Source: Lujinxingiaceae bacterium
GTDB lineage: Bacteria; Myxococcota_A; Bradymonadia; Bradymonadales; Bradymonadaceae
DNA: 64,000 nucleotides
Direction of reading: 5' to 3'
NCBI GenBank assembly: GCA_013697635.1
Contig: JACCWM010000058.1
Coordinates: 62,001-126,000, forward strand
The notes below the pieces were generated by a model. The model was not told the DNA's origin, did no database searches, and saw only the letters and a program-made list of their open reading frames with translations. Positions 1-64,000 of the stretch are shown piece by piece; position 1 is the stretch's first letter, and every line of letters starts with the position of its first letter. Both the position numbers and the translations under genes were made by a program.

Positions 1-1
1 A

Positions 2-265
2 CGCCGTGCGCCGGCCGCACCCGCGGGGCCCACCGGCGATCGGCCCGTCGACGTGTCGGGATTAGCCTTGGACAAACAACAGGTTCTCCTTGCCCTCGAC
101 GCGCTTGCTCGCGCCACAGGTGAGCGTGATGTTCACGTCGACGAGCTGGCCCGACACCTTGGCTGGGCCGTGATGCAGGTGAGCACGGCGCTCGTCGAGT
201 TGGAGATCAACCAACGTGTGCAAAAGATGGCCGGGACAAACGCCTATCGCTTGCTCGGGGGTTGA
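2..265 (+). CDS. dprA: 3' end of probable DNA-processing protein DprA (5' truncated by window)
   Basis: The reading frame is open from base 2, so only the C-terminus of a gene starting left of the window is visible. After a Pro/Ala-rich linker, the last ~65 residues form a winged-helix-like domain (VLLALDALA, then VHVDELARHLGW, then a helix ending ALVELEINQRVQ). This matches the small C-terminal winged-helix domain of DprA/Smf, which loads RecA on incoming single-stranded DNA during transformation. The Rossmann core that would prove the call lies outside the window. A GTG at 53 could start a stand-alone 70-residue protein, but the frame continues upstream with proline/alanine-rich linker composition, so a truncated larger gene is more likely. 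Another winged-helix protein cannot be excluded. Confidence 0.55.
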   Translation, partial: RRAPAAPAGPTGDRPVDVSGLALDKQQVLLALDALARATGERDVHVDELARHLGWAVMQVSTALVELEINQRVQKMAGTNAYRLLGG

Positions 266-284
266 GCCGGCCTTGCGGATGGCG

Positions 285-313
285 TTGACAGGGCAGGGCG
301 GCGCATGTAGCAA
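285..313 (+). promoter_or_regulatory. Possible sigma-70 promoter for the aminotransferase-purA group
   Basis: A perfect TTGACA lies at 285-290, followed after 17 bases by TAGCAA at 308-313 (3 of 6 matches to TATAAT). The spacing is ideal but the -10 is weak. It sits 50 bases before the aminotransferase start at 363. Confidence 0.35.
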
Positions 314-362
314 AGAGAACCGCACAGCACGGGTATTTCGCATATTTTGACAGGGTTTCACG

Positions 363-2820
<2,458 letters not shown>

Positions 2821-2845
2821 TTGGAACACTTCGCGGATAACCCCC

Positions 2846-3445
2846 ATGAGCAACGACAAGAAGAAAAAGCGCGGCGAAGAAGGTCTCGCCTTCGACGACG
2901 AAAACTTCGACGCCGACCACCTCTTTGAGGATTGGCCGGAGGATCCGGAGGCGGAGTCACGCTTTCGAAAGACCGTGGAGGGATTCGTTCCCGACATCTT
3001 CAAGCGCAGCTTGACGGCAGGCATCGGCAGCTTGTTCATGAGCGATGACGGCCTTCGCTCGCTCGTCGCCGACAAGAAGCTTCCCAAGGAGGCCGTGGGC
3101 TATTTGATAGGCCAGGCTGATGCGACCAAGCGCGAGTTCATGCGTATCGTCTCGCGTGAGATTCGTGAGTTTCTCGAGAACATGGATTTTGGTGGCGAGT
3201 TGACCAAGATTTTGACGAGCATCTCGTTTGAGATCCGCACCGAAGTTCGCTTCATCCCCAACGATGCCGCACTCAAGCCCAACGTGCGAAACCGCATCAA
3301 GGTCAAGCAGACGCGAAAAGACGAGGACGGCAACGAAGTCGAGGAGAGCGAGGAGTTTGTCAGCGAGACGGGCGACGAGGCCTCGCCCAAGAAGCGGCGC
3401 TGGTCACGGCGCGGCACCCCCAAAAAAGATGGCGAACCTGAGTAG
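2846..3445 (+). CDS. Conserved-looking hypothetical protein, mixed acidic/basic tails
   Basis: This 199-residue protein starts at ATG 2846, 25 bases after purA. The N-terminal 35 residues are strongly charged (DKKKKRGEEG, then an Asp/Glu stretch). A helical core follows (about residues 40-130, FVPDIFKRSLTAGIGSLFMSDDGLRSLV...), ending in ELTKILTSISFEIRTEVRF. The C-terminal 50 residues are a disordered lysine/arginine/glutamate tail (SPKKRRWSRRG). There is no signal peptide or membrane segment, so it is probably cytosolic or polymer-associated. I do not recognise the family. A transcript with purA is likely from spacing alone and says little about function. Confidence 0.6.
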   Translation: MSNDKKKKRGEEGLAFDDENFDADHLFEDWPEDPEAESRFRKTVEGFVPDIFKRSLTAGIGSLFMSDDGLRSLVADKKLPKEAVGYLIGQADATKREFMRIVSREIREFLENMDFGGELTKILTSISFEIRTEVRFIPNDAALKPNVRNRIKVKQTRKDEDGNEVEESEEFVSETGDEASPKKRRWSRRGTPKKDGEPE

Positions 3446-3468
3446 AGGGCCCGAGGCCACTTGCCGGG

Positions 3469-4233
3469 CTACTTTGTGGCGCGCACAAAAGTGATCGCCT
3501 CGATCACCGGCGGGCTGATCGGACGATTGCGCGCATCGCTTGGCACCCGGGCAATTGCCTTGATCACGTCCGGGCTCGAGCAGCGCCCGAAGACGCTGTG
3601 GCGCTCGTCGAGATGAGGTGCGGTTGCTTGCGTGATGAAGAACTGGCTGCCGCCGGTGTTGGGCCCGCGATTGGCCATGCTCAAGATACCCTCGCCCCTG
3701 TGGCGAAGCTCGGGGTGAAACTCGTCGGCGATCTCGTAGCCCGGACCGCCGAATCCCGTGCCGGTGGGATCGCCGCCCTGGATCATGAAGTCGGGGATGA
3801 CACGGTGAAAGATCGTGCCGTCGAAGTAAGGCTTGCCGGTCACGGCCGTTTGCGATGAGGGCTCCAGCCAGGCCTTTTGGCCGCGGGCAAGCCCGACGAA
3901 GTTGGCAACCGTTCGTGGTGCACGCTCCTCTTCGAGCTCGCAGCGAATGATGCCAAGCGAGGTCTGGATTGAGGCGACGAGCGCGCCGCTGCCTTTGAGA
4001 TCGGCCGTGTAGCGCAAGAGCGCGCCCTGCTCGGGCGGCTCATCGGCCGTCCTGGCTTCGTCGAAGGCCGCCGGCGCAGGCGTCGAGGCGTGCCTGGGCG
4101 AAGGCGTCTGCGCTGCACCATTTTGTTGATCGCTTGTGGCCGGCGTCTGCGATTGACCGCGATTCTTGGAGTCACAGCCCAGGCCAAGCGCGCTGAGCGC
4201 CGCGATGATTAGGATCAAGGTGGTCTTGGACAT
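3469..4233 (-). CDS. Cyclophilin-type peptidyl-prolyl isomerase, lipoprotein
   Basis: The 254-residue protein begins with a lipoprotein signal peptide ending in SALGLGC. A ~60-residue low-complexity Gln/Pro/Thr linker follows, then a cyclophilin domain from about residue 85. Visible motifs are TVANFVGLARG, the active-site FHRVIPDFMIQGGDP, ADEFHPELRH, LSMANRGPNTGGSQFFIT and the terminal HSVFGR. It would catalyse cis-trans isomerisation of prolyl bonds in the periplasm while lipid-anchored. I chose ATG 4233 over the overlapping GTG at 4236. It is the last gene of a leftward group of three exported proteins, 13 bases after the previous stop; the group may act in envelope protein folding (inference). 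Confidence 0.9.
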   Translation of the reverse strand: MSKTTLILIIAALSALGLGCDSKNRGQSQTPATSDQQNGAAQTPSPRHASTPAPAAFDEARTADEPPEQGALLRYTADLKGSGALVASIQTSLGIIRCELEEERAPRTVANFVGLARGQKAWLEPSSQTAVTGKPYFDGTIFHRVIPDFMIQGGDPTGTGFGGPGYEIADEFHPELRHRGEGILSMANRGPNTGGSQFFITQATAPHLDERHSVFGRCSSPDVIKAIARVPSDARNRPISPPVIEAITFVRATK

Positions 4234-4246
4234 CACGGCGAACCTG

Positions 4247-5152
4247 TTATTTGAGGGGACTGCACACGATCTGGAGGCTGTCGAGCACGCGCCCGGCGCG
4301 TCCTTCGATGCCGGTCACCACGTGACCCGGCGGACAGCGGATGTCGTAGGGTACGCCGCCACGTCCGCCGGCGGGTTCCATCGTCCGGCGCTCGGTGCCA
4401 ACACCGCCACCGCTTCGCCCCGCGCCCTGATGGGCGTTGGGGTCGCTGAGATGCTCGCCCAGGCGCTCGAGGGCCAGGTTGGACATCTTCTCGATCTCGT
4501 CGACGGTCAGCTCGCCCAGCGCTTCAGCGCTGTCGGCGATGCGCGCGCGTTCGGCAATGGTTGCGCGCTCGGCGACCTCGGCAAAGGTCACGCGACCTCC
4601 GGCTGCGCCGCCGGCGCCGTCTTGGGCCGAAGCCGGGCTGATCGTGCGAAGGCCACCGGGGCTTGATGGATCGGCCAGCTGAATGACCAGTCGATCGCGC
4701 AAGATTTCACCCTCACCGACAAGCTCGACGGCCATCCATCGATCCCCCTCGAGAAGAGACGGGCGAAGCGGTTTGCGACCGCCCAGGGGCACAACGTAGC
4801 GGCCATCGACGACGGCAACAAAGTGGCGCTCCGACCAGATCGACTCGGCACCCATGTGGTGGCGGTGCAGCTTGAACTCAAGCGGGAAGACCCCGCTCAG
4901 TGGCGAGCCCGTCTCGTCCTGGAGCACGCCGCGATACTCGATGTTCACCGAGGGCTGATCCTCGTCGGGACGCGCGCGCTTGGAGCGTGTCCCGGCCTTT
5001 TTGGGCTCGGCGAGTTCGGGCTCGGGCTCGGCGACAACCGCAGCGGGCTTGGTTTTGGGCTGAGCCAGAGCCTCGGTTGCCACCGCTGCCAGCAGCATAA
5101 GCAGGCTGAGCGCCAGGATGCCCGAAGGCTTGATGGTTTTATTAGAGCGCAT
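4247..5152 (-). CDS. Exported protein of unknown function
   Basis: The protein has 301 residues with a Sec signal peptide (hydrophobic ILALSLLMLLAAVA, probable cleavage after EALA). A Pro/Glu/Lys linker follows, then a beta-rich region, about residues 70-150, that starts VNIEYRGVLQDETGSPLSG and continues with EFKLHRH and GRYVVPLGG. This resembles the short beta modules of surface proteins that also carry collagen-like or tail-fibre segments. The C-terminal third has a glycine-rich stretch and a final domain with CPPGHVVTGIEGRAG and a second Cys near the end, possibly a disulfide-bonded lectin-like fold. It overlaps the upstream gene by 11 bases, so translation is probably coupled. No confident family assignment. 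Confidence 0.65.
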   Translation of the reverse strand: MRSNKTIKPSGILALSLLMLLAAVATEALAQPKTKPAAVVAEPEPELAEPKKAGTRSKRARPDEDQPSVNIEYRGVLQDETGSPLSGVFPLEFKLHRHHMGAESIWSERHFVAVVDGRYVVPLGGRKPLRPSLLEGDRWMAVELVGEGEILRDRLVIQLADPSSPGGLRTISPASAQDGAGGAAGGRVTFAEVAERATIAERARIADSAEALGELTVDEIEKMSNLALERLGEHLSDPNAHQGAGRSGGGVGTERRTMEPAGGRGGVPYDIRCPPGHVVTGIEGRAGRVLDSLQIVCSPLK

Positions 5153-5780
5153 CGGCAGGGTTGGCCACGAGTTTGAGGTTCAAGGTCAGCTTGAGGTTGG
5201 CAGCTCCGATCGGCGGAAACGGCTGGCCCTCGGGGATCACGACCGCAGCATAGGGGATCGCCGCGAACTTCAGGGTCTTGAAGTGCTCGCTTATCGCCTC
5301 GACGTTCGCTGCGACGGCCGGGGCCGTGCCGCGATCGCTTTTGCCGGCTTGGACCGCCGGGATCGTGGTCAGCTCAACAACGCCAGTGCCGTTGTGCTTG
5401 GTGGCGTTGAGCGGGCCGACGTAGATCTTGAGCGGGGGCAGATCGAGGTTCAACGTGTTCTGGGTGTAGTGGTAGTCGATGCTGGTGATCTCGATCGAGC
5501 GAAACTGACCGGCGGCGCCGGCCAGATCCTCGTTGCCCGTGGCCTCGACGATATCGACCTTGACGTCGAACTCAATCGGGGTCAGCGCGACCTCCTGATT
5601 GGTCGGCGTCGGCGGCACGGTGCAATCTTCAGCGGGCGGACAGAGCAATTCGGCGTCGATCAGAAACTGCACTTCGACCGATTCCTGATAGGTGACGTTG
5701 GTGACGTCGTCGTCAAACCAGGCACAGGCGAGCGAAAATGCGACGAGAACGGCGAGAAAGATTAGAGCTTTGCGAGTCAT
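5142..5780 (-). CDS. Lipoprotein of unknown function
   Basis: The 212-residue protein has a short lipoprotein signal with lipobox SLAC at about residues 16-19. The mature part is rich in beta-strand-like alternation (VEVQFLIDAELL, VALTPIEFDVKVDIV, LNLDLPPLKIYVGPLN) and ends with ANLKLTLNLKLVANP, as expected for a small beta-sandwich exposed to the periplasm or cell surface. One Cys pair (LLCPPAEDC) may form a disulfide. It is the first gene of the leftward exported trio and is divergent from the sigma-54 activator across a 253-base intergenic region, so the two units may be linked by regulation. Family not recognised. Confidence 0.65.
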   Translation of the reverse strand: MTRKALIFLAVLVAFSLACAWFDDDVTNVTYQESVEVQFLIDAELLCPPAEDCTVPPTPTNQEVALTPIEFDVKVDIVEATGNEDLAGAAGQFRSIEITSIDYHYTQNTLNLDLPPLKIYVGPLNATKHNGTGVVELTTIPAVQAGKSDRGTAPAVAANVEAISEHFKTLKFAAIPYAAVVIPEGQPFPPIGAANLKLTLNLKLVANPADAL

Positions 5781-5939
5781 GGATACATCCTCATGTGTGG
5801 TGGGCTAAGGCCAAGCGGCACAGCCCGCATATTTGTCAGAAAATACGTGTACCAGCCTCTCTCGATACCAGAAGCCAGCGCGCTTCTCAACCGCCGTGAG
5901 GGCGATTGGCCGCGTCGCATGTCAGGCCAGGCTGCGGAG

Positions 5940-5967
5940 TTGAAAAGTTCGTTTGATTGGCTATACT
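5940..5967 (+). promoter_or_regulatory. Sigma-70 promoter of the sigma-54 activator gene
   Basis: TTGAAA (5940-5945) and TATACT (5962-5967) are separated by 16 bases; each hexamer matches consensus at 5 of 6 positions. It lies 66 bases before the chosen ATG at 6034. The rest of the 5781-6033 gap holds no gene I can support. Confidence 0.55.
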
Positions 5968-6033
5968 GCGTGATGTCATAACAGGTACCCAAATTGCGCA
6001 CAGCTTCGATTGGTAGCGGTCCAAGGATACTTA

Positions 6034-9000
6034 ATGCAGCAAAAGCCAACCTCGTCGACATCTATTCCAAACGAGGCGGGGAGCGAAGCCCTGGGACGCA
6101 GGCTGATCGTCGATTCGACGGCGCGCCGCGTCTTCGTCGTCGAGGGTCTGCCCAGCGCCCAGATGCAGCGCGAGATCGCCAGCTTGCGCCAGGAGCTTGC
6201 CCGCCAGGGTGCGCTACTTTTTTGTATCGAGGCTACGGCCACAGCCGGCGCCAACGGCCATCTCTACGACGCCGTCCAGGAGTATTTGAGTAGCGTCGAG
6301 CAAAGCGGTCGACTCAGCGCCCAGAGCCGTGAGCTCTTTGAGTTTCTCTCGGTCTCCTTGCACGATCCCTTTCCCAGCCAGGGCAGCGAGTGGTGCCGTC
6401 TGTACCGCGATGGCGTCAGCCGGCTCTGGGCTTCACTCTCGCAGGTCGTTCCGGCGGTGCTCATCGTGCTCAACGCCGATCGCCTGCCGGCCGCCGATTT
6501 GGGTAACCTGACCCACCTGATGCGCTATTTTTATGCCGATCCGATCGACGCGCTGACGCCGGAGGCAGGCTCCTGGGAGCGCGCGCGCGGCTCGGTGGTG
6601 CTCGTGGGCGCGGGCAGCGCTCAGCTTGTGCCGGCCGAGATTGGCCACGAGGTGATCGCGCTCTCTGGCGATGCCGAGGACGCGGTTCGCGACTTTTTGG
6701 GCCGCGAGGACGTCATCATGCGCTTTGTCGCCTCGACCGGCGGCGATCTGCAGCGCCTCGGCGAGCTCGTCGAGACTTTGCCGTCCGGCGTCGAGCAGTT
6801 CTGGCTGCATCGCTACCGACGCCTCGACCTGGCCCAGATGCATCTGATCGACGTTTTGGCCTGCGCCGGCGACGCGCTTGGCGCCGATCGCCTGCACAGC
6901 GCGCTCGAGACGCTTGGCGGCGCGGACTATTTTGCGCGGTGGCTCAATGTTTTGACCAAGGAGGGCTTTGTTCGGCGCACAGTGGGCAGCGGCGTGGTGC
7001 TGCTGAGTCTGGAGAACGCCGATTTTGCCACTCTGGTCGCTGGCGGGCTCGATGCCGAGCGCCGATGCGCCATCCATCTGGCCCTGGCCGAGGCCGAGCT
7101 TGCCTGCAATGCCCATGCGCCCTCGAGCGCGTTTCTTGCTCGCCACTTTTTGGCAGCAGGCTGGGCGAAAGAGGGGCTCGAGCACGGCATGCGCGCTGTT
7201 CAGCAGCACGTGCAGCGCCGCGGCTTCGAAGCCGCCGAATTGCTCCTCGTGCAACTGCGCGAGGTCGCAAGCCTGCCCCAGGATTTGCATGCGATCCATG
7301 CCCAGCTGGCCGAGATCTATGCGGCGCTTGGCAATCATCGAAAAGCTCTGTGCCACTTTGGCCATCTCAAGCGCTTTGTCCAAGACGGCGCCGAGCGCAT
7401 CGAGCTGCTCTGTCGCATCGGCCAGCTGCTCGTGCAAATCGGCGAATGTGAGAGCGCAGTGCGCCTCTTCGGGCTGGCAAGCGCTTTGCTCGAAGGCGAA
7501 GAAGCGTCGCTGCTTGGCGTCGATTTGATGATTGGCACCGGTGAGGCGCATTATGCGCTTGGGCGCCACGCTCAGGCCGACACTTGTGCTCAGCTAGCGA
7601 GGGATGCCATCGAGGCGCTTCGCGCCCAGGCGGGCGTCGATGTTGCTCGCGCCGATGCCAGTTTGTTGCGTGCGCGCAATCTGCTTGGAAAGGTCGCGAT
7701 CTTCGAGGCACGCTACAGCGTCGCCACCGGATATTTTCAAGAAAATGACCAACTGGCCACGGCCTGGGGTTGGGAGCGCGAGATGGCCCGCGCCCAGGCC
7801 AACCTCGGCGTCGTTCAGCTTCAGCAGCGCAACTACACCGAGGCGCACAGCCGACTGACGCGCGCGCTCGAGCTTGCGCGCGTGCCCGGCTCCTTGCCGC
7901 GCGCCTACTGCCTGCTCAACCTGGGTATCGTGCATCAGCGCCAGGCTCGCCTCGACGACGCGCTCGATCATTATCTGGAGGCTCTTCGCGCCGCGCGCCA
8001 GTCCGGCGACACGGTCGCCTACAGCATCTCGGCGCACAATCTGGCGACGCTGTATCAGGACATGGGCGCCTATGGTCGCGCCTTGACGATCCTCGAGCAC
8101 CTCGAGGCGAGCAACCAGGGCGCGCGCCACGCCTTTATCGGGCGCTGGACCGAGCTGCTTCGCGGCAACGTTTTGCTCGAGCAGGAGCGCCATCTCGAGG
8201 CGCTCGAGGTTTTTGTCACCGTCTCAGCCAATGACGCCGGGCTGCGTGACATCGTTTACGGCGCCGAGGCGACGCTTCGCTCGGCCGAGGCGCACATCGC
8301 GCTGGGCCAGAACGACGATGCCCGCGCGCTAATCGAGGGCTTTGAGCTTCCGCTGCTTCAGGTCGACGAGCCCCAGCTCGGCGCGTTGCTCGATCTTTGC
8401 CGCGGCCAGATTGCCCTGGCCCAGGGACAGCTTGTCGAGGCCGAAGCGCTTTGCGCGAGCGCCGCCCAAAGCCTGCTCAAGCTCGGTATGTACCGCGATA
8501 GCTTGCGCGCGCGGCTGTTGCTTGCACAGATGCTCGTTGGTCAGGGGCTCGTCGAGAAGGCCGGCGTGCTGCTTCAACAAGAGCTTCAGGGCGTGCAAAG
8601 TCGCGCCGAGCGCGTGCCAGCGGCTCTTCGGGCAGACTTCTACGCGGTGGGACTGTATCGCAACCTGGTCGACCAGGTGCAAAGGCTCAATGGCGAGGTG
8701 CCTGCCGCGTTCGCGATCGCCGAGGTGGTCACGATTGTTGGTGGTTTGGGCGTGCCCGCCGCGATCGAGGCGCCTCGCGACGCCGCCTTCATCAAGTGGC
8801 GCAGCCGCTACGAGGCGATCGTCGGCGAGGATCCCAGACTCCATCAGATTTTTCGCTTTGTCGACCGGGTTGCCTCGAGCGACACGATGGTCTTGATCAC
8901 CGGCGAATCGGGCACGGGCAAGGAACTCATCGCCGAGGCCTTGCACCAGCACGCTGCGCGCTCGAGCCGGCCTTTTATTCGGGTCAACTGTGCGGCCTTC

Positions 9001-9903
9001 GTCGAGAGCCTGCTTTTAAGCGAGTTGTTCGGCCACGAGAAGGGTGCCTTCACCGGCGCGCACTCCAGCAAGCAGGGCCGCTTCGAGATGGCCGACGGTG
9101 GCACGCTCTTTCTCGACGAGATCGGCGACATCTCACCGAACACCCAGGTCGCGCTTTTGCGCGTGCTTCAAGAGGGCACCTTTGAGCGCGTCGGCGGCAT
9201 TGAGACGCGCCGCGTCGCGGTGAGGGTCGTGTGCGCGACGAACAAAAATCTCGACGAGATGGTCAAACGTGGCGAGTTTCGCCTCGACCTTTACTACCGC
9301 CTCAAGGGTCTTGTGCTCGAGATGCCGGCGCTGCGCGAGCGCCGCGCCGACATTCCGCGCCTGCTCACCCACTTTGCCGAGCGCTACAGCCAGGGCGACC
9401 AGCCCAGGCGCTTCTCGCGCGACGCGATGCGCTTTTTGTGTGCCTACAGTTGGTCGGGCAACATTCGTGAGCTGGAAAATTTCGTCAAGAGCATCTTGCT
9501 CTTTGTCGAGGGTGAGCTGGTCGAGATGGCGCATATCCTTGAGTTTAAAGAGTTTTTTGCCGACGGCGAGGTCGATCTGAGCTTGCCAGAGATCGCCTAT
9601 GATTTTGGGTCGGATGTGATTTGCGCTGCGAGTGCCACCCCGGCCCCAAAATTGACGCCCGGGCTGGCCGACTCCGAGATCGATGCCGAGGAGGCGCTGG
9701 TCAATCACATCGTCGCCGAGGGCCTCTCGTTGACCAAGCTCAAGAAGCGCCTCGAGCTCGAATGCATTAAACGTGCGCTGGAAGAGACCGATGGTAACAT
9801 CACGCGGGCGGCGGATCTGCTTCAGATGAAGCGTCCACGGCTGAGCCAGATCATCAACTCCTCGCCGGAGTTGATGAACTACAAGGCGGACCTCGTCGGC
9901 TGA
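6034..9903 (+). CDS. Sigma-54-dependent transcriptional activator with degenerate STAND-like/TPR sensor region
   Basis: The 1289-residue protein starts at ATG 6034, which has AAGGA about 6 bases upstream; an in-frame TTG at 6010 lacks this. The first ~350 residues look like an ATPase-helical module in which VFVVEGLPSAQ sits where a Walker A loop should be but has no GxxGxGK; a Walker-B-like VLIVLNADRL follows. Residues ~380-880 are helical repeats of TPR type (for example LLNLGIVHQRQARLDDALDHY). The sigma-54 AAA+ domain spans ~925-1165 with Walker A GESGTGKE (about 957), GAFTGA (about 1004), LFLDEIGDI and WSGNIRELEN. A Fis-type helix-turn-helix ends the protein (ITRAADLLQMKRPRLSQII). There is no receiver or GAF domain, so input is probably a ligand or protein partner. 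Confidence 0.9.
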   Translation: MQQKPTSSTSIPNEAGSEALGRRLIVDSTARRVFVVEGLPSAQMQREIASLRQELARQGALLFCIEATATAGANGHLYDAVQEYLSSVEQSGRLSAQSRELFEFLSVSLHDPFPSQGSEWCRLYRDGVSRLWASLSQVVPAVLIVLNADRLPAADLGNLTHLMRYFYADPIDALTPEAGSWERARGSVVLVGAGSAQLVPAEIGHEVIALSGDAEDAVRDFLGREDVIMRFVASTGGDLQRLGELVETLPSGVEQFWLHRYRRLDLAQMHLIDVLACAGDALGADRLHSALETLGGADYFARWLNVLTKEGFVRRTVGSGVVLLSLENADFATLVAGGLDAERRCAIHLALAEAELACNAHAPSSAFLARHFLAAGWAKEGLEHGMRAVQQHVQRRGFEAAELLLVQLREVASLPQDLHAIHAQLAEIYAALGNHRKALCHFGHLKRFVQDGAERIELLCRIGQLLVQIGECESAVRLFGLASALLEGEEASLLGVDLMIGTGEAHYALGRHAQADTCAQLARDAIEALRAQAGVDVARADASLLRARNLLGKVAIFEARYSVATGYFQENDQLATAWGWEREMARAQANLGVVQLQQRNYTEAHSRLTRALELARVPGSLPRAYCLLNLGIVHQRQARLDDALDHYLEALRAARQSGDTVAYSISAHNLATLYQDMGAYGRALTILEHLEASNQGARHAFIGRWTELLRGNVLLEQERHLEALEVFVTVSANDAGLRDIVYGAEATLRSAEAHIALGQNDDARALIEGFELPLLQVDEPQLGALLDLCRGQIALAQGQLVEAEALCASAAQSLLKLGMYRDSLRARLLLAQMLVGQGLVEKAGVLLQQELQGVQSRAERVPAALRADFYAVGLYRNLVDQVQRLNGEVPAAFAIAEVVTIVGGLGVPAAIEAPRDAAFIKWRSRYEAIVGEDPRLHQIFRFVDRVASSDTMVLITGESGTGKELIAEALHQHAARSSRPFIRVNCAAFVESLLLSELFGHEKGAFTGAHSSKQGRFEMADGGTLFLDEIGDISPNTQVALLRVLQEGTFERVGGIETRRVAVRVVCATNKNLDEMVKRGEFRLDLYYRLKGLVLEMPALRERRADIPRLLTHFAERYSQGDQPRRFSRDAMRFLCAYSWSGNIRELENFVKSILLFVEGELVEMAHILEFKEFFADGEVDLSLPEIAYDFGSDVICAASATPAPKLTPGLADSEIDAEEALVNHIVAEGLSLTKLKKRLELECIKRALEETDGNITRAADLLQMKRPRLSQIINSSPELMNYKADLVG

Positions 9904-9921
9904 CGAGGTCTCAAAGAGGAA

Positions 9922-10803
9922 ATGATGATGAATGCATACAAATATATGGTTGGCTGTCTGGGTCTCCTGCTCGCTTTTTCCATGTTCAGCTGCGCCGACG
10001 TCGATACGACGCCGAGCGGCCCCGAGACCACGCTCTCTCAGAAGCAGCCGGTGATGGTCACGCCCGAGTTTGCCATCCGCGGCATCGACGGCATGCCCAG
10101 CGAGCTATTCTTGACCGAGCTCGGTCTCTCGATTACCGAGATTCGCCTCGAGCCTGTCACCTCGCGCGCGGGCAGCGTCGCCTACAGCACGCGTCAGCCG
10201 TTTCGCCTGCTCTTCGACGTGGCCAACGGCGAGGTGGTCAAGCGCTGGGAGACCTTCGAGTTTCCCGAACCCGGTCGCTTCATCGTGAGCATTCGCCTCG
10301 AGCCGCGCGAGCAGTTCGATGAGCAGAGCCAGCGGATGGTCACCGAGTCGAGCCTTAGCCTTGCGGGCTTCATCGCCGGCGACGGGATCACCCTTATCGA
10401 TCCGATCAACAGCATCGACGAAAACATGGACGGCAACCCCTTGCCGCTGCCCTTCGACGAGCAAAACGACAGCTCCAGCGGCGAGGTCCAGGATCGTCCG
10501 GCCAGCCCCACCGAGTGGACGCCCTTTCACTACGACAGCAAGCGCGCAGTCTTCTTCACCTTCTCCGACGTCGAGCTGACCAGCGGCGAGCAGACTCTGG
10601 GCTTCACTTTTGACGTGCACGATTGGGCGCTCGAGCTCGTCGAGCCGATCGTTCGCGCCGTGCGCAACGTCAGCAGCCCCGACATCCACGACCAAGGCGT
10701 TGACATCACCACCCAGCTCGACAGTGTCGGCCGCGGCGCGGAGGCGCTCATGGAGGCCGGCTCGGTGCGCACCGAGCCCGTGCGCCCGGTCAAGGGGCTT
10801 TAA
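9922..10803 (+). CDS. Lipoprotein of unknown function
   Basis: The 293-residue protein starts at one of three successive ATG codons (9922, 9925, 9928) preceded by AAAGAGGAA. The signal peptide ends FSMFSC, giving a lipoprotein. The mature domain is beta-rich: a segment beginning FAIRGIDGMPSELFLTEL, then GLSITEIRLEPV, FRLLFDVANGE, a strand FIVSIRLEP and FFTFSDVELTSGEQTLGFTFDVHDW. It is rich in acidic residues and has no cysteine besides the lipid anchor and one residue near the signal. It is 18 bases downstream of the sigma-54 activator and ahead of a terminator, so the two form one transcript. Its link with the activator is positional only; the family is unknown to me. Confidence 0.7.
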   Translation: MMMNAYKYMVGCLGLLLAFSMFSCADVDTTPSGPETTLSQKQPVMVTPEFAIRGIDGMPSELFLTELGLSITEIRLEPVTSRAGSVAYSTRQPFRLLFDVANGEVVKRWETFEFPEPGRFIVSIRLEPREQFDEQSQRMVTESSLSLAGFIAGDGITLIDPINSIDENMDGNPLPLPFDEQNDSSSGEVQDRPASPTEWTPFHYDSKRAVFFTFSDVELTSGEQTLGFTFDVHDWALELVEPIVRAVRNVSSPDIHDQGVDITTQLDSVGRGAEALMEAGSVRTEPVRPVKGL

Positions 10804-10834
10804 AAAGACATCCGTCCCAGGGCCATGTCTTTTT
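10802..10834. terminator. Bidirectional rho-independent terminator
   Basis: AAAAAGACAT (10802-10811) pairs perfectly with ATGTCTTTTT (10825-10834) across a 13-base loop. The A-run and T-run make it usable from both sides, between the rightward lipoprotein gene and the leftward Fic gene that converge here. The stem is AT-rich, so strength is uncertain. Confidence 0.6.
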
Positions 10835-10856
10835 AGTTGGATACAAGCTCAGTGAG

Positions 10857-12035
10857 TCAAGGGCCGTCGCCAAGTTCGGTCCCGGCGCGCAGCCGGTCCA
10901 GGTAGGCCTGGTAGGCGTAGACCCGGTCGCGCTTCTTTCCGGTGGTCTCCACTAACACGCCGGTGGCCTCGAGCGCCTCGATGGCTCGGCCGGCGGTCGG
11001 CTTGGTGGTCGAGAACGTGTCGACGACCCACGGCGCCGTGATGATAGGGCGCTCCGGCAGGCGCTCGAAGAGCTGCACAGCGAGCAGGTTCACGCCGCCG
11101 TGGTGGATGACCCTCTGACGGTCAGTGGTCACCAGGGTGAAGAGCTCACGGGCCGTGGCGACAGCCTCGTTGGCGATGGTCGTGACCCCATCGAGAAAAA
11201 AGTCGAGCCAGGCATCCCAGTCGCCGTCGATCCGGACAGCGTTCAGGCGCAGGTAATACTCTTGACGGTGGCGTTTGAAGAAGAGGCTCAGATAGAGCAG
11301 CGGCTGGGTGAGCAGGCCCCAGTGCTCGAGCAGCAAGGTAATGAGCAGGCGGCCAATTCGGCCGTTGCCGTCAAGGTAGGGGTGAATGGTTTCCAGCTGC
11401 ACATGGAGCAGGCCTACCCGAACCACCGACGGCAAGTCATCTTCGGCGTGGATGTAGCGCTCGAAGTCCGTGAGAACATCAGGCAACATTCGCGGTGGCG
11501 GCGGGACATAGGACGCGTTGCCGGGCCGGCTGCCGCCGATCCAGTTCTGGCTTTGCCGTACTTCACCGGGCTGCTTGTCCTCGCCACGCACGCCCCGAAG
11601 CAGCACGCGGTGAGCATCGTTTAAGAGTCGCATCGAGAGCGGCAGGCCGGACGGGTCCGCAAGCTGTTTGCGCGCGAAGCTCAGCGCGTCAAGGTAGTTG
11701 CACACCTCCTCGACGTCGGCGTTCGGCGGTGATTCGTCGTCATCGGCCTCGAAGGTGAGCAGGTCCATGAGCGTGGCCTGCGTCCCCTCGATCTGCGACG
11801 AGAGTACCGCTTCCTTGCGAACAAATGCGTAGATGAACCAGTCAAGGGACGGCACCATCTCGCCGGCGAGTTCGAGGCGCATGAGCGCCTGTTCCGCCGC
11901 TCGGACCCGCTTTGCCAGGGCTCCCTCAATGACGAGGGGCGGTCTTGACGGCGGCAGTGCGTGTGGCACGAAGGCGCGCACGTTCTCACCGCCGCCAATG
12001 GTGAACTCGTACCGTCCCGTCTCGCGCTTCGACAT
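10857..12035 (-). CDS. Fic family protein (class II, self-inhibited AMPylator type) with C-terminal winged helix
   Basis: I start this at ATG 12035 (392 residues); the longer frame to 12119 would run through the promoter. The N-terminal segment carries the inhibitory helix motif S-x3-E-G (S79 to E83-G84 in SSQIEGT), defining class II. The Fic core follows, with catalytic HPYLDGNGRIGR (His at about 218), which transfers AMP from ATP to a hydroxyl of a target protein. The last ~80 residues form a winged-helix segment (APWVVDTFSTTKPTAGRAIEALEATG), suggesting DNA binding and autoregulation. No antitoxin gene adjoins it, in line with intramolecular inhibition. It follows meaB on the same strand but has its own promoter. 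Target unknown. Confidence 0.92.
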   Translation of the reverse strand: MSKRETGRYEFTIGGGENVRAFVPHALPPSRPPLVIEGALAKRVRAAEQALMRLELAGEMVPSLDWFIYAFVRKEAVLSSQIEGTQATLMDLLTFEADDDESPPNADVEEVCNYLDALSFARKQLADPSGLPLSMRLLNDAHRVLLRGVRGEDKQPGEVRQSQNWIGGSRPGNASYVPPPPRMLPDVLTDFERYIHAEDDLPSVVRVGLLHVQLETIHPYLDGNGRIGRLLITLLLEHWGLLTQPLLYLSLFFKRHRQEYYLRLNAVRIDGDWDAWLDFFLDGVTTIANEAVATARELFTLVTTDRQRVIHHGGVNLLAVQLFERLPERPIITAPWVVDTFSTTKPTAGRAIEALEATGVLVETTGKKRDRVYAYQAYLDRLRAGTELGDGP

Positions 12036-12044
12036 TGTTCGCTC

Positions 12045-12130
12045 GCTGGTAAAGGCCGCTTGCCCATCGGTAACGGATAGGAACAAATTCTTTACCAGCA
12101 TCCAGAGCAAGTCAAGCAATCTTTACTAGT
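12045..12130 (-). promoter_or_regulatory. Fic promoter with inverted half-sites (probable operator)
   Basis: On the minus strand TTGACT (12110-12115) is followed after 17 bases by AAGAAT (12087-12092). Two perfect 10-base arms, GCTGGTAAAG at 12045-12054 and CTTTACCAGC at 12090-12099, form an inverted repeat with centres 45 bases apart. A third near-copy, CTTTACTAGT, lies at 12121-12130. The middle arm overlaps the -10 and spacer, so binding there should block the polymerase. The Fic protein's own winged helix is the natural candidate ligand (inference). Confidence 0.5.
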
Positions 12131-12155
12131 TGAGGCGATGGGAGCCGACAAAAGC

Positions 12156-13109
12156 CTATCGGGGTTCGAGGATCGCGTTGAGCAGGGCGTCGGCGGCGTC
12201 GTGGGGGTTCTGGGTGCGGGCGAGCAGGGCGTCGAGGGTGCTTTGCCAGTCGGAGCTTGCCAGGGCGTGGTTGAGGCGGTGGCTGAGGGCCTCGGTGACG
12301 ATCAGGCGCACGAACTGCTGGGCGCGGGTGCGGTCGCGCTGGTGGCGCGCGCCGTGGGCGCTGAGCCAGCTTGTGTGGGCCTCGATGTTAGTGAGGAGGG
12401 TGTCGATGCCTTCGTCGCGAACGGCGATAGTCTTGAGAACCGGGGGCGTCCATTCGGTGGCGGCGTCTCGCGGGCGAAGATGGAGCATGGTGCGAAGCTC
12501 ACGCAGCAGACGATCGGCGCCGGTCTGGTCGGACTTGTTAATCACGAAGATGTCGGCGATCTCCATGAGGCCGGCTTTCTCGGCCTGGACGTCGTCGCCG
12601 AGGCCGGGGACGGTGACGACGATATTGGTGTCGGCCAGGCGCACGATGTCGACCTCGTCTTGGCCCACGCCGACGGTCTCGATGATCACCACGTCAAAGC
12701 CCATCGCGTCGAGCACCTGGACCATCGCCGGGGTGGAGCGCGAGATGCCGCCGAGGTTTCCGCGCGTGGCCACCGAGCGGATGAACACCCCACGATCGAG
12801 CGAGTGCTGCTGCATGCGCACGCGGTCGCCAAGAATCGCGCCGCCGGAGAATGGGCTGGTGGGGTCGACCGCAACGACGCCGACCGTCTTGCCGCTCGCG
12901 CGCAGATGGGCGACCAGGGCGTTGACCAGCGTGGATTTGCCGGAGCCGGGGTTGCCGGTGACGCCGACCAGGTAGGCCCGTCCGGTGTGGGGATAAAGCG
13001 CGGCGAGCTCGTGGCGCGCCTCGGGCAGGTCGTCGTCGACCCAGCGCATCAGGCGGCCCGCCGAGCGCACGTCGCCGCCAAGGATGCGCTCGGTCAAGGT
13101 CGTGTTCAT
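12156..13109 (-). CDS. meaB: Methylmalonyl-CoA mutase-associated GTPase MeaB
   Basis: The 317-residue protein starts at ATG 13109, overlapping the upstream stop as ATGA. It is a G3E-family P-loop GTPase: Walker A GNPGSGKST at residues 52-60, VDPTSPFSGGAILGDR (the MeaB/ArgK signature), ETVGVGQDEVD and base-recognition NKSD. MeaB loads adenosylcobalamin onto methylmalonyl-CoA mutase and protects it from inactivation by GTP-driven gating. Its place at the end of an operon that also has the mutase B12-binding subunit supports this role over the old 'LAO/AO transport kinase' label. The mutase large subunit is not in the window. Confidence 0.95.
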   Translation of the reverse strand: MNTTLTERILGGDVRSAGRLMRWVDDDLPEARHELAALYPHTGRAYLVGVTGNPGSGKSTLVNALVAHLRASGKTVGVVAVDPTSPFSGGAILGDRVRMQQHSLDRGVFIRSVATRGNLGGISRSTPAMVQVLDAMGFDVVIIETVGVGQDEVDIVRLADTNIVVTVPGLGDDVQAEKAGLMEIADIFVINKSDQTGADRLLRELRTMLHLRPRDAATEWTPPVLKTIAVRDEGIDTLLTNIEAHTSWLSAHGARHQRDRTRAQQFVRLIVTEALSHRLNHALASSDWQSTLDALLARTQNPHDAADALLNAILEPR

Positions 13110-14263
13110 AGGCCGTCGAGCAGGCTTCGGCCAATCACCATGCGCTGCACCTCGCTGGTGCCCTCGCCGATGGTCATCAGCTTGGCGTCGCGCAGGTAGC
13201 GCTCGACGGGGTATTCGCGGGTGTAGCCGTAGCCGCCGTGGATCTGGATGCCTTCGTCGCAAGCTCGCATGGCGACCTCGGAGGCGAACAGCTTGGCCAT
13301 CGAAGCCTCGCGGGTGAAGTTGCGCCCGGTCTTGGCAAAGGCGTCGGCAAGCGTTGCAACGCGCATCACGAGCAGGCGCGCAGCATCGATCTCGGTGGCC
13401 ATGTCGGCGAGCTTGAACTGGATCGCCTGAAATTGGGAGATGGGCTTGCCGAACTGCTCGCGCTGGGCGGCGTACTTGAGTGATTCCTCGAGCGCGCCGC
13501 GGGCCAGGCCGACCGAGAGCGAGGCGATGCCGATGCGTCCGCGGTCGAGCACCTGAAGCGTGTCGATAAAGCCGTTGTTCAGCTCGCCTAAGCGGTTGGC
13601 GTCGGAGATCTCGACGTCTTCCATGATCAGCTCGACGGTGTCCGAGGCGCGCATGCCCATCTTGCGGATTTTCTTGCCGACGCTAAAGCCCGGCGTGCCT
13701 TTTTCGAGCACAAAAGCCGTGATGCCGCGCTGCTTGCGCTCGGGCGCGGTCGTGGCGAGCACGACGGCCAACTGGCCCACCGAGCCCTGAGTGATGAAGG
13801 TCTTGGCGCCGTTGATGATCCAGCGATCGCCTTTTTGCACGGCCGTGGTGCGCATGCCGGAGGCATCGGAGCCGCTGCCCGGCTCGGTCAAACCCCAGGC
13901 GCCCAGGTGCTCGCCGGTGGCGAGCTTTGGAAGGAAGCGCTGCTTTTGCTCCTCGTTGCCGGCGATCAGGATGTGGCCGCTGCAAAGCGAGTTGTGGCTT
14001 GCCACGGTGAGCGCGGCCGAGCCGTCGTGGCGCGCGATCTCCTCGATGGCCAGCGCGGCCGAGACGTAGTCGAGGCCGGAGCCGCCGTACTCTTCGGGCG
14101 TGGTCATGCCCATGATCCCAAGCGCGCCGAGCTTGTCGAAGAGCTCTCTTGGAAAGCTCTCTTCCTCGTCCCAGTGCTCGGCAAAGGGGGCAATATGCTC
14201 GTCGGCGAACTTGCGGACCATGTCGCGAATCATGAGCTGGTTTTCGTTGAGGTCGAAGTTCAT
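13106..14263 (-). CDS. Acyl-CoA dehydrogenase (short-chain type)
   Basis: This 385-residue flavoenzyme oxidises acyl-CoA to trans-2-enoyl-CoA, passing electrons to ETF. Family features are the N-terminal helical domain, the FAD contact WGLTEPGSGSDASG, FITQGSVGQ, the C-terminal helical domain with REQFGKPISQFQAIQFKLADM and the catalytic glutamate at about 367 in GEGTSEVQ. The glutamate at the C-terminal position is that of short-chain/butyryl-CoA dehydrogenases rather than isovaleryl-CoA dehydrogenase. Its stop overlaps meaB by 4 bases; the B12-binding subunit gene is 48 bases upstream. Chain-length preference cannot be read reliably. Confidence 0.93.
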   Translation of the reverse strand: MNFDLNENQLMIRDMVRKFADEHIAPFAEHWDEEESFPRELFDKLGALGIMGMTTPEEYGGSGLDYVSAALAIEEIARHDGSAALTVASHNSLCSGHILIAGNEEQKQRFLPKLATGEHLGAWGLTEPGSGSDASGMRTTAVQKGDRWIINGAKTFITQGSVGQLAVVLATTAPERKQRGITAFVLEKGTPGFSVGKKIRKMGMRASDTVELIMEDVEISDANRLGELNNGFIDTLQVLDRGRIGIASLSVGLARGALEESLKYAAQREQFGKPISQFQAIQFKLADMATEIDAARLLVMRVATLADAFAKTGRNFTREASMAKLFASEVAMRACDEGIQIHGGYGYTREYPVERYLRDAKLMTIGEGTSEVQRMVIGRSLLDGL

Positions 14264-14311
14264 CGTTTTCTCCGATTATGGGTGCGCCGGGTGGGCGAGG
14301 ATTTCACAAGT

Positions 14312-14731
14312 TCATTGGTAGCGGTTTGCGCATGCTTCGCGCAAGTACTCGATCACCTCGGTGGTCGGCGTTCCGGGCGTGAAGATCGCGCGCACGCCGG
14401 CCTCTTTCAAGGGGCCGATGTCGTTCTCGGGGATGATGCCGCCGCCAAAGACGAAGATGTCGCCGGCGCCCTCGGCCTCGAGCAGGCGCACAATCTCGGG
14501 CATCAAGGTGTTGTGGGCGCCGGAGAGGATCGACAGGCCGATGCAATCGACGTCCTCTTGCAGGGCGATGCGAACGAGCATCTCGGGGGTCTGGTGCAGC
14601 CCGCTGTAGATCACCTCGAAGCCGGCGTCACGTAGCGCGCGCGCGATCACCTTGGCGCCGCGGTCGTGGCCGTCGAGGCCGGGCTTGCCGATCAATACCC
14701 GATAGGTGCGTGGCTTGGGTTCTTGGCTCAT
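14312..14731 (-). CDS. B12-binding subunit of an acyl-CoA mutase (methylmalonyl-CoA mutase small/C-terminal part)
   Basis: The 139 residues form a stand-alone cobalamin-binding flavodoxin-like domain. The DxHxxG motif is DGHDRG at residues 20-25, with His22 expected to be the lower axial ligand to cobalt. GLSILSGAH and [12 protein letters not shown] match the loops around the nucleotide tail. Such separate subunits pair with a catalytic barrel subunit in methylmalonyl-CoA, isobutyryl-CoA or related mutases. The operon context (acyl-CoA dehydrogenases, MeaB) agrees. The catalytic subunit must be elsewhere in the genome, so the exact substrate is open. Confidence 0.92.
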
Positions 14732-14743
14732 GTCTTTACAGTC

Positions 14744-15892
<1,149 letters not shown>

Positions 15893-15908
15893 GGTTTTAG
15901 TCGCCTTG

Positions 15909-16694
15909 TTATTCGCCGGTAAATGCCGCGGCGCGCTTCTCCAAGAAGGCGGTCATGCCCTCGAGCCTGTCGGTGCTCTCCCAGAGTCCTGAAAAGCCGC
16001 CTTGCTCGAGCTGGTTGGCCTCATCAAGGGGCAGCTCGCTGCCGCGGCGCATGACGTCTTTGGCGGCACGAATGGCCAGCGGGCCGCGTGCGGCGATCGC
16101 GCGCGCGATCTCGAGCACGCCGTCGAGCAAAGCTTCGGGAGCAAAGATCTCCACGGCCAGGCCGAGGGTCTGGGCCTTTTGGGCCGAGATCGTGGCGCCG
16201 GTGAAGACCAGCTCGCGGGCGGCCTGCCAGCCGATCACGCGCCCGAGGCGCTGGGTGCCGCCAAAGCCCGGGATGATGCCAAGGGTGACCTCGGGCAGAC
16301 CGAACTTGGCTTTCTCGGAGGCGTAGATCAGATCGCAGGCGAGGGCAAGCTCAAGGCCGCCGCCCAGCGCAAAGCCGTTGACCGCGGCAATGACGGGAAC
16401 GGGCAGGGCGGAGAGGGCGTCGAGCGCGGCGTGGCCGGCGCGGCCAAAGGCGTGGGCCTCATTGGGGCTAAAGCCTGCCATCGCGGCGATGTCGGCGCCG
16501 GCGACAAAAGCGCGCCCGGCGCCCGTCAAGATGACCACACGCAAGTCGGTGCGCTCGGCCAGCAGCTCGGCGGCGCCGTGGAGATCGGCGATCACATCGG
16601 GGCTGAGGGCGTTGAGCTTTTCGGGGCGGTTGATCGTGACGACGACGATGCCATCGCCGCGGTCTTCTACTTCAAGGCTATCCAATGTGGTCAT
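15909..16694 (-). CDS. Enoyl-CoA hydratase/crotonase
   Basis: The 261-residue length is typical of crotonases, which add water to trans-2-enoyl-CoA. Visible signatures are INRPEKLNALS, the oxyanion-hole GAGRAFVAGADIAAM, and the family block AAVNGFALGGGLELALACDLIYASE with the two catalytic-region glutamates (ELALAC and PEVTLGIIPGFGGTQRL). It lies between the dehydrogenase and 3-hydroxyacyl-CoA dehydrogenase genes, giving steps two and three of beta-oxidation (or the reverse, butyrate-type route) in one operon. Confidence 0.93.
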   Translation of the reverse strand: MTTLDSLEVEDRGDGIVVVTINRPEKLNALSPDVIADLHGAAELLAERTDLRVVILTGAGRAFVAGADIAAMAGFSPNEAHAFGRAGHAALDALSALPVPVIAAVNGFALGGGLELALACDLIYASEKAKFGLPEVTLGIIPGFGGTQRLGRVIGWQAARELVFTGATISAQKAQTLGLAVEIFAPEALLDGVLEIARAIAARGPLAIRAAKDVMRRGSELPLDEANQLEQGGFSGLWESTDRLEGMTAFLEKRAAAFTGE

Positions 16695-16715
16695 GTGCGA
16701 TCTCTCGTTGTCAGC

Positions 16716-17567
16716 TCAGTAATTGTAAAATCCACGCCCGCTCTTTCGCCCCAGCCAGCCTGCGTCGACGTATTTGCGAAGCAGCGGGCAGGGCCGGTAC
16801 TTTGGGTCGCCAAGATTGGTGTGCAAGACCTCGAGGATCGCAAGGCAGGTGTCCAGGCCGATGAAGTCAGCGAGCGCCAGCGGGCCCATGGGCTGATTGG
16901 TGCCAAGCTTCATGGCGGCGTCGATGTCCTCGACGCTGCCCACGCCCTCCATCAGGGTGAACACCGCCTCATTGAGCATGGGCATCAGGATTCGATTGAC
17001 GATAAAGCCGGGGTAGTCCTGGGCCAAGACGGTGGTCTTGCCCATCTTTTCGGCGGCCTGGCGCACCGCCTCGTAGGTGGCGTCATCGGTGGCAAGGCCA
17101 CGGATGATCTCGACGAGTGCCATGATCGGCACTGGATTCATGAAGTGCATGCCGATGACCTGGTTGGGGCGTTTGGTCGCCGCAGCGATGCGCGTAATCG
17201 AGATGCTCGAGGTGTTCGAGGCCAAGATCGCGTGGGCTGGGGTGACCTCGTCGAGCTCCTTGAAGACGGCGAACTTGATGTCCTCGTTTTCGACGATCGC
17301 TTCGACGACCAGATCGACGTTGGTGAAGTCGGCGATGCGCGTGGTCGTGGTGATGCGCGCGAGCGCCTGATCGCGGGCCTCGGCAGTCATCTTCTCGCGG
17401 GCGACGAATTTCTCCAGGCTCTTCTCGATGCTCTGGCGTGCGCGCTCGAGCGCGGGCTCAGAGAGGTCGCTGAGCTGTACGTCAAATCCGCTCACGGCGG
17501 CGACCTGCGCGATGCCGTTGCCCATTTGCCCGGCGCCGATGACGCCGATTGCTTTGATGCTTTTCAT
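16716..17567 (-). CDS. 3-hydroxybutyryl-CoA dehydrogenase
   Basis: I start the gene at ATG 17567, which has GGAG 8 bases upstream and gives 283 residues, the family's standard length; the frame runs further to 17633 without a ribosome site. The NAD fold begins [15 protein letters not shown]. Downstream are [18 protein letters not shown] and the catalytic [17 protein letters not shown] with the active-site histidine, then [19 protein letters not shown]. It converts 3-hydroxyacyl-CoA to 3-ketoacyl-CoA and is the first gene of the six-gene acyl-CoA operon. The thiolase is not in the window. Confidence 0.94.
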
Positions 17568-17683
17568 TGGTGAGGCTCCATGCATTTGAAGAGGACGCAT
17601 TGACAACCCATTTGAGCACGCTTTCGATAGCACGGGCGCAAAGTGAGCGTCAATCCACCCTGCCTACAGGCGCCAATGCGAGG

Positions 17684-17711
17684 TTGCGCCATTGGGCTTT
17701 TGTGACATACT
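17684..17711 (+). promoter_or_regulatory. Possible promoter of the Ser/Thr kinase gene
   Basis: TTGCGC (17684-17689) and CATACT (17706-17711) are 16 bases apart in the 183-base divergent gap between hbd and the kinase. Matches are only fair. A CCAATG/CATTGG inverted pair (17673-17678, 17690-17695) overlaps the -35 and might be an operator. Confidence 0.3.
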
Positions 17712-17750
17712 GAACCCCACTCGCCGCCCCGGCATTCTTTCTGGAATTTC

Positions 17751-19190
17751 ATGGCTATTTGTCCCCACTGCCAGACCGTCAGTGATTTTCTGGCACCCTG
17801 TCCAACCGGGGACGGATTTTTTTGTATCGAGGAAAACGAGCACGTCTCGCATCCCGACGATAGGCTGTTGGGCCAACAAATTGCCGGGCGCTTCATCGTG
17901 GTCTCGGTGATAGGCCACGGCTCGATGGGCCACGTCTACAAGGCGATTCAGGGCCAGGTCGACCGCTCCGTGGCACTGAAGATCTTTCGCCCGGAGTATT
18001 TGAGCGGCACCACGGGCGACCAAAAAGGCGACGACGAGGCTCGCCGCCAGGGCCAGCAGCGCTTCGTTCAAGAAGCGCGCGTTTTGGGCAGCCTCTCGCA
18101 TCCCAATTGCGTCACACTCTATGATTTTGGCTTCAGCGATCACGGCGACTTTCTCTACATCGCCATGGAATACGTTGGCGGCATTTCGCTGCGGCGCGCG
18201 GTTCGCCGCGGCCTGAAGATTCGCCCGATTATCGAGATCACCAAACAAATCTTGCTCGCACTTCGCGAGGCTCACGCGCTTGATATCGTGCACCGGGATC
18301 TCAAACCGGAGAACATCATGCTCTCCCACCGCGCGACGACCGACGAGCAGATCGTCAAGGTGCTCGATTTTGGCATCGCGAAGCTCTTGCAACAAGACAC
18401 CGAGAGTCAGACGATGGCCGGCCTGCTCTTTGGTACGCCGGCCTACATGAGCCCGGAGCAGTGCCGCGGCGACGTCGCAGCGATAGGCCCCGCGACCGAT
18501 ATCTACGCGCTTGGTTGCATGATGTACGAGATGATCTGCGGCCAGCTCCCCTACGACTCGCATATCCCCCACGAGATGGTGCGCCTGCACCTCAACGCGC
18601 CCATTCCGGCGCTGCACGGGCGAAGCGGAGCGACGGTGCCACCCGCCATCGAGCAATTCGTCAAGCGATGCATGTCCAAGGAGCCCTCCGCGCGCTATGG
18701 GAGCGCCAAGATCGCGCTCAAGGCGTTTGAGGAGGCCATCGAGACCGAAGGATTGGGCAGCGGTGTTCGCTCGCGCGGCCACGACGCCAACGATACGGGC
18801 AGCCGCAAGGTGGTCGTGCCCAAGAACAAGATCAGCGGGATTCACATCGACCCGGTCACGACGCCGGAGGCGGGCGTCGAGGCGCTCGCCATGGTTGTCG
18901 ATGAGCGGGCACTGGCGCCGGCTGACGCGAGCGTTCAAGCCGCTCAGGTCATGGTCGACAAGGTGAGCATCAAGCAGCCCAGGGTGGCGATCGCCGGCTC
19001 GGCGCTTGGCCAACAGGGGGTAGTCGACACGATGGAGGGGACCGCGCAGGCCGCAGGCGCGCTCGATGGCGAGCGCTTGAGCACGATCGCCGGTGGCAGC
19101 CGTGGGATCTTGTTGATCATGGCGCTGCTGGGCGTGTTGGTTTTTTGCGCCAGCCTGTTTTACTACATCTATACCTACGTTTTGGGCTGA
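17751..19190 (+). CDS. Eukaryotic-type serine/threonine protein kinase, single-pass membrane protein
   Basis: The 479-residue protein starts with a possible zinc knuckle (CPHC, then further Cys at 17 and 25). The kinase domain runs from ~45 to ~330: glycine loop GHGSMGHVY, VALKIF lysine (about 77), catalytic loop HRDLKPEN (about 181), DFGIAK (about 206) and activation segment ending GTPAYMSPEQ. A 110-residue linker follows and one transmembrane helix ends the chain (about 452-475), so the kinase faces the cytosol with almost no extracellular part. This resembles Hanks-type kinases of Myxococcota. No partner phosphatase or forkhead protein adjoins it. Confidence 0.94.
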   Translation: MAICPHCQTVSDFLAPCPTGDGFFCIEENEHVSHPDDRLLGQQIAGRFIVVSVIGHGSMGHVYKAIQGQVDRSVALKIFRPEYLSGTTGDQKGDDEARRQGQQRFVQEARVLGSLSHPNCVTLYDFGFSDHGDFLYIAMEYVGGISLRRAVRRGLKIRPIIEITKQILLALREAHALDIVHRDLKPENIMLSHRATTDEQIVKVLDFGIAKLLQQDTESQTMAGLLFGTPAYMSPEQCRGDVAAIGPATDIYALGCMMYEMICGQLPYDSHIPHEMVRLHLNAPIPALHGRSGATVPPAIEQFVKRCMSKEPSARYGSAKIALKAFEEAIETEGLGSGVRSRGHDANDTGSRKVVVPKNKISGIHIDPVTTPEAGVEALAMVVDERALAPADASVQAAQVMVDKVSIKQPRVAIAGSALGQQGVVDTMEGTAQAAGALDGERLSTIAGGSRGILLIMALLGVLVFCASLFYYIYTYVLG

Positions 19191-19194
19191 AGGC

Positions 19195-20169
19195 TTACGG
19201 GATGTGAAGCACGACTTTGCCGATGGTCGCGTTGGCCTGGAGCATGGCGTGAGCTTGCTGGGCCTGATCGATGGGCAGCACCTGGTGGATGACCGGCTTG
19301 AGCGCGCCTGCCTCGAACATCGGCCAGACGCGCTGGCGAAACTCGACGGTGATCGCCTCTTTTTCCTGGAGGCTGCGGCTTCGCAGCAGGGAGCCGATGA
19401 CGCGCAGGCGTTTCATGAGCAGGCGCCCAAGGCTGAGCGGCGCGTCGGTGCCGCCGAGCAGGCCGATGTTCACGAGGCGGCCGCCGGTGGCCAGGCAGTG
19501 CAGATTGCGCTCGAAGTAGGCGCCGCCCACCGGGTCGAGGATGATGTCGACGCCGCGCTTTTCGGTCAGGCGGGCAACGCGCGCACCGAAGTCGTCGTGC
19601 TCGCGGTCGATGGCCTCGACGACGCCCATGTCGCGCAAGTGGCCGAGTTTGGAGGCACTGGCCGTGGCGATGACCGGCGATTGGAAGGCGCGACAGAGTT
19701 GGATGGCGGCCGTACCTACCCCGGAGGCGCCAGCGTGAACGAGCACCCATTCGCCGGGTTTTTGTTCGGCCTCCAAAAAGATGTTGAGAAAGGCCGTGTA
19801 AAAGACCTCCGGGATCGCGGCGGCATCGGTATAGGACATGGAATCGGGCAAGGCCAAAAGCAGGCTTGCCGGGGTGACGACGTTTTCGGCATAGCCGCCG
19901 CCTGCGAGCAGGCAGCAGACCCGGTCGCCCACGCGCCAGCCGCTGACGCCGGGGCCAAGCTGGGCGATCTCGCCGGCGGCCTCCAAACCGAGGATCTCGC
20001 TGGCGCCCGCCGGTATGGGGTAGTGGCCAATGCGTTGCAGGAGATCGGCGCGGTTGACGGCGCTGGCTCGAACACGCACCAAGACCTCGCCTTGGCCGGG
20101 CGTGGGCGTGCGGGTCTCTTGCCAACAAAGCGTGCGTGCGTCGTCGTCGAGAATCGAGATGGCTTTCAT
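19195..20169 (-). CDS. NAD(P)H quinone oxidoreductase / zinc-independent alcohol dehydrogenase family
   Basis: The 324-residue protein starts at ATG 20169. It is a medium-chain dehydrogenase/reductase of the quinone oxidoreductase (PIG3-like) branch: SAVNRADLLQRIGHYP, LGLEAAGEI, the dinucleotide-binding VHAGASGVGTAAIQLCRA and the conserved DPVGGAYFERN. Catalytic-zinc cysteines are absent, as expected for this branch. It probably reduces quinones or enals with NADPH in the cytosol. Its stop converges with the kinase gene 4 bases away, leaving no room for an intervening terminator. Confidence 0.9.
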   Translation of the reverse strand: MKAISILDDDARTLCWQETRTPTPGQGEVLVRVRASAVNRADLLQRIGHYPIPAGASEILGLEAAGEIAQLGPGVSGWRVGDRVCCLLAGGGYAENVVTPASLLLALPDSMSYTDAAAIPEVFYTAFLNIFLEAEQKPGEWVLVHAGASGVGTAAIQLCRAFQSPVIATASASKLGHLRDMGVVEAIDREHDDFGARVARLTEKRGVDIILDPVGGAYFERNLHCLATGGRLVNIGLLGGTDAPLSLGRLLMKRLRVIGSLLRSRSLQEKEAITVEFRQRVWPMFEAGALKPVIHQVLPIDQAQQAHAMLQANATIGKVVLHIP

Positions 20170-20284
20170 AGTTGGGCGAACTCCCAGATGTCCGGCAATT
20201 TGATTTGTAGTGGTTGGGTGACTAGCACTTAAGAGCGTGAACACCACGCTGAACCTGACAACCTTTTTGCGTGAGCGTTGAGGT

Positions 20285-21601
20285 ATGCGAATCGTCATAA
20301 CACACCATAATGCGGACTTGGATGCGTTGGCCAGCGTGGTGGCGGCCTGTAAGCTGCACGCCGGTGCCCTGGGCGTGCGCGGTGCGACGGTGAGCCTTGC
20401 GGCCCAGCGCTACCTGGCACTGCACAAGGATCACTTTCCGCTGGTGGCCTACAGCGCTATCGATCCGGCGCAGGTCGAGGAGGTGATCGTGGTCGACGTG
20501 CGCGATCGCACGCGGCTGGCCGAGTATGCACCGATTCTTGCGCGAGCGCCGCGCATTGTCGTCTACGACCATCATCCGGCCTCGCCAGACGATCTGTTGG
20601 CCAGCCTGGAGATCGTCGAGCCGGTGGGCGCTTGCGTCACGATCTTGTGTGAGCGAATCCAGGAGAGCGAGGTGGCCCTCGACGGGGCCGAGGCGACGCT
20701 GATGTTGCTTGGGCTATATGCTGATACAGGCCAGCTCTCGTTTGCCTCGACGACGCCGCGCGACGTCGACGCCGCAGCGTTTTTGCTGCGCGCCGGGGCC
20801 AACTTGAAGGTGGTCACGCGCTATCTCGAGCAGCAGTACACGCCCGAGCAGCGCCTGCTGCTCTTGAGCATGATCCCAAACACCGAGGAGCTGCGCGTCG
20901 ATGGCGTAGACATGGCTCTGGCCTGCGCAACCACCGAGCGCTTCGTCACCGGGGCGGCCGAGGTCATTGACCGAGTCATGGCGATGGGCGGCCACGAGAC
21001 GGTGTTCGGGATCATCGAGTTTACCCGTGACAAGCGAACCCAGGTGATCGCGCGAAGCCAGGTAGGCCATGTCGACGTCGGCAGCCTGATGCAGACTTTG
21101 GGCGGTGGCGGTCACGCCGGCGCGGCGGCGGCCACCTTCAAGCGCGAGAGCCTCGAGCAGGTCAAGGCCAAGGTGCTGGCGCTGCTCGAGAGCACGACCT
21201 TTCGCCCCACACGGGTGCGCGAGATCATGAGCAGCCCCGTGCAGACGCTGGCTCATGATACGATCCTTGGGCGCGCAAAAGAGCTGCTCGCTCGCTGGAA
21301 CGTGCGCGGTGTGCCGGTGTTGCGTGACGGTCAACTGCGCGGCGTGTTGTCGCGGCGAGACGTCGAGCGGGCCAAGACGGCCGACGCATTGGCCTTGCCC
21401 GTGAGTGCGTTCATGGCCCACGAAGTCGCAACGATCGGCGTCGAGGCGACGCTTGAGGATGCCCTCGAGGCGATGACCAGCCGTGATGTCGGCCGCCTGC
21501 CCGTGCTGGAAGACGGGCGTTTGGTGGGCATTGTTTCACGTACCGACGTGATTCGCTTCTTGTACGATAAGCAGGCCCACACCCGAGCCGATGGCGAATA
21601 G
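20285..21601 (+). CDS. DHH-family phosphoesterase with paired CBS domains
   Basis: The 438 residues comprise a DHH domain (HHNADLDALAS, then VVDVRD, then the signature YDHHP), the linked DHHA1 domain with its GGGGHAGAAA loop (~275-285) and two CBS domains (~310-430). The same DHH-DHHA1-CBS-CBS order is known as the N-terminal part of A-adding tRNA nucleotidyltransferases in some bacteria, but here the chain stops before any nucleotidyltransferase domain. It is likely a Mn-dependent phosphodiesterase (nanoRNase or cyclic-dinucleotide type) whose activity is tuned by adenine nucleotides bound to the CBS pair; substrate is not determinable. Confidence 0.9.
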   Translation: MRIVITHHNADLDALASVVAACKLHAGALGVRGATVSLAAQRYLALHKDHFPLVAYSAIDPAQVEEVIVVDVRDRTRLAEYAPILARAPRIVVYDHHPASPDDLLASLEIVEPVGACVTILCERIQESEVALDGAEATLMLLGLYADTGQLSFASTTPRDVDAAAFLLRAGANLKVVTRYLEQQYTPEQRLLLLSMIPNTEELRVDGVDMALACATTERFVTGAAEVIDRVMAMGGHETVFGIIEFTRDKRTQVIARSQVGHVDVGSLMQTLGGGGHAGAAAATFKRESLEQVKAKVLALLESTTFRPTRVREIMSSPVQTLAHDTILGRAKELLARWNVRGVPVLRDGQLRGVLSRRDVERAKTADALALPVSAFMAHEVATIGVEATLEDALEAMTSRDVGRLPVLEDGRLVGIVSRTDVIRFLYDKQAHTRADGE

Positions 21602-21700
21602 GGCTTGCACAGGCAGCGTGCGATTCGTTAGGTTCGTTGGCGAGTGTAGACGGCCCTGTGGCCAGGTAGCTTCCACAACATGATGACGGAGTGAGTGAGC

Positions 21701-21844
21701 ATGGCGGTCAAAAAGAGAATGAAATCCAAGGGTTCAGGCAACCTGAAGAAAGAAGCCGAGACGAACAAGCGCTTCATGGTCACCTTGGCCGTCATTGGCG
21801 TGGTGTTCGTGATAGGCTTTATCATCCTTCAGTACGCGACCTGA
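21701..21844 (+). CDS. 47-residue single-span membrane protein
   Basis: ATG 21701 to TGA 21844 encodes 47 residues and has GGAGTG about 9 bases upstream. The first 25 residues are strongly basic (MAVKKRMKSKG..., ETNKR) and the last ~20 form one hydrophobic helix (VTLAVIGVVFVIGFIILQ), predicting N-in topology with almost no periplasmic tail. The sharp charge/hydrophobic division and the ribosome site argue for a real gene. Size and layout recall small membrane regulators and SecE-like or respiratory accessory peptides, but no sequence match is evident to me. It lies between the DHH-CBS gene and the convergent deoxynucleoside kinase gene. Confidence 0.6.
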   Translation: MAVKKRMKSKGSGNLKKEAETNKRFMVTLAVIGVVFVIGFIILQYAT

Positions 21845-21853
21845 TCCGATCAA

Positions 21854-22534
21854 TCACAAATCGCCTTCGAGCTTGAAGAAGGGCAACTCATTGTCGGGGG
21901 TCAGGCCGGCGCTCAAGAAGGCGCGTACCTCTTCCAAGAATGCGTCGCGCTCCTGGCCTTTTCGAAAGTCGCGCTCGGTGACGTCGATCTCGAGCACGTC
22001 GAGTCCGTATTTGCGCCGGGCGACTTGAGCAAAGTTGTCGTAGTAGCAGTTCAAACCGCGCAAGAACTCTGCGGTGATTCCGCTCTCCTCCTCGCGGCCG
22101 CGCTCGTCGATGCGACGCATCAACACACGCACATCCGGGGTGTGCAACAAGATGACCTTGTCGGGTTGGCGCACCCCGCTGTTGAAGCGCTTGAAGAAAT
22201 CAAAGTAGAGGTCGAGTTCGGTGTCGGTCATGTGGCCGAGGCCGTGCAAGTATTTGGCGAAGACCTCTGGGTCCTCGATCAGCGTGCGATCCTGGACGCA
22301 GGAGCCGCGCAGCCGGTCGATCTGGGCGTGGTGCTCGACGCGCTGCAGCAAGAACTCCATTTGCAGCGTGAAGCTCCAGCGCGTCATGTTGCGATAGTAG
22401 GAGCGCAAGAAGCGGTTCTCGACGACCGGCTCATAGAAGAGCTCGCAGCCAAAATGGCGGGCCAGAATCGTGGCTGCCGTGCTCTTTCCCGCGCCGATAT
22501 TGCCCGCCATCGCGACGAAAATCTTCGAGCTCAT
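21854..22534 (-). CDS. Deoxynucleoside kinase
   Basis: The 226-residue protein starts at ATG 22534, with GGAG 7 bases upstream. It has the P-loop AGNIGAGKST at the N-terminus, the substrate-binding block FYEPVVENRFL, then QMEFLLQRVEHH, the catalytic QDRTLIEDPEVFAKYL (DRS/ERS-like) and the arginine-rich lid MRRIDERGREEE. These are features of the dCK/dGK/thymidine-kinase-2 family, which phosphorylates salvaged deoxynucleosides with ATP. Base specificity is not clear. It follows the MFS gene by 75 bases; a nucleoside-uptake link is attractive but unproven. Confidence 0.9.
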   Translation of the reverse strand: MSSKIFVAMAGNIGAGKSTAATILARHFGCELFYEPVVENRFLRSYYRNMTRWSFTLQMEFLLQRVEHHAQIDRLRGSCVQDRTLIEDPEVFAKYLHGLGHMTDTELDLYFDFFKRFNSGVRQPDKVILLHTPDVRVLMRRIDERGREEESGITAEFLRGLNCYYDNFAQVARRKYGLDVLEIDVTERDFRKGQERDAFLEEVRAFLSAGLTPDNELPFFKLEGDL

Positions 22535-22609
22535 CAGCACTCCAGGGTCGACTGAGCAAACTGCGTCCAAAATCGGGGTGAGTTTAGAGCAGCCCACCGA
22601 CGGGGGCAA

Positions 22610-23824
22610 CTAGGGAGTTGCCGAAGTCGGGCGAGCGATGCGCTGCACGTAGGGCAAAATGGCCAGCGCGATAACAAAGACGCCGAGCTCCCACCATCCA
22701 GCCCAGCGAAAGAGCGTGGCGGCGCCGTGGTGGTCGAGCACCAGGCCGGAGAGCGCGTTGCCCAGGGCGCCGCCCAGGCCGAAGACGACAAAGTAGAGCA
22801 AGGCCTGAGCCGTGGCGCGCACCGATGGGGCGATCTCGTGGCCGAGAATCGCCATCATGGCCACGAAGAAGGCGCCAAAAGACAGGCCGTGAAGCAGTTG
22901 CAGGGCCAAGATCGCCGGGGCGCTGGCAAAGACGCCGGTGCCGTACCAGCGCAGGGCGGTGACCACGACACAGATGACGATCAGCGTGTAGGGGCGAAAT
23001 GCGCGCAAGAGGCGCGCGCCGTTTGCGAACGCTACGATCTCGGCGAAGACGCCCAGGGCAACGGCCAGCCCAGGCGCCCAGGCGCCCAGGCCGCGCTGCT
23101 CGCACAAAAAGACGATGAACAGGTTGTAGGGCGCCTGGGAGGCCCAGTGCAGCGCGCAGATCGGGAAGACGAGCAACAAGACGGGTCGGCTGAGCAGGCG
23201 CAGGGCGTCTCGCGCGCTTGGGCGATCGATGTTCGCGTCGATCGCCGGAAAGCGCGAGGCCGACGCCAAAGTAGCCAGCCCGGTGGCGATCATCAGCCAG
23301 GGCGCGAGCGCAGCCAGCTCGGCGTGCGAGGCCCACAGCCCGGCGGCCGACGCGCACAAGGCCATCAGGCCAAAGCCCGCCGAGCCCCACGCGCGCAGCG
23401 TGCCAAAGCGTGCGCTGCCCACCTCGCGAAGCGTCAACGCGTCGACCAACGGCACGGCGCAGCCCGCCGTGATGCCGTGGATTACGATGATCGCAAAGAT
23501 CACCGGGTAGATCTCGGTAAAGGGCAGGCAGACCAGCGCAAGCAGACCCAGGGCGTACTGAAGCTGGATGATGCGGCGAATGGCGCCGAAGCGATCGGCC
23601 AGCGTCGCCCAGCTCAGGTTCATGGCGCTCTGGCTCAGCGAGCGAGCGCTGTACATCACACCGATGGCCGCCGTGCTGATGCCGATGCTCTCGAAGTAGC
23701 GGGGCAAGTAGGTCGAGACCAGAACGCCCGCCAGCGCAAAAAAATAGACGCCGCATAGCGCCCAGATCCAGCTGCGGCGCGTGTTCAATTCGTTGGCATT
23801 GGAGCTGCCTGGCGAGGCGGTCAT
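22610..23824 (-). CDS. Major facilitator superfamily transporter
   Basis: The 404-residue protein starts at ATG 23824, 4 bases after the upstream stop. It has about 12 hydrophobic segments in two halves. The first-half loop motif is ATLADRFGAIRRI, a good A-type MFS signature between helices 2 and 3, and helix 5 starts FGTLRAWGSAGFGLMAL, as in the nucleoside:H+ symporter and LacY-like/phenylpropionate groups. The direction and substrate are unknown. Downstream deoxynucleoside kinase suggests nucleosides as a candidate cargo (inference). Confidence 0.88.
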   Translation of the reverse strand: MTASPGSSNANELNTRRSWIWALCGVYFFALAGVLVSTYLPRYFESIGISTAAIGVMYSARSLSQSAMNLSWATLADRFGAIRRIIQLQYALGLLALVCLPFTEIYPVIFAIIVIHGITAGCAVPLVDALTLREVGSARFGTLRAWGSAGFGLMALCASAAGLWASHAELAALAPWLMIATGLATLASASRFPAIDANIDRPSARDALRLLSRPVLLLVFPICALHWASQAPYNLFIVFLCEQRGLGAWAPGLAVALGVFAEIVAFANGARLLRAFRPYTLIVICVVVTALRWYGTGVFASAPAILALQLLHGLSFGAFFVAMMAILGHEIAPSVRATAQALLYFVVFGLGGALGNALSGLVLDHHGAATLFRWAGWWELGVFVIALAILPYVQRIARPTSATP

Positions 23825-23828
23825 GGCA

Positions 23829-24752
23829 TTACATCTCAATCGGCTCGTCAAAGCCGTCGCGCAGTTGATCGGCAAGTGGGCCGAGGCCTTCGAGCATCTG
23901 TGGCAGATTCTCGATCAAGTTTCGAAGCAAAAAAGTCTCGAGAAAGAAGGTGTAGCTAAAGACGATGAAGTGAAAGGTCGGGTCGTTGACCCCGGGCACA
24001 TAGCGCGCAAGGCCGCTGCGGGTGTTCTCGGTGATCGACGCGCGGAGCTTTCGAAGCCGTGAACTCAGACCCTTGGCGTCGCGCTGGCGAGCCTGGCCGG
24101 GCATCACGATATCGTCGGGTCGGGTGCCGGCGGCCATCCCGGCCAGCGCTTTGAACTCCTCGGGGATCGGGGCGGCCTCGAAGAAGGCGACCATGCGCTC
24201 GGTGCTCTCGCTGGGCGTCGGCTGGCCGGTTTCCAAGGCGGCAAGCTCAGCCAAGAGGGTGAGCAGCGTGCGCCCGGCCTCGCGCTTGAAGTCTTCGATC
24301 TCGGCCGATTCCCAGCCTGGGGACTGGCCCGCGAGACGCCCCGGCGAGGACAAGAAGGTTGCGTAGCCGAACAAAAGATGCAACAAACGGCCATCGGTCA
24401 GCAGGTTTTGACTCAAAACGAGCGCCATGACGGGTTGGCGACCGTGGCGAGCTTCGATCCAGTTGACGAAGCCGTAGAGTTTGGCGGCGTTGGGATCGAG
24501 GCGAAAACCAAACTCGAAACCAAGTTGTGCGAGACGAGCAAGCTGCTCTTGCAAAACGACGGCGTTTTTGGGATCGCCCAGGCGCTCGAGCACTGCGTCG
24601 GCACCCTGGCGAAATGCCGCCAAGAGACGTCTCTCAAGGCTGTGTTGTAGGCTGCTGGCTTTTGCCTTTCCTTGGGCCGCCAGTGCGCGGGTGCGCTCAC
24701 TGGTCGCCTCGCCTAAACGGGTCAATTGGCCGCGGGAATTCTTTTCACTCAT
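23829..24752 (-). CDS. Hypothetical helical protein
   Basis: The 307-residue protein is almost entirely helical and Leu/Ala/Arg-rich, without a signal peptide. The N-terminal 60 residues are charged and could be a coiled coil. Blocks that look conserved are GFEFGFRLDPNAAKLYGFVNW and VMALVLSQNLLTDGRLLHLLFGY, and near the end FHFIVFSYTFFLETFLLRNLI, which is hydrophobic enough to be amphipathic or membrane-associated. It is the first gene of the leftward set with the MFS transporter and deoxynucleoside kinase. I do not recognise the family. Confidence 0.65.
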   Translation of the reverse strand: MSEKNSRGQLTRLGEATSERTRALAAQGKAKASSLQHSLERRLLAAFRQGADAVLERLGDPKNAVVLQEQLARLAQLGFEFGFRLDPNAAKLYGFVNWIEARHGRQPVMALVLSQNLLTDGRLLHLLFGYATFLSSPGRLAGQSPGWESAEIEDFKREAGRTLLTLLAELAALETGQPTPSESTERMVAFFEAAPIPEEFKALAGMAAGTRPDDIVMPGQARQRDAKGLSSRLRKLRASITENTRSGLARYVPGVNDPTFHFIVFSYTFFLETFLLRNLIENLPQMLEGLGPLADQLRDGFDEPIEM

Positions 24753-24798
24753 CTAGCGCTCTACAGAAAGTGGATTGACCACGCTGGGACCGAGAATA

Positions 24799-24951
24799 AT
24801 GGCATTTGCCGATCACAAGGTGTTTGCTTGCCCCAAGTGCGGTTGTGAATATGCTTAGCCGGGTTCAATGGGCAAGGAAGAAAAGCGTCCTTGTCCACCC
24901 TCCAAAAATCAATGTAACTTGCCAGCACTTCAAGAATTGCATTTTCCCTAA
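24799..24951 (+). pseudogene. Possible small zinc-ribbon gene interrupted by an amber codon
   Basis: ATG 24799 opens a frame with VFACPKCGCEYA, a classic zinc knuckle, that hits TAG at 24856-24858. The same frame then continues through GKEEKRPCPP and NQC to TAA at 24949-24951 (51 codons). The spacing of CPKC and the later Cys residues is what a two-knuckle zinc ribbon would show, so one base change may have broken it. It could equally be a 19-residue leader upstream of lon or chance. No other gene fits the 24753-25021 gap. Confidence 0.3.
24928..24951 (+). promoter_or_regulatory. Tentative heat-shock-type promoter before lon
   Basis: CTTCAA (24928-24933), a 12-base spacer and CCCTAA (24946-24951) resemble the sigma-32 pattern CTTGAA-N13-CCCCAT at 9 of 12 positions, about 70 bases before the lon ATG. 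lon is a common heat-shock gene, but the match is loose and the spacing one base short. Confidence 0.25.
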
Positions 24952-25021
24952 CGATGTTTGCTCTGCTGTGGATTCCCGCCGGGTGTAGAGCGCCTAAACT
25001 TGCTGGTTCAGAGGATTTCGT

Positions 25022-27439
25022 ATGTCGCAAAAAGACGAGCTGATGGAAGGTACGATGGAAGGTATTCAAGAGCTAGCCTTGCTCCCTCTGCGCAACACGG
25101 TGCTGTTTCCCCAGGTCGTGGTGCCTCTTGCGGTGGGTCGTCCCAAGAGCGTCAAGCTCATTGAGGAGGCCGTCCAGCAAGAGCGTTCGATCGCCGTATT
25201 GACCCAGCGCAACCCGGAGACGGACAACCCCTCGCCGGACGACCTCTACGAGATCGGCACGATCGCGCGCATTCTCAAAGTCGTGAAGATCGCCAACGAC
25301 AACTACAGTGTGATCATCCAGGGCCAAAAGCGCGTGCGCCTCAAGCGCATGGAGCAGGTCGAGCCTTACTTTTTGGGCAGTTTTGAGGTGCTCGAGCTCG
25401 AAGAGGAGCTCTCGGCGGCCGATCAGGTCGAGATTGAGGCCTTGTTTCTCAACTTGAAGAGCACGGCCAAGCAGGTGGTCAAGTTCATCCCGGAGATGCC
25501 CAAGGAGGCCAGCCAGATGGTCGACGGGGTCAGCGATCCGGGTCAGTTGTGCGACTTCGTCGCCGCCAACATGGACATCCCCACCGAGGAGAAGCAGGCG
25601 ATCTTGGAGACGGTCGATCTCAAGGAACGCCTCAAGACCGTGGTCACCTTGCTGGCCCGCCAGCTCGAGGTCTTGCGTGTCAGCGACAAGATCCAAAGCC
25701 AGATCAAGGAAGAGATCGACAAGAATCAGCGCGAGTACTACCTGCGCCAGCAGCTCAAGGCGATCAAAGAGCAGCTCGGCGAGCTCGACGGCGAGGGCGG
25801 CGATCTCGAAGACATCGCCCAGGCGATCGACGACGCCAACATGCCCAAAGAGGTCGAGGATGTCGCCCGAAAGCAGATCAGCCGCTTGCGCATGATGCAG
25901 CCGGCCTCGAGCGAGTACGGTGTCACGCGCACCTACCTCGAGACGCTGCTTGACATTCCCTGGAGCAAGCAAACGCGCGACAAGCTCGACATTCGTGAGG
26001 CGCGCACCTTCCTCGACGAGGATCACTACGATCTCGACAAGGTCAAGAAGCGGATCATCGAGTACCTGGCCGTTCGAAAGCTCAAGAACGACATGAAGGG
26101 CCCGATCCTGTGCCTGGTCGGTCCGCCCGGCGTGGGTAAGACCAGCCTTGGCAAGAGCGTCGCTCGCGCGCTGGGGCGCAAGTTCGTGCGTATCAGCCTC
26201 GGTGGTATCCACGACGAGTCCGAGATCCGCGGTCACCGGCGCACCTATGTGGGCGCGTTGCCCGGGCGCATCGTGCAGGGTCTTCGCAAGGCCCAGACCA
26301 ACAACCCGGTCTTCATGCTCGACGAGGTCGACAAGATCGGCCGTGATTTCCGTGGCGACCCGTCGGCGGCGCTGCTCGAGGTGCTCGACCCGGAGCAGAA
26401 CAACACTTTTTCGGATCACTATCTGGAGATCCCCGTCGATCTCTCCAACGTGCTCTTTGTGGCCACGGCCAACATGCTCGACCCGATCTCGGCGCCGCTG
26501 CGTGACCGTATGGACGTCATCGAGATCCCCGGCTACACCGCCCACGAGAAGCGCCACATCGCCCGTCAGTACTTGATCCCCAAGCAACTCGAGAACCACG
26601 GGATCAGCGATGCGAATTTGACGATCGACGAAGAGGCGCTCGAGATCATCATCCGCAATTACACGCGCGAGGCCGGCGTTCGAAGCCTCGAGCGCCGCCT
26701 GGCCGACATCGCGCGCGGCGTGGCCGTCAAGGTGGCCGAGACCTATGAGTCCGAGGGCGAGAATGCGCCGATCCTGGTTCCGATCACCCCCGATAGCCTG
26801 GTCGAGTACCTCGGACCGGAGCGCTACCAGTACGAGGTCGCTCAGCGCACCTCCCACCCGGGCGTGGCCACCGGCCTTGCCTGGACGCCCTCGGGCGGCG
26901 ACATCCTCTTCATCGAGTCGACCAAGATGCCCGGCAAGGGCGAGCTGGTGCTCACCGGCCAGCTCGGCGACGTGATGAAAGAGTCGGTACGCGCGGCCCT
27001 GAGCTACATTCGAAGCCGCACCGACGAGTACCAGATCGACCCCCACTTCATGCGCGAGTTCGACCTGCACATCCACGTGCCCGCCGGTGCTATCCCCAAG
27101 GACGGCCCTTCGGCCGGCATCACGATGTTCATCTCCCTGTTGAGCCTGTTGCTCGGCACCAAGGTGCGAAGCGACGTCGCCATGACCGGCGAGATCACGC
27201 TTCGCGGCAACATCTTGCCCGTAGGCGGCATCAAGGAGAAGGTCCTGGCCGCTCATCGCGCCGGCATCAAGCGCATCATCTTGCCGGCACGCAACAGCAA
27301 GGACCTCATCGACGTCTCGGAGAACGTCAAGGCCGAGCTCGAATTCTTCTTCGCTGAGCACGTCAGCGAGCTGCCCGAGCTGGTCTTCGAGACCAACCCG
27401 GTCGCTCCGCCGGCCGTCGCCGCCAAGGCTGCCGACTGA
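25022..27439 (+). CDS. lon: ATP-dependent protease Lon
   Basis: This 805-residue soluble AAA+ serine protease degrades misfolded and regulatory proteins. ATG 25022 has AGAGGA 7 bases upstream. Domains in order: N-terminal substrate domain ([13 protein letters not shown] onward), long helical region, AAA+ module with Walker A GPPGVGKT (about 367) and sensor segments, and the protease domain with catalytic Ser697 in KDGPSAG and Lys740 in [14 protein letters not shown]. The Ser-Lys spacing of 43 equals that of E. coli Lon. It is a single-gene unit ended by a strong terminator at 27473. Confidence 0.98.
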
Positions 27440-27472
27440 CAAACGGGTAAGACAGCGGCTCCAAGAAAGAAA

Positions 27473-27509
27473 AAACGGCGCGAGGGGCTACAAGCCCTTC
27501 GCGCCGTTT
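27473..27509 (+). terminator. Strong rho-independent terminator of lon
   Basis: Arms 27473-27489 and 27493-27509 pair over 17 bases with one G-T wobble and a 3-base loop; the GC-rich stem (core ACGGCGCGAGGGGCT) is followed by TTTGTCGTTTCTTGTT. The rest of 27510-27759 shows no gene I can support. Confidence 0.85.
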
Positions 27510-27759
27510 GTCGTTTCTTGTTACATCCTCGCCGCACCACCGGGCTTTTCGCGGATCCGGCATGTTGTGACGACATCGCCACTCAAACCCAAGGAGATTC
27601 GTCATCCATCAGGAAGCCAGATGCAGGCTCTGTTCGCGGCCAGCCGCGCCAGCCGCGCAGCTGCGCTTTCATTAATCGAACCTGTGTGTTAGCCTTGTTT
27701 GCAGAACTAGCCCCCACCGCGTTTTTTTAGTGTTTACCGTGAATGTTTGGAGCACTCGC

Positions 27760-29787
27760 ATGCACTGCAGGCCTCAGCTCGTCTGGATCTTTGCGCTCAC
27801 CTTCGCCCTGACGGCCTGCTCTGACGACACGACCTCTGGTAAACTCGGCGCCGATGGCTGCCCCGTTGGTCAGACTCGCTCCGAGAGCGGACAATGCGTC
27901 AACGCGTCCGGCACCAACAATGGGACCGACGACGCCAACCATGGCGCGAACAATGGCGCGAACAATGGCGCCAACAATGGCTCGAGTAACAACGGCACGC
28001 ACAACAACACCAACAACAACAACGATGCGAATAACGGCGCGAATAACGACGCCCACAGCGATGCCCACGGCGATGCCAATCACGACGTCGACGCCAGCGC
28101 GGCGGACACCGCAACGCCCTGTGTAAATCTGGAATGCCAGCAGGTCACCTGCGCGGTGGGCCTTGGAACCACGCGTGTTTCGGGCAAGGTGACGATCCCA
28201 TCGGGCGCGCTGCCGTTGCCCGGCGTGCACGTCTACGTACCCAATGGCCCGCTTTCACCGCTGATCGATGGAGCGAGCTGCGATCGCTGCGATGCGATGA
28301 TCTCCGGGCTGCCGCTGGTGCGCACCACGACGGACGTGCGCGGTGAGTTCGTCTTGGAAAACGTTCCAGTAGGCCAAGATATCCCGCTCGTGATTCAGGT
28401 CGGCAAGTGGCGCCGTCAGATTGTGCTGCCCAACGTCGAGGCCTGCACCGACAATGCGATCACGGACCACGCCATGACGCGGCTTCCTCGAAATCAACAG
28501 GAAGGCGATTTGCCCAAGATCGCGCTGACCACCGGCAGCTCGGACGCGCTCGAGTGCCTGCTGCACAAGGTCGGCATCGACCACGCCGAGTTCACCCCCG
28601 AGGGCGGCGGCGGGCGCGTCAACCTCTACGCCGGCCTCAGCGGAGGCACGCGCTACGATGCCACGCTCAACGAGGGCGCCTTATACACCAAATCAGGATT
28701 GCTGTGGAGCGCTCCTGACGGTCTCGACAACCTCAAAAAGTACGACATCGTCTTGCTCGCCTGTGAGGGCGGCGGTCACAAACCGGCCAACAAGCCGGAG
28801 GAGGCTCGCCAGACGCTCAAGGAGTTCACCGAGCTTGGGGGTCGCGTCTTTCTCACCCATTGGCACAGCATCTGGCTGCAATACGGTCCTGAGGACTTCC
28901 GATCGGTGGCGACCTGGGGCGGAAGCGGCGGCGGAGGTTCTCCCGGCCACGTGGACACGACCTTCGCCAAAGGCATGACGCTCGCCGATTGGCTCTTCGA
29001 GAACGAAGGCTCCCAGGTCCATGGACAAATCGTGCTTGCCGGAACCCAGAAGACGCTCGGTGGCATCAACCACGATCTCGCCCAGCGCTGGATCTCGCTC
29101 AACCCCCTCGATGATCGTTCGATCCAGTATTTCAGCTTCAATACGCCCGTAGGCGCGCCCGACACCGAGCAGTGCGGACGCGTGGTTTTCAGTGACATTC
29201 ACGTCTCCTCGGGCGACTCGAGCGGCAAGGCCTTTCCTACCGGTTGCACCTCGCCCGGGCTGACCCCTCAGCAAAAGGCGCTGGTCTTTATGCTCTTCGA
29301 CCTGTCCTCCTGCATCGAGCCCGATGCCCAGTGCCAGCCCACCACCTGTGTGGCCCAGCAGGCCACCTGCGGCACGATCCCCGACGGCTGCGGCGGCGAA
29401 AGCCTCGACTGCGGTAGCCCCTGCTGCATCAAGCAGGCCGCGGTCTGCAATGCTGATTCGACTTGCTGCGACAGTCTGGTCTGCACGGACGGAACCTGCC
29501 AGGCGCCGCGCTGCCGCGTGGTCGAAGAGTCCTGTAATGCCAATTCGCTTTGCTGCGACAATCTGGTCTGCACCAATGGCACATGCGCGCCCCCCCCCTG
29601 TCGCACACAGGGCGCCATATGCAACGCCAACGCGCTTTGTTGCAATAATCTGGTTTGTACGAACGGCTCCTGCCAGCCGCCGCCCTGCAAGGTGCTCGGT
29701 TCAACCTGTGAAGCCAACTCAAATTGCTGCTCGAATATCTGCGCGCGCCCGGCTGGCCAAACCAGCGGCACTTGCATCCAGGGTTGA
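27760..29787 (+). CDS. Lipoprotein with ThuA/glutamine-amidotransferase-like domain and C-terminal knottin-like modules
   Basis: ATG 27760 has GGAG 7 bases upstream and gives 675 residues; an in-frame GTG at 27730 is less likely. The lipobox is ALTAC, followed by a ~70-residue Asn/Ala/Gly/Asp linker. A carboxypeptidase-regulatory-like beta domain follows (VSGKVTIPSGALPLPGVHVYV ... TDVRGEFVLENVPVG), then a Rossmann-like region (YDIVLLACEGG, LGGRVFLTHWHSIWLQYG) resembling ThuA/class I amidotransferase folds but with no clear Cys-His-Glu triad. The C-terminus has four six-Cys modules of form C-x6-C-x5-CC-x3/4-C-x4/9-C. It is expected on the cell surface. Its modules match those of the two lipoproteins at 57532 and 59553. 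Confidence 0.8.
   Translation: MHCRPQLVWIFALTFALTACSDDTTSGKLGADGCPVGQTRSESGQCVNASGTNNGTDDANHGANNGANNGANNGSSNNGTHNNTNNNNDANNGANNDAHSDAHGDANHDVDASAADTATPCVNLECQQVTCAVGLGTTRVSGKVTIPSGALPLPGVHVYVPNGPLSPLIDGASCDRCDAMISGLPLVRTTTDVRGEFVLENVPVGQDIPLVIQVGKWRRQIVLPNVEACTDNAITDHAMTRLPRNQQEGDLPKIALTTGSSDALECLLHKVGIDHAEFTPEGGGGRVNLYAGLSGGTRYDATLNEGALYTKSGLLWSAPDGLDNLKKYDIVLLACEGGGHKPANKPEEARQTLKEFTELGGRVFLTHWHSIWLQYGPEDFRSVATWGGSGGGGSPGHVDTTFAKGMTLADWLFENEGSQVHGQIVLAGTQKTLGGINHDLAQRWISLNPLDDRSIQYFSFNTPVGAPDTEQCGRVVFSDIHVSSGDSSGKAFPTGCTSPGLTPQQKALVFMLFDLSSCIEPDAQCQPTTCVAQQATCGTIPDGCGGESLDCGSPCCIKQAAVCNADSTCCDSLVCTDGTCQAPRCRVVEESCNANSLCCDNLVCTNGTCAPPPCRTQGAICNANALCCNNLVCTNGSCQPPPCKVLGSTCEANSNCCSNICARPAGQTSGTCIQG
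27934..27981 (+). repeat. 12-base tandem repeat in lipoprotein linker
   Basis: Four head-to-tail units of GCGAACAATGGC-type sequence (27934-27945 divergent, 27946-27957 and 27958-27969 identical, 27970-27981 one change) encode repeated A-N-N/H-G. Unit length is a multiple of three, so gain or loss of copies changes only linker length. Confidence 0.8.
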
Positions 29788-29877
29788 TTCAAGCGCTTTG
29801 CGAACACCGCTCACGTGCGCCCGCCATCGGCAGGCTCGCGTGAGCACACACCTTTTCTACGGAAAAAACAAAAACCA

Positions 29878-30870
29878 TCCGAGGTGGCCCTGGCGCTCAT
29901 TCTCTTTGACGGCGGCCTGCAGACCTCGCTGGACTCGGTGCGCCGGGCTTGGAAGCCGGCCGGTCTGCTGGCCACGCTCGGCGTGGTGCTGACCGCCGGC
30001 GTTGTGGCCGTGGGCGCCGTCTTTTTCTTTGGGGCTGTCTTGGCTCTACGCGCTGTTGCTGGGCAGCATCGTCTCCTCGACCGACGCTGCGGCAGTCTTC
30101 TCGAGCTTGCTGCAGCTCGAGGAGCGCCTCTCCTCGACGCTCGAAATGGAGAGCGGCGCCAACGATCCGATGGCGATCTTTTTGACGGTGCTCTTCATCG
30201 AATTGATCCGCGGCCAGGTCGAGCTGGGCTTCGACATGGGCTTGATGTTTGCCATGCAGATGGGCCTTGGCGCGATCGTCGGCCTGGTCGTCGGCAAGCT
30301 CGGAGCACGTCTGATCAACCGCACCCCGGGCCTGTACCCGGTGCTGGCCACAGCGCTTGCCCTGACGGCCTTTGGGTTGGCCGCCGAGATCGGGGGAAGC
30401 GGCTTTTTGGCCGTCTACCTGGCCGGCGTCTTGATCGGCAACAAGCGCATTATCTTTCAGCGAGGCATCTACCAGTTTCATGACGCGGCGGCCTGGACCT
30501 CGCAGATCGTGATGTTCATCTTGCTGGGCATGTTGAGCTTTCCCACCCAGCTTTGGAACGTGGCCTGGGAGGGCATCTTGGTGGCCATGGTGCTCACCTT
30601 CGTCGCGCGTCCGCTGGTGATTTTTTCGACGATGGGCTTCTTTGGGTTCAACTGGCGCGAGATGACACTGCTCTCGTGGGCCGGGCTCCGCTGGGCGAGC
30701 TCCACACCTACTATCAGGTGGACATCGCCCAGCCCCCCGAGCGCAGCCTCGCAGAGCTGTTCATCGACCACAAGGCCGGCGAGCGCGGCGAGTTTGCCCA
30801 AAAACTTGTGCCGACTCGACGCGGATTTGCGGCACAATTGGTGCCGGGGCACCGCGTCGAGCCGGCGTGG
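29878..30870 (+). pseudogene. Decayed potassium/proton antiporter (NhaP2/CPA1-like)
   Basis: Three frames together resemble a NhaP2-type K+/H+ antiporter. Homology starts abruptly at EVALALILFDGGLQTS without the first helices. At 30031-30034 a GGGG run (GGG would restore the frame) shifts the reading to GSIVSSTDAAAVFSSLLQLEERLSSTLEMESGANDP, a family hallmark. This second frame goes on through GSGFLAVYLAGVLIGNKR to LSWAGLR at 30691, where the following GAVPI-type helices are missing; the sequence jumps near 30684-30692 to another frame carrying APLGELHTYYQ and the soluble C-terminal domain. No proper stop is found before greA. Loss of both ends plus an internal deletion argues for real decay rather than sequencing error alone. 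Confidence 0.8.
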
Positions 30871-30876
30871 GGAGTC

Positions 30877-31356
30877 CTATTTGTACACGACGCGTACGAT
30901 CTCGATCGTGCGGTCGCCGCCGGGGGCTTTGATGATGCCTTCGTCGCCGACCTCTTTGCCGAGCAGGGCGCGGGCGATGGGGCTGGTGTAGGAGATCTTG
31001 CTCTCTTTGATGTCGGCCTCGTCGTCGCCGACGATCTGGTAGATCTTCTCGGCGTCGTCGGCGGAGTCGAAGACGGTGACCGTGGCGCCAAAGACGACGC
31101 GGTCGCCGGAGAGCTCGGTGGGGTCGATGATCTGGGCCAGGGCGAGCTTGCCCTCGACCTCACGCAGGCGTCCCTCGACGAAGCCCTGGTTGTGCTTGGC
31201 CGCGTGATACTCGGCGTTCTCCTTGAGGTCGCCGTGGGCGCGGGCCTCCTCGATGTCTTTGATCACCTTGGGGCGCTCGACATGCTTGAGGTTGTAGAGC
31301 TCCTCTTTGAGGCGACGATGTCCTTCAACGGTCATGGGAATCTTCGTCATGGTCAT
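30877..31356 (-). CDS. greA: Transcription elongation factor GreA
   Basis: GreA inserts its coiled coil into the secondary channel of RNA polymerase and stimulates cleavage of backtracked RNA. The 159-residue length is normal. The N-terminal coiled coil has [27 protein letters not shown]-type sequence leading to the tip motif [12 protein letters not shown], with the acidic residues that act at the active site. The C-terminal FKBP-like domain has [19 protein letters not shown] 31356 has AGGA 6 bases upstream. It lies downstream of carB, beyond a terminator, so it must have its own promoter in the 31357-31500 gap. Confidence 0.96.
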
Positions 31357-31421
31357 GGCGTGTCCTTGTCCTACGGTTCAATTTACGTAGTAGAAAATAA
31401 GTTCATGCGGGCGATCAAAAA

Positions 31422-31453
31422 CAAGTGACCCACACCAATGTGTGGGTCACTTG
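31422..31453 (-). terminator. Rho-independent terminator of carB
   Basis: CAAGTGACCCACAC (31422-31435) and GTGTGGGTCACTTG (31440-31453) are perfect 14-base arms with a 4-base loop. On the minus strand the hairpin is followed by TTTTTGA, giving a textbook terminator 48 bases after the carB stop. Confidence 0.9.
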
Positions 31454-31500
31454 CTTCGGGCATCCAGTGCTGAAACAAAACTGCGTTTTTGGTTTATATG

Positions 31501-34770
<3,270 letters not shown>

Positions 34771-34798
34771 ACGTATGTTCCTCGTTACCTGTATTGAA

Positions 34799-34813
34799 CG
34801 CTCGAATCGAGCG
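34799..34813. promoter_or_regulatory. Palindrome upstream of carB
   Basis: CGCTCGA and TCGAGCG flank a single A, 29 bases before the carB ATG. A perfect 7+7 palindrome in this place could be an operator, for example for a pyrimidine- or arginine-responsive regulator; no known consensus is matched. Confidence 0.3.
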
Positions 34814-34889
34814 CAGCCCGGAGGGGACCCGGCCCGGTGGGGAGTTGTATCATCATGGCCAAAGAATTCAACGTCCGCGCAGACCTAAA

Positions 34890-36080
34890 TCAGTCCTGGC
34901 AGGCGTCGCGAATGGTATCCTGAAACTCTCGCAGGATCAGGACCTCTTTGCCCGGGCGCACCGGAATGCCCGTGGTCAGAAAGCAGGCGGCGATCTGGCG
35001 CGCCCGATCGCCCCAGGCGAGCTGGCGCATAAAGCCCAGATGGCCAAAGGTCTGCTGGGTATTGCGGCCAAAGACGTTGAAGGCCGTGCGCTTTCGTCCC
35101 AGAATGAAGCCCAGCCCGTAGCGCTGCGGAGTGAAGGCCAGCGTCCAGTCCATGCTGGCCATGACCTGCTCGGCCGTCGCGCGCTGGACTTGACGCTCGC
35201 TCAAGATCTGTCTCTCACCAAGCTGTCCGCCGTTTACCAACATCTGGAAGAATCGACTTGTTTCCTCGGCCGTGCTCACGATGTTGCCGGCAGGAATGAC
35301 CGACTCAAAGACGGCCGGGCGATTCATCACGGCCAGGGCTTGGACCAGATCGACGTCGAGCAGGCGGCTCATCAGGCCGGTCAAGGCGGCCGGCGGTAGC
35401 CTGTCGACGCGCTCGCAGGAGGCCGTCTGCCAGTAGCGTGAGGGGTCGATGCCGTAGCCCAGCGTGTCGAAGCCCAGCGGCTCGCGGATCTCTTCGCGCA
35501 AAAAAGTGGCGATGTCGCGCCCGTCGGCGCGACGAATGATCTCGGCTATCACATAGCCGCCGCTGATGATGTGGTAGCTCGTGCGCCGGCCCGGGAAATG
35601 CCAGGGTTTCTGGGCACAGATTTTGGCGATGATCCGGTCCCAGTCTCGGATCAGGTCGTCGTGCAGATGCCAGAAGATCATCGGGATCCCGGCGCTGTGC
35701 GTCAGGATGTGGCGCAGGGTAATGTGTTGCTTTCCCTGCTGGCCAAACTCCGGGATATACCAGCACACGGGATCATCGACGTGGACGATGCCGCGATCGA
35801 GCAGGATGTGCAGCGCCGTTGCGCTGATGCTCTTGGAGATCGAGAAGTTCAAAAAGCGCGTCTCGCGATCGACCGGCTGGCGGGCGTTGCCACAGATCGG
35901 GCGGTAATCGCCCAGCGCCTCGTGCAAGACGATCTGACCGCGCCGGCGCACGCAGACCTGGATGGCCGGGTACTTGCCGGTGGCGCGAAGCGCCACGAGC
36001 AGGGCACGCGCCTCCTCGATCTTGCTGGCGCTCATGGCGACCGATTCGGGGTCGACCGGATCGAACGAAGCCTTGTTCAT
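34890..36080 (-). CDS. Serine hydrolase, class C beta-lactamase/esterase family
   Basis: ATG 36080 is preferred over GTG 36089 because GAGGAG lies 8 bases upstream; this gives 396 residues. The nucleophile motif S-x-x-K is SISK at residues 80-83. The second motif, usually Y-x-N, appears as Y-H-I in TSYHIISGGYVIAEII, so the Asn is absent. The third motif H-x-G is HLG in QQTFGHLGF. No signal peptide is seen, so it is a cytosolic esterase/peptidase-like member (EstB/LACTB-like) rather than a secreted beta-lactamase. It starts 12 bases after the symporter stop and is likely co-transcribed with it. Confidence 0.87.
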   Translation of the reverse strand: MNKASFDPVDPESVAMSASKIEEARALLVALRATGKYPAIQVCVRRRGQIVLHEALGDYRPICGNARQPVDRETRFLNFSISKSISATALHILLDRGIVHVDDPVCWYIPEFGQQGKQHITLRHILTHSAGIPMIFWHLHDDLIRDWDRIIAKICAQKPWHFPGRRTSYHIISGGYVIAEIIRRADGRDIATFLREEIREPLGFDTLGYGIDPSRYWQTASCERVDRLPPAALTGLMSRLLDVDLVQALAVMNRPAVFESVIPAGNIVSTAEETSRFFQMLVNGGQLGERQILSERQVQRATAEQVMASMDWTLAFTPQRYGLGFILGRKRTAFNVFGRNTQQTFGHLGFMRQLAWGDRARQIAACFLTTGIPVRPGKEVLILREFQDTIRDACQD

Positions 36081-36092
36081 GGTGCTCACTCC

Positions 36093-37985
36093 TCAGTCGA
36101 ATTCCCCTGCGCGGTGGCGGGCCCAATAGGAGTTGAGCGCGGCGCTGACTTTTTTGGAGAGCATGATCACACCCAAGATATTGGGGAAGGCCATCGAGAG
36201 GATCATCAGGTCGGAGAAGTCCAACACGTTGGAGAGGCTGGAGACGGCGCCAAGCCATACAAAAAACAAGAAGATGGCGCGGTAGGTCATCGATTGGTCG
36301 GCGCCGAAGAGAAAGGTCCAGCAGCGCTCGCCGTAGTAGCTCCACGAGATCATGGTGCTGAAGGCAAAGAGCACGACGGCCAATGAGAGAATGTAGGGGA
36401 ACCACCAGATGACGGTCTCGAAGGCCGCTGAGGTCAACTCGACGCCTTGCAATCCGGCCGTGGCCGGGTCAGCGTAGACGCCCGTGATCACGACGACGAT
36501 GCCGGTCATGAAACAGACGATCAGGGTGTCGATAAACGGCTCGAGCAAGGCGACCAGCCCCTCGCGAACGGGCTCGTTGGTCTTGGCCGCGGAGTGCGCG
36601 ATGGCCGCCGAGCCGACGCCGGCCTCGTTGCTGAACGCCGCACGGCGCACGCCCTGGATAAAGACGCCGACCATGCCGCCCAGGCCGGCGGCAGGCTGGA
36701 AAGCCTCGGAGACGATGACCCAGATGGCCTGGGGGATGAGCGTAAAGTTGACGACGAGGATCCACAGCGCAGCGAGCACGTACATGATGCACATCGCCGG
36801 CACGATCTTGGAGGCAACGTTGCCGATGCTCTTGATGCCGCCGATGATCACCAGGCCAACCAGCGCGGCCAGCACCATGCCGTAGAGCCATGCGCGGTTA
36901 GGAACGCCGCCGCCAATGGGCGCGACGTTTGCGGCCGTGATGTTATCGGGTCTCGACCACTCGACGTTTCGTCCGACGACGGTGCCAAGCTGAAGTACGG
37001 TGACGTTTCTGACGGCGGCGTCATAGTCCGGTCCGGCGTCGGCGGCCTGAACGGGAATGTCGATCACATAGCGGCCGTTGTCGGCGCGCCAGTCTTCGAC
37101 ACCGATTAGAAGGTGAGCTATGGGCAGAAAGCTGGGCGCAGGCGCATTGGCGTCGAGCTGGCGATCCGCGGCAACCTCGAAGCGCACCAGGTGGCGGCGA
37201 TAATCCAAGACTTGTGGGGTGCTCGCTGTCAGGCGCACTTCACCGCTGGCGCGCTCGCCACCGAGCCAGGGAATGATCTGGGTGATGGCCTGAAAGCTCT
37301 GGTTGGACTGGAACATGTTGCCGCCGCCAAACGAGCCACCGATGCAGAGCACGGCAAAAAAGCCGGCCATGTATTTACCGAGGTTAGGAAAGCCGATCTC
37401 GGCCAGGCCGTCGCGCAGATAAACCATCGGGCCGCCTTGAACCACGCCGTTTGCGTCGACCTTGCGGTACATCTGGCCCAGGGTGCACTCGGCGAACTTG
37501 CTGGTCATGCCGAAGACGGCCGCGACCATCATCCAGAACACCGCTCCCGGGCCGCCGAGGCTGACGGCGATCGCGACACCGGCGATGTTGCCCAGGCCGA
37601 CGGTCGCCGAGAGTGCCGCGCTCAACGCCTGAAAGTGCGTGACCTCGCCGGGGCTGTTCGGATCGTCGTACTTGCCGCGCACGATCTGAATGGCGTGGCG
37701 CACGCCGCGAAGATTGATGAAATCGAAGCGGAAGGTGAAGAAGATCGCGCCGCCGATGAGCACCAGAACGACGAGCGGCATCTGCTGCAAAAACCACCAG
37801 ACCCCTCCGATGGCCTGGGGCACCGAGGCGAAGAGCACGCTCGCCATCATGCCCACGATCGAGCCAAACGCCGCGTCGACGCGGCCCATCGCGCCATCGC
37901 CAGTGATGGCGGCGAGGATCGCGAAGATGATGATCACCGCGATGAGCGCGGCGTATTTCTGCGAGAGCTTGAGGAGCGGCTTCAT
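36093..37985 (-). CDS. Alanine/glycine:cation symporter (AGCS family) with large extra loop
   Basis: The 630-residue protein starts at ATG 37985. AGCS transporters import Ala/Gly with Na+ or H+ and are usually 450-500 residues. Signature blocks are FFTFRFDFINLRGVRHAI, ALSAALSATVGLGNIAGVAIA, GGPGAVFWM, KFAECTLGQMYR and, later, RRAAFSNEAGVGSAAIAHSAAKT. Between the helix ending near 240 and that starting near 366 there is ~120 residues of soluble, beta-rich, Asp-rich sequence (ERASGEVRLTAS ... NRAWLYG) that typical members lack. An extra N-terminal helix pair (1-60) is also present. Substrate could differ from alanine. Confidence 0.88.
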   Translation of the reverse strand: MKPLLKLSQKYAALIAVIIIFAILAAITGDGAMGRVDAAFGSIVGMMASVLFASVPQAIGGVWWFLQQMPLVVLVLIGGAIFFTFRFDFINLRGVRHAIQIVRGKYDDPNSPGEVTHFQALSAALSATVGLGNIAGVAIAVSLGGPGAVFWMMVAAVFGMTSKFAECTLGQMYRKVDANGVVQGGPMVYLRDGLAEIGFPNLGKYMAGFFAVLCIGGSFGGGNMFQSNQSFQAITQIIPWLGGERASGEVRLTASTPQVLDYRRHLVRFEVAADRQLDANAPAPSFLPIAHLLIGVEDWRADNGRYVIDIPVQAADAGPDYDAAVRNVTVLQLGTVVGRNVEWSRPDNITAANVAPIGGGVPNRAWLYGMVLAALVGLVIIGGIKSIGNVASKIVPAMCIMYVLAALWILVVNFTLIPQAIWVIVSEAFQPAAGLGGMVGVFIQGVRRAAFSNEAGVGSAAIAHSAAKTNEPVREGLVALLEPFIDTLIVCFMTGIVVVITGVYADPATAGLQGVELTSAAFETVIWWFPYILSLAVVLFAFSTMISWSYYGERCWTFLFGADQSMTYRAIFLFFVWLGAVSSLSNVLDFSDLMILSMAFPNILGVIMLSKKVSAALNSYWARHRAGEFD

Positions 37986-38117
37986 GGACGACCCTTTACG
38001 ACTGGTTTGGTGGACTGCGCTGAAGCAATCAGCCAGCAACATTCAGCATTTATGCTGCTGACTTACCACCAGGTCGTAGGGCCTGCAACTGCTGAGTGAA
38101 CCGAAAGGGGCGCGGGT

Positions 38118-38262
38118 TCAGGGTTTCCAGCCGGCTTTGCGTCGCGCCGGGCCGACGTCTTTGTCGGAGGGCTCAACGCTCATCAGATTAGGCATAGATC
38201 GAGTGAAGGTCTTCGTCGGTCATGCCGCCTTGCCAATAATCGTAATTTCGTGGGCTCACCGC
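38118..38262 (-). pseudogene. Probable C-terminal remnant of a cytochrome c-like protein
   Basis: On the minus strand the frame reads NYDYWQGGMTDEDLHSIYA and then meets TAA; removing one A near 38187-38190 restores Y-L-M-S-V-E-P and a basic tail ending AGWKP before TGA at 38118-38120. The D-E-D-L-x-x-I-Y-A-Y-L pattern is the C-terminal helix of many class I cytochromes c, and the preceding Met would be the axial ligand region. No complete heme CxxCH lies upstream in frame. The fragment occupies the 411-base gap between the symporter and the dioxygenase genes, which holds no other gene. Confidence 0.45.
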
Positions 38263-38396
38263 GAAGCGTGTGGCAACTGTGAAGCTGGGGGCAACAGTTG
38301 GGGAAGTTTATTAGTATGGACGGCGCGCGGCGCAGTTGTCACTGTGAGCCGACGGTGTGCGGAATGGACCGGCAACGATCTGGCACGGGATGAGCG

Positions 38397-39110
38397 ATGA
38401 GTGAAACGAGTTCGAGACGGCAATTTCTTCGATGGCTGAGCATCTCGCCAGGGGCGGCGATTCTGCTGGCGGGCTGCAGCAGCTGTCCAAGCGGCACGGG
38501 CGAAGACACAGGTCTTGGCAAGGATACAGGCAATGCAGGCCCCGATGTGGGCCCCGATGTGGGCCCCGATGTGGGCGGCGACGTGACTAACGCGACCTGT
38601 CAGCCCACTGGATCGGATATCAAAGGCCCATTTCATGTCGCGGGCGCGCCGCAGCGGGCTGTGATTGCCAGCGCCGATGAGCCCGGTGATCGCCTCACGA
38701 TCGAGGGCAGGGTGGTTGACGTGGACTGCAAGCCCGTCGCCGACGCTTTGCTTGACGTCTGGCAGGCCGATGACGAGGGCGCCTACCATGGTGCTGACCA
38801 GGAGTATCGCCTGCGTGGCCAGATCAAGAGCGATGCTCAGGGCTATTATGCCTTCGAGTCAATTCGTCCCGGTCACTACCCACTGGGCAACTCCATGCGC
38901 CCAGCCCACATTCATTTCACTGTGAGCAAGCCGGGTTTCGTGCCGCTGACGACGCAGCTGTATTTCGCCGGCGATCCCTACCTCAAGCCAAACGATCCGT
39001 GTGGCAGCAGTTGTAATTCGGGGGACCCGACATTGATCATCGCGCTCAACGAGGACGTAGGGCAGGGCGGCTGGCAGGGAACTTTCGATATCGTGTTGCG
39101 ACGCTCCTGA
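38397..39110 (+). CDS. Exported intradiol ring-cleavage dioxygenase-like lipoprotein
   Basis: The 237-residue protein has a Tat-type start (SSRRQFLRW) leading into a lipobox (LLAGC), a ~45-residue Gly/Asp/Thr linker with G-P-D-V repeats, and a dioxygenase domain. The iron ligands of intradiol enzymes are all visible: Tyr in EGAYHG, Tyr in GHYP, and the two His of RPAHIHF. The block YRLRGQIKSDAQGYYAFESIRPG is typical of the protocatechuate/catechol dioxygenase fold. Such enzymes cleave catechols between the hydroxyls with O2; small single-subunit exported members are known from many genomes but mostly uncharacterised. Confidence 0.88.
   Translation: MSETSSRRQFLRWLSISPGAAILLAGCSSCPSGTGEDTGLGKDTGNAGPDVGPDVGPDVGGDVTNATCQPTGSDIKGPFHVAGAPQRAVIASADEPGDRLTIEGRVVDVDCKPVADALLDVWQADDEGAYHGADQEYRLRGQIKSDAQGYYAFESIRPGHYPLGNSMRPAHIHFTVSKPGFVPLTTQLYFAGDPYLKPNDPCGSSCNSGDPTLIIALNEDVGQGGWQGTFDIVLRRS
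38538..38573 (+). repeat. 12-base triplicate repeat in dioxygenase linker
   Basis: Three identical units of GGCCCCGATGTG (38538-38549, 38550-38561, 38562-38573) encode G-P-D-V three times behind the lipobox. The identity at third positions indicates recent expansion by slippage. Confidence 0.85.
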
Positions 39111-39114
39111 GGGT

Positions 39115-39642
39115 TCAAAGCACGGCCCACATTTTGACCCAAAACATAGGGTTCGCCAAAATGAGGGCGCCGGAGAGCATCACGCCAACAATGGCCGCCA
39201 GGATCAGCCCGCTGAGGCGCTCCTGAAGCTCGACCAACCGAACGGCCCAGACGCCACCGCAGACCAGCATCACCGCCAGTGGGATCACGAAGTGGCCGAG
39301 TCGCAACAAGAACGGGTAATTCCAAAAGATTTCATACTCCACACTCAAGATCGAGATGGCGGCCATCAGGATCGTTGCGCCCAAAACGGTGATGTACCAG
39401 AGCATCGCGGGCAGCGTTGGATGGCGCATGTTGACGAAGAGCAGAAGGCCAGCCAGCACCAGGGCTGCGAACAGGGCAGCAGCGAGGTAGATCAAGTTAA
39501 GCCCGTAGGGCAGGAACATGCCCAGGCCGGCGAAGCCAAGAACGAGCATCGCCGGGCGCATCCAATTGGCTTGAGCAAAGGTCGTTTTGGTCAGCGAGCG
39601 CCCTGTGGCAAAAGCGCTCAAAATCAGCAGCATGTAGAGCAT
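39115..39642 (-). CDS. Small multi-spanning membrane protein
   Basis: The 175-residue protein has about five hydrophobic helices (for example AMLVLGFAGLGMF, LIYLAAALFAALVLAGLLLF, YITVLGATILMAAISIL, FVIPLAVMLVCGGVWAV, LSGLILAAIVGVMLSGALIL). Short polar loops hold FVNMRHPTLP and VRLVELQERL. I do not recognise a family. It is the last gene of a leftward group with two other envelope proteins and converges on the dioxygenase gene only 4 bases away. Confidence 0.65.
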   Translation of the reverse strand: MLYMLLILSAFATGRSLTKTTFAQANWMRPAMLVLGFAGLGMFLPYGLNLIYLAAALFAALVLAGLLLFVNMRHPTLPAMLWYITVLGATILMAAISILSVEYEIFWNYPFLLRLGHFVIPLAVMLVCGGVWAVRLVELQERLSGLILAAIVGVMLSGALILANPMFWVKMWAVL

Positions 39643-39667
39643 GCAAAAGAGTGCAATTGTCCAATAG

Positions 39668-40264
39668 TTAGGCTATGCCAACCGTCTGTTTTCTTTTGGC
39701 AAAGGCCGAGGTGATGTCCTCGCCTTTGGTGATCGGGTTTCTGGTGGTGGGATCCCACTCGTCGCTCACGTCGAGCCGGTGCAAGAGGTAGCGATCGTGC
39801 CTGCCGATTTGCACGTGCAACACGAGCCGCACGGGTGAGCTCTCGAGCCTCGCCTGGTCGACACCTCTCAAGCGCGACGTCGCCGGGATACGCAGCTTGA
39901 CCTCGCCATGCTCACCAAGAGGGGCGCGAGAGAGCGCCAGGGCGGCGCCATCTTTAAGGATCGCGGCGACCAGATCGTGATGTTTGCTGCCGGTGAACTC
40001 GAAGTGCCGCGAGGTATCGTAGACCCCATAGAGTGTCGCTATGCCCGAGTCCCAGTTCGCGTCGGCGTGACCGGTGGCGACCACCAGGACTTCGGTTGAC
40101 GCGTTCGGATGCAGCGCAAATGGCCAGGATGCGCGAACCTCAAACGATGGCGAGAAGTCCCCGGTGGCGATCACCGCGCTGGTCAAGACAGCAAAGCCAA
40201 CGACCACGACCACGGCCCGCAGCCAATGGTTGGAAAATGCTCGTTGCTCGGGCGTTGTCGTCAT
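39668..40264 (-). CDS. Membrane-anchored protein of unknown function
   Basis: The 198-residue protein has one N-terminal hydrophobic segment (about residues 15-33) and is otherwise a soluble, beta-rich, extracytoplasmic domain. Segments such as FEVRASWPFALHPNASTEVLVVATG, HGEVKLRIPATSRLRG and SPVRLVLHVQIGRHDRYLLHRLDV look like beta-sandwich strands. It has no cysteines. It sits 32 bases after the beta-barrel gene and may be a partner of it; no family recognised. Confidence 0.6.
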   Translation of the reverse strand: MTTTPEQRAFSNHWLRAVVVVVGFAVLTSAVIATGDFSPSFEVRASWPFALHPNASTEVLVVATGHADANWDSGIATLYGVYDTSRHFEFTGSKHHDLVAAILKDGAALALSRAPLGEHGEVKLRIPATSRLRGVDQARLESSPVRLVLHVQIGRHDRYLLHRLDVSDEWDPTTRNPITKGEDITSAFAKRKQTVGIA

Positions 40265-40296
40265 CTCTTGTCCAGCGTTTTCGTCGTTGTCGTGTT

Positions 40297-40857
40297 TCAG
40301 AAGAGGCGAAAGTGATAGGCGAAGTGCAAGTTGATCGTGGAATAGATAGGAAATTCAGAGGGTTCGGAGAGGGCGAGGTGGATCTCGGTGAGTGCTCCAA
40401 AGGACCATGAGCGGCTTCGTCGCCAGTCGACACCGATGGTCAGTTTGGCGCCGAGATCGAAGCCGGTTTGGTCGAGCGTGCGCGGCGGCCGGTTGGGATA
40501 GGCTGTCAACGCCAGGCCCACGAAGGGTACGTACTGAAAAACATCGAGAGCATAGCGCAGGCCCAAAAAGCCGCCGTAGACAAAGTGTGCGGGGATCTCG
40601 CGCTCGCTGTCGGCGAAGTGGTAGCTGGCTTCCAGGCCGCCGGCGATGCGCCAGAAGTCGGTCAGCTCCAAAAGGGCACCGGCTTGCAGCCCGGGGCCCC
40701 AGTTGGAGCCGCCCTCCAGGGCGTTGAGATTGGCCAGTGAAGGGCCAAACCAGGCCTCGCCCTCGCCGGTCAGCGCACGGGCATGCAGAGGGGCCAAAAG
40801 GGCAGCGATTAGAAAGCTCGCTGCCATGACCAAGGCTCGACGATGATCCAATTTCAT
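40297..40857 (-). CDS. Outer-membrane beta-barrel-like protein
   Basis: ATG 40857 gives 186 residues with a signal peptide (MAASFLIAALLAPLHARA). The mature part alternates polar and hydrophobic residues in short strands with aromatic girdles (WGPGLQAGALLELTDFWRIAGGLEASYHF, VYGGFLGLRYALDVFQYVPFVGLALTAY, FDLGAKLTIGVDW) and ends in HFAYHFRLF, with the terminal phenylalanine expected for Bam-dependent insertion. Its size fits an eight-stranded barrel of the OmpW/OmpA type. Function unknown. It is first in the leftward group of three envelope genes. Confidence 0.75.
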   Translation of the reverse strand: MKLDHRRALVMAASFLIAALLAPLHARALTGEGEAWFGPSLANLNALEGGSNWGPGLQAGALLELTDFWRIAGGLEASYHFADSEREIPAHFVYGGFLGLRYALDVFQYVPFVGLALTAYPNRPPRTLDQTGFDLGAKLTIGVDWRRSRSWSFGALTEIHLALSEPSEFPIYSTINLHFAYHFRLF

Positions 40858-40895
40858 ACGTGTGTCCGCGTTCGGCGGCATTTGCCGCGTGGAGG

Positions 40896-40925
40896 TTGAC
40901 ACTGATGGTTGCCCTTCAATATAGT
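40896..40925 (+). promoter_or_regulatory. Sigma-70 promoter of the yfgM-bamB operon
   Basis: TTGACA (40896-40901, perfect) and TATAGT (40920-40925, 5 of 6) are 18 bases apart, about 140 bases before the ATG at 41065. It is among the best promoter matches in the window. The leader between them (40926-41064) holds nothing else I can identify. Confidence 0.6.
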
Positions 40926-41064
40926 CCGCCCACCATCGGCGGAGGAAAATGTGTGGCCTGGTGGGCCAATCACCGTCGAGCATGATGACCGAGTAATATC
41001 AATCCGACCTCCCGTGCAAGGAATTTGTTGAGCATGGTGCCCGAGGTCAAGGAGAGCAAGTACA

Positions 41065-41877
41065 ATGGCAATCAAGATAAAGAAGAAGAGCGGCGCAAGC
41101 CAGGCCGAGTCCGTCACCGACGCCGATGGCGAGGTTGTGGGCCCAGATCTGAGTGTTAATTTTCCGACCGAAGACGCCGATGCCTTTGAAGCGGCGACGA
41201 TCAAGACGGCCGTTTGGGTCGAGGACAATCGCAACACCGTCATTGGTGGCTTCGTTGCCATTGTACTGGCCGCGATCGGTGTCTTTGCAGGCGTTCAGTA
41301 TGTGCAGTCCAGCCAGGTTACGGCTTCCACGAGCTTGAGCCAGGCGCTTGCATCCTACGAAGTGCTCGTCGAGGGCTCCGCGGAGCTCGAGCAGATCAAG
41401 GCCAGCGAAGACATCAAGGCGCCGACGGTCACCTTTGAGAGCGAGCAGATCAAGTGGCAGACGATCTACGATCAGTCCACGGCCACGCTCGCCGAGCACA
41501 ACAGCGGTGCGATCGCCTCGACCGCGCAGCTGACCAAGGCAGCGGCGGCCTTCAACCTGGGCAAGTTCGACGAGGCGATCACGCTCTACAGCGGCTATGT
41601 CAACGATCCTTCGTCCAAGGACATCAAGCCCTTTGCCTACTTCGGCCTGGCCAACAGCTACGCCGCCAAGGGTGAGGTCGACAAAGCGATCGCCGAGCTC
41701 GACAAGTTTGCCGGTGCCAGCCCCGATCAGACCGCGCTCGTCAAATACGAGAAAGCGCGCCTGCTCGAGCGCTCGGGCAAGGGCGACGACGCCAAAAAGA
41801 TCTACCACGACATATTGGAGACCGAGCCGGAGTCCGCTTTTCGCGGCGACATTGAGCGCCGGCTCGCCACGCTTTGA
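41065..41877 (+). CDS. YfgM-like TPR membrane protein
   Basis: The 270-residue protein has a basic, cytosolic N-terminus, one membrane helix at about residues 58-78 (VIGGFVAIVLAAIGVFAGVQ) and a periplasmic TPR region with repeats such as AAAFNLGKFDEAITLYSGYV and YFGLANSYAAKGEVDKAIAELDKF. This layout and the bamB gene 13 bases downstream match YfgM of gammaproteobacteria, an ancillary factor of the SecYEG translocon that works with periplasmic chaperones. Sequence similarity looks modest, so the call leans on architecture and gene order. Confidence 0.75.
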   Translation: MAIKIKKKSGASQAESVTDADGEVVGPDLSVNFPTEDADAFEAATIKTAVWVEDNRNTVIGGFVAIVLAAIGVFAGVQYVQSSQVTASTSLSQALASYEVLVEGSAELEQIKASEDIKAPTVTFESEQIKWQTIYDQSTATLAEHNSGAIASTAQLTKAAAAFNLGKFDEAITLYSGYVNDPSSKDIKPFAYFGLANSYAAKGEVDKAIAELDKFAGASPDQTALVKYEKARLLERSGKGDDAKKIYHDILETEPESAFRGDIERRLATL

Positions 41878-41890
41878 CATGACGGCCTGA

Positions 41891-43045
41891 ATGCACCCTT
41901 CCAAGACAATCCTCGCCGCGCTCGTCGTGGCGCTGCTCGCCCTCGCCAGCACGGCATGTGCTGCCGCTCCCCAAAACGAGGGGCTGGCGCCCGTACCCAA
42001 GGCGCTCGCCAAGCAGCCACGCCTGGACATTCGCTGGCGTGCCGGTGTCGGCGCGGGCAAGATGTGGGATACGAGCCCGCGCGAGTACGCCTCGCCCGTC
42101 TATATCCCGCGCACCGATGAGCTGCTCACGGCGACCTCGAGCGGATCCTTGACCAAGAGTCGCGCGTCCAATGGCGAGGTAGTGTGGCAGCGGCGTCTCT
42201 CAGGCAGCGTGCACGCCACGCCAGTGGTCTTTGGTTCGACGGCTTATGTGGCGACCATGGACGGCGTTATCGAGGCGTTCAGCCTGGTTGATGGCACCGT
42301 GCTTTGGAGCCGCCAGATGCGCGCCTCGATTGAGACGCGCCTGGCCGTCGCCGATGGTCGTCTCTTCTTTACCGACAGCCAGGATGTCTTGCACGCCCAC
42401 GACGCGGTGAGCGGCGAGCCGCTGTGGCGCTTTCAGCGCGACGCGCCCGACTTCTTCACGATCAAGGGTGGCGGCACGCCCGTGGTCGCCGACAACATCG
42501 TCTATTGTGGCTTCGCCGATGGCACGTTGGCCGCACTGTTTGCGGACAGCGGAGACATCGCCTGGACGGCCGACTTAAGCGGCGGCCTGCGCGAATTGGT
42601 CGATGTCGACCTGGCGCCAATCGTCTTGAGCGATCGCATCTATGCTGCCTCCTATGCCGGCGGCATTTACGCGCTGGATCGCCATGACGGGCTGATTTTG
42701 TGGCGTCAGTCTGCCGAGAGCGTGGCCGATCTCACCCTCAACGGCTCATTGCTGCTGGTTGCCTCGGCCGTGGGCCGGGTTCAGGCGTTCGATTCGAACG
42801 CCGGCGCGCCGCTGTGGAGCTTTCGCATGCGCGAGAACATCCCCGTCGACGTCTCCGCCGCCGGCCCCTACGCCTTTGTCTCGACCGCCAGCGGCCCGCT
42901 CTACGTGCTCGATCTGTTTACCGGCCACGCACTAAGCCACTGGGATCCGTCGGCAGGCTTCAATGTTCCCGTGGTATTTGGCAACGACCGCGGCTACCTG
43001 CTCTCCAATGGCGGCTACCTCTACGCCTTCCAGATCGCCTATTAA
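41891..43045 (+). CDS. bamB: BamB-like beta-propeller lipoprotein of the outer-membrane assembly complex
   Basis: The 384-residue lipoprotein has lipobox ALASTAC (lipidated Cys23). The mature chain shows repeated PQQ-type propeller blades: GEVVWQRRLSGSVHATPVV, DGTVLWSRQMRASIET, GEPLWRFQRDAP, GDIAWTADLSGG, DGLILWRQSAES and GAPLWSFRMRENIPV. BamB binds BamA on the periplasmic side and helps fold outer-membrane proteins. Length (about 390) and the upstream yfgM-like gene agree with the E. coli arrangement, although the der gene that follows there is absent. A PQQ-dependent enzyme is unlikely because signature catalytic residues are not apparent. Confidence 0.85.
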   Translation: MHPSKTILAALVVALLALASTACAAAPQNEGLAPVPKALAKQPRLDIRWRAGVGAGKMWDTSPREYASPVYIPRTDELLTATSSGSLTKSRASNGEVVWQRRLSGSVHATPVVFGSTAYVATMDGVIEAFSLVDGTVLWSRQMRASIETRLAVADGRLFFTDSQDVLHAHDAVSGEPLWRFQRDAPDFFTIKGGGTPVVADNIVYCGFADGTLAALFADSGDIAWTADLSGGLRELVDVDLAPIVLSDRIYAASYAGGIYALDRHDGLILWRQSAESVADLTLNGSLLLVASAVGRVQAFDSNAGAPLWSFRMRENIPVDVSAAGPYAFVSTASGPLYVLDLFTGHALSHWDPSAGFNVPVVFGNDRGYLLSNGGYLYAFQIAY

Positions 43046-43725
43046 GCCTCGACGCGCCGGTAATAGAGCGGGTGGATTGGCAGGCCCTTCGCGATGATCG
43101 TGACCTCGCGGTTGGTGCGCGGAAAGGGCTCAACCGGGAACTGCTCAAAGGGCAGCGCCTCGAAGCATGGGTGAGCGTCGAGGATCTCGCGCATGTCGTC
43201 GGCCAGCGTGCCGACGTCGGTGCGAATCCAGATCATGGCGCCAAGCGGCATCTTGGTGGCGAGGATATCGAGAAACGCCGGCTGAATGATGCGCCGTTTG
43301 CGATGGCGGCTCTTCCACCATGGGTCGGGGAACAAGACGAAGAGCTCCTGAAGCTGGCCTTCATCAAAGAGCACAGGGATGGCCAGATTGGCGTCGGCGC
43401 GAAAGGTGATCGCGTTGGCGACGCCATGTTTTTCGAACATCTCTTTGGCGAGCTCGACGAATTTGTGGCGCCATTCGATGCCGATGTAGAAGCGCTCGGG
43501 ATCGCGGCCGCTGAGCTCGCGCAAGAACTTGCCGCGGTTGGAGCCAATCTCGACGCTGACGGGGCCGACAAAAGGATCGTTGAGCGCGCGATCGCGCAAC
43601 CAGGCGAGCTGGCGAGAGTAAAAGTGCTCGGTGTGAGCATCAAAACGAAGGGAGAGATCGGGCACGGTGGGAAGCAGGGGGCTTGGAGGTGAAGTTGCGA
43701 GCCTAGAGCTTGACCTCGAGGCCAT
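43042..43725 (-). CDS. trmB: tRNA (guanine-N7-)-methyltransferase
   Basis: TrmB methylates G46 in the variable loop of tRNAs with S-adenosylmethionine. From ATG 43725 it has 227 residues, within the family range; this start overlaps the MBL gene by 23 bases and lacks a clear ribosome site, so a nearby alternative codon is possible. Motif I appears as VEIGSNRGKFL (SAM binding), with FYIGIEWRHKF downstream. The TrmB hallmark is LFPDPWWKSRHRKRRI. The C-terminus has FPRTNREVTI in place of the usual T-x-x-E motif surroundings. The stop overlaps bamB's end by 4 bases, convergent. Confidence 0.92.
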   Translation of the reverse strand: MASRSSSRLATSPPSPLLPTVPDLSLRFDAHTEHFYSRQLAWLRDRALNDPFVGPVSVEIGSNRGKFLRELSGRDPERFYIGIEWRHKFVELAKEMFEKHGVANAITFRADANLAIPVLFDEGQLQELFVLFPDPWWKSRHRKRRIIQPAFLDILATKMPLGAMIWIRTDVGTLADDMREILDAHPCFEALPFEQFPVEPFPRTNREVTIIAKGLPIHPLYYRRVEA

Positions 43726-44635
43726 CGACGGCCACGGCCGAGGCGGCGAACAGTGACTTGCCCAGGGCATCGATGCGATCGAGGTCTTCGTCGGAGCTCG
43801 CCGGTTCGTGGTGAAACAAGAAGAGCTTCTTGACGCCGGATTCGCGGGCAAGGGTGGTGGCGATCTCGACGGTCGAGTGGCCGTATCCCTGCGTCGGCAT
43901 GGGCATCGCGACGTAGCGATCCTCGGTGTACATGGCGTCGTGAATGAGCACCTCGGCGTCTTTTGCAAAGCGCATCAGGCGTCGATCACCGTGCACGAAG
44001 CCCTCGGTATCGGTGGCATAGACCACCGAGCGACCCTCGTGAACGACCTTGTAGATGTTCACGCCGCACTTGGGGTGGCTGTAGCCACGCATGCAGTGGA
44101 TCTCGCACAAGACATCTTCGTCGCGCGGCAAGCTGCCGGCAAAGCGCGGGTGGCGCGGGCGCGCTTGAATCGGCTCGAGGCTATCCTTGAGAATGTAGAC
44201 GACATCGGCTTCGCTGACGTCATGAAAGATCTTCTCTGCCTGCATCTCGTGCAAATCAACCGGATAGTAGGGCGATTGGATTAAGGTCTCGATGCTGTCC
44301 TCAAACGACTCGAAGCGCGCCGTTCGAGGGCCCCACAGATAGACCGTGCTGTCGGGCATGAACATCGGCGCGAAATAAGGCAGGCCGATGAGATGATCGA
44401 AGTGGGTGTGGGTGACGAAGATATAGGTCGTCAAGGGCTCGCGCGTGGTTGCATAGTGTGCCAGGCGCGCCTTGCCGTAATCCAAGATGCCGCTGCCGGC
44501 GTCGAGCACGATGTCGCGATCGCCCACGGAGACCACCACGCACGATGTCGCGCCACCGTAGCGAGCGTATTGTTTGCCCGAGACCGGAATACTGCCGCGG
44601 CAACCGTAGAATTTGACCGAAAAGTCTGAGGGCAT
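43703..44635 (-). CDS. Metallo-beta-lactamase-fold hydrolase
   Basis: I prefer ATG 44635 over TTG 44644, giving 310 residues. The start KFYGCRGSIPVSG and GGATSCVVV are typical of the MBL subgroup related to RNase Z and cyclic nucleotide phosphodiesterases. The metal motif is HTHFDHLIG; further ligands are likely in EIHCMRGYSHP, the ATDTEG aspartate, IHDAMYT, GHST and FHHEP. This full set predicts a binuclear phosphodiesterase-type centre. The exact substrate is unknown. It is the first gene of a leftward pair with trmB. Confidence 0.88.
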   Translation of the reverse strand: MPSDFSVKFYGCRGSIPVSGKQYARYGGATSCVVVSVGDRDIVLDAGSGILDYGKARLAHYATTREPLTTYIFVTHTHFDHLIGLPYFAPMFMPDSTVYLWGPRTARFESFEDSIETLIQSPYYPVDLHEMQAEKIFHDVSEADVVYILKDSLEPIQARPRHPRFAGSLPRDEDVLCEIHCMRGYSHPKCGVNIYKVVHEGRSVVYATDTEGFVHGDRRLMRFAKDAEVLIHDAMYTEDRYVAMPMPTQGYGHSTVEIATTLARESGVKKLFLFHHEPASSDEDLDRIDALGKSLFAASAVAVDGLEVKL

Positions 44636-44702
44636 GGGATACAACCGGCTTCGGTTGAGGATCGCTGGAATGTCGGGGCGAGGCGAAGATACTGAAATTC
44701 GT

Positions 44703-44732
44703 TTGGATTACAAGGTCAGCGCGGACTATAAC
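44703..44732 (+). promoter_or_regulatory. Probable sigma-70 promoter of the Lgt-like/kinase operon
   Basis: TTGGAT (44703-44708) and TATAAC (44727-44732, 5 of 6) are separated by 18 bases, 64 bases before the ATG at 44797, in the divergent gap next to the MBL gene. Confidence 0.45.
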
Positions 44733-44796
44733 AACGTGCATTTTACAGCGTCAAGACCGATATCGGCCGCAGGGCGACCCAGGTTAGAGGCAAGCG

Positions 44797-45615
44797 ATGT
44801 GGAGCATTGATCCGGGGGCGACTCCGGCACAAAGCGTGTTCTTCGGAGTGGGGATATGGATGGCCTTTGCTTATCTGTGGAGCTTCGCGCCGGTGCGCGG
44901 CGTCAGCCGTCTTGACGCGCTCGCGCTCTTTGGGCTGGGCGGGGTTGGCGGCATGCTCGGTGCACGGCTGATGTCGCTCGGTGTACGGGCGTGGGGCGGA
45001 GAGCGATGGCAATGGGCTGATCTGCCATGGTTGCTCAATCCCGTGGGGGCAGGCTACGCATCGGTCGGCTTTTTGGTCGGCGCCGGCCTGACGATTCTCT
45101 TGATGACGCGCGCCTGGAGCGTGCTCTCTCGCGCACGCATGTTTGACCTGATCGTGGTCTCTGGATTGTTGGGGATGAGCGTTGCGCGCTTAGGTTGCAT
45201 CTTCAATGGCTGCGACTTTGGTCGCATCACGAGCTTGCCCTGGGCCATTCGTTATGCCCAGGGATCTGGGCCCTGGGCGAGACATCATGCCCTGGGGCTG
45301 ATCAGCGCAGCCGAGCCATGGTCGGCTCCCACGCACGCCTTCGCGCTTTACCTGGCGGGCGGAGCCATGGTGTTGGTTGCCTGGGTGAGTCTTGGCAAGC
45401 GGTGGAAGCGCTCGCCACCTGGAGCGCGGGCGTTTTTCGCGCTGACTGGCTATTTGGCGTGGCATTTTGGCGTTGAGTTCTTTCGCGAACCGTCCATGGC
45501 CGCTAGGCTGGGCGCTGTTTTGAATGGCAATCAACTGGCGCTCTTTGTCGCGCTCTTTGTCGCCGTGGCGATTTGGCGTCACCGATTCCAACCCCGTGAA
45601 GTCTCCGATGGCTGA
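44797..45615 (+). CDS. Lgt-like membrane protein (prolipoprotein diacylglyceryl transferase family, divergent)
   Basis: The 272-residue protein has about seven membrane segments. The Lgt signature is recognisable as ARLGCIFNGCDFGRITSLPWA, and VEFFREPSMAARLG matches the conserved second arginine region. However, the segment normally reading ...HGG... (with an important histidine, His103 in E. coli) is GYASVGFLVG here, and the usual HPxQLYE becomes APTHAFALY. It may therefore be inactive as a standard Lgt, or transfer something else. The gene overlaps the histidine kinase by 8 bases, unlike normal lgt contexts, so a signalling-linked role is possible. Confidence 0.7.
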   Translation: MWSIDPGATPAQSVFFGVGIWMAFAYLWSFAPVRGVSRLDALALFGLGGVGGMLGARLMSLGVRAWGGERWQWADLPWLLNPVGAGYASVGFLVGAGLTILLMTRAWSVLSRARMFDLIVVSGLLGMSVARLGCIFNGCDFGRITSLPWAIRYAQGSGPWARHHALGLISAAEPWSAPTHAFALYLAGGAMVLVAWVSLGKRWKRSPPGARAFFALTGYLAWHFGVEFFREPSMAARLGAVLNGNQLALFVALFVAVAIWRHRFQPREVSDG

Positions 45616-47527
45616 AGCAATCACCGTGCTCGTCATACAAAGCGAACCGCTTGATCAGGCCTGGCTCGAGGCGTTGATCGCCTCTGCGCCGGGCTGGTCG
45701 CTGCGCTTTGTCGCCACGGTGGCCGAGGCCTTGTCCGTGCCTGAGCAGGCGGCATCGACGACGATGGTGTGTCTGCCACTGGGCAGCGGGCAAAGTGTGC
45801 CGCGTGCGCTCATGGAGCAATTGATCGGGCTGCGCCCTGATTGGCCCCTGGTCTGTCTGCTGCTCGACGACGACGCTGATCTGGCGCTCGCGGCGCTAGG
45901 CGCAGGCGCGACAGATTGTGTGTTTGCCAGCGCACTAAAGGGCTCGGGCGCCATCGCCTCATGGAAACTGGCCCGTGAGCGCCACCGAAGCATCATGAAC
46001 CAGCGACAGCTCGAGCGCGTGCTCAAGCGTCGCAACCAAGACATGGACCGACTCGGACTCTTGACGCGAGCGATCACGAGCACCGTCGATCGCGACATGA
46101 TCCTCGATCGCGCTCTCGAGGTTTTTGCCGGCATCTGCACCTCAGGGGGCGCAGCCTTTTGCGAGCTGTCGCCCGCATTGGACGAACTGGTCGAGAATCC
46201 CGAAGCCTGGGTGGATGAGAACCCGGGGCGCATCGAGCTGCACTGCGTCGGCAGCACGTCCGAGCAGAACCAACCGTTTAACGATTGGCTTGTCGCCGAC
46301 ATGGACTGCGTCGATCTGATGTTCTCCGACAAGGTCACAGTATTGCAGCAGCCCATCTCGGATCGCAGCTTTGCCGCGCTCGAGCCGCTATGGCGGCGCT
46401 TCCAAGGCAGCACAGCCGCGCTCGTGCCGGTGTGGGCGCTTGGACGTCCGCTGGGGCTTTTGGTCGTCTATGCGACGAACCCGAGCGCTTGCGACGACCT
46501 GAAAGACGGCGAACAGGAGCTGCGCGCGATGGCGCGTCTTCTAGGGGCCACGTTGCAAAACGCCAGGCTCTTCAAGGAGGTCGACGATGCCTACCTGAAT
46601 CTTCGAAACGCCCAGAAGCAGCTCGTGCACGCCGAGAAGTTCGCGGCGATGGGCGTGCTGTCGGCCGAGATTGCCCACGAGATCAACAACCCGGCGAGCT
46701 TCGTGATCAGCAATCTCAGCGTCATGCTTGACTACGTTGACACCATCGGCAGCTTCATCGAAAGATTGGCCACGCTCGAGCATGCCGATGCCTTGCTGCG
46801 CAACGAGCTTCAGGAGCTTGAGCAGGCCCACGAAATTACATTCTTGCGCGAGGACCTCAACGCCATGATTACGCGCAGCCTGGCCGGGATGCAGCGCATC
46901 CACCAGATCGTGCAGGACTTGCGCTTTTTCTCTCACGGCATCGCCGAGGAGCCCGGCTGGGTCGACCTCGAGCATTTGATCACGTCGGCGCTGCACCTGG
47001 TAAGTCACGACGCCAAGTTTCGTGCACGCCTCGATCTCGACTTCGAGGGGCTGCCGCAGGTGTTCTCGGACGCCAACAAGCTCAGCCAGGTTCTGCTCAA
47101 CCTGCTCGTCAATGCCGCCCAGGCGATCGACCCTGGAAGGGTCGAGGAGAACTTCATTCGCGTGACGACTCGCCAGCATGGGGAGCAGGTGGTGATCGCC
47201 ATTGAGGACTCGGGAACCGGGATTGACCCGGCCAACCTTGGGCGCATCTTCGAGCCGTTCTTTACGACCAAAGATCGTGGCAGCGCCACCGGGCTCGGGC
47301 TGTCGATCTCCCTGGACATCTTGCGAAGCTTGGGCGGTGAGCTGCGCGTCAAAAGTGAGCTTGGACAGGGCTCATGCTTCGAGATTCATCTGCCCATTCA
47401 AGCTTCACAATTTGGACGCAAGAAGGCGCTTCGTGAGAGCGGCAACTTCAAATCGCCGCCGCGCCGCCACGGACAAGGCTCTCAGAGCAGCGAGGACGGC
47501 CAGCCCTCGGGTCAAGGTGGCCAATGA
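45608..47527 (+). CDS. Hybrid-like sensor histidine kinase with degenerate receiver and GAF domains
   Basis: The 639-residue cytosolic kinase starts at ATG 45608. Residues ~5-130 have the receiver fold pattern, but the phospho-acceptor position after the third strand reads TTMVCLPLGSG, with no aspartate, so it is a pseudo-receiver. A coiled linker and a GAF domain (~165-325, ending FGRLLGATLQNARLF-like) follow. The HisKA helix has AAMGVLSAEIAHEINNP with phosphorylatable His357; the HATPase part has NLLVNAAQAI, EDSGTGIDP, FEPFFTTK and GLGLSIS. There are no membrane helices. No response regulator gene is adjacent, so it is an orphan. Confidence 0.92.
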   Translation: MAEAITVLVIQSEPLDQAWLEALIASAPGWSLRFVATVAEALSVPEQAASTTMVCLPLGSGQSVPRALMEQLIGLRPDWPLVCLLLDDDADLALAALGAGATDCVFASALKGSGAIASWKLARERHRSIMNQRQLERVLKRRNQDMDRLGLLTRAITSTVDRDMILDRALEVFAGICTSGGAAFCELSPALDELVENPEAWVDENPGRIELHCVGSTSEQNQPFNDWLVADMDCVDLMFSDKVTVLQQPISDRSFAALEPLWRRFQGSTAALVPVWALGRPLGLLVVYATNPSACDDLKDGEQELRAMARLLGATLQNARLFKEVDDAYLNLRNAQKQLVHAEKFAAMGVLSAEIAHEINNPASFVISNLSVMLDYVDTIGSFIERLATLEHADALLRNELQELEQAHEITFLREDLNAMITRSLAGMQRIHQIVQDLRFFSHGIAEEPGWVDLEHLITSALHLVSHDAKFRARLDLDFEGLPQVFSDANKLSQVLLNLLVNAAQAIDPGRVEENFIRVTTRQHGEQVVIAIEDSGTGIDPANLGRIFEPFFTTKDRGSATGLGLSISLDILRSLGGELRVKSELGQGSCFEIHLPIQASQFGRKKALRESGNFKSPPRRHGQGSQSSEDGQPSGQGGQ

Positions 47528-48294
47528 TGCAAAGTGAGCGGGTATTTTTGGGGACCGCGGGCTGGTCCTATGACGACTGGAATGGCGTGTTCTATCCGCC
47601 AGGCACGAGCGCTCGCGATCGGCTGAGCTACTATGGCACGCAGTTCTCGAGCGTCGAGATCGACTCTACTTTTTATGCATCGCCTTCACTGAAGACGGTG
47701 CAGTCGTGGTTTGAGCGTAGTCCAGAGAAGTTCATCTTTTCGGCGAAGTTTCCCCGGACGATTACCCACGAGGCCCGTCTGGTGCACTGCGAGCACGATG
47801 CCCTGAACTTTGTGGGCGTGATGTCCGAGCTCGGTCACAAGCTCGGGCCGCTGCTCTTGCAGATGCCTCCGAGCTTTACGATCGATGCGATCGACGATCT
47901 GGCGCACTTCTTCGAAGGGCTTCCCGACGGTTTTGCCTACGCCGTCGAGGTGCGCCACCGCTCCTGGCTGGTCGAAGAGTACGCCGAACTGCTCAAGCGA
48001 TGGAACGTCGCCATGGTGCTGACTTGTTCGGGCCATTTGGAGCGCTTCTGGCGCGTGACCTCACGGATCGCCTATGTCCGCTGGCTCGGGCAGTGGGACT
48101 CGGTCGAGCGTTTCGACCAGATTCAGACCGATCGCGGCGAGGAGATCGGCTGGTGGGCACCGCGCATCCAACACTTCGTCGATCGCGGGGGGATCGTTTT
48201 TGGGTATGTGAACAATCACTACGCCGGCCACGCGCCGGAGAACGTGCGCCAGATCGCCGCTAAGCTCGAGCTTGAAGGCGTGCAGGCGAAATGA
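47524..48294 (+). CDS. DUF72 (YecE) family protein
   Basis: The 256-residue protein overlaps the kinase stop by 4 bases (ATGA). The family start LGTAGWSYDDWNGVFYPPG is clear, followed by YGTQFSSVEIDSTFYASPS, FSAKFPRTITHEARL, LLLQMPPSF and YAVEVRHRSW, ending FGYVNNHYAGHAPENV. DUF72 proteins form a TIM-barrel-like fold of unknown biochemistry, often with conserved acidic and aromatic residues suggesting hydrolase or isomerase activity. Tight coupling to a histidine kinase gene is unusual. Confidence 0.92.
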   Translation: MMQSERVFLGTAGWSYDDWNGVFYPPGTSARDRLSYYGTQFSSVEIDSTFYASPSLKTVQSWFERSPEKFIFSAKFPRTITHEARLVHCEHDALNFVGVMSELGHKLGPLLLQMPPSFTIDAIDDLAHFFEGLPDGFAYAVEVRHRSWLVEEYAELLKRWNVAMVLTCSGHLERFWRVTSRIAYVRWLGQWDSVERFDQIQTDRGEEIGWWAPRIQHFVDRGGIVFGYVNNHYAGHAPENVRQIAAKLELEGVQAK

Positions 48295-48325
48295 GCACGC
48301 CGCCGCCCTTGTTCAAGTCCCAAGA

Positions 48326-48355
48326 TTGACACGGGCGCGCCCGGTGGGGCATAAC
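48326..48355 (+). promoter_or_regulatory. Probable promoter for the gene at 48401
   Basis: TTGACA (48326-48331) and CATAAC (48350-48355) with an 18-base GC-rich spacer, 46 bases before the ATG at 48401. Confidence 0.45.
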
Positions 48356-48400
48356 GTGCGCCACCACGCCTGCGCACACGGCAACCAAGGATAGTTGATC

Positions 48401-49015
48401 ATGGCCAACGCAAACATCGTAGAACTCACCACCTGCCTCGACGACGCTCTGGTCTACTGCCAGAAGCACCCTGAGCGCGAGCACGTGCAAGTCATGGCTC
48501 CTCGCCTGGCCAAGGCCAAGCGCGACCTGCTCGAGGGCATCGAGACCACCGACGCTCACTTCACCCACTGGCGAGACGAGGCGGGCTCCGACCGGCTGGC
48601 CTGGAAGCATCTGGCCAACCAGCTCGCCACGCTTCAGCGCCGCCTGGCCAGCGTCAACGCCGTCGGCTATCCCGATCAATATGTCATGTACTGGGACACG
48701 GAGCCCTTGCAGGCCGCGGTCGTCGCGATGGTGAGCTACCTTCGCGCGCGCACGGATCAGATAAGCTTTGCCCAGGAACAGATCGACAAGCTTGAGCGCC
48801 AGCTCGAGCGCTGCGAGGTCGACGATCAGGGCACGGACGCCGCTTTGCGCACCTACCGGCGCTACATTCAACTTCGAGCCGACGGCATCCGCGAGGCGGG
48901 CGACAACATCGGCGCATTTCGCCGCCTGATGCGCCGCGAGTTGGGCACCGAACATGCGGAGTACAAGTCCATCCGTTGGCCCTTCTCGATCGCCTCCGAC
49001 GACCACGTCCTCTAG
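48401..49015 (+). CDS. Hypothetical helical protein
   Basis: ATG 48401 has AAGGA about 9 bases upstream and gives 204 residues. The protein is mostly helical and heptad-like (FAQEQIDKLERQLERC, TLQRRLASVNAV), without signal peptide or membrane helix. Trp and Tyr cluster in GYPDQYVMYWDTEPLQ. It ends EYKSIRWPFSIASDDHVL. Possibly a structural or regulatory coiled-coil protein; I know no family. The SDR gene starts 40 bases after it. Confidence 0.65.
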   Translation: MANANIVELTTCLDDALVYCQKHPEREHVQVMAPRLAKAKRDLLEGIETTDAHFTHWRDEAGSDRLAWKHLANQLATLQRRLASVNAVGYPDQYVMYWDTEPLQAAVVAMVSYLRARTDQISFAQEQIDKLERQLERCEVDDQGTDAALRTYRRYIQLRADGIREAGDNIGAFRRLMRRELGTEHAEYKSIRWPFSIASDDHVL

Positions 49016-49055
49016 GCCAGACCCAAACCACTACCGACACCTCTGGGGTGAGATC

Positions 49056-49775
49056 ATGCGCAACTGGACTCAAACGGTCGTCCTCGTCACCGGTGGCAGC
49101 CACGGCATCGGCCGCGCCACGGCTTTACTGCTGGCCGAACGCGGCGCCACGGTGTTTATCTGTGGGCGCTCAAAGCAGGCGCTTGACGAGACGGCCAGGC
49201 TTGCCGAGGAGCTCGCCGGCGAGCTCGTCGCGATTGTGGCCGACGTCACCGAGGAAGCGCAGGTCAAGGCGTTGCTCGAGGCCGTGGCATCGCTTCGTGG
49301 CCGTCTGGACGTTCTGATCAACAACGCCGGGATGCTCGGCCCACGCACGCCGATCGAGGAGGTCAGCCTCAACGACTGGCAGCAAACCCTGGACGTCAAC
49401 CTGAGCGGCACCTTTTTGGTGAGCCGCGAGTCGATTGGCTTGCTGCGACGCTCCGAGCAGGGCCTGGTGATCAACCTGTCGTCGAGCGTGGGCCGTCAAG
49501 GCCGTGCAAGCTGGGGTGCCTATTCGGTGGCCAAACACGGGGTGGAAGGGCTCACCGCGGTGCTGGCCGAGGAGCTTCAAGGTGATGGCATCTGCGTGGT
49601 CTCGGTCAACCCTGGCGGCACGGCCACGCGCATGAGGGCTGAGGCCTATCCCGACGAGGATCCCAAGACTTTGCCCTCGCCAGAGGCGATCGGCCAGACG
49701 CTGGTACGCCTGGCCGATGAGCTGACACTCGAGCAAAGCGGCAGTCGCTTCGACAGCCGCACGTTGCTGCGCTAA
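49056..49775 (+). CDS. Short-chain dehydrogenase/reductase
   Basis: I start at ATG 49056 after GGGGTGAG, giving 239 residues, a classical SDR. The cofactor loop is LVTGGSHGIGRATALLL, the structural motif NNAG is in LINNAGMLGPRTP, and the catalytic residues are Ser in NLSSSVG and Tyr-x3-Lys in YSVAKHG. Position after strand 2 reads ICGRSKQAL, which favours NADP(H). It belongs to the wide 'FabG-like' group; substrate unknown. It converges with the MoeB-like gene 3 bases later. Confidence 0.92.
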   Translation: MRNWTQTVVLVTGGSHGIGRATALLLAERGATVFICGRSKQALDETARLAEELAGELVAIVADVTEEAQVKALLEAVASLRGRLDVLINNAGMLGPRTPIEEVSLNDWQQTLDVNLSGTFLVSRESIGLLRRSEQGLVINLSSSVGRQGRASWGAYSVAKHGVEGLTAVLAEELQGDGICVVSVNPGGTATRMRAEAYPDEDPKTLPSPEAIGQTLVRLADELTLEQSGSRFDSRTLLR

Positions 49776-49778
49776 ATT

Positions 49779-50939
49779 TCAGCCCACGTTGCAAAAGAGC
49801 TGATAGTCGATAAAGCCTGTAAACTCGGCGCCGTCACGGCAAACCGAGCACTCGGGATCGCGGCGAAGCTTGAGCTCGCGAAACTGGCTGTTGAGCCCGT
49901 CAAAGGTCAAGAGCCGGCCCTTGAGCGGCTCACCGATGCCGACGATGAGCTTGACGACCTCGATCGCTTGCAGCAGGCCAATGATCCCGGGCAGCACGCC
50001 CAAGACGCCGGCCTCCTGGCAGCTCGGTGCAAGCTCGGGCGGCGGGGGCTCGGGATACAGGCAGCGATAGCAGGGGCCGTCGTGGGGCACAAACGAGGTG
50101 ACCTGGCCGTCAAAGCGGTAGACCGAGCCGTGCACATTGGGGATGTCCAGATGCACGCAGGCATCGTTGACCAGATAGCGTGTGGCGAAGTTGTCGCCGC
50201 CGTCGACGACGATGTCCCAGCCCTCGAAGATCTCGAGCACGTTGTCACTATTGAGCCAAGTCTCATAGGCGACGACCTCCACATCGGGGTTGAGGGCCTT
50301 GAGCGTCTGGCGAGCGGACTCGACCTTGGAGGTGCCGACGCGATCGTCGGTGTGCAAGATCTGGCGTTGCAGGTTGGAGCGGTCGACGACGTCGCTGTCG
50401 ATGATACCGATTTTGCCCACGCCGGCTGCAGCAAGATAAAGCGCAGCAGGGCTGCCTAGACCGCCCGCGCCCAGCATCAGGACCTTGGCATCGAGCAGCT
50501 TGCGCTGACCCGTCTCACCGACCTCGGGGATGATCAAGTGGCGGCTGTAGCGGCTGAGCTGATCCTGGCTGAGCGCCTTGGGGATGTGCACCTTGTGGCC
50601 GCCGCTCTTCCACGCGCCGAAGCCGCCAGCCATCGACTTGACGTCGCTGTAGCCAAGATCTTGGAGCGACTTGGCGGCCAGCGCCGAGCGTGTGCCGCCA
50701 GCACAGTAAAGCACGATCGGGGTGTCGCGCTCGGCGACCATGCCCTCGATCTTCAGATCGAGCATGCCGCGTGGCACGAACTGCGCGCCCTGGATATGAC
50801 CGTCGACGAACTCGTCGCGCTCGCGCACATCGATCAAGGTCAGTGGCGTGCCGCCTTTGAGCAAGGCGTGGACGGTCTCGACGTCGGTTTCTTGAATCTC
50901 GGACTTAACGCGCTCAATCAATTCACTAAAGCTTGCCAC
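49779..50939 (-). CDS. Rhodanese-MoeB/ThiF fusion (sulfur-carrier adenylyltransferase)
   Basis: The GTG start at 50939 has AGGAG 6 bases upstream; the protein has 386 residues. The N-terminal ~110 residues form a rhodanese domain with active-site Cys79 in VLYCAGGTRSAL. The rest is an E1-like ThiF/MoeB domain: LSRYSRHLIIPEVGETGQRKL, the ATP loop LGAGGLGSPAALYLAAAG, DSDVVDRSNLQRQI and the zinc CxxC pairs (CYRC and CSVC). Such enzymes adenylate the C-terminus of ubiquitin-like sulfur carriers and can hand over persulfide sulfur for molybdopterin, thiamine or thiouridine. In MoeZ/Uba4 the rhodanese is C-terminal; here it is N-terminal. Confidence 0.92.
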   Translation of the reverse strand: MASFSELIERVKSEIQETDVETVHALLKGGTPLTLIDVRERDEFVDGHIQGAQFVPRGMLDLKIEGMVAERDTPIVLYCAGGTRSALAAKSLQDLGYSDVKSMAGGFGAWKSGGHKVHIPKALSQDQLSRYSRHLIIPEVGETGQRKLLDAKVLMLGAGGLGSPAALYLAAAGVGKIGIIDSDVVDRSNLQRQILHTDDRVGTSKVESARQTLKALNPDVEVVAYETWLNSDNVLEIFEGWDIVVDGGDNFATRYLVNDACVHLDIPNVHGSVYRFDGQVTSFVPHDGPCYRCLYPEPPPPELAPSCQEAGVLGVLPGIIGLLQAIEVVKLIVGIGEPLKGRLLTFDGLNSQFRELKLRRDPECSVCRDGAEFTGFIDYQLFCNVG

Positions 50940-51020
50940 AAATCACTCCTGTACATTCTTGGGGTTGGACCGCGCTCGAAAGCGTGACGCGCTCTTAAAA
51001 CCAGCACGGCCTGTGGTTTA

Positions 51021-51049
51021 TTCATACTCGGATGGTGGGAATTGTTCAA
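51021..51049 (-). promoter_or_regulatory. Possible promoter of the rhodanese-MoeB gene
   Basis: On the minus strand TTGAAC (51044-51049) and TATGAA (51021-51026) are 17 bases apart, about 80 bases before the GTG start. Both hexamers match 4 of 6. Confidence 0.35.
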
Positions 51050-51060
51050 GCGCACCTGCC

Positions 51061-51104
51061 ACCGAAAACGCCTGCACCGAAAACGCCTGCACCGAAAACG
51101 CCTA
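51061..51104. repeat. 15-base tandem repeat at the 3' end of the HEAT-repeat gene
   Basis: Three units of ACCGAAAACGCCTGC (51061-51075, 51076-51090, 51091-51104; the last one base short, with its 13-base start identical) run up to and include the TAG stop of the HEAT gene on the minus strand. The stop codon is part of the last, diverged unit, so readthrough or loss of the stop would add repeated G-V-F-G-A in one frame. Confidence 0.85.
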
Positions 51105-53897
51105 GGGTTCCTCGGCCTCGTCGAGTGACTCGATCAAGGATTCGATATCTTCTCCGGCATCGCGAATATTGATGCGATTTCGCACGGTGCCGATCGTCTC
51201 GAGCAGCTGGTCGCGAAGCTCGGCTGGGGCCTTGGTCGACCAAGCCTGCAACAAGTTGACGACTTGCTCGTCGGCATAAAAGCTCAGAGACCGAAGCGCG
51301 ATCTGACGGCGCTCAATCTCGGGCTCGTTTTGCAAGACATCCATGAGCACGTCGATTCCAACCTCGCTGCGTCGATGACCGAGGGCCATCAGCCCGTTGC
51401 GGTAGAGCACCTCTTGTTGTTCATCGGTCAAATCACCGATGCGATTCAAATCTTCGTTGACCAGGGCCAGCAACAGCGCCTCTCCGGTGGGCGACCGGTC
51501 CAGGCCAAGCAGATCGACGAGCTGGCGGCGCGCGGCATAGGGCGTCGTCTCGCTTCGCAGAAGGGTATCGACCAGGCCAGGATCGAGCGCACGATCGGCG
51601 CGTCTGAGCGCGCGCATGGCAATGATCGCGCGCTGGGTGCGAATCTGTGTTGCGACCACTTCAGCCAGATAAGCCGCCGCCTCCGGGCGCTCACGCAGCG
51701 CAAGCATGCCGTAGGCATTGTGCAGACCCTGACTCCAGGTCTCGACGCGCGCATAATCGATAACCGCCGCAACGCTTTGCTCGGCATCATCGCGCACAGC
51801 GAGGCCGCTGACCGCGGCGATTCGCACATCGGGTGAGGAATCCTGCAGTGCGCTCTCGAGCGCAAGGCGCGCTTCCTCATCAGGATAGTGAGCGAGGGCT
51901 TCGGCGGCGGTGCGCCGAACCAGGGGATCGCGACGACCGGCAAGCAACTCGGCCAAGAAAGGCATCGCGCCGGGGCTGCGGAAATAACCCAGCGAACGAA
52001 TCGCCGCGAGCATGTGGCCGCGCGAGGGAGCGCTTTGGACGATGTCGATGAGCAACTGGCTGCCCTCGATCTGGCGGTCCTCGCGCACGCTGATGCGCCG
52101 GCCCATGGTATCGAGCACCATCAAGGCATCGTAGGTCGTCGCCGGGTCGCTCGAGGCGTGTGCTCTGGCCAGCACGCTGGGCACGATCGCATCGCCGCCG
52201 TTTGCGACTGCGCGCACGCGCTCACGGCGGGTGAAGTCGCCTCCTTTGCCAAGATCGGCGACCAGCGTCGCGATCTGATCGGGAGTCCCGATGCGCCCAA
52301 CCAGGCGAATCGTGTCGACATGCTTGCGCTCGGAGATCTCGTCTGCCTTCAGTATCGCGAGCAGGCCGCCAACGGAGGCTGCCCCGTGAACGGCCATCGT
52401 GCGCATGATCGCGCGATACTCCGGGGCATCGGTCGAGACGACCTCGAAGGCCGCGACCAAAACGGCGACCGCACTCTCCGTTGGCAACTGGCCCAGCAAT
52501 GGAATGACGCGCACGCGCCGCTCCGCGGGGCCATCGATGATGGCCTGGCGTATCGTGGCCAATGCTTCGTCGGGAATCAAACTCATGAGCATGCCCAGCC
52601 GCTCGCGTTTGCGCGCATCAGGCTCTGAGGCAATGCGCTCGAGCAGATTCTGAGCGCTCTCGCCCGCGCTCGGCGCATCGAGCACCGAGTGTGGCGTGAT
52701 CTCGGCAATCGCGATTGCCTGACGTGTATCGGGCAAACCGCGCTGCGGGCGTACGCTGCCTGGGCGGCCATCGAGGAGCATCACCGTCATGCAGCGCGTT
52801 TTCACCGGTTCGGGCAAGGACACGTAAAAGCCGCCAGTCTCAATCAAGTCACTGAATTCAGCAGCGGGCAGATCGACCACGTAGCGCGATAAGTCCGAGA
52901 ACGAGACCAATATTTGGGTTGGTCGGCCATGCTCTCGAGACTGGCGGGCGCTGCCGCCGTGGCCGGGGAAAATCCTAAAGCCTTGCAGCGCCACAAGCTC
53001 GTTGATGCTGGCCGTGACGTACTCGCCGCGGCCGAGGCCCTGGCCACCGGCGACCCAGACCGTGGACAAATCGAGATCCCCAAGCGTCAGCGGGCGAATG
53101 GCCACGCTCGTGCCAGCTGCGCCCCGGAAATCACTGGTCGCCCAGGCCCAGCTGTAGATGCTCGAGAGAAAGGGCGCCTGAAAGCGCGTTTCGGGCAATC
53201 TGGCGGTGAGTCTGGTCGCATTCTCGAGCAAGACCTCAACCTTTGCTTGAGGTGTGAAGCGCTGGCGCTCGACGTCGTAAACCTCGAGCGCGCGATCCTC
53301 GCCATCGGCCAGACCGCAAAACTGAACCGTGGTTGCAGCGTCGGCACGAATGAGCTGTGGCGGCTTGGCCTGGCGGTCAATGTGCAGGCGAGCGCCGCCA
53401 TCGAGCTCGGTGAATTCGCCCTTGGCAAGCAAGGTGCAGGTCCAGCCACTGCGCGATGCCGTGGGACGCAAAAGCCAGGCGACTTGCAAGGTCGCCATGT
53501 CAGGCGGCGCGCCTTCGTCAACGGAGGATTTGGCCTCGAACAAAAGCAGGTGCGCGTCGCGGCCGATGGAGTCGACGCTGATGCGGTAGTTGTAGTAGCG
53601 CATGCCCGCATAGGGCGGCAGGGTGGCAAGGCACAAGCGTGTCGCGGCAACGTCGTCGCTTACCGCTCGAAGAGTCCACGCATCGCGCTGGCCGTCGTCG
53701 GATCTTGAAAGACTGACGGTCACCGGTGCTCGTCCGCGCGCAATGGTGACGAGCTGCTCGTAGCGCACCGTGTCGCCATGATCGGTGCCAGGCGCGTAGG
53801 CAGTCTCCTGGGAATGCGCCGTGGCGAAGCCAAGCGAGAAAACCAGCGCGGCTTCAATGGCAATCAACCGACGCGCCATGCGTGAGGGCTGGCTCAT
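51102..53897 (-). CDS. Exported HEAT-repeat protein
   Basis: ATG 53897 overlaps the Nudix stop as ATGA and gives 931 residues with a signal peptide ([17 protein letters not shown]). Residues ~30-430 form beta-rich domains of unknown type, with several Cys ([25 protein letters not shown]) and an apparent discoidin-like segment ([11 protein letters not shown]). From ~430 the chain is helical HEAT/PBS-lyase-like repeats, for example [27 protein letters not shown] and [20 protein letters not shown]. The C-terminus is acidic ([13 protein letters not shown]). It is probably a periplasmic or surface scaffold; the partner is unknown. Confidence 0.8.
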
Positions 53898-54349
53898 GCG
53901 CACGCTCCTCGATTGGCGAGCATCTCGGCGGGCGATGGTCGCTGCCCGCTGGCTCTAAACCTCAAGTAGTGCTTCAGAATTGTGGCGTGGTCAAAGCACA
54001 GCACGGCTGGAAGCGCGTCGAGCGCAAAGAGTTCGGCGCGCAGCGCGTCGTCGGCGCCCTGAGGCTGGCCCTCGGCCTCGGCCACAAATACCGTCGACAT
54101 CGTGTGTTGGCGGGGATCGCGACTTGGATCCGAATAAACATAAAGTAAGTCTTTAAGTTTGATGTCGAGACCGGTCTCCTCTTTGGCCTCTCGAACGGCC
54201 GCCTCTTCAACGGGCTCACCGTAGTCGACGAAGCCGCCTGGAATGGCCCAGCCGCGTGGCTCGTTTTTTCGCTCGATGAGTACGATGCACCCGGCCACTT
54301 CGATGATGACATCGACTGTGGGCGCGGGGTTTCGGTAGGTCTTGCTCAA
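53894..54349 (-). CDS. Nudix hydrolase
   Basis: The start is uncertain; I prefer TTG 54349, which has GGAG 7 bases upstream and yields 151 residues; the frame is open to another TTG at 54367. The Nudix box matches perfectly: G-x5-E-x7-REAKEETGL, within [15 protein letters not shown] and onward. The N-terminal block has [22 protein letters not shown]. Nudix enzymes hydrolyse nucleoside diphosphates linked to another group; the specific substrate (ADP-ribose, dNTP, other) is not evident. It is the first gene of a two-gene leftward unit with the HEAT protein. Confidence 0.9.
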
Positions 54350-54404
54350 TGTGGCTCCGGTGCACAACGTGCGAGGAATGGGAACGGTGGCGCGTCCTGA
54401 AATT

Positions 54405-54433
54405 TTGACACCCGCGCGTGGTGCTCATAGGGT
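54405..54433 (+). promoter_or_regulatory. Possible promoter of the maf-yggS-proC-divIVA group
   Basis: TTGACA (54405-54410, perfect) and TAGGGT (54428-54433, 3 of 6) are 17 bases apart, about 70 bases before the maf ATG, in the gap next to the divergent Nudix gene. Confidence 0.4.
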
Positions 54434-54501
54434 CTTCGATGAAGCAGCCAGGGGCAATTGCCCCATCAGCGACAACGAATTTTTCATTGTACACGCGGAT
54501 C

Positions 54502-55137
54502 ATGGAACCACTAACGGCACACAATCGACGCATCATTTTGGCAAGCGGCTCACCGCGTCGCCTGGAGCTGGCGCGACGTATCGGCCTTGAGCCGCACGTC
54601 ATGGTCAGCCATGTCCCCGAGATCAAAGGGGCACACGAGACACCCCAGGAGTATACGCGTCGGCTGGCCATACTCAAGGCTCAGGACGTCGCCCAAAAGC
54701 TCATCGACAGCTCGGAGCCGGCCGATTGGATTCTGGCCGCGGATACGATCGTCGTCTTTGAGGGCGATGTGCTCGAGAAACCTGTGGACTTTGAGGATGC
54801 CTGTCGCATGCTCGGGCGGCTCTCCGGCCAATCGCACACTGTGATCACGAGTTTTTGTTGGATGTCGCGGCGCACCCGTGAAGGCCAAGAAAATTTGCAC
54901 GCAATTTGCTCGGTCGAGGCTCGCGTGCACTTTCGTGAGCTCGACGAAGCCATGATCCAGCGCTATGTCGCCAGCGGCGAGCCGATGGACAAGGCCGGGG
55001 CTTATGGCATTCAGGATGTGGGAAGCACGATCGTGCGCCACATCGAGGGAAGCTACTTCTGCGTCGTTGGCCTGCCGGTCTGCGAGGTTATCGAGACGCT
55101 CCAGGATCTCGGCGGCCTGGTCGACTATCCGTTTTGA
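54502..55137 (+). CDS. maf: Maf family nucleotide pyrophosphatase
   Basis: The 211-residue protein starts at ATG 54502. The Maf signature IILASGSPRRLELARRIGL is at the N-terminus, followed by ADTIVVFEGDVLEKP, the conserved block MLGRLSGQSHTVITSF and the C-terminal KAGAYGIQDVGSTIVRHIEGSYFCVVGLPV. Maf enzymes hydrolyse non-canonical or canonical nucleoside triphosphates (dTTP/UTP or m7GTP types) and are linked to division control. The stop overlaps a TTG at 55134 in the next frame; yggS begins 14 bases later by my choice. Confidence 0.94.
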   Translation: MEPLTAHNRRIILASGSPRRLELARRIGLEPHVMVSHVPEIKGAHETPQEYTRRLAILKAQDVAQKLIDSSEPADWILAADTIVVFEGDVLEKPVDFEDACRMLGRLSGQSHTVITSFCWMSRRTREGQENLHAICSVEARVHFRELDEAMIQRYVASGEPMDKAGAYGIQDVGSTIVRHIEGSYFCVVGLPVCEVIETLQDLGGLVDYPF

Positions 55138-55151
55138 CAGACCAGGTAAGC

Positions 55152-55874
55152 ATGCAAAACCCCATTATGACCGGCTACGACCCCCAGAGATTGCACGAAG
55201 CGCTCTTGCGGGTTCGACGCACCATCAGCGAGGCCTGCGAGCGGGCAGGGCGCGCGCCCGGTGAGGTGCGCCTGGTCGCCGTGAGCAAGACCCATCCCGT
55301 CGAGGCGATCGCGATCCTCTATGAATTGGGCGTTCGCGACTTCGGCGAATCCTACGTGCAGGAGCTCGTCGACAAGGTCGGGCGGCTGCCAAACGATATT
55401 CGCTGGCACTTCATCGGTGGCTTGCAATCAAACAAGGCCCGTTTCTTGGGCAATGAGATATCCCTGTTACACTCGGTGGACCGAACGAGCCTGATCGAGG
55501 CACTGCAGCGACGCAGCGAGCAACCCATGGACATACTCTTGCAAGTCAACGTGGCCGCCGAAGCGACCAAGGGCGGCACCTCGCCCGATCAGCTCGTGGC
55601 GCTCTACGACTGCGCCCGTAGCCAATCGAAGCTCACGGTGCGCGGCCTGATGACGATGGCGCCTTATTGCGACGATCCTGAGAGCAGCCGCGGGCACTTT
55701 CGTGTGCTGCGTGCTTTGTTGGACGAGCTGCGGACCCATGCTGGCGAGGGTGTGGCGAGCGCGTTGAGCGAGCTTTCGATGGGCATGAGTGACGACTTTG
55801 CGGTGGCCATCGAGGAGGGCGCAACGCTGGTTCGCGTCGGCACCGCTCTCTTTGGCGATCGGCAAAGTGACTGA
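55152..55874 (+). CDS. yggS: YggS/PROSC family PLP-binding homeostasis protein
   Basis: I prefer ATG 55152 (AGG about 6 bases upstream) to TTG 55134; the protein has 240 residues. YggS proteins bind pyridoxal phosphate in a TIM-barrel and buffer free PLP without known catalysis. The PLP lysine is in VRLVAVSKTHPVEAI. Other family blocks are FGESYVQELVDKV, IRWHFIGGLQSNKARFL, LLQVNVAAEATKGG, GLMTMAPYC and LSMGMSDDFAVAIEEGATLVRVGTALFG. It precedes proC by 13 bases, an arrangement common in bacteria. Confidence 0.95.
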   Translation: MQNPIMTGYDPQRLHEALLRVRRTISEACERAGRAPGEVRLVAVSKTHPVEAIAILYELGVRDFGESYVQELVDKVGRLPNDIRWHFIGGLQSNKARFLGNEISLLHSVDRTSLIEALQRRSEQPMDILLQVNVAAEATKGGTSPDQLVALYDCARSQSKLTVRGLMTMAPYCDDPESSRGHFRVLRALLDELRTHAGEGVASALSELSMGMSDDFAVAIEEGATLVRVGTALFGDRQSD

Positions 55875-55887
55875 GGAGCAGCGGCTT

Positions 55888-56739
55888 ATGGACCAACGAC
55901 TCAAAGACTATCTGGTGATCCTCATTGGCTGTGGCCAGATGGGCCGCGCACTTGCCGAAGGGCTTATCGACAGCGCTGCCATTGAGCCTGCACGTCTGGT
56001 CTGTCTCGATGCCGCCGAGAAAAAGGCTCAGGCGCTTGCCGACGATCTCAACGCTCGCGAGGACATCCCCGAGGTCGAGCTCGACGAGAGCGGCCAGCCT
56101 TTTCGGCGGCTGCGTCTGTACATCGTCGCGGTCAAGCCCGGCGACGTTCGCGCCGTTCTCGAGTCCAGGAGCGACAGCTTCACCGACGAGGACACGATCG
56201 TCTCGGTGGCCGCCGGCGTGCCGATCTCAGTGATAAGACGCGCGGCCGGCCCGTTTCCAGGGGTAGCGCGCGCCATGCCCAATACGCCGGCGCTCATTGG
56301 CGCCGGCGTCACGGGCGTGATGGGTGATGGCACCATCGACATGGAGGCGGTCAATGCCGTCTTTGAGGCCGTCGGACGGGTCGTGCGCATTCGCCACGAA
56401 GCGCATTTTCATGCGGTCACAGCGCTCAGCGGCAGTGGGCCGGCCTACATCTTTACCGCGATCGAGGCCATGGCCGACGGCGGCGTGCTCATGGGACTTG
56501 ACCGCGCCACGGCGATCGAGCTGGCCAGCGGTGCCATCGAGGGCGCAGCGCGCCTGGTCCAGGCACAGGATTTCGTGCACACCGCCGAGCTCAAAGACCG
56601 CGTGGCCAGCCCCGGCGGCACCACGATCGCCGCGCTCGCGGCGCTCGAGCAACATGGCTTTCGCCACGCCTTGATTCGCGCCGTGGAGGCCGCCGCCGTG
56701 CGCAGCAAGCAAATGACCGAAGATTTCGAGAGTTCCTGA
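55888..56739 (+). CDS. proC: Pyrroline-5-carboxylate reductase
   Basis: ATG 55888 has GAGGAG upstream and gives 283 residues. ProC reduces pyrroline-5-carboxylate to proline with NADPH. The dinucleotide loop is IGCGQMGRALAEGL, then LYIVAVKPGDV, VAAGVPISVIRR, ARAMPNTPALIGAGVTG and the C-terminal family block TALSGSGPAYIFTAIEAMADGG and VASPGGTTIAALAALE. It is the third gene of the maf-yggS-proC-divIVA run. Confidence 0.96.
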   Translation: MDQRLKDYLVILIGCGQMGRALAEGLIDSAAIEPARLVCLDAAEKKAQALADDLNAREDIPEVELDESGQPFRRLRLYIVAVKPGDVRAVLESRSDSFTDEDTIVSVAAGVPISVIRRAAGPFPGVARAMPNTPALIGAGVTGVMGDGTIDMEAVNAVFEAVGRVVRIRHEAHFHAVTALSGSGPAYIFTAIEAMADGGVLMGLDRATAIELASGAIEGAARLVQAQDFVHTAELKDRVASPGGTTIAALAALEQHGFRHALIRAVEAAAVRSKQMTEDFESS

Positions 56740-56820
56740 ACAAAAGAAGTGATCGCCACGATGGCGATCTTGGGCGCCCATGACACATTTTCCAATGCCT
56801 GCAGTCACGGAGAAGACACG

Positions 56821-57435
56821 ATGTTCAAATTCAGCGCAGATGATATTGCCAGCCAGTCCTTCGAAACACGCTTTCGCGGCTATGACACGCGCCAGGTCGA
56901 GGAGTTTTTGACCAGCATCGCCCGCGAGTGGGACCACGTCGTCGACGAGTTCAAGCGTATGCAGATCGAGGTCGACACGCAGTCCAAGGAGCTTCGCGAC
57001 TACCGCCGCCGCGAGCGCAGTCTGGTCGAGGCTCTCGAGATGGCCAAGCAGGTCGCCGATGAGATTCGACATCAGGCCGACCGCGACGCCGAGCTCGTGA
57101 TCGCCCAGACCGAGATCAAGGCCGAGAAAATACTGGCCCAGGCCGAACGGCGTCTGGCCGGCGTGCGCACCGAGCTCTTCGAGATGCAGCAGCAGCGCGC
57201 GCGCTTCGAGATCGAGTTGCGCAGCACGCTCGAGGGCCACCTCAAGTTGATGGAGCTGATGGGCGCGCGCAGCACCGGTGAATTGCATCCCATGCCTCCG
57301 GTACCTAAAGCAGCGCCATCGATTCGCAACACGGACAGCCAGCTCGTTGACGATGCCGACATCGAAGACGCGGACTTCGAGGGCCAGGGCGGCACCCTTC
57401 AAAGCTTTCACAACGACCAGCAAGCCGAGCACTGA
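56821..57435 (+). CDS. divIVA: DivIVA-like coiled-coil protein
   Basis: ATG 56821 follows GGAGAAG and gives 204 residues. The N-terminal ~50 residues are the DivIVA membrane-binding module: FSADDIASQSFETRFRGYD, then TRQVEEFLTSIAREW. A long coiled coil follows to ~155 (heptads such as EALEMAKQVADEIRHQADRD), and the last 50 residues are acidic and disordered. DivIVA proteins sense negative membrane curvature and recruit division or polar-growth factors. The gene sits 82 bases after proC, as in many Gram-positive yggS-containing clusters, though the sepF and yggT genes usual there are absent. Confidence 0.9.
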   Translation: MFKFSADDIASQSFETRFRGYDTRQVEEFLTSIAREWDHVVDEFKRMQIEVDTQSKELRDYRRRERSLVEALEMAKQVADEIRHQADRDAELVIAQTEIKAEKILAQAERRLAGVRTELFEMQQQRARFEIELRSTLEGHLKLMELMGARSTGELHPMPPVPKAAPSIRNTDSQLVDDADIEDADFEGQGGTLQSFHNDQQAEH

Positions 57436-57455
57436 GCGCACATTGAACCCATGAA

Positions 57456-57494
57456 AAAGCCGGGCCTTCACAAACACTGTGAGGGCCCGGCTTT
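57456..57494. terminator. Bidirectional terminator between divIVA and the first Cys-rich lipoprotein gene
   Basis: Arms 57456-57472 and 57478-57494 pair over 17 bases with one wobble and a 5-base loop (core AGCCGGGCC). On the minus strand it is followed by a T-run, so it ends the leftward lipoprotein gene best; on the plus strand TTTGTCGTT is weaker. Confidence 0.8.
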
Positions 57495-57531
57495 GTCGTT
57501 CTAGCGCCTGGTCAAGGCGCGCATGGACGGC

Positions 57532-59367
57532 TTACTGGATGATTTTGCACGAGCCGTTTTGGCAGTTGAGGCCAAGACAGCAATCGGCCGTGGTGGTGCA
57601 GGAATCGCCGGGCCCGCCACACTCGCTGGTCTGGTTGCCGCAGGTGTTCGTGCCAGCGTTGCAGTAGCCCGAGCAGCAGTCGGTGCCGGCTGTGCATGTC
57701 GAGCCGTTTGCGACGCAGGCACGAGCGCACATGCCGTTTCTGCAGATCTCGCTGCAGCACTGGCCATTGCTCGTGCAGCTGTCGCCAATGGGTTTGCACT
57801 GGGTCTGATCGGCGCACTTATTGGTGGTCGGATCGCAGTGGCTCGAGCAGCACTCGGCACTGGTGGCACAGGTCTCGGCGTTGGGCTTGCAGGAAGCGCA
57901 CTGGCTGTTTTGCGGATTGCAGTAGTTCGTGCAGCACTCGTTGTGCGAGCCGCAGCCGGTGCCGGTAGCCTTGCAGGGCTCGGGGCCGCACTGGTTGAGG
58001 CTGTTGCAGTTGCCAAAGCAGCACTCGCCATTGATTGTGCAGCCGGCGCCGTTGGACTTGCAGGCCTCCTTGCCGCAGATCTTGTCCGAGTTGCAATTGC
58101 CGCCGCAGCAATCGCCGTTGGCTGCACAAGCGGCGCCCTCGGCGGTGCAAGTCGTCGTCGAGCAGACCAGGTTTCCTGCCGCATTGGGAACGCACAGCCC
58201 CGAGCAGCACTGCTCGCTTATCGCACAGGTGTCGCCGGTGCCGATGCACTCGGCATGCCCTTCGCCGTGGCAGCGCCCGATGCCGAGCACCGTGTACTGG
58301 CAGGCTTCCGGGCCGCCGCAGCAGTCGTGCGTGCCGCCAAAGCGCTCGTCACAGATCTCGCCGGCCGGCTTGGGACCCTGGATTCTGCCGCAGCGGCCGA
58401 TGTCGCGGCCCGGATAGTACTCGCACTTGGCCGGGGCGTGATGGCTGCACATGCCAGTGCTCGCACAACACTCTTCGTCGCGGTGGCAGAGCTCGGCGCG
58501 GGCGCGACAGCCTCCCAAGAACTGGCAGCTCTTGAAGCCGCCACCATCGTCAAAGCAGGCGTACGAGCAGCAATCGGTGGCTTGGCTGCAAACTTCACCG
58601 ACGACCATACAGCTCTGTGTGGGGTTGCTGGCGCCCGAGAGGTTGGCGCAAAAGCCATCATCGCACTGGGTGTTGCAACAATCGCTTCCCACCGTGCAGA
58701 CATCACCCGTGACGCGACAGCTTCCACCGCGCCCGCAGCGCTTGCCGTCTCCAAAGTCGCGACAGTTCTGGGTGCAGCACTCGCCGTCGCCGCCGCAGAT
58801 CTCACCGCTGGCCTTGCAGCTCGAGGTGCTCGTGCACGAGCCGCCGGTGCACTGGTTGCTGCAACAATCGGAGTTGGCGTTGCAGCTATCGCCGCGCGAG
58901 GCGCAGACCGTGCTCGTGTCGCACTTGCCGCCGACGCAGCTATGCGAGCAGCAATCGATCGCGGCATCGCAGCTCTCGGCTTCGAGCGCGCACAAACCGG
59001 AGCCCTCGAGGCACTGGCCGTCGGCGCAGCGACCCGAACAACACGTCGAGCCGCTCGTGCAAGCCTGGCCTCCCGGATCGCAGGTGCCAAGTGTGACCGA
59101 GCACTTGTTGTTGGCGTTGCACATCAACTGGGCGCAGCACTCACTGCTGTTCTCGCAGCTGCCGCCACCGACGACGCAGCTGCCGACATTGTTGGTGTTG
59201 TTGTTTGTGGTGTTGTTCGTGTTGTTTGAGCTGGAATCTTCGTCCAGATTAAAGCCGTCGGGATGATCGCCCTGGGCCACTTCGTCGTCGCAGCCACAGC
59301 CTGCAAATAGACTGAAAACAAAGACCGCCAAGAGCAGGCGCAATAACTGAAGGGGCGTTCGGAACAT
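57532..59367 (-). CDS. Lipoprotein with 16 knottin-like six-cysteine modules (copy A)
   Basis: From ATG 59367 (GAGG upstream) the protein has 611 residues and about 100 cysteines. The signal ends LFAGC; a short Asn/Thr linker follows. The rest is an array of 16 modules with pattern C-x6-C-x5-CC-x3/5-C-x4/10-C, the spacing of inhibitor-cystine-knot peptides (for example CGGPGDSC ... DCC ... C ... C at the end). Between modules 8 and 9 an island of ~50 residues with different Cys spacing (near 58268-58430, containing PGRDIGRC and GGTHDCC) interrupts the array. Expected to be lipid-anchored and disulfide-rich on the cell surface. Function unknown; Dickkopf-N-like families share the pattern. Confidence 0.8.
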   Translation of the reverse strand: MFRTPLQLLRLLLAVFVFSLFAGCGCDDEVAQGDHPDGFNLDEDSSSNNTNNTTNNNTNNVGSCVVGGGSCENSSECCAQLMCNANNKCSVTLGTCDPGGQACTSGSTCCSGRCADGQCLEGSGLCALEAESCDAAIDCCSHSCVGGKCDTSTVCASRGDSCNANSDCCSNQCTGGSCTSTSSCKASGEICGGDGECCTQNCRDFGDGKRCGRGGSCRVTGDVCTVGSDCCNTQCDDGFCANLSGASNPTQSCMVVGEVCSQATDCCSYACFDDGGGFKSCQFLGGCRARAELCHRDEECCASTGMCSHHAPAKCEYYPGRDIGRCGRIQGPKPAGEICDERFGGTHDCCGGPEACQYTVLGIGRCHGEGHAECIGTGDTCAISEQCCSGLCVPNAAGNLVCSTTTCTAEGAACAANGDCCGGNCNSDKICGKEACKSNGAGCTINGECCFGNCNSLNQCGPEPCKATGTGCGSHNECCTNYCNPQNSQCASCKPNAETCATSAECCSSHCDPTTNKCADQTQCKPIGDSCTSNGQCCSEICRNGMCARACVANGSTCTAGTDCCSGYCNAGTNTCGNQTSECGGPGDSCTTTADCCLGLNCQNGSCKIIQ

Positions 59368-59494
59368 GGGGTGCCTCGTTGTCGTGGTACTATCGAACCA
59401 AACTTTCAATAAAGGAGCAGCCGGAATACTTGACGCCCACTCTAGCATAGCGATCAACCGCAAAACAACTGGTCTGGTTGAGCCAAGAAATAAG

Positions 59495-59527
59495 CCGGCC
59501 CCCGAGAGCGATGCTCTCGGGGGCCGG
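59495..59527 (-). terminator. Terminator of the second Cys-rich lipoprotein gene
   Basis: CCGGCCCCCGAGAGC (59495-59509) and GCTCTCGGGGGCCGG (59513-59527) are perfect 15-base arms with a GAT loop. On the minus strand TTATTTCTT follows, as expected for the gene ending at 59553. The remaining gap to 59367 holds only the promoter region of the downstream copy, in which I see no clear -35/-10. Confidence 0.85.
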
Positions 59528-59552
59528 ATACAGTGACGATCAGCTCAGCGCC

Positions 59553-61532
59553 TCATGGAATGAAGCGACAGCTTCCATTCTGACAGTTCAAGCCCAAACA
59601 GCAATCGGCGGTGGTAGAGCAGCTGTCGCCGGGGCCTCCACAGGTGCTCGTCTCATTGCCGCAGGTCAAGGTTCCCGGGTTGCAATAGCCCGAGCAACAA
59701 TCGGTGCTCGCTGTGCAGCTCGTGCCGTTGGCCACGCAGGCCCTCGAGCAGGCGCTGTCTTTGCAAATGCCGCTACAGCACTGGCCGTTGTTCGTGCAGC
59801 TGCCGCCGATAGCAAGGCACTGAGGCAGGTCGTCGCACTTGCCGCTTGCGTTGCAGTAGTTCGAGCAGCACTCCGAGCCTGTCGTGCAGTCCTGGGTGTT
59901 CGACTTACAGTTGGCGCACTTGTTCGTGCCCGGATCGCAGTAGTTGTTGCAGCACGAGGCGTGGCTGGAGCAGTTCGAACCGGTGGGCACACAGGGCTCG
60001 GAGCCGCACTCGCGAAGGCTGTTGCAGCGGTTCGAGCAGCACTGGCTGCCGCTGGTGCAGTCGTCGCCATCGGGCTTGCAGGCGTTGGCGCCGCAGATGC
60101 CTTCGGTGTTGCACATGTTGCCACAACAGTCGCCGTTGTTCGTGCATCCACCGCCGTTCTCGGTGCACATCGTCGTCGAGCACACCAGCTCGCCGGCGGC
60201 GTTCGGTGCGCAAAGACCGGAGCAGCACTGATCGCTGAAGGCACAGGTGTCGCCGTTGCCGATGCACTGGTCGTGGCCTTTGCCGTAGCAGCGCTCGATG
60301 CCGAGCACGGTCGCCTGGCAGGCATCTGTGGTGCCCGGCGTGCTGCCACAGCAGTCGTGGGTGCCGCCAAAGCGCGGGTCACACACCTCGCCGGCGGCCT
60401 TGGGGCCGTTGATCGTGGTGCAGCGGCCCACGTCGCGGCCGGGAAACAACGAGCAGGTGCCCGCAGCGTGGACGCCATTACACGATCCGGCGTTGTTGCA
60501 GCAGTCCGTATCGTTTTTGCACAGCTCGCCGTAGGGGCGACAGCCACCAAGAAACTGGCAGCTCTTAAAGCCCGAGCTGTCGGCAAAGCAGGAGTACGAG
60601 CAGCAGTCGCCGGCGGCGCTGCAGGCCTCACCGACCATGCGACAGCTCACCACGCCCAGGCCCTCGAGCTTTGCGCAGTAGCCGTCGTCGCACTGGGTGT
60701 TACAGCAATCCGTGCTCGTGGTGCAGACCTCGCCAGAGGTGCGGCAAAGCCCGCCCGATGCGCAGCGCAGCCCGTCACCAAAGTCCTTGCAGGTGCGCGA
60801 GCAGCAAGAGGCGCCCGTGGTGCACGACTCGCCAGCGTTGTGGCAGGTCGGGCCGGCTACACACTTGCCAGCGTCGCAGTTGTTGCTGCAGCAGTCGGTG
60901 TCGCCGGTGCAGTCATTGCCGCGCGAGGTGCAGGTCGTTGTTCCGTCACCGCACTTGCCGTCGCTGCAGCTCAGCGAACAGCAGTCGGCTGCGGCCGCGC
61001 AGTCGTTGCCCTCGACCTTGCAGCCGCCCGTGCCCGCCAGGCACATGCCATCGGCGCCACAGCGCCCCGAGCAGCACGTCGAGCCGCTCGTACATACCTC
61101 GCCCTGGGGATCGCAGACGCCCAAGGTGACCGAGCACTTGCCGTTGGCATTGCACATCAGATCGCCGCAACACTCGGTGCTGTCCGCACACGCTCCGCCG
61201 CCTTGTGCGCAGCCGTTGTTGTTGCCGGTATCACCGTTTTGGTTGTTGCCATCGGGCGTGGCATCGCCCGATGGCACATCGGTGCCCGTCGTGGCGTCAA
61301 CGCTCGAGTCGGGGTTGTCCCCGATGTCCGTCAGCGCGTCCGGGTCAGTGTTGTTGGTGTTGTTGGAGTTGTTGGAGTTGTTGGTGTTGTTGGAGTTGTT
61401 GGAGTTGTTGGAGTTGTTGGAGTTGTTCTCACCGGGACGGGTGACGTCCTCGTCGCAGCCGCAGCCGGCGAGCATGCCGAAGATCAAGAGAATGAGGGCG
61501 AGGCGCAGGATGTGTAGCGGTTTCGAAATCAT
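59553..61532 (-). CDS. Lipoprotein with 16 knottin-like six-cysteine modules (copy B)
   Basis: The 659-residue protein is a close paralogue of copy A. The signal ends GMLAGC and is followed by a ~70-residue linker with N-N-S/N-N-T repeats, much longer than in copy A. The same 16 modules and the same non-module island (near 60285-60455, PGRDVGRC and GGTHDCC) follow in the same order, and modules correspond one to one (the last differs at only a few residues). The pair must derive from one tandem gene duplication rather than from independent module amplification. Location is inferred to be the outer surface, with oxidised disulfides. Ligand or activity unknown. Confidence 0.8.
   Translation of the reverse strand: MISKPLHILRLALILLIFGMLAGCGCDEDVTRPGENNSNNSNNSNNSNNTNNSNNSNNTNNTDPDALTDIGDNPDSSVDATTGTDVPSGDATPDGNNQNGDTGNNNGCAQGGGACADSTECCGDLMCNANGKCSVTLGVCDPQGEVCTSGSTCCSGRCGADGMCLAGTGGCKVEGNDCAAAADCCSLSCSDGKCGDGTTTCTSRGNDCTGDTDCCSNNCDAGKCVAGPTCHNAGESCTTGASCCSRTCKDFGDGLRCASGGLCRTSGEVCTTSTDCCNTQCDDGYCAKLEGLGVVSCRMVGEACSAAGDCCSYSCFADSSGFKSCQFLGGCRPYGELCKNDTDCCNNAGSCNGVHAAGTCSLFPGRDVGRCTTINGPKAAGEVCDPRFGGTHDCCGSTPGTTDACQATVLGIERCYGKGHDQCIGNGDTCAFSDQCCSGLCAPNAAGELVCSTTMCTENGGGCTNNGDCCGNMCNTEGICGANACKPDGDDCTSGSQCCSNRCNSLRECGSEPCVPTGSNCSSHASCCNNYCDPGTNKCANCKSNTQDCTTGSECCSNYCNASGKCDDLPQCLAIGGSCTNNGQCCSGICKDSACSRACVANGTSCTASTDCCSGYCNPGTLTCGNETSTCGGPGDSCSTTADCCLGLNCQNGSCRFIP
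61349..61427 (-). repeat. 9-base tandem repeat encoding N-N-S/T linker
   Basis: About nine head-to-tail copies of TTGTTGGAG or TTGTTGGTG (plus-strand reading) encode alternating N-N-S and N-N-T behind the lipobox of copy B. The near identity of units, codon for codon, shows expansion by slippage; copy number can change without breaking the frame. Confidence 0.85.
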
Positions 61533-61595
61533 GAAGAAACCTCACAAAAGAGCGCGCCTGGCCCCCAAAGTAAATGGGACCATGTCATGCCCTAA

Positions 61596-61654
61596 AATTG
61601 GATGACGCCAAAGCGTCAGGAAGTTGACTCCTGAGCACTTTAGCACATCCAATT
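61596..61654. promoter_or_regulatory. Nested inverted repeats upstream of the Cys-rich lipoprotein gene
   Basis: AATTGGATG (61596-61604) and CATCCAATT (61646-61654) are perfect arms enclosing a GACGC/GCGTC hairpin (61604-61608, 61613-61617) and a CAGGA/TCCTG pair. It could be an operator, a structured leader of copy B or the terminator of the SEC-C gene. The 154-base gap has no other feature I can see. Confidence 0.35.
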
Positions 61655-61686
61655 AAAGAGAACCAAGCTGTGAGAGTGGTCGTTTT

Positions 61687-62325
61687 TCAGGCCGGCTCGG
61701 TGGCCTCGGCCGCGGCTGCGGCGGCCGGCTGGCGCCAGGTGACGCCCAGCGTCTCGAGTGAGAAGTTTGCGCAGTCGAACTCACTCTTGGGGAAGCGGTG
61801 GCGGCGAACGTCCCAGAGGCGAAAGCCTTTGAACTCAGTCTCGCGCGCGTTGGCCTCGGCGTCGAACTCGTTGGGCCGAAGCGTGACGAGGTCGAACTGC
61901 ACGGTATCAACCTTGGGATCGTCGAGACCGTGGGCGATCAACATGTAGACGTCGGGGCGGTCGATGCGGAAGTGCTCGAGCACGAATCCGGGCCCGGCCG
62001 TCATGTGCACCTTGCCACTGTCGACGGCCTGCAAAAAGGAGGTGACATCGGCAAAGCGCTGACGAAACGGTCCGAGTTCGTGGCCCATCTCATGGAAGAG
62101 GCCGTGCATGTTGTTTTCGTAAACCTGCTGGAGCAGCTTGAACAACTTCCAGGGGTTGGTCTCGGCCGAGATCAGTTGCTCGACGCCTCGGGTTTGCTTG
62201 GTCGCCTCTCGCTGCACCTGGTGGGCTCGAAAACAGCACTTCTTGTACTTCTTGCCGCTTTGGCACGGGCAAGGCTCGTTGCGACCGACATCATCGGGTG
62301 TATCGCTCGAAACGGGGGTGCTCAT
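61687..62325 (-). CDS. SEC-C motif protein
   Basis: ATG 62325 has GGAG 7 bases upstream and gives 212 residues. The SEC-C zinc motif lies near the N-terminus: GRNEPCPCQSGKKYKKCC, i.e. C-x-C-x8-C-C. In SecA this module binds zinc and SecB, but it also occurs in many small proteins of unknown role. The rest is helical to mixed, with FVLEHFRIDRPDVYMLIAHGLDD and a C-terminal Ala-rich tail. The motif at the N-terminus rather than the C-terminus is less common. It follows the TPR gene by 46 bases on the same strand. Confidence 0.85.
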   Translation of the reverse strand: MSTPVSSDTPDDVGRNEPCPCQSGKKYKKCCFRAHQVQREATKQTRGVEQLISAETNPWKLFKLLQQVYENNMHGLFHEMGHELGPFRQRFADVTSFLQAVDSGKVHMTAGPGFVLEHFRIDRPDVYMLIAHGLDDPKVDTVQFDLVTLRPNEFDAEANARETEFKGFRLWDVRRHRFPKSEFDCANFSLETLGVTWRQPAAAAAAEATEPA

Positions 62326-62371
62326 GTTCAACTCCATCGAAGTGGGGTGCAATCACTGGCGTCGGTGAAAC

Positions 62372-63082
62372 TTAGCGCCGACGAAACTGCGCATTTTGTC
62401 GCTGGGCGGGCGGCTTGTCCAGATGGAACTGGTACCACATCAGGTTCCAGCTGCGCATCTTCATTTTCTTGTTGTTTTTCAGGGCGTTGAGGTTGGTCTG
62501 GCTCTTGGCGTCCTCGGGCATCGCCTCGAGCGCGCGGTTGAGCACGGCGATCGCCTTGTCGCGATCGCCGGCCTTCCACATGCAATAGGCGTACATGTTC
62601 CAGAGCAGGCTCTCTTTTTTGTTGGCCTTGACAGCTTCATCGAAGACCTTCTCCATCTCGGTGTACTTTTTGCGCTTGTAGTAGAGCGCAGCGAGCATGG
62701 CGCGCGAGACCCAGTTCTTTTTGAAGGAGCGCTTCAAATAGGGCTCGGACTCGTCGAACTTCTGGGTCATGTAGAGAATCGAGCCGATCTGGGCATCGAT
62801 CTGCGAGGCGATGAAAAACTGCCATTTGCCCAGCGGATAGGCCTGCTTCAAGACGGCGATGGCCTGGCTGACGCGCTGTTTGCTGAGCTCGGTCTGGGCC
62901 TGAGCCACGGCGGCCTGCACCAGCTTGAGGATGCGTCGGGCCAAAAAGATGTAGGCTGCAAAAAAGGCGATCAGGCCGGGCAAGATGCCATACCAGATTT
63001 TGAGTTCGCCGCCACCGAGGCCAAAGCCTATCAATAGGGTGACGGCGATGCCGGCTAACGCCGAGATTATTACGTTGTACAT
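62372..63082 (-). CDS. Membrane-anchored TPR protein
   Basis: The 236-residue protein starts with two hydrophobic segments (ISALAGIAVTLLIGFGLGG and WYGILPGLIAFFAAYIFLARRIL) that form a hairpin. From ~65 it is helical with TPR-type repeats: VSQAIAVLKQAYPLGKW, YMTQKFDESEPYLKRSFKKNWVSRAMLAALYYKRKKY and MYAYCMWKAGDRDKAIAVLNRALEAMP. The repeat part should face the cytosol given the arginine/lysine-rich segment after the second helix. The last 30 residues are basic. Likely a scaffold; partner unknown. Confidence 0.75.
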   Translation of the reverse strand: MYNVIISALAGIAVTLLIGFGLGGGELKIWYGILPGLIAFFAAYIFLARRILKLVQAAVAQAQTELSKQRVSQAIAVLKQAYPLGKWQFFIASQIDAQIGSILYMTQKFDESEPYLKRSFKKNWVSRAMLAALYYKRKKYTEMEKVFDEAVKANKKESLLWNMYAYCMWKAGDRDKAIAVLNRALEAMPEDAKSQTNLNALKNNKKMKMRSWNLMWYQFHLDKPPAQRQNAQFRRR

Positions 63083-63134
63083 GGACTGCTCATCGTGTTG
63101 CGAGAGGGGGTGAAAATACGAAGTCTACAACAAC

Positions 63135-64000
63135 TCAAGGCACCAAAAAATCCTGACACATCTCATTGACCTCAGCGCGAATCGTGTCCAAGGCGGCCTC
63201 GTCGTCGAGCGCGGCCACGGTGCGCGCGAACCAAGAGACGATGCGGCCCATCTCGGCCTCTTTCATGCCACGTGTGGTCACCGCCGCCGTGCCGATTCGA
63301 ATGCCCGAGGGGTCAAACGGCCCACGGGTATCAAAGGGAATGGAGTTCGAGTTGCATACGATGCCGGCGCGCTCCAAAGCCTGGGCGACGGGCTTGCCGC
63401 CGATGCCCTGGGGGGTGAGATCGACGAGCAGCAGGTGGTTCTCGGTGCCGCCCGTCACCAGGCGAAATCCCTGCTCGAGAAAGGCATCGGCCATCGCGCC
63501 CGCGTTGGCAACGATCTGGGCCGCATAGGTCTTGAAGGCGGGCTGCATCGCTTCATGAAAGGCAATGGCGGCCGCGGCCACCTGGTTCATGTGCGGTCCA
63601 CCTTGCAGGGCCGGGAAGACGGCGCGATCGATGTCCTTGGCCAACTCCTTTTTGCACATGATCAGGCCGCCGCGCGGTCCACGAAGCGTCTTGTGCGTGG
63701 TCGTGGTGACCACGTCGGCCACAGGAAAGGGGCTAGGGTGCACGCCGCCGGCGACGAGGCCGGCGATATGGGCGATGTCGGCGACGAGCTTGGCGCCGAC
63801 CTCCTGGGCGATCTCGGCAAAGCGCTCGAAATCGATCAAACGCGGATAGGCCGAGGCCCCGCAGATGATGAAACGCGGCTTGACCTCGCGCGCGAGCCGC
63901 TGGACCTGGGCGAAGTCGATGCGCTCGCTCTCGCGGTCCAGACCGTAGTGATGGGCATCGTAAAAGCGACCCGAAAAGCTCACCTTCCAGCCGTGGGTGA
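63135..64000 (-). CDS. glyA: Serine hydroxymethyltransferase, 5' end beyond window
   Basis: GlyA converts serine and tetrahydrofolate to glycine and methylene-tetrahydrofolate using PLP. The visible 288 codons are the C-terminal two thirds of a ~415-residue enzyme; the frame stays open to the window edge (THGWKVSFSG). The PLP lysine is in TTTHKTLRGPRGG, preceded by ADIAHIAGLVAGG, which holds the cofactor aspartate. The C-terminal block has GTENHLLLVDL, GIVCNSNSIPFD and SGIRIGTAAVTTRGMKEAEM. Nothing in the visible part is abnormal. Confidence 0.97.
   Translation of the reverse strand, partial: THGWKVSFSGRFYDAHHYGLDRESERIDFAQVQRLAREVKPRFIICGASAYPRLIDFERFAEIAQEVGAKLVADIAHIAGLVAGGVHPSPFPVADVVTTTTHKTLRGPRGGLIMCKKELAKDIDRAVFPALQGGPHMNQVAAAAIAFHEAMQPAFKTYAAQIVANAGAMADAFLEQGFRLVTGGTENHLLLVDLTPQGIGGKPVAQALERAGIVCNSNSIPFDTRGPFDPSGIRIGTAAVTTRGMKEAEMGRIVSWFARTVAALDDEAALDTIRAEVNEMCQDFLVP

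What the first reader, a model, noticed from the sequence alone, without database searches (positions are those of the whole stretch)
57532..61532. Twin lipoproteins built from 16 tandem knottin-like modules each
Seen: two adjacent leftward genes encode lipoproteins with about 100 cysteines arranged as 16 modules of C-x6-C-x5-CC-x3/5-C-x4/10-C. Known: this spacing is that of inhibitor-cystine-knot (knottin) peptides, and Dickkopf-N-like domains are similar; arrays of this size on a bacterial lipid anchor are not something I know to be characterised. Inference: a protease-resistant surface array, possibly for adhesion, predation or defence against other cells.
Basis: partly seen in the sequence, partly recalled or inferred. 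Interest (0 to 1): 0.75.

Follow-up and report, generated by a model that had tools for sequence, protein, structure and literature searches.

The report
Surface lipoproteins built from knottin arrays
Two neighbouring bacterial genes encode lipid-anchored proteins made almost entirely of 17 tiny disulfide-knotted domains of the kind best known from spider and cone-snail venoms; the family runs through the whole bacterial phylum, has no entry in the protein-family databases searched, and probably forms tough surface rods or adhesins.

Summary
Across homologues cysteines 1 and 4 are lost together (11 modules against 0.4 expected), as a C1-C4 disulfide requires. The proteins belong to a family found in 74 of 379 genomes sampled across the phylum, with about 11 core modules in fixed order, a C-terminal array of variable length (up to about 37 modules per protein) and a cap module. 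No Pfam or NCBIfam model covers it. The same module also forms a C-terminal tail on three other lipoprotein types, one in this window; 27 of 27 tails checked end exactly three residues after the last cysteine. Function is inferred: most likely a stiff, protease-resistant surface rod or adhesin. The fold is known; the bacterial lipid-anchored array is a new variant.

The parts
59553..61532 (-). Gene 1 (P0001): 659 aa lipoprotein precursor with 17 ICK modules
   Evidence: ORF, lipobox and module parse
61461..61532 (-). P0001 signal peptide and lipobox, LAGC, lipidated Cys24
   Evidence: LAGC after a hydrophobic stretch, by inspection; no dedicated predictor was available
61212..61454 (-). P0001 Asn/Ser/Thr/Asp-rich linker, residues 27-107, partly encoded by a 9-bp tandem repeat (61350-61427)
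   Evidence: similar linkers on other lipoproteins of the genome
59568..61211 (-). P0001 array of 17 six-cysteine modules, residues 108-655
   Evidence: fold
60093..61115 (-). P0001 conserved core, modules 2-11 in fixed order
   Evidence: family-wide profile search
60288..60422 (-).
59835..60080 (-). P0001 variable modules 12-14
   Evidence: lowest conservation between homologues, number differs
59568..59642 (-). P0001 C-terminal cap module 17 (CGGPGDSC..DCCLGLNC....C)
59495..59527 (-). 15-bp G+C-rich hairpin followed by a T-rich stretch, terminator-like, between the two genes
   Evidence: terminator-like sites overall are not above chance there, but this one has by far the longest stem
57532..59367 (-). 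Gene 2 (P0002): 611 aa lipoprotein precursor with 17 ICK modules, from the ATG at 59367
59296..59367 (-). P0002 signal peptide and lipobox, FAGC, lipidated Cys24
   Evidence: by inspection; no dedicated predictor was available
57547..59178 (-). P0002 array of 17 modules
58270..58392 (-). P0002 enlarged module 9
61687..62352 (-). SEC-C motif protein immediately upstream; with the TPR protein (62372-63082) and glyA (63135-63983) it forms a conserved neighbourhood
   Evidence: Pfam; same order in G008 and G017
29425..29784 (+). Four-module knottin tail at the C-terminus of another window lipoprotein (27730-29787, P0003)

Best explanation
Shown by computation: these are lipoprotein precursors whose mature part is a string of 17 ICK-type modules in a conserved order. 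Inferred: they are lipid-anchored in the outer membrane, oxidised outside the cytoplasm (the genome encodes a VKOR-DsbA fusion and further DsbA-like proteins), and stand on the cell surface as stiff, protease-resistant rods on a flexible Asn/Ser/Thr linker. In this reading the ordered core (modules 2-11, including the aromatic-rich module 7 and the enlarged module 9) is the ligand-contacting part, and the expandable modules 12-16 with the cap set reach. The protein would act as a fibrillar adhesin or receptor for contact with other cells or surfaces, in a group that probably contains predators living among secreted proteases. The most certain step is the fold; the least certain is ligand binding.
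For: Lipobox and linker. ICK fold: pLDDT 90 and PDB matches; joint C1/C4 loss. VKOR fused to DsbA in one frame on C79, plus other DsbA-like genes. Conserved order of modules 1-11 across genera. Variable C-terminal module number and, in relatives, near-identical tandem C-terminal modules. Family maintained in 74 of 379 genomes. Precedent: Cys-rich repeats of the myxobacterial receptor TraA were proposed to be a rigid stalk (PMC3325183).
Against: No known ligand-binding domain is present. Surface exposure is not shown; an inner-leaflet, periplasm-facing lipoprotein is possible. The full-length model has low confidence (pTM 0.44), so rod shape is not predicted. Adjacent modules in the window proteins are only 22-24% identical outside cysteine, unlike typical length-varying stalks. 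The gene neighbourhood (glyA, TPR, SEC-C) gives no functional clue.
Confidence: 0.5

Rival explanations
1. Multi-headed protease-inhibitor shield: each knottin loop blocks a protease, protecting the cell from its own or its neighbours' secreted proteases.
For: Many knottins are protease inhibitors; trypsin-inhibitor knottins (SOTI-III, squash inhibitors) are among the structural hits of the full-length model. Many divergent modules in one chain resemble multi-domain inhibitors.
Against: The C1-C2 loop, where squash-type inhibitors carry the reactive site, is not hypervariable compared with the other loops and has a conserved Gly (mean entropy 1.79 against 1.53-1.90). No conserved basic P1-like residue in that loop. 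The ordered core and cap are not needed for such a function.
Confidence: 0.15
2. Passive coat or spacer: a disulfide-armoured layer that shields the outer membrane or spaces other proteins, without a specific ligand.
For: Low aromatic content, no Trp, acidic (pI 4.2-4.5), rich in Gly/Ser/Thr/Asn; large variation in module number.
Against: Ten or eleven modules keep their identity and order across the phylum, with conserved non-Cys residues in modules 7 and 10 and the linkers around 7-9, more than a bulk spacer needs.
Confidence: 0.2
3. Contact-delivered toxin or antimicrobial array: surface-displayed or shed knottins act on prey or competitor membranes or channels.
For: Sequence and fold resemblance to venom ICK peptides; Bradymonadia and other Myxococcota include predators (PMC7460792 and PMC11509652, abstracts).
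Against: Strongly acidic, no cationic or amphipathic modules, lipid-anchored, no conserved cleavage sites between modules, no immunity-like neighbour. The ICK fold is shared by many unrelated functions.
Confidence: 0.08
4. Metal-binding (metallothionein-like) protein with reduced cysteines.
For: 16-18% Cys.
Against: Exported, disulfide-forming enzymes present, strict ICK spacing, pairwise loss of C1 and C4, confident ICK fold.
Confidence: 0.02

Closest known systems
Inhibitor cystine knot (knottin) peptides, e.g. nemertide alpha-1 (6ENA), U3-scytotoxin-Sth1a (5FZV), omega-atracotoxin, conotoxins
   Same: Six-Cys spacing, single-module fold (TM 0.80/0.84 to 6ENA), profile similarity
   Different: Those are mostly single secreted peptides; here 17 or more modules sit in one lipid-anchored bacterial chain, acidic, with ordered non-identical modules. 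No Pfam venom family passes its cut-off for P0001 or P0002.
Dickkopf N-terminal region / colipase fold (PF04706, 5O57)
   Same: Top structural hit of the full-length model; CC-containing Cys-rich modules
   Different: No Pfam match for the window proteins; weak match (E 0.021, below cut-off) in one relative, L061. Bacterial, multi-module, lipid-anchored.
Double-knot toxin DkTx (6CUC)
   Same: Tandem ICK modules in one chain (hit)
   Different: Two modules and secreted, against 17 (up to about 37) and anchored.
Myxobacterial TraA receptor with Cys-rich repeats TIGR04201
   Same: Cys-rich tandem repeats in a surface protein of the group; proposed rigid stalk (PMC3325183)
   Different: TraA repeats belong to another family (22-residue model); the window proteins have no PA14 domain and no TIGR04201 match, although TIGR04201 repeats occur elsewhere in the genome.
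Periscope proteins and fibrillar adhesins
   Same: Surface protein whose repeat number varies and would set projection length (PMC8201768, PMC8286594)
   Different: Repeats in the window proteins are not near-identical, and no terminal adhesin domain is recognised.
Disulfide-directed beta-hairpin (DDH) fold
   Same: The four-Cys modules of relatives (L058, L059 and single modules elsewhere) keep the C2, C3, C5 and C6 equivalents, the pattern expected of DDH
   Different: Structure of the four-Cys modules was not predicted here.

Membership tests
Inhibitor cystine knot fold | Six cysteines in the order C-C-CC-C-C with knottin spacing | tested here: met
   16 of 17 modules canonical in both proteins
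Inhibitor cystine knot fold | Compact fold matching solved ICK structures | tested here: met
   pLDDT 90; Foldseek prob 0.97, TM 0.80/0.84 to 6ENA, E-values not significant at this length; for module 16, others by homology and the repeated secondary-structure pattern
Inhibitor cystine knot fold | C1-C4 disulfide | tested here: met
   Joint loss in 11 modules against 0.4 expected; indirect evidence
Inhibitor cystine knot fold | C2-C5 and C3-C6 disulfides | tested here: inconclusive
Dickkopf_N PF04706 | Match above the Pfam cut-off | tested here: not met
   No match at E <= 1 for P0001/P0002 or any A5 member
Venom ICK Pfam families (Conotoxin_I2, Toxin_12, Toxin_29 etc.) | Match above the Pfam cut-off | tested here: not met
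   Only sub-threshold matches for P0001 and P0002
Myxo_Cys_RPT TIGR04201 (TraA stalk) | Match to the repeat model | tested here: not met
   No NCBIfam match in P0001, P0002 or 13 homologues
Periscope proteins | Near-identical tandem repeats with variable copy number between strains | tested here: inconclusive
   Window modules 22-24% identical to the next one; relatives G017, G020, G002 up to 0.79; strain-level variation not testable here
Bacterial lipoprotein | Signal peptide with lipobox | tested here: met
   LAGC / FAGC by inspection
Bacterial lipoprotein | Outer-membrane, surface-exposed location | not testable with these tools
   needs surface labelling

The most novel reading that the evidence does not exclude
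Members of this phylum (probably Myxococcota) use a knottin module as a general building block of their surface: as ordered recognition rods of 10 to about 37 knots, and as a double-knottin C-terminal tail with a fixed end (mostly C-I/V-x-G/N-COOH) on several unrelated lipoproteins that works as a sorting, maturation or end-protection signal, comparable in role to the type IX secretion C-terminal domain or MYXO-CTERM.
Probability: 0.2. Interest if true: 0.85.

Novelty: new variant of a known kind. Interest (0 to 1): 0.6.

Why it matters
Knottins are studied almost entirely as single secreted peptides of animals, plants and fungi and as drug scaffolds. A phylum-wide bacterial family with up to about 37 ordered knots in one anchored chain, plus relatives whose modules have lost the C1-C4 bridge, gives a natural data set on how the fold tolerates tandem assembly and disulfide loss, a testable class of surface proteins in a group with predatory members, and candidate material for very stable protein rods. 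The C-terminal double-knottin tail could be a new surface-targeting signal.

Tried and rejected
Reading the first TTG as the start of gene 2: rejected, the signal peptide and lipobox start from the internal ATG at 59367. Two automatic counts of C1/C4 loss were spoiled by out-of-register matches and discarded; one search masks intact modules first, and one search uses its list after I removed two out-of-register entries, counted one L060 module as a joint loss and set aside one false single-C1 loss by hand. Single-operon reading: weakened by the hairpin between the genes. Mobile-element or phage origin: no relative of the core in viral contigs, none of P0001 in plasmids. RNA features: no Rfam or tRNA hits in the window. 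Hypervariable inhibitor loop: not seen. Twin genes as a recent duplication: the core tree does not place P0001 and P0002 as sisters with support; the split is unresolved.
Full report
OBSERVATION. The two leftward genes are real. P0001 (59553-61532) and P0002 (57532-59463, most likely starting at the ATG at 59367) each encode a signal peptide with lipobox (LAGC/FAGC), an Asn/Ser/Thr/Asp-rich linker and then nothing but cysteine modules to the C-terminus. This accounts for all 104 cysteines: 17x6 plus Cys24 and Cys26 at the lipobox. Composition-preserving shuffles give 0.10-0.15 modules on average, at most 2.

FOLD. A single canonical module (P0001 module 16) folded with an 83-sequence module alignment gives mean pLDDT 89.7, five models agreeing. 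Foldseek against the PDB returns nemertide alpha-1 (TM 0.80/0.84, rmsd 1.2, prob 0.97), U3-scytotoxin (0.73/0.76, rmsd 0.8), omega-atracotoxin and other ICK peptides; one weak hit at rank 15 is the human peptide LEAP-2. E-values are not significant (best 0.33), as expected at 33 residues. A sequence profile of the module hits 32 distinct PDB sequences at E <= 1, nearly all animal-venom ICK toxins, best 1.1e-4. The full-length model (554 aa, 13-row alignment) has low overall confidence (pLDDT 67, pTM 0.44) and so does not fix inter-module geometry, but it repeats the same strand and short-helix pattern along the chain, with modules 8 and 9 departing from it. Its structural hits are again mostly knottins, with the Dkk4 N-terminal region first, and trypsin-inhibitor knottins, colipase and the double-knot toxin among them.

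DISULFIDE TEST FROM NATURAL VARIATION. Across the homologues, 478 modules keep all six cysteines. After intact modules were masked and out-of-register matches removed by hand, 11 modules lack both C1 and C4, and 5 lack only one of the two; 0.4 joint losses would be expected if the losses were independent. Examples are module 5 of the third paralogue of this genome (KKVAGTICGGDSECASNNC) and module 7 of G017 (ESVIGDPCDEHSDCSSYAC). Two array proteins from another family (L058, L059) consist of 17 and 13 modules that all lack both. This is what a C1-C4 disulfide predicts, and the remaining four-cysteine pattern is that of the disulfide-directed beta-hairpin. The sequences are related, so the Fisher p-value (1.7e-18) overstates the case. 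C2-C5 and C3-C6 have no such independent support.

FAMILY. The same genome has a third array (contig C19, 771 aa, 108 Cys). A profile of the core (modules 2-10) finds matches in 74 of 379 genomes drawn across the phylum, many end to end in other families. Modules 2-11 of P0001 align with those of distant members in the same order, and for P0001 against P0002 and against G010 each of modules 1-11 is most similar to the same-numbered module. Modules 12-14 vary most between homologues, and relatives carry from 11 to about 37 modules by the same parser. In G017, G020 and G002 neighbouring C-terminal modules are up to 0.79 identical outside cysteine, and in G017 and G002, the two scanned, they lie on DNA tandem repeats. 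No Pfam or NCBIfam model matches P0001 or P0002 above its cut-off, and NCBIfam has no hit for any of the 13 aligned members. No relative was found in viral contigs or plasmids.

CONTEXT. The array follows glyA-TPR-SEC-C, an order also present in G008 and G017. A strong hairpin with a T-rich tail separates the two window genes. Adjacent array genes also occur in G020 and G304. The genome encodes a VKOR-DsbA fusion (C79) and further DsbA-like proteins, so disulfides can form outside the cytoplasm. The linker resembles those of several other lipoproteins of the genome. Phylum Myxococcota, perhaps class Bradymonadia, is my inference from genome sizes, linker style and an Archangiaceae MAG among the two named relatives.

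THE MODULE AS A TAIL. Two to four of the same modules end at least seven other lipoproteins of this genome, among them the window gene 27730-29787. They are of three types: DUF7305 proteins, thrombospondin-type-3 plus VWA proteins, and a type with a weak CarboxypepD_reg match (the second type read by eye). A profile of the tail finds it in 19 of the 20 other family members searched. In all 27 tail proteins checked the stop codon comes exactly three residues after the last cysteine. The profile includes those residues but cannot force a stop codon.

FUNCTION (inference). The parts list fits a lipid-anchored, disulfide-armoured surface rod or adhesin whose ordered core makes contacts and whose expandable modules set reach. 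The nearest tested precedent is the myxobacterial receptor TraA, whose unrelated Cys-rich repeats were proposed to be a stalk (PMC3325183). A protease-inhibitor string is possible but the inhibitor loop is not hypervariable. A toxin role has only fold resemblance behind it. Metal binding is unlikely.

VERDICT. The fold is known; the long, ordered, lipid-anchored bacterial array is, as far as the databases and the nine paper searches run here show, undescribed. I rate it a new variant of a known kind.

Noticed in passing
window 27730-29787 (+), tail 29425-29784; also G000 contigs C42, C45, C81, C100, C131; relatives L117-L146: The same knottin module forms a two-to-four-module C-terminal tail on three other lipoprotein types, and in 27 of 27 tails checked the protein ends exactly three residues after the last cysteine.
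   Followed up: partly
L058:7817-9880 and L059:8103-9773 (genomes G042 and G048): Array lipoproteins made of 17 and 13 four-cysteine modules that lack C1 and C4, resembling the disulfide-directed beta-hairpin pattern; both share the same C-terminal domain.
   Followed up: partly
L019:5779-9277 (archaeal MAG DeMMO2_7): Two adjacent Cys-rich proteins with CC-containing modules behind a type-IV-pilin-like N-terminus; weak similarity to the array.
   Followed up: no
window 61350-61427: 9-bp tandem repeat (8.7 copies, 95% matches) encoding the Asn-Asn-Ser linker; in-frame length variation would change the tether length.
   Followed up: no
window 59495-59527: 15-bp G+C-rich hairpin followed by a T-rich stretch between the two array genes; a likely terminator.
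   Followed up: no
G000 contigs C86, C128 and C121: Single open frames with two or three DsbA-like domains in tandem.
   Followed up: no
window 51102-53903 (-): 933 aa HEAT-repeat protein with a weak match to PF25302 (NADase_transloc, F5/8 type C domain) and an apparent signal peptide.
   Followed up: no
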